12,634 nt of DNA from an uncultured Clostridia bacterium (lineage in GTDB: Bacteria > Bacillota > Clostridia > Oscillospirales > Acutalibacteraceae): assembly GCA_937884625.1 (NCBI GenBank), contig CALGCE010000182.1, positions 1 to 12,634 on the forward strand, in the 5' to 3' direction. A program made the translations under genes and the position numbers. Position 1 is the first letter of the stretch. Each line of letters starts with the position of its first letter. Below are positions 1-12,634 of the stretch, piece after piece. The notes beneath the pieces were generated by a model that worked only from the letters and a program-made list of their open reading frames with translations, made no database searches and had not been told where the DNA came from.

Positions 1-1277
1 CCAATTAACATTGGAAGGCGTATTCACAAGAGGTGTCATTCCGTTTGGCTATAAGCTGACAGGAACCGGTAAAAAGAATAACAAAGGTCGTGAAATTAAC
101 ATACTTGAAATTGATGAGGCGGAAGCCGAAACAGTTCGTATGATTTTTTCAAAGACTCTTTGTGAAGGTTACGGTTCCCATCGGATCGCCGAATATTGCA
201 ACTCCATAAACATCAAAACCCATAAGGGCAGTAAATTTCAAAGTAATACAATCCGAAGGATATTGACAAATAGGATTTATTGCGGATATATCGTTTCCGG
301 TGAAGCGGTCTCACCCAAACAGGACAGACTGGTTATTATCAGCGAAGACGATTTTGAAAGAGTTCAGGAAATTATGGTGCAGCGTAATGTAAAGAACGAT
401 GTTAAAAGAACTATTGCATTACAAACAAAGGGTATGACTCTTTGTGACGGATTTATTTTTTGTGCTCATTGTGGCGGCAGAATGACAAGCATTCATTATA
501 AAAATAAACGGTGCCGCAGGGACGGCAGCGTTTATCTTGATGAATCCCTTAAATATTCTTGCTATCACAAAAGCAGAAAACTTAACGACTGCGACGGACA
601 GGCAACTTACAGTGCTGAAAGAATAGATAATATAGTTTCCGAATTTGTAAGACAACTCCTGGCCGGCATAAAGGATGCACCCGATGAAATTGTTTTAAAA
701 GAAAGTTTCAAAAAACAAACAACGCTAAATCGGGAAAAGCAAAAGGAACTCAAAGAGAAAATCAATAAATTCAATTTGCAACTTGAAAAACTGCACGAAG
801 AAATGGGTAAATCATTATTGGGCGAGAGTGCCTTTACTATGGACGACCTTTCCGCTGCTGTTCTGACTATCAAATCCAACATATCGGAACTGAACGATCA
901 GCTGGGTATATTGGAAGCAGAAGAGCAGAAGGGCGCACGTGCCATAGAAAGAATACAACCGGCATACGAACGCTTCAAAAGTTGGTCCGAAGAATTTGAC
1001 CTTGCAACACTCGAGCAGAAAAAGATGATATTGGGTCAGCTCATTGACCATATCACAGTAGGGAAGGACTATCAAGTAAATGTAACCCTCAATATGACAT
1101 ATCAGGATTTCTGCGAAAAGTGGAAAAACACGATTATCGGTTTAAGCGTTGCCTGAGTGCTCAGCTGACATTAAGTTATTAAGGTAATAATATGTCCGAG
1201 AGCCCGCATTGGTAGCGGGAATTTGGTAAAAAAGCCTCGCAAAGTTCAACAGGAACATTTGCAGTCAAACTATAACG
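1..1277 (+). mobile_element. Right end of an integrated element carrying a serine recombinase
   Basis: A large serine recombinase gene ends at 1156, and about 120 bp later an otherwise good tRNA-Asn sequence begins abruptly in its D-loop. An integrase next to one attachment end, with host sequence starting in the middle of a gene, is the usual layout of a serine-integrase element (prophage, ICE or skin-like). The element would extend leftwards beyond the window. The 1157-1277 stretch holds no convincing gene. It contains a short GC hairpin (CCCGC/GCGGG, 1203-1219) without a T-run. The junction at about 1277/1278 is inferred only from where tRNA identity begins; no second attachment end is visible. 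Confidence 0.55.
2..1156 (+). CDS. Large serine recombinase, C-terminal part (5' end outside window)
   Basis: Site-specific recombinase of the large serine (resolvase/invertase) family, which cuts and rejoins DNA at attachment sites. The frame is open from the left edge (384 residues visible), so the TTG at 11 is not the start and the N-terminal catalytic serine domain is off-window. Visible, numbered from the first in-window codon: the DNA-binding 'recombinase' domain at about 5-110 (GVIPFGYKL near 12-20, then a helix-rich segment ending in IRRILTNRIYCGY), a zinc ribbon with CxxC at about 154/157 (FCAHCGGRMTS) and further cysteines at about 187 and 197, and a Lys/Glu-rich coiled coil at about 228-305, followed by a C-terminal segment ending LSVA. 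This zinc-ribbon/coiled-coil order is typical of large serine integrases and TndX-like transposon recombinases. It lies next to a disrupted tRNA-Asn, consistent with its being the element's own integrase. No helper (Xis/RDF) gene is visible. Confidence 0.9.
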   Translation, partial: QLTLEGVFTRGVIPFGYKLTGTGKKNNKGREINILEIDEAEAETVRMIFSKTLCEGYGSHRIAEYCNSINIKTHKGSKFQSNTIRRILTNRIYCGYIVSGEAVSPKQDRLVIISEDDFERVQEIMVQRNVKNDVKRTIALQTKGMTLCDGFIFCAHCGGRMTSIHYKNKRCRRDGSVYLDESLKYSCYHKSRKLNDCDGQATYSAERIDNIVSEFVRQLLAGIKDAPDEIVLKESFKKQTTLNREKQKELKEKINKFNLQLEKLHEEMGKSLLGESAFTMDDLSAAVLTIKSNISELNDQLGILEAEEQKGARAIERIQPAYERFKSWSEEFDLATLEQKKMILGQLIDHITVGKDYQVNVTLNMTYQDFCEKWKNTIIGLSVA

Positions 1278-1339
1278 GTCGGTAGAGCACGCGGCTGTTA
1301 ACCGCGTTGTCGTAGGTTCGAGTCCTACTTGAGGCGCCA
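1278..1339 (+). tRNA. tRNA-Asn(GTT), 3' part only; 5' end replaced
   Basis: From 1278 onward the sequence reads as a good tRNA: D-loop GTCGGTA, D-stem 3' strand GAGC (1285-1288), a 5-bp anticodon stem CGCGG/CCGCG around loop CTGTTAA with anticodon GTT at 1297-1299 (Asn), a 5-nt variable loop, T-arm GTAGG-TTCGAGT-CCTAC (1312-1328), acceptor 3' strand TTGAGGC, discriminator G and encoded CCA (1337-1339). Upstream, the expected D-stem strand GCTC and acceptor strand GCCTCAA are absent at the right spacing: 1264-1276 pairs neither with GAGC nor with TTGAGGC. The first ~14 nt have therefore been replaced, most simply by insertion of the neighbouring serine-recombinase element. The gene is probably non-functional as it stands. 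A terminator follows at 1339. Confidence 0.8.
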
Positions 1340-1378
1340 AAGCGAAAACCTATCACGTAAGTGGTAGGTTTTCGCTTT
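1339..1378 (+). terminator. Hairpin terminator after the tRNA-Asn fragment
   Basis: An 18-bp stem (arms 1339-1356 and 1361-1378, loop GTAA, one wobble-type mismatch) begins at the last base of the tRNA CCA and is followed by a T-rich stretch. The position fits the native terminator of the tRNA. The 3' arm ends in GCTTT and the following tract (GTATTATTCATTTTT) is not a pure T-run. Part of the 5' arm, GAAAACCTATCAC at 1344-1356, also has a perfect inverted copy at 1428-1440. Confidence 0.65.
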
Positions 1379-1380
1379 GT

Positions 1381-1480
1381 ATTATTCATTTTTCATTATT
1401 CGATATTCATTATTCATTAGTTTCTTTGTGATAGGTTTTCTAAATGAATAATGAATACTTAAAACTTAATAATGAATAAT
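1381..1480. repeat. Nested AT-rich inverted repeats (ATTCATT family) before the four-helix gene
   Basis: This gene-free stretch is made of copies of ATTATTCATT and its complement. The inner arms are a perfect 14-bp inverted repeat (1405-1418 and 1443-1456, spacer 24 nt). The outer arms are a perfect 10-bp inverted repeat (1381-1390 and 1471-1480). Additional partial copies lie at 1392-1400 and around 1466-1475. The spacer of the inner repeat contains GTGATAGGTTTTC (1428-1440), the exact complement of part of the upstream terminator arm. The block could fold into a long cruciform or RNA hairpin. It may be a small insertion or the left boundary of a mobile cassette carrying the following gene; that is inference. 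Confidence 0.6.
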
Positions 1481-1508
1481 TGATTTATCAGAAAGTTTGT
1501 GCTAAAAT
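1480..1508 (+). promoter_or_regulatory. Likely sigma-A promoter of the four-helix-bundle gene
   Basis: TTGATT (1480-1485), a 17-nt spacer and TAAAAT (1503-1508), preceded by TG one base upstream of the -10 (extended -10, TGC-TAAAAT). Start of transcription would be near 1515, leaving only about 11 nt before the ATG at 1526. Confidence 0.45.
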
Positions 1509-1525
1509 ACAATCGGTAATATAAA

Positions 1526-1876
1526 ATGAAAGATAATATTTTAATTGATAAATCAATAGATTTTGCCGCAAGAATTATTAAACTATGTAAGTTTTTAGAA
1601 GATGCACAAAAAGAACATATTATATCAAAACAAATAATCCGTTCCGGCACTTCCGTTGGGGCAAATATAAATGAAGCACAATATGGCAACAGCAAAGCGG
1701 ATTTTGTGGCAAAACTGCATATCGCACTTAAAGAAACCGCCGAAACGGAATATTGGTTAAGACTTTTATCAAAATCCGATTATATAGACTATAAAATGTT
1801 TGAGTCGTTACTCAATGATTGTCTTGAACTCAAAAAACTTCTCATTTCCTCAATCAACACCGCAAAGAAAAATTAA
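1526..1876 (+). CDS. Four-helix-bundle protein (23S rRNA intervening-sequence type)
   Basis: The 116-residue product matches the small four-helix-bundle family first noted as ORFs inside 23S rRNA intervening sequences (TIGR02436/S23-type; the DGR accessory protein Avd shares the fold). The family hallmark RSGTSVGANINEAQ is at residues 39-52 (usual form: R-(S/A)-x-x-S-(I/V)-x-x-N-I-x-E) and a second conserved segment, ALKETAETEYWLRLL, is at 67-81. Both belong to amphipathic helices, and length is normal for the family. The molecular function is not established. No clear Shine-Dalgarno precedes the ATG (GGTAATATAAA), and the predicted promoter implies a very short leader. It stands alone, flanked by the repeat block upstream and its own terminator at 1888; no rRNA, reverse transcriptase or template/variable repeats are nearby. 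It may be a small mobile cassette inserted beside the tRNA. Confidence 0.85.
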   Translation: MKDNILIDKSIDFAARIIKLCKFLEDAQKEHIISKQIIRSGTSVGANINEAQYGNSKADFVAKLHIALKETAETEYWLRLLSKSDYIDYKMFESLLNDCLELKKLLISSINTAKKN

Positions 1877-1887
1877 TAATAAAACCA

Positions 1888-1921
1888 AAACCGCCATTCA
1901 GTTAAAACTGTTCGGCGGTTT
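1888..1921. terminator. Bidirectional terminator between four-helix gene (+) and galK (-)
   Basis: Outer stem AAACCGCC (1888-1895) with GGCGGTTT (1914-1921), plus an inner stem CAGT/ACTG around TAAA (1899-1910). On the + strand it is followed by TAATTTTCTTCTTTT; on the - strand the stem is followed by TGGTTTTATT. It can serve both the four-helix gene ending at 1876 and galK ending at 1992. The 1922-1991 stretch shows no further gene. Confidence 0.7.
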
Positions 1922-1991
1922 AATTTTCTTCTTTTCGGACTGCTATTTCGTCACAGCCCCTTCTTGTTGGATAAAGTTATCAAATTATGTA

Positions 1992-3263
1992 CTATTTTAT
2001 CTCATATCCGCCGACGGGGCGTATTTTTAAAATTACACAACTGTCCTCTCCGAATACTGCATCTATCATTTTTTTGTAATCTGTTAGTCTTTCGTTTTTT
2101 ATGTAACACTGTATTGTTCCTGCAAAGCCACCGCCGTGTACCCTGCATGCACCGTCTTTACCGATAAATTGTTGTGTCAGTGCAAGTGCCAGAGAAAGTC
2201 CCTGCTCTGACGGATTAGACGGCGAATAAATATTTTGCAAATACTTATATGAGGATTCACCCGAAGCGTTTACAAGGGTAAAAAATTCATCAAAATTGCC
2301 ATCTTTCAGTGCCTTGCACTGATTTGTTACCCTTGCATTTTCATTAAAGAAATGAAATGCCCTTAAAACCGAACGGTCACCGCAAACTTTTCTGATTTCT
2401 GCCAAATTTGAATAAAACTTTTTTTCGTCTGCATCACGCAAAAATTCCACGCCGAGTTCGTTGCTTACATTTCTACACTCAATCGTAATATCGGCATAAT
2501 CCTGCGTTAAATCGGCATGATTGCCACCCGTATCTACTACACACAGAGTATATCCTGATTTTGATAAATCAATGTCTATTTTTTCAACAACGGGATTTGC
2601 AGGATCGTTAAAATCGGCATATGTAAAACCGCCTACGGAACTTGCCATCTGGTCAAGCAGACCGCAGGGTTTACCAAAATACTCTCTTTCGGCAAACTGC
2701 GAATACTTTGCAATAGAAACGGCATCAACGCTGTGTGAGTTATATAATCCATTTACTATATTTGACACTAAAACCTCGAATGCTGCGGAAGACGAAAGCC
2801 CCGAACCCTTTAAGACATTTGAGGTAGTATAAGCGTCAAAACCGCCTATATTATATCCGTTGTTTTTGAAAGCCGCACAAACGCCACGTATTAAAGATGC
2901 CGCCTTTTCGGTTTCAGCCTTTTGTATGTCAAGAACGTTAATATCTATTTCGTCCATGGGAAAACCTTCGGATTTAATGCGAACAGTGTTCCCATCAGTG
3001 GCACTTACAACGGCGATAACGTCAAGGTCAACACTTCCTGCAAGTACTTTGCCGTGTTGATGGTCGGTATGATTACCGCCTATTTCGGTACGCCCCGGAG
3101 CACTGAAAAGTCTTATATTGTCCCTATCGCCGTAGAGTTTTTCAAATTCGTCACAAGCCTTTATATAGCGTGATTGTGCAAGAGAAATATCGGTATAAAG
3201 TTTTGAAAAAGTATCGTTAAAAAAACCGGAAGATATTTTTTGTTTTGTTTCATTAATGTTCAT
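1992..3263 (-). CDS. galK: Galactokinase
   Basis: Phosphorylates alpha-D-galactose with ATP to galactose-1-phosphate, the entry step of the Leloir pathway, in the cytoplasm. The 423-residue product has all the galactokinase hallmarks: the signature APGRTEIGGNHTDHQHG at 55-71 (catalytic Arg58), the GHMP-kinase phosphate-binding motif LKGSGLSSSAAFE at 151-163, GLLDQMAS at 201-208 with the probable catalytic base Asp204, and the C-terminal GHMP motif CRVHGGGFAGT at 373-383. Length is normal. The N-terminal ~50 residues are longer than in E. coli GalK, as in many clostridial forms. The ATG at 3261-3263 is preceded by GAGG with a 7-nt spacer. It is divergent from the mutarotase-like gene at 3430 and in a cluster with galT, so its product would feed GalT. 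Transcription ends at the 1888-1921 hairpin. Confidence 0.97.
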   Translation of the reverse strand: MNINETKQKISSGFFNDTFSKLYTDISLAQSRYIKACDEFEKLYGDRDNIRLFSAPGRTEIGGNHTDHQHGKVLAGSVDLDVIAVVSATDGNTVRIKSEGFPMDEIDINVLDIQKAETEKAASLIRGVCAAFKNNGYNIGGFDAYTTSNVLKGSGLSSSAAFEVLVSNIVNGLYNSHSVDAVSIAKYSQFAEREYFGKPCGLLDQMASSVGGFTYADFNDPANPVVEKIDIDLSKSGYTLCVVDTGGNHADLTQDYADITIECRNVSNELGVEFLRDADEKKFYSNLAEIRKVCGDRSVLRAFHFFNENARVTNQCKALKDGNFDEFFTLVNASGESSYKYLQNIYSPSNPSEQGLSLALALTQQFIGKDGACRVHGGGFAGTIQCYIKNERLTDYKKMIDAVFGEDSCVILKIRPVGGYEIK

Positions 3264-3309
3264 AATTATTCCTCAAAAATTTTTATTTAATTAATACCAC
3301 TAAAACATA

Positions 3310-3338
3310 TTGAAAATTCAAATTCATTGTGATATAAC
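3310..3338 (+). promoter_or_regulatory. Sigma-A promoter for the mutarotase-like gene
   Basis: TTGAAA (3310-3315), exact 17-nt spacer, TATAAC (3333-3338): each hexamer is one base off consensus. Start of transcription would be near 3345, giving a ~85-nt leader to the ATG at 3430. The -35 is embedded in an inverted repeat TTGAA-AA-TTCAA (3310-3321), a possible regulator site. No riboswitch-like structure is evident in the leader. Confidence 0.55.
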
Positions 3339-3346
3339 TTATGTAT

Positions 3347-3375
3347 ATGATAAACTATTTACCATATTTTTTCAA
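3347..3375 (-). promoter_or_regulatory. galK: Candidate sigma-A promoter for galK
   Basis: On the minus strand: TTGAAA (3375-3370), 17-nt spacer, TATCAT (3352-3347), each one base off consensus. Transcription would start near 3340, about 77 nt before the galK start. It lies downstream of, and faces, the plus-strand promoter at 3310-3338, so the initial transcripts would overlap. The region is very AT-rich, so chance matches are a real risk. Confidence 0.38.
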
Positions 3376-3429
3376 GTATTTTTATTAATAAAAATATTAT
3401 AAAGCGAGTATAAAAAACGGAGGATTTTT

Positions 3430-4362
3430 ATGATTGAAGTTAAAGAATTGGAAAGTTTTAAAGATTACGGAAAGGTTGTAAGCATATCAAACGGCATAAT
3501 TGAGGCTTACATTACGGTTGACATAGGTCCGAGGATTATACATTTCGGATATGTAGGCGGTCAGAATATTATGTATGCTGACCGTACTGCACTCGGCTCA
3601 AAGACCGATAAGGAATTTACAGACTTCTTTGGTAAAGATAAAAAATGGGAAAATTTAGGCGGTCACCGTATTTGGACTTCTCCCGAAGCATATCCTCAGA
3701 CTTATTATCCTGATGACTGCAAGGTAGAGTATGAAAAAACCGACTGCGGTGTGGTTTTCACTCCAAAAGCCGAAGCCGAAAACGGCGTTGCAAAGCAACT
3801 TGAAATCAAGATGAACAAAGATACCGCCGATATGCAGGTCACTATGAGGGTAAAGAATATATCGAAAAAATCAATAGAGTTTGCGATTTGGGGACTTTCA
3901 GTTTCAAATCAGGGCGGTACTCTTATAATTCCGATGAACGATAACGATACGGGACTTCTGTCAAACAGGATAGTATCGGTTTGGCCCTATACCGATATGA
4001 GTGACAACAGAATATATTGGGGCAAAAAATACGTCACTTTGCATCAGGATACAAACGCAACAAGTCCTATAAAACTCGGCTTTGACCTTAACAAAGGCAC
4101 CGTTTATTACGTTTTAGGCGATGATATATTCCGCAAAAGTTACGCTACATATCACCCGACTTCAAAGTATCCCGATGGCGGTTGTTCGTTTGAAACCTAT
4201 ACAAACAATCTGTTTATAGAGGTCGAATCATTAGGAGAACTAAAAGAGGTAAAACCGAACGAGACAAGCGAACATACTGAAAATTGGTCCTTGTGCAAAA
4301 AGCCTTGTGAAGTTGATTTCAAAAATGACAATTCAATAGATAATCTGTTATCGAAACTATAA
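3430..4362 (+). CDS. Galactose-mutarotase-fold protein, DUF4380-like
   Basis: A 310-residue soluble protein without signal peptide or membrane segments. Features recall the aldose-1-epimerase/mutarotase-like beta-sandwich superfamily, specifically the DUF4380 type: an N-terminal strand pair ending IGPRIIHFGYVGGQNI, the segment WENLGGHRIWTSPEA (about 74-88), a central WGLSVSNQGGTLIIP stretch, and YPDGGCSFETYTNNLFIEVE (about 248-267) followed by ENWSL near 284-288. His78, and the Asp/Glu residues in the PDGG and FIEVE segments, are candidate sugar-site residues. Its place between galK and galT suggests it acts on galactose or another sugar of this pathway, perhaps interconverting anomers for GalK; this is inference, and it is not a canonical GalM. 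The ATG has a strong GGAGG (3420-3424) with a 5-nt spacer. A convergent terminator follows at 4367. Confidence 0.75.
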   Translation: MIEVKELESFKDYGKVVSISNGIIEAYITVDIGPRIIHFGYVGGQNIMYADRTALGSKTDKEFTDFFGKDKKWENLGGHRIWTSPEAYPQTYYPDDCKVEYEKTDCGVVFTPKAEAENGVAKQLEIKMNKDTADMQVTMRVKNISKKSIEFAIWGLSVSNQGGTLIIPMNDNDTGLLSNRIVSVWPYTDMSDNRIYWGKKYVTLHQDTNATSPIKLGFDLNKGTVYYVLGDDIFRKSYATYHPTSKYPDGGCSFETYTNNLFIEVESLGELKEVKPNETSEHTENWSLCKKPCEVDFKNDNSIDNLLSKL

Positions 4363-4366
4363 AATC

Positions 4367-4420
4367 AAAAATCAACCCTTATGCCGAACAATTTGTGTTC
4401 TGTTAAGGGTTGATTTTTTT
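4367..4420. terminator. Bidirectional terminator between mutarotase-like gene and galT
   Basis: A 15-bp perfect stem (4367-4381 with 4404-4418), an inner GAACA/TGTTC pair (4386-4390/4396-4400), and T-runs on both strands: seven T's at 4414-4420 on +, and AAAAA at 4367-4371 giving T's on -. It lies 4 nt after the + gene and 8 nt before the galT stop, serving both convergent genes. Confidence 0.85.
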
Positions 4421-4428
4421 ATGCTCTT

Positions 4429-5925
4429 TTAAATTTTGTTAACTGTTTCGGTAAATTTGATAAATGCAGAAAGTCCTTTATTGTCACGCTTGAACACGCC
4501 TGCGTGTTCAAGCACCTTTGAAAATACGATACCGATTTCATCATTTAATATTTTGTCGATATTTGTTTCATTTAAATCTTTATATTTAAGTTTGATTTCG
4601 TCGGTCCAATCGGCGTGTTTTGAAAGGACTTCGTCATTCCTTATATCTTCGCCGTTTAATATTGCTTTTTTAAGGTCCTCAATCTCACTTTTTAACCTTG
4701 CCGGAAGAACTGCAAGTCCCATAACCTCAATAAGACCGATATTTTCTTTCTTTATGTGGTGAAGTTCGCTATGCGGATGGAAAACGCCTAATGGGTGTTC
4801 TCCTGTTGTGATATTGTTTCTAAGTACCAAATCAAGTTCAAAATTTTCACCGTTTTTACGGGCTATCGGCGTTATTGTGTTGTGAGGTGTGTTATCGGTA
4901 TTGGCAAAAATGCCAACGGTTTCATCGGTATAACCACGCCAACATTTTAGGATTTTTTCTGCAAGTAATATCAAGACGTCCGTATCTGTGGCACTAAGGC
5001 GTATTACCGACATAGGCCACTTTACAATTCCTGCTTTTACACCCTCAAAGCCTTTGAATGTAATTTCTTTTTCTATTTTTGCTTTTGCCATTGCAAAGGT
5101 GTAGTGTCCGCCCTGAAAATGGTCGTGACTTAAAATTGAGCCTCCGACAATAGGCAGGTCGGCATTTGAACCGACAAAATAATGAGGGAACTGTTTTACA
5201 AAATCAAAAAGTTTTCTAAATGTGTCTGTGTTTATCGCCATAGGGGTATGTTCCGAGTTAAACACGATACAGTGCTCGTTATAATAAACATAGGGGGAAT
5301 ACTGGAAAAACCAATCACTTCCGTTTATCTTAACGGGGATAGTTCTGTGATTTTGTCTTGCAGGAAAGTTAAGTCTACCTGCATACCCTTCACATTCTTT
5401 GCAAAGAAGACATTTTGGGTATCCTGATTGCGGTGCCGATTTGGCGGCTGCAATGGCTTTCGGGTCCTTTTCGGGTTTGGAAAGATTTACGGTAATATCA
5501 AGCGTACCGTATTGTGTGTCTACCTGCCATTTAAGGTCTTTTTTTATGCGGTAACGCCTTATGTAATCACTGTCGCAACTCAGATTATAATAGTAGTCGG
5601 TTGCCTTTTGCGGGGACTGTTTATAAAGCAAATAAAATTTATCGGTCACATACGAGGGACGGGGAACCATAAGACCCATAATTTTGGTGTCAAAAAGGTC
5701 TCTTTCGGTTATGTTGTCCTCAATCAAGCCGTTTTGTACAGCGTAATCGAGGATTTCGCCTAAAACTTCTTCTAAATCAACATCTAAAAAATCAAGGTCA
5801 CATTCGTAAGAGTCAAGCCGTAACGCTTCAACAATTTTATTGGTAATAAAAATTTCGTCACGCTTTTCAAAAAGATTTTTTGAAAGTCCGTAACATACGA
5901 GTTTCCTTATACTTGTGTCTATCAT
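4429..5925 (-). CDS. galT: Galactose-1-phosphate uridylyltransferase, class II (Bacillus type)
   Basis: Transfers UMP between UDP-glucose and galactose-1-phosphate, giving UDP-galactose and glucose-1-phosphate (Leloir step 2, cytoplasm). From the chosen start the product is 498 residues, the usual ~500 for the class II family rather than the ~350 of E. coli GalT. Landmarks: a helical N-terminal region (DxFDTKIMGLMVPRPSYV pattern near 77-93), a CxxC at 172/175, the family motif GGSILSHDHFQGG with His267-Asp-His269, TPHNTITPI near 346-354, and GVFHPHSELHHIKKENIG at about 380-397. I chose the ATG at 5923-5925 because AGGTGG lies 7 nt upstream. In-frame GTG (5958) and ATG (5946) starts lack a comparable site and would add 11 or 7 residues. 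It has its own promoter at 5976-6003 and converges with the mutarotase-like gene. It would use GalK's product. No galE is visible. Confidence 0.95.
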   Translation of the reverse strand: MIDTSIRKLVCYGLSKNLFEKRDEIFITNKIVEALRLDSYECDLDFLDVDLEEVLGEILDYAVQNGLIEDNITERDLFDTKIMGLMVPRPSYVTDKFYLLYKQSPQKATDYYYNLSCDSDYIRRYRIKKDLKWQVDTQYGTLDITVNLSKPEKDPKAIAAAKSAPQSGYPKCLLCKECEGYAGRLNFPARQNHRTIPVKINGSDWFFQYSPYVYYNEHCIVFNSEHTPMAINTDTFRKLFDFVKQFPHYFVGSNADLPIVGGSILSHDHFQGGHYTFAMAKAKIEKEITFKGFEGVKAGIVKWPMSVIRLSATDTDVLILLAEKILKCWRGYTDETVGIFANTDNTPHNTITPIARKNGENFELDLVLRNNITTGEHPLGVFHPHSELHHIKKENIGLIEVMGLAVLPARLKSEIEDLKKAILNGEDIRNDEVLSKHADWTDEIKLKYKDLNETNIDKILNDEIGIVFSKVLEHAGVFKRDNKGLSAFIKFTETVNKI

Positions 5926-5975
5926 AACAGTTCCACCTTTTGACATTTTAATTGCCACATCTCATCTGCAAATAT

Positions 5976-6003
5976 ATTATATAATTTTAAAAGAAAAAGT
6001 CAA
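5976..6003 (-). promoter_or_regulatory. galT: Sigma-A promoter of galT
   Basis: Minus-strand TTGACT (6003-5998), 16-nt spacer, perfect TATAAT (5981-5976). Transcription would begin near 5969, giving a ~44-nt leader before the ATG at 5925. The -10 sits inside the palindrome ATTATATAAT. Confidence 0.6.
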
Positions 6004-6054
6004 GCGAAACGAACGTAATTGTTCTCAAATATTGCTTTTTTAAACTTAAAAATA

Positions 6055-6081
6055 ACATATCCCAAAAAACAGCATAGAATA
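6055..6081 (+). promoter_or_regulatory. Candidate mother-cell sporulation promoter (sigma-E/sigma-K-like)
   Basis: CATAGAATA at 6073-6081 fits the sigma-K -10 pattern CATANNNTA and is one base off the sigma-E -10 (CATACAAT). An AC at 6055-6056 lies 16 nt upstream, as in the sigma-K pattern; ACATAT there also partly resembles a sigma-E -35. The start would be near 6088, ahead of the GGAGGG at 6102. This is a short degenerate match, made more credible by the sporulation/germination genes that follow. Confidence 0.35.
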
Positions 6082-6113
6082 TATTGTTTTATAATGTTTT
6101 TGGAGGGTGTTTT

Positions 6114-6614
6114 ATGGACGAGCGAGAACTTATCAAGAAGTACAGTGATGAACTGATGTCGGCTTACCGTATATCAAAGAAAAAATATGTAAATGCACAG
6201 TCAAACAGTGCCGAAATACCGAGTGGGCAAAACACGGGAGAGCTTACGGTAAACGTAACTACTTTAAGAGGATTATATCCCGTTGTAGGTGCAGTAGTCA
6301 CGATATTTAAGGGCAGTTACGACAATATGGAGGTAGTGCATACAGCCGTTACCGACGAAAGCGGACGCACACCGTCTTTCACACTTCCCACACCGCCGAA
6401 AAGTCTTTCTGAAAATGCAGGAGAGGTAGAACTGCCGTATGCACAGTACAACGTATCGGTAAAGTCGGACGGATACATAGAACAAGTTAATATGAATGTG
6501 CCCGTATTTCCCGGTGTAAAATCGGTACAAAGTGCAGACCTTGTTTTAATTTCTGCGGCGGGGAACGACAAGACTCCCAATATATACGATGAGTCTAACA
6601 GTTACGATTTATAA
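6114..6614 (+). CDS. SleC-propeptide-like protein (carboxypeptidase-regulatory-like fold), separately encoded
   Basis: A 166-residue protein with no signal peptide or membrane segment. Residues 1-40 are charged and probably flexible. About 42-146 read as a beta-sandwich of the carboxypeptidase-regulatory-like/Cna-B type: GELTVNVTTLRGLYPVVGAVVTIF, then TDESGRTPSFTLPTPP, then PYAQYNVSVKSDGYIEQ, then VFPGVKSVQSADLVLI. The same order (secondary strand, 'V.NA.V.IY'-like strand, 'ESG', 'LPAP', 'PYSQYIVEA.VDGYE') is what I recall from the N-terminal pre/propeptide of clostridial SleC, the cortex-lytic zymogen. The ATG at 6114 has GGAGGG (6102-6107) with a 6-nt spacer; the in-frame upstream ATG at 6084 has no such site. 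Its TAA (6612-6614) is followed in the same frame by the SleC-like gene, 15 nt later. It may hold the enzyme inactive or place it in the spore, in trans; this is inference. Confidence 0.75.
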   Translation: MDERELIKKYSDELMSAYRISKKKYVNAQSNSAEIPSGQNTGELTVNVTTLRGLYPVVGAVVTIFKGSYDNMEVVHTAVTDESGRTPSFTLPTPPKSLSENAGEVELPYAQYNVSVKSDGYIEQVNMNVPVFPGVKSVQSADLVLISAAGNDKTPNIYDESNSYDL

Positions 6615-6629
6615 GGGGAGGTTTTAAGT

Positions 6630-7991
6630 ATGCCCGAAGTCAATCTGCCCGTTATACCTGAAAACATAGTGGTGCATTTAGGTGCACCGAACGCTAATGC
6701 ACGAAACGTCACCGTGAGTTTTTCCGACTATGTGAAGAACGTGGCATCAAGCGAAATATATCCCACATGGCCCGAAAATGCCATAAGAGCAAATGTCTAT
6801 GCGATAATATCGTATGCACTTAACAGGGTGTATACAGAATACTACCGTTCAAGGGGATACGATTTTGATATAACGAATACCACTGCATTTGACCAAGCAT
6901 TTGTGGAGAATAGGGAAATATACGAAAATGTAAGCGATATAGTAGACGAAATTTTTAATAACTACGTAGTAAGACAAGGAAGTGTAGCACCGTATTTTAC
7001 GCAGTTTTGTAACGGTACCACGTCAAGGTGCAACGGACTTTCACAGTGGGGTACGGTATCTCTTGCAGAAAGCGGACTCGACCCATTGCAGATACTCCGC
7101 AATTATTACGGAGAAGATATAGATATAGTTATGAACGCACCCGTTCAAAACGTAGAGGAGTCATATCCCGGAGTTCCTTTAAGGAGAGGAGATACGGGAA
7201 ACGACGTAAAGGTAATACAGACCGAGTTAAACCGTATATCGAGGAACTATCCCGCCATACCGAAAATTGCAGAGGAAAACGGGATATTCGGTGTTGATAC
7301 CGAAAATGCGGTAAGGGAATTTCAAAGAATTTTTAATTTAAATGTTACAGGTCAGGTAGACAAATCTACATGGTACAGAATAAAACAGTATTATGCAGGG
7401 GTTAAAAGTCTTTCAGACCTTGTATCCGAGGGTATTACGATAGAAGAAGCACAACTGCCGTTTGTAAGACAGTTGTCACAGGGTATGCAGGGTCCTCAAA
7501 TACAGATACTTCAATACTATTTAAACGTAATAGCCTACTTTAATCCAAACCTTAACCTTTCTCCGCTTGACGGCGTTTTCGGACCTGCCACTACAACGGC
7601 TGTAAGGGAATTTCAGGCACTTTATGGTCTGCCTCAAACAGGCGTGGTAAACAATGCCACATGGATTAGACTTCGTGATGTATATGCTGAAACGGTAGCG
7701 TCATTGCCCGAAGGGTATTCGGGCGACCGTGCCAAACTCTATCCCGGATATTTTTTGACCGAGGGTGCGAGCGGTCAGGATGTCAGAGATTTACAAACGT
7801 ATCTTTCCTTAATCGGCAGATATTACCCTGAATTGCCCGAACTTCCGATAACAGGGTATTTCGGAAGTCAAACGGCGGACGCAGTAAGAACCTTTCAGTC
7901 GCTTTTCGGTCTGCCCGTAAACGGTGCGGTAGGACCCGTAACATGGTATACCATTGCAAACCAATATGATTTTTTAATACAAAATGCTTAA
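6630..7991 (+). CDS. sleC: SleC-like spore cortex-lytic enzyme: SpoIID-type domain plus three peptidoglycan-binding repeats
   Basis: Predicted to cleave spore-cortex glycan during germination as a lytic transglycosylase. Residues 11-19 (ENIVVHLGA) and the SpoIID-like domain at about 30-168 follow SleC closely: DYVKNVASSEIYPTWPENAIRANV (33-56) with Glu42 at the catalytic-Glu position, TNTTAFDQAF (82-91), and Cys127/Cys134 before GLSQWG...ILRNYYG at 136-161. Three PG_binding_1 repeats follow at about 184-251, 281-348 and 376-442, each with G..G..V..LQ..L, G.FG..T..AVR.FQ and a closing TW(Y/I). The SleC proteins I recall have one such repeat, so the binding region is enlarged. There is no signal peptide, as expected for an enzyme packed from the mother cell. 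GGGGAGG (6615-6621) lies 8 nt before the ATG. The start falls close to where SleC's propeptide would be cut off, so the protein resembles the mature enzyme only. Confidence 0.87.
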   Translation: MPEVNLPVIPENIVVHLGAPNANARNVTVSFSDYVKNVASSEIYPTWPENAIRANVYAIISYALNRVYTEYYRSRGYDFDITNTTAFDQAFVENREIYENVSDIVDEIFNNYVVRQGSVAPYFTQFCNGTTSRCNGLSQWGTVSLAESGLDPLQILRNYYGEDIDIVMNAPVQNVEESYPGVPLRRGDTGNDVKVIQTELNRISRNYPAIPKIAEENGIFGVDTENAVREFQRIFNLNVTGQVDKSTWYRIKQYYAGVKSLSDLVSEGITIEEAQLPFVRQLSQGMQGPQIQILQYYLNVIAYFNPNLNLSPLDGVFGPATTTAVREFQALYGLPQTGVVNNATWIRLRDVYAETVASLPEGYSGDRAKLYPGYFLTEGASGQDVRDLQTYLSLIGRYYPELPELPITGYFGSQTADAVRTFQSLFGLPVNGAVGPVTWYTIANQYDFLIQNA

Positions 7992-8002
7992 GTATTTTTA
8001 TA

Positions 8003-8050
8003 AAAATCTTCGCAATAATATTAATATATTGTTGCGGAGGTTTTATTTTT
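8003..8050 (+). terminator. Terminator-like hairpin that contains the gerA Shine-Dalgarno
   Basis: Arms 8003-8020 and 8027-8044 form an 18-bp stem (three G-U pairs, loop TTAATA), directly followed by T-rich sequence through 8050. The GGAGG ribosome-binding site of gerA (8036-8040) is inside the 3' arm. In RNA the hairpin could end sleC transcripts and hide the gerA ribosome-binding site in those that read through. The 7992-8002 stretch holds only a short palindrome (ATTTTTATAAAAAT). Confidence 0.65.
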
Positions 8051-9539
8051 GAGCGGACTTACTTCGGATTTTGAAAATATGAAACTCAGCGGAAATTTTA
8101 CGCTTGATAAATCAAAGTTTAAGGAAATATTTAAAAAAGATGACATTTTGCGTGAACGCTGTATTAAAACAGGTAAAGGTGTTAATGTTGCCCTCTTTTA
8201 TATGGACGGTATGGTAAATTCCGAAATTCTTAACGATTCTATTGTACGTCCGATAGTGTTGTCAAAGATAAGTGGAAAGGAAAACTTTAATGCAGAGTAT
8301 ATATCATCAAATGTGCTTTTTTCGAATGACGTGGGTATCAGCGATACCCTTGCTGATATGATAAGAGCGGTTTTATACGGCGATACAGTAGTAATAATAG
8401 AGGGTTGCACTTCGGCTCTTACGGTTAATACAAAAGGATTCAGGTCAAGGGGGATTAGTGAGCCTGCCGATGAGCGTGTTCTTCAAGGACCCAGAGAGGG
8501 CTTTGACGAGGTTGCAATGCTTAATATTGCAATGATCAGAAGAAAACTTTTAACCCCCGACCTTTGCGTAGAGATGATGAGGGTAGGCAGACGCACCGAA
8601 ACGATAGTATTCGTGTGTTATTTAGGCAGTCTTGCAGACGAATCTACGGTAGATGAACTCAAAAAAAGAATAAACAGGATAGATATTGACGGCATACTCG
8701 ACAGCAACTATATAGCCGAGCATATAAGAGACCACAAAAGTTCACTCTTTAAAACTACGGGGTCAACCGAAAGACCGGATATTGTCGCCGCAAGACTGCT
8801 TGAAGGCAGAATAGCGGTGGTAGTAGACGGCACCCCCGTAGTGCTTACCCTGCCGTATCTGTTTTCCGAGAATTTTCAGTCTGACGAGGATTACTATCTT
8901 AATTATATGGTATCAAGTGTTGGCAGAGTGCTTCGGTATTTATGCTTTTTTATAGCGGTAAGCGTACCTGCCGTTTTCGTGGCACTTACCACATTTCATA
9001 TGCAACTTTTACCGACAAATTTTGCTCTTTCTGTAATAAAGTTGCGTGGCGGAGTACCGATGCCGTCGGTAGTGGAATGTATAATTTTGATACTCGTCTT
9101 TGAGATACTAAAAGAAACGGGCGTTAGAATGCCACAAAGTTTGGGACATGCCCTTAGTATAGTAGGCGGTCTTGTAGTAGGTCAGGCGGCGGTGGAAGCG
9201 GGGATTATCAGTGCATCGATGCTTATTGCCGTGGCGTTAAGCGGTATAGCAGGACTTATGATACCAAGACTTAAAGGCGTTGTGTTCTATTTAAGACTTG
9301 TTTTGGTAATAGTAAGTTCTGTTTTCGGGCTTTTCGGCTATATTGCCGTATCTGCGGTGTTTGTTATCAGAATATTCAGTATAACATCTTTCGGTGTGGA
9401 TTATACGGTGTCGCTTAAAAATCCCGATATGCAACACCTGAAAGATACCGTATGGCGTGCACCGTGGACTTTTATGAGAAAAAGACCTGCCTTTAACAAA
9501 AATATCATCAGAAGCGGAGATGTGAAAAAACGGCAATGA
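8049..9539 (+). CDS. gerA: Spore germination protein, GerA family (receptor A subunit)
   Basis: A-subunit of a Ger-type germinant receptor, placed in the spore inner membrane, where A, B and C subunits together respond to nutrients. The 496 residues have the family layout: a soluble N-terminal domain (1-290) with the signature EPADERVLQGPREGFDE (138-154), then a membrane domain with segments near 296-316, 340-355, 366-386, 388-405 and 412-440. The most conserved stretch, FEILKETGVRMPQSLGHALS followed by IVGGLVVGQAAVEAGIIS, is at 351-388. The start is a TTG (8049) supported by GGAGG (8036-8040, 8-nt spacer); the first ATG (8079) has no such site. The ribosome-binding site is inside a hairpin, so translation may be low or regulated. 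The stop overlaps the gerC start (ATGA), implying translational coupling. Which ger paralogue it is cannot be told. Confidence 0.95.
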   Translation: MSGLTSDFENMKLSGNFTLDKSKFKEIFKKDDILRERCIKTGKGVNVALFYMDGMVNSEILNDSIVRPIVLSKISGKENFNAEYISSNVLFSNDVGISDTLADMIRAVLYGDTVVIIEGCTSALTVNTKGFRSRGISEPADERVLQGPREGFDEVAMLNIAMIRRKLLTPDLCVEMMRVGRRTETIVFVCYLGSLADESTVDELKKRINRIDIDGILDSNYIAEHIRDHKSSLFKTTGSTERPDIVAARLLEGRIAVVVDGTPVVLTLPYLFSENFQSDEDYYLNYMVSSVGRVLRYLCFFIAVSVPAVFVALTTFHMQLLPTNFALSVIKLRGGVPMPSVVECIILILVFEILKETGVRMPQSLGHALSIVGGLVVGQAAVEAGIISASMLIAVALSGIAGLMIPRLKGVVFYLRLVLVIVSSVFGLFGYIAVSAVFVIRIFSITSFGVDYTVSLKNPDMQHLKDTVWRAPWTFMRKRPAFNKNIIRSGDVKKRQ

Positions 9540-10516
9540 AAGGACGCTTTTTGATAATTATTATTTGTTTGCTTACACTTTGCGGTTGCAGTGATTACGC
9601 AGAGAGCAACAGTCAGTATATGGTATCTGCAATAGGATTTGACAGCGACGGCGAAAATATTATTGCGAGTACACAAACTGTCATAATAGAAAGTAACGGC
9701 GAAGAAAAACAGGAAACAAAGGTGTTTACGGCAAAGGGGAAAACACCTGCACAGGCACTTTTTAATATTTCGGGGTACCTTTCAAAGTCACTTTTATTCG
9801 ACCACTGCGGTGTCGTGGCAATAGGGAAAGGCATATCAAAGGAAACGTTAGGCAAAATATTTGATTACAGTAACGATGAAAAAAACCTTAATTTAGGCGT
9901 GTACTTTGTTTGTACCGACAGTGCCGAAGAACTCTTAAATGCAGACCCTGTGTCCTTTGTGGCATCAGGTTATGATATTATGGGAATAATTGAAAAAGCA
10001 AGTGACGAAACAGGTATACTCTATCAAAACCGGTTTTATGAAATAAAGGCACTCGAAGCAAAAAAAGGAAAGGTTTTTTCTCTGCCCTTTTTCGAGTGCA
10101 AAGAAGACGGCATTAAAATGAACGGCAGAAATATTTACCGTGACAGAGAATTTGTTACAAGTATAGACGAAAATGAGAGTTATATATATTCTGTGATTTG
10201 CAATTCAAATAAAGGCGGAAAAATCATTCTTGACGGACAAAAAGCAAAGATAAATAAAATGCACACAAGTTTTAAATACAATTATGAAAACGAAACGGTT
10301 AATATAAATCTTAAAACGGTATTTTCGTTTGAATATAAGAGTAAGAATTTTAAAAAAACACTCCAAAAAGATGCAAATGATTTTATTCGAAAAATGTCGG
10401 TTTTATCTAACAAAGACGTATTTGGATTTGACGACAGAATATATATCCGTAACAGTTCGCTTTATGAGAGCATAAAGGACGGTTACAGTGTGAAAACAGA
10501 ATATACAGCAAAGTAG
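9536..10516 (+). CDS. gerC: Spore germination lipoprotein, Ger(x)C family
   Basis: C-subunit of the germinant receptor: a lipoprotein held on the outer face of the spore inner membrane. The 326 residues begin with a lipoprotein signal, positive MKGR, a hydrophobic run and lipobox L-C-G-C with the lipidated Cys18. After it come YMVSAIGFD (28-36), a typical Ger(x)C opening, and FTAKGKTPAQALFNIS...LLFDHCGVVAIGKGISKE (64-102), which matches the family pattern '.G.s...A...ls....k.l..sH.kvivig...a..'. The product is shorter than many family members (about 370-400). The ATG overlaps the gerA stop; the nearest GGAG is 16 nt upstream, so expression probably depends on coupling. The next gene follows after 7 nt. 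Confidence 0.9.
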   Translation: MKGRFLIIIICLLTLCGCSDYAESNSQYMVSAIGFDSDGENIIASTQTVIIESNGEEKQETKVFTAKGKTPAQALFNISGYLSKSLLFDHCGVVAIGKGISKETLGKIFDYSNDEKNLNLGVYFVCTDSAEELLNADPVSFVASGYDIMGIIEKASDETGILYQNRFYEIKALEAKKGKVFSLPFFECKEDGIKMNGRNIYRDREFVTSIDENESYIYSVICNSNKGGKIILDGQKAKINKMHTSFKYNYENETVNINLKTVFSFEYKSKNFKKTLQKDANDFIRKMSVLSNKDVFGFDDRIYIRNSSLYESIKDGYSVKTEYTAK

Positions 10517-10523
10517 GGAAAGT

Positions 10524-11462
10524 ATGAAAGAAAGAGCAAATTATAATATTCATTTTGTAATGATTTCTGCAATGTTCGTGCTCTCAAACGCCGTAATAAC
10601 GGTGCCTTTTAAGGGTGCAGATAAAAAGAATTTTTTAAGTTTTGCAATCGCAACCGCACTAGGGGCGGTGTTTCTTTATTTCACTTCATACTTGATTAAT
10701 TATATGTATGATACAAAACTACTTTCAAAAAATCCTTTGGCGGTTAAAGTTTTTTATGTTTTAAGCAGTGCGGTACTTGTGTTTTTAGCCGTTTTATGCT
10801 TTAAAGATTATACCGATTTTGTTTCTTTCAGAATGTTGCCTCAAACTCCGAGATTAATAGTATCTTTTATATTTGCATTCTGCATTTTATGGACGTCGGT
10901 ACAAAAAGACAGTGTTATACTCAAATTTTCCCTGTTTTCTTTTGTTATAACTGCTATAATAATCATTATCCTTTTTGTTATATCCGTACCGAGAATGAAA
11001 CTTGAAAATATCGTTTTACTTCAATTCCCCAATATAAAAGATACCGCCCGTCAAACGGGAAAATACTTTTTAAATGTTTATGTTACACTGTTGCCCATAC
11101 TTTTATACAGAAAATGTCTTTATAAAGATATGAAAAATAAATATATATCGTCAGGACTGCTTGTAGGTGCCGTACTTTTGGCGGTATGTTTGCTTAACAG
11201 TCTGTTGCTTTTCGGTGCAGACGTAGCCTGTAATATGGATTTCCCTTATGCCGATGCGATAAGCACCGTAACGGTAGGAGAACTGTTTACACGTATGGAC
11301 GGATTTTCGTACTTCGTGTTTTTTGCAAGTACCGTCATTAAAATAACGGTTTTAATAAGCGGTGTAAAAATCCTTTTTTCAAGACTTGGAATTAAGAACA
11401 AAAAGGCAGTTGCAACGGCTTGTACGGTATTGATTTTTATAGGTGATTGTTTGGTAAAATAA
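10524..11462 (+). CDS. gerB: Germination receptor permease subunit, GerB (GerAB/ArcD/ProY) family
   Basis: B-subunit of the germinant receptor, related to amino-acid permeases and in related receptors the likely germinant-binding part. The 312 residues are mostly hydrophobic, with about nine segments near 10-28, 37-60, 73-93, 109-126, 134-154, 182-196, 210-231, 262-281 and 293-309. The polar stretch RMLPQTPR (103-110) and the late motif FTRMDGFSYFVFFASTVIKI (255-274) match GerB proteins (usual form: '.R.e.l....w......k'). It is shorter than B. subtilis GerAB (~365), mainly in loops and at the C terminus, where a tenth segment is missing or very short. It begins 7 nt after gerC (weak GGGAAAG site), giving the order A-C-B rather than the B. 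subtilis A-B-C. No clear terminator follows; the next gene's promoter starts 6 nt after the stop. Confidence 0.88.
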   Translation: MKERANYNIHFVMISAMFVLSNAVITVPFKGADKKNFLSFAIATALGAVFLYFTSYLINYMYDTKLLSKNPLAVKVFYVLSSAVLVFLAVLCFKDYTDFVSFRMLPQTPRLIVSFIFAFCILWTSVQKDSVILKFSLFSFVITAIIIIILFVISVPRMKLENIVLLQFPNIKDTARQTGKYFLNVYVTLLPILLYRKCLYKDMKNKYISSGLLVGAVLLAVCLLNSLLLFGADVACNMDFPYADAISTVTVGELFTRMDGFSYFVFFASTVIKITVLISGVKILFSRLGIKNKKAVATACTVLIFIGDCLVK

Positions 11463-11467
11463 TAAGA

Positions 11468-11496
11468 TTGACTTAAAAGAAAAAATGGTATATAAT
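11468..11496 (+). promoter_or_regulatory. Strong sigma-A promoter of the sugar-dehydratase gene
   Basis: TTGACT (11468-11473), 17-nt spacer, perfect TATAAT (11491-11496). Transcription would start near 11503, leaving a ~46-nt leader that contains AGGGGGAG (11531-11538). It shows the downstream gene is vegetatively transcribed, independent of the ger genes just before it. Confidence 0.7.
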
Positions 11497-11548
11497 CATA
11501 CTTGTATTATGGATAGTAGTATTTCAATTCAGGGGGAGAAACGTATAT

Positions 11549-12634
11549 ATGAGATTTCTTTCATATTTTACCAGAAACAGAAGAAGAGCATTACTGATTG
11601 TTTTTGATATGTTCTGTTTTCTCTTTGTTGATTTTTTCTATCTTTTAGGGACAAGACTTCTTGATACATCTGCATATTATGAAATACCACCGTATATTAA
11701 TAACACCTGCATTATGGCGGCGTTTATTTTTGGAGTCAGGTTTATACTAAGGGTATACCGCAATATTTGGAGGTATCCCAACATAAAGGTGTATTTTACA
11801 CTTATTTGGGCGGATTGTTTCAGCGGTATTTTGTCGGTCTTTTGTTCAAGACTGTTGGGTAATTATACGGGGGTATGGCATTTTATTACCGTAACTTCCC
11901 TTACTGCCCTTCTTACCCTTCTTTCACGTTTTACATATCAGTTGCTTTATAGATGGCTTAATAACAGAACTGCCATTAAAAGCAGTAAAATCAACGTTGC
12001 TATTGTAGGTGCCGGTCAGTTGGGTGCAGGGCTTGTTGAGGAATTAAATGCAAACCCAAAGGCACATTATAATCCGGTTTGTTTCTTTGATAATGCGTAT
12101 GCAAAGGTCGGAAATTACGTTGCAGGGCTTCCCGTTTACGACGAGGAACGCATTAGTGAATTTATAGAACTTCTTGATATAAAGGAATTTGTAATTTCAA
12201 TTTCAAATATTGACGGAGAAACGCTTAACATACTTTATGAACAGTATTCCAATTTGGGTTGTAAGGTTAAAATATACGATTCTCCTCTTCACGATGATGA
12301 AGAAGGTCAGAAGAAGATTATCCGTGAATTCGAAATCGAAGACCTGCTTTTCCGTAAGCCGATATCAATTAATCAGGATGAGTCTTTAAACTATTATAAA
12401 GGCAAGACGGTGCTTGTTACGGGCGGTGGCGGTTCGATAGGCTCAGAACTCTGCCGTCAGATTGCAAGAATGCAGCCAAAAAAACTTGTAATACTTGATG
12501 TGTATGAAAACGGTGCATATGATGTTGAGCAGGAGCTTAAGCTTAAATACGGCGCAGGCATCAATTCACAGATTGAGATATTATCTGTATGCGACAGACG
12601 TGGTCTTGAAGAAGTATTCAAAAACCATAGACCA
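11549..12634 (+). CDS. Membrane-anchored nucleotide-sugar dehydratase/epimerase, FlaA1/WbpM/CapD family (3' end outside window)
   Basis: Predicted NAD(P)-dependent UDP-sugar 4,6-dehydratase-type enzyme for surface polysaccharide or glycan synthesis. The frame is open to the right edge (362 codons seen; the family is usually ~600-650). In order: a basic N terminus (RNRRRA), four likely membrane segments near 14-34, 50-68, 84-103 and 110-128, a first Rossmann-like CoA-binding-type domain starting INVAIVGAGQLGAGL (148-162), the linker motif FEIEDLLFRKPI (261-272) typical of this family, and the catalytic short-chain-dehydrogenase domain beginning KTVLVTGGGGSIGSELCRQI (286-305) with the NAD-binding GGxGSIG loop and the acidic residue in VILDVYE (314-320). 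The active-site Tyr/Lys lie beyond the window. The ATG at 11549 follows GGGGGAG by about 11 nt and has its own promoter. It is not GalE, so it does not complete the galactose pathway. Confidence 0.9.
   Translation, partial: MRFLSYFTRNRRRALLIVFDMFCFLFVDFFYLLGTRLLDTSAYYEIPPYINNTCIMAAFIFGVRFILRVYRNIWRYPNIKVYFTLIWADCFSGILSVFCSRLLGNYTGVWHFITVTSLTALLTLLSRFTYQLLYRWLNNRTAIKSSKINVAIVGAGQLGAGLVEELNANPKAHYNPVCFFDNAYAKVGNYVAGLPVYDEERISEFIELLDIKEFVISISNIDGETLNILYEQYSNLGCKVKIYDSPLHDDEEGQKKIIREFEIEDLLFRKPISINQDESLNYYKGKTVLVTGGGGSIGSELCRQIARMQPKKLVILDVYENGAYDVEQELKLKYGAGINSQIEILSVCDRRGLEEVFKNHRP

Follow-up and report, generated by a model that had tools for sequence, protein, structure and literature searches.

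A split SleC-type spore enzyme, encoded beside a free-standing pre-domain and likely made without a proteolytic lock, in a lineage of Clostridia

Whether two adjacent genes that encode parts of the spore enzyme SleC form a system of their own, and how such an enzyme would be controlled, is the question raised by the locus described here. In the published clostridial route of cortex lysis, pro-SleC is activated through proteolysis by Csp, and two papers describe the Csp-assisted removal of an N-terminal SleC propeptide (PMC3567191, PMC6021603). The window, namely, the whole stretch of DNA that was analyzed, comprises 12,634 nucleotides from an uncultured Clostridia bacterium. A preliminary description had pointed to two adjacent ORFs in the same frame, separated by one TAA and five codons, with GGGGAGG located 8 nt before the second ATG, and all of these details were confirmed. 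The features of the gene pair are as follows.

6102..6107, + strand: GGAGGG, RBS-like site of ORF1 (from reading the sequence)
6114..6614, + strand: ORF1, free-standing homologue of the SleC pre-domain (166 aa, ATG start)
6615..6621, + strand: GGGGAGG, RBS-like site of ORF2, within the 15-nt gap and 8 nt 5' of the ATG
6630..7991, + strand: ORF2, SleC-type enzyme, predicted to be cortex-lytic, without pre and pro segments (453 aa, ATG start)
6651..7133, + strand: SpoIID-like catalytic domain of ORF2 (about residues 8-168)
7182..7967, + strand: three PG_binding_1 repeats of ORF2 (PF01471, three stretches)

The TAA that separates the two ORFs lies at 6612-6614 and is followed by the five sense codons, and the protein encoded by ORF2 begins with MPEVNLPVIPENIVVH. 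Unusual RNA structure was not found at the junction (fold z = +0.79), and no obvious signal peptide was seen on reading the sequences of ORF1 and ORF2. As homologues of each exist as separate proteins, both ORFs look like real genes. In the case of ORF1, 21 separate homologues of 131-184 aa were found, while at least 8,000 homologues were scored for ORF2, the best 120 listed being 450-458 aa in length.

ORF2 matched the C. difficile SleC chain 9h68 with E 2e-74 over residues 5-262, which supported its earlier reading as the enzyme part of SleC. The Pfam domains of ORF2 were one of the SpoIID type followed by three PG_binding_1 repeats, the limits of which (about 7182-7397, 7473-7688, and 7755-7967) were set by eye from the alignment. 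Glu42 in NVASSEIYP (codon 6753-6755), Cys127, and Cys134 were invariant across 21 aligned relatives. ORF2 thus shows the SleC hallmark of a SpoIID-like domain with a conserved Glu and a Cys pair, followed by PG_binding_1. No Pfam match at E 0.1 was obtained for Hydrolase_2 in ORF2 or for YpeB/PepSY in ORF1.

Taken alone, the sequence of ORF1 gave only weak matches, with 9h68 at E 6.8e-4, and no Pfam family scored above the cut-off. Nevertheless, homology of ORF1 to the SleC N-terminus was established (hhalign 99.5%; PDB 9h68, E 1.5e-15), and the possibility that the first protein was unrelated to SleC was thereby set aside. Its predicted fold comprises an N-terminal helix (residues 3-29), a transthyretin-like beta-sandwich (about residues 40-149), and a C-terminal tail with one predicted strand. 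The helix motif was found by pattern search in only 32/109 ORF1 relatives and is not a general feature. The transthyretin-like pre-domain, a feature of SleC, is accordingly present at the window but encoded as a separate gene. ORF1 residues up to 162 align to SleC residues up to 129, where the PRO stretch starts, and the C-terminal Leu of ORF1 is invariant among the 15 closest aligned relatives. Judged from these alignments, ORF1 is approximately the SleC PRE domain plus roughly the first ten PRO residues.

In fused SleC with one PG_binding_1 repeat, a conserved stretch of the form ...I.I.PNTL.GNYPPKIPE...KPLPPP.SG.VVLPEPVIPE.IVVH links the pre-domain to the enzyme. Since this PRO stretch is sited between the YabG site and the enzyme, it was read as the inhibitory propeptide that would be taken off by Csp. 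The PRO pattern [YF]xxK.[PA]E..K was present in 31/31 one-repeat SleC proteins and absent from all 8 multi-repeat fused proteins and all 109 split pairs, with a background of 2 matches in 988,537 residues. On reading the sequences, it was absent from ORF1 and ORF2 of the window as well. Moreover, the SleC hallmark of pre, pro, and enzyme segments in one polypeptide is missing here, where the parts are separated by a stop codon and by the SD and start of ORF2. The preliminary description of ORF1 as a propeptide-like part was consequently right as to its homology with the N-terminus of SleC and wrong as to the segment: ORF1 matches the PRE domain, and most of PRO is missing. The candidate assignment "ORF1 = propeptide" was rejected in favor of the pre-domain. 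The pair is not simply a propeptide acting in trans because neither protein contains the conserved rest of PRO.

The split form was then traced among relatives. ORF1 was located upstream of the enzyme gene in 78 of 80 related loci from genome contigs, these being the best 80 of 581 confirmed (77 were found with the first profile and L062 with a better profile). The remaining two, L013 and L034, start at or ≤336 bp from a contig edge. The gap to the enzyme-nearest start codon was -11 to +40 nt in 77 loci and 108 nt in one. Thus, the outcome in which the relatives all carry an uninterrupted gene did not occur. The reading frames were the same in 40/109 split pairs and different in 69/109; therefore, the shared frame at the window is no more than chance. 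Records with split loci were assigned to Oscillospiraceae, Ruminococcaceae, Ruminococcus, Agathobaculum, Butyricicoccus, and other Clostridia, many of them from animal gut samples. No published account of a split SleC was found among the open-licence PMC papers searched. In four loci, a short extra ORF matching peptidoglycan-binding repeats was observed 3' of the enzyme gene (L083, 2955-3470; L085, 917-1486; L091, 2909-3484; L094, 843-1442).

To relate the forms to each other, a quick ML tree of 92 enzyme-domain rows, including 20 of the 80 genome-contig loci, was built. One-repeat SleC formed one group (SH-aLRT 99), seven of the eight multi-repeat fused proteins sat between one-repeat SleC and the split forms, and the eighth, L161, was long-branched. 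Two changes between split and fused were needed on this tree. No tree included L164 or L166, and L161 was left out of the second and the third. Without L161, the free quick tree still required two changes, and a tree with all split forms on one side was 45 log units better (p-AU 0.94). One fission or one fusion therefore suffices to explain split versus fused. Rooting with a SpoIID-family outgroup gave no root, the outgroup being incoherent with very long branches. As a tentative scenario, to which we give limited credence, the two-gene, three-repeat form would be older, the SleC zymogen would have arisen once by fusion of the partner gene and insertion of the Csp-cut PRO stretch at the joint, and the split lineage would keep a protease-free, GerA-wired, two-protein lock.

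The presence of the processing proteases was surveyed in 393 genomes of the same class, with an enzyme match threshold of E 1e-40; completeness of ≥90 was requested in the class draws and is not shown per genome, so single absences may be gaps. Enzyme matches were obtained in 63/393 genomes. One-repeat fused SleC was found in 29 genomes (31 genes), and the split pair in 31, namely, 30 split-only genomes and G163, which also holds one-repeat SleC. The multi-repeat fused protein occurred in 8 genomes, 7 of which also had one-repeat SleC, the exception being G182. Three genomes with partial enzyme matches only (G121, G310, and G412, the last of which has Csp) were excluded from the comparison of split and one-repeat forms, and locus L118 was removed as a duplicate of L122.

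The Csp prodomain PF18425 was detected in 29/393 genomes, comprising 27/29 one-repeat genomes, G412, and G392, and in none of the 30 split-only genomes nor in G182 (0/1). No PF18425 match was obtained in 14 control genomes, and its 29 matching genomes served as the positive control. A full-length Csp profile (11 proteins), run on 60 genomes of which 11 were one-repeat, added G253, so that 28/29 one-repeat genomes have Csp, with G225 as the sole exception. Among the 30 split-only genomes and another 18 with the split pair, the same profile revealed no Csp (0/48), the best match being partial and at the level of generic subtilases (56 bits), compared with best matches of at least 500 bits in the positives. 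PF18425 was also absent from 28/28 split-locus genomes of the 80 loci, including those of L001 and L006, which are closest to the window on the enzyme tree; this set shares G021 with the 393-genome sample, and 18 of the 28 were those searched again with the full-length profile. The suggested absence of Csp alongside the split form thus held in every sampled split-only genome (0/30). The alternative, in which the genome has csp and a full-length sleC at another place, was true of 1/31 sampled split genomes, G163, and not of the other 30. In 21/30 split-only genomes, the Csp profile gave weak and partial subtilase matches, and some other protease could act on the split system.

Further genes were compared in 60 genomes, i.e., the 30 split-only genomes, G163, G182, and 28 one-repeat genomes; the profiles PF05582, PF03323, PF14620, PF07486, and PF09547 each matched the Bacillus subtilis control. 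YabG was found in 0/30 split-only and 18/28 one-repeat genomes, the other 10/28 also being without it, and in neither G163 nor G182. In the split-only and one-repeat genomes, respectively, GerA was found in 30/30 and 26/28, SpoIVA in 29/30 and 28/28, YpeB above the cut-off in 6/30 and 7/28, and SleB/CwlJ Hydrolase_2 in 12/30 and 25/28. The split-only genomes look like spore-formers with GerA receptors and without either known SleC-processing protease. As split versus fused fits a single event, the correlations with Csp and YabG are largely one phylogenetic contrast, and Fisher values, which assume that genomes are independent, were set aside.

Several unusual arrangements were recorded during the survey. 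Beside its split pair, G163 has a compact stretch (C1:247639-252225, L122) that holds a divergent one-repeat SleC and two genes of the Csp type and may be a gained unit. G225, a genome of 1.5 Mb without a Csp match, combines one-repeat SleC and YabG with a multi-repeat fused protein on a long branch. Contigs C45, C47, C65, and C7 of G391 encode at least 8 Csp-type protease domains, several in ORFs of 1,296-1,793 aa. Protease and substrate are joined in one chain in L121 (821-4060, G174) and L147 (595-3795, G242), where single ORFs of 1,080 and 1,067 aa, respectively, encode a Csp-type protease (PF18425 near the start), the SleC pre-domain, the PRO stretch, and the enzyme, in that order.

At the window, the gene pair is followed by genes of a germinant receptor.

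8003..8044, + strand: 19-bp hairpin with a T-rich tail, located in the ORF2-gerA gap (z = -6.46 for the fold of 7985-8062)
8049..9539, + strand: gerA-type germinant receptor subunit (TTG start; PF03323, E 4.7e-153)
9536..10516, + strand: gerC-type receptor lipoprotein (PF25198, E 8.5e-24)
10524..11462, + strand: gerB-type spore permease (PF03845, E 3.1e-12)

This linkage is not general, a match to the window's GerA being found in the fetched flanks of 12/80 loci. The 3' arm of the hairpin contains the GGAGG of gerA, and the hairpin may be a terminator or serve translation control; three terminator-like sites were found against 2.5 expected. At the other end of the window (11-1876), an ORF at 11-1156, by eye the C-terminal part of a putative serine recombinase, precedes a four-helix protein of the 23S rRNA intervening-sequence type (1526-1876, PF05635).

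The locus is most likely a lineage-wide SleC variant without a proteolytic lock. Since neither protein contains the conserved pro-segment, the enzyme probably lacks such a lock when it is made, and, on balance, we favor the reading in which ORF1 serves ORF2 in trans with GerA upstream. ORF1 would probably assist ORF2 in targeting or assembly, or act as its clamp. According to PMC6464247, YabG of C. difficile removes the pre-domain before dormancy and SleC activation still awaits germinant, while a yabG mutant packs uncleaved pre-pro SleC that taurocholate still activates; PMC3567191 describes C. perfringens pro-SleC, from which the pre-domain has been removed, as a zymogen until germination. 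As SleC in the yabG mutant is still activated and pro-SleC without the pre-domain stays a zymogen, the pre-domain more likely serves assembly or targeting than acts as a lock, and ORF1 is thus most simply a dedicated partner of ORF2. Under this proposal, ORF1 and ORF2 would be produced together in sporulation, and ORF1 would bind ORF2 non-covalently and fold, deliver, or hold it in the cortex layer. What restrains the enzyme before GerA signaling would be dryness, its location, or ORF1 itself. GerA-type receptors would then sense the germinant, and the pre-made enzyme would be freed or permitted to act without Csp cleavage, either through Ca-DPA release and rehydration or through release from ORF1. 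Spores with the split pair are therefore likely to wake without the Csp protease switch. An AlphaFold model of joined ORF1-ORF2 had a pLDDT of 89 and a pTM of 0.56, and the SleC domain arrangement of 9h68 was not reproduced in it (rmsd 23 A over 289 residues); the model thus does not discriminate between the readings. Weighing against the favored reading are G225, with its one-repeat SleC but no Csp match, the 10/28 one-repeat genomes without YabG, and the split-only genomes with a SleB/CwlJ-type hydrolase (12/30) or a YpeB (6/30).

Other explanations were weighed against this reading. ORF1 may itself be the lock, a trans inhibitor on the ORF2 active site that germination signals remove. It is a conserved neighbor of the enzyme gene and homologous to a zymogen segment, and its invariant C-terminal Leu (15 closest relatives) lies in the tail aligned up to the PRO start. 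However, the removal of the pre-domain by C. difficile YabG before dormancy, with activation still awaiting germinant (PMC6464247), speaks against such a role. The conserved PRO stretch is also absent from ORF1 and the joined model lacks SleC-like docking, and we regard an inhibitory ORF1 as possible but doubtful. A sporulation-time enzyme of cortex or cell-wall remodeling, rather than a germination enzyme, is suggested by the SpoIID type of the catalytic domain, and SpoIID acts in engulfment. This appears unlikely, as the closest solved relative is the germination enzyme SleC, gerA lies directly 3' here, and a GerA-like ORF is likewise found no more than 60 nt downstream in L019, L022, L045, and L046. 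Moreover, further SpoIID-family proteins were found in 8/8 split-only genomes searched, and the 18/30 split-only genomes without a SleB/CwlJ-type hydrolase leave the cortex-lytic job open.

The interruption itself gave rise to two further explanations. Low-level fused proenzyme from stop read-through, proposed in the preliminary description, would fit the same frame and short gap of the window's ORFs. As a conserved mechanism, it was rejected because the frames differ in 69/109 pairs and the junction has no structure (z +0.79); a strong SD also lies 5' of ORF2, and a fused product would still be without PRO, making read-through highly improbable. A nonsense mutation that has hit an ordinary fused sleC in this strain alone could account for the single stop between the parts in the window, but it was rejected as well and is hardly credible, because the pair stands as two genes in 78/80 distinct related loci, this form carries three repeats and lacks PRO, and the best 120 ORF2 relatives listed are all about 455 aa.

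Returning to the favored reading of a SleC variant without a proteolytic lock, a Clostridia lineage that includes Oscillospiraceae-, Ruminococcus-, and Butyricicoccus-type members of the animal gut has a SleC relative missing the protease-cut segment, with neither processing protease found among the split-only genomes sampled. To our knowledge, little is known about the germination of commensal spores, and the ORF1-ORF2 pair offers a defined two-protein system for testing it. The occurrence of the pre-domain as a free protein also bears on its unexplained role within SleC.

Among known systems, SleC of C. difficile and C. perfringens is the nearest by sequence, and 9h68 represents the C. difficile pre-pro form, for which no publication was found in the open-licence PMC literature. 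Its pre-domain is homologous to ORF1, and its SpoIID-like catalytic domain and PG_binding_1 repeat are homologous to ORF2. However, a single SleC chain carries the PRO stretch and one repeat, whereas the window pair consists of two genes and has three repeats and no PRO. Csp and YabG were found in 28/29 and 18/28 one-repeat SleC genomes, respectively, in contrast to 0/30 for both in the sampled split-only genomes. The multi-repeat fused SleC-like proteins (L099, L102, L105, L132, L137, L139, L140, and L161; two to five PG_binding_1 repeats) resemble the split form in having the pre-domain and no PRO motif, but they are still fused. Six of these PRO-less proteins (L102, L105, L132, L137, L139, and L140, from G203, G088, G348, G343, G391, and G363, respectively) occur alongside one-repeat SleC and Csp. 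In SleB-YpeB of Bacillus, the cortex-lytic enzyme SleB is pre-made, has a partner encoded by a gene of its own, and is no zymogen, being held back until GerA signaling. YpeB may keep SleB inactive, according to PMC13393411. This comparison concerns the way of working only, with no sequence relation to ORF1 or ORF2 seen. ORF2 is a SleC relative by descent. Two tested SleC features, the PRO stretch and a single chain, are lacking in the pair, and a third, Csp in the genome, is lacking in the relatives sampled. By analogy, the split pair would work like SleB-YpeB and not like proSleC with CspB.
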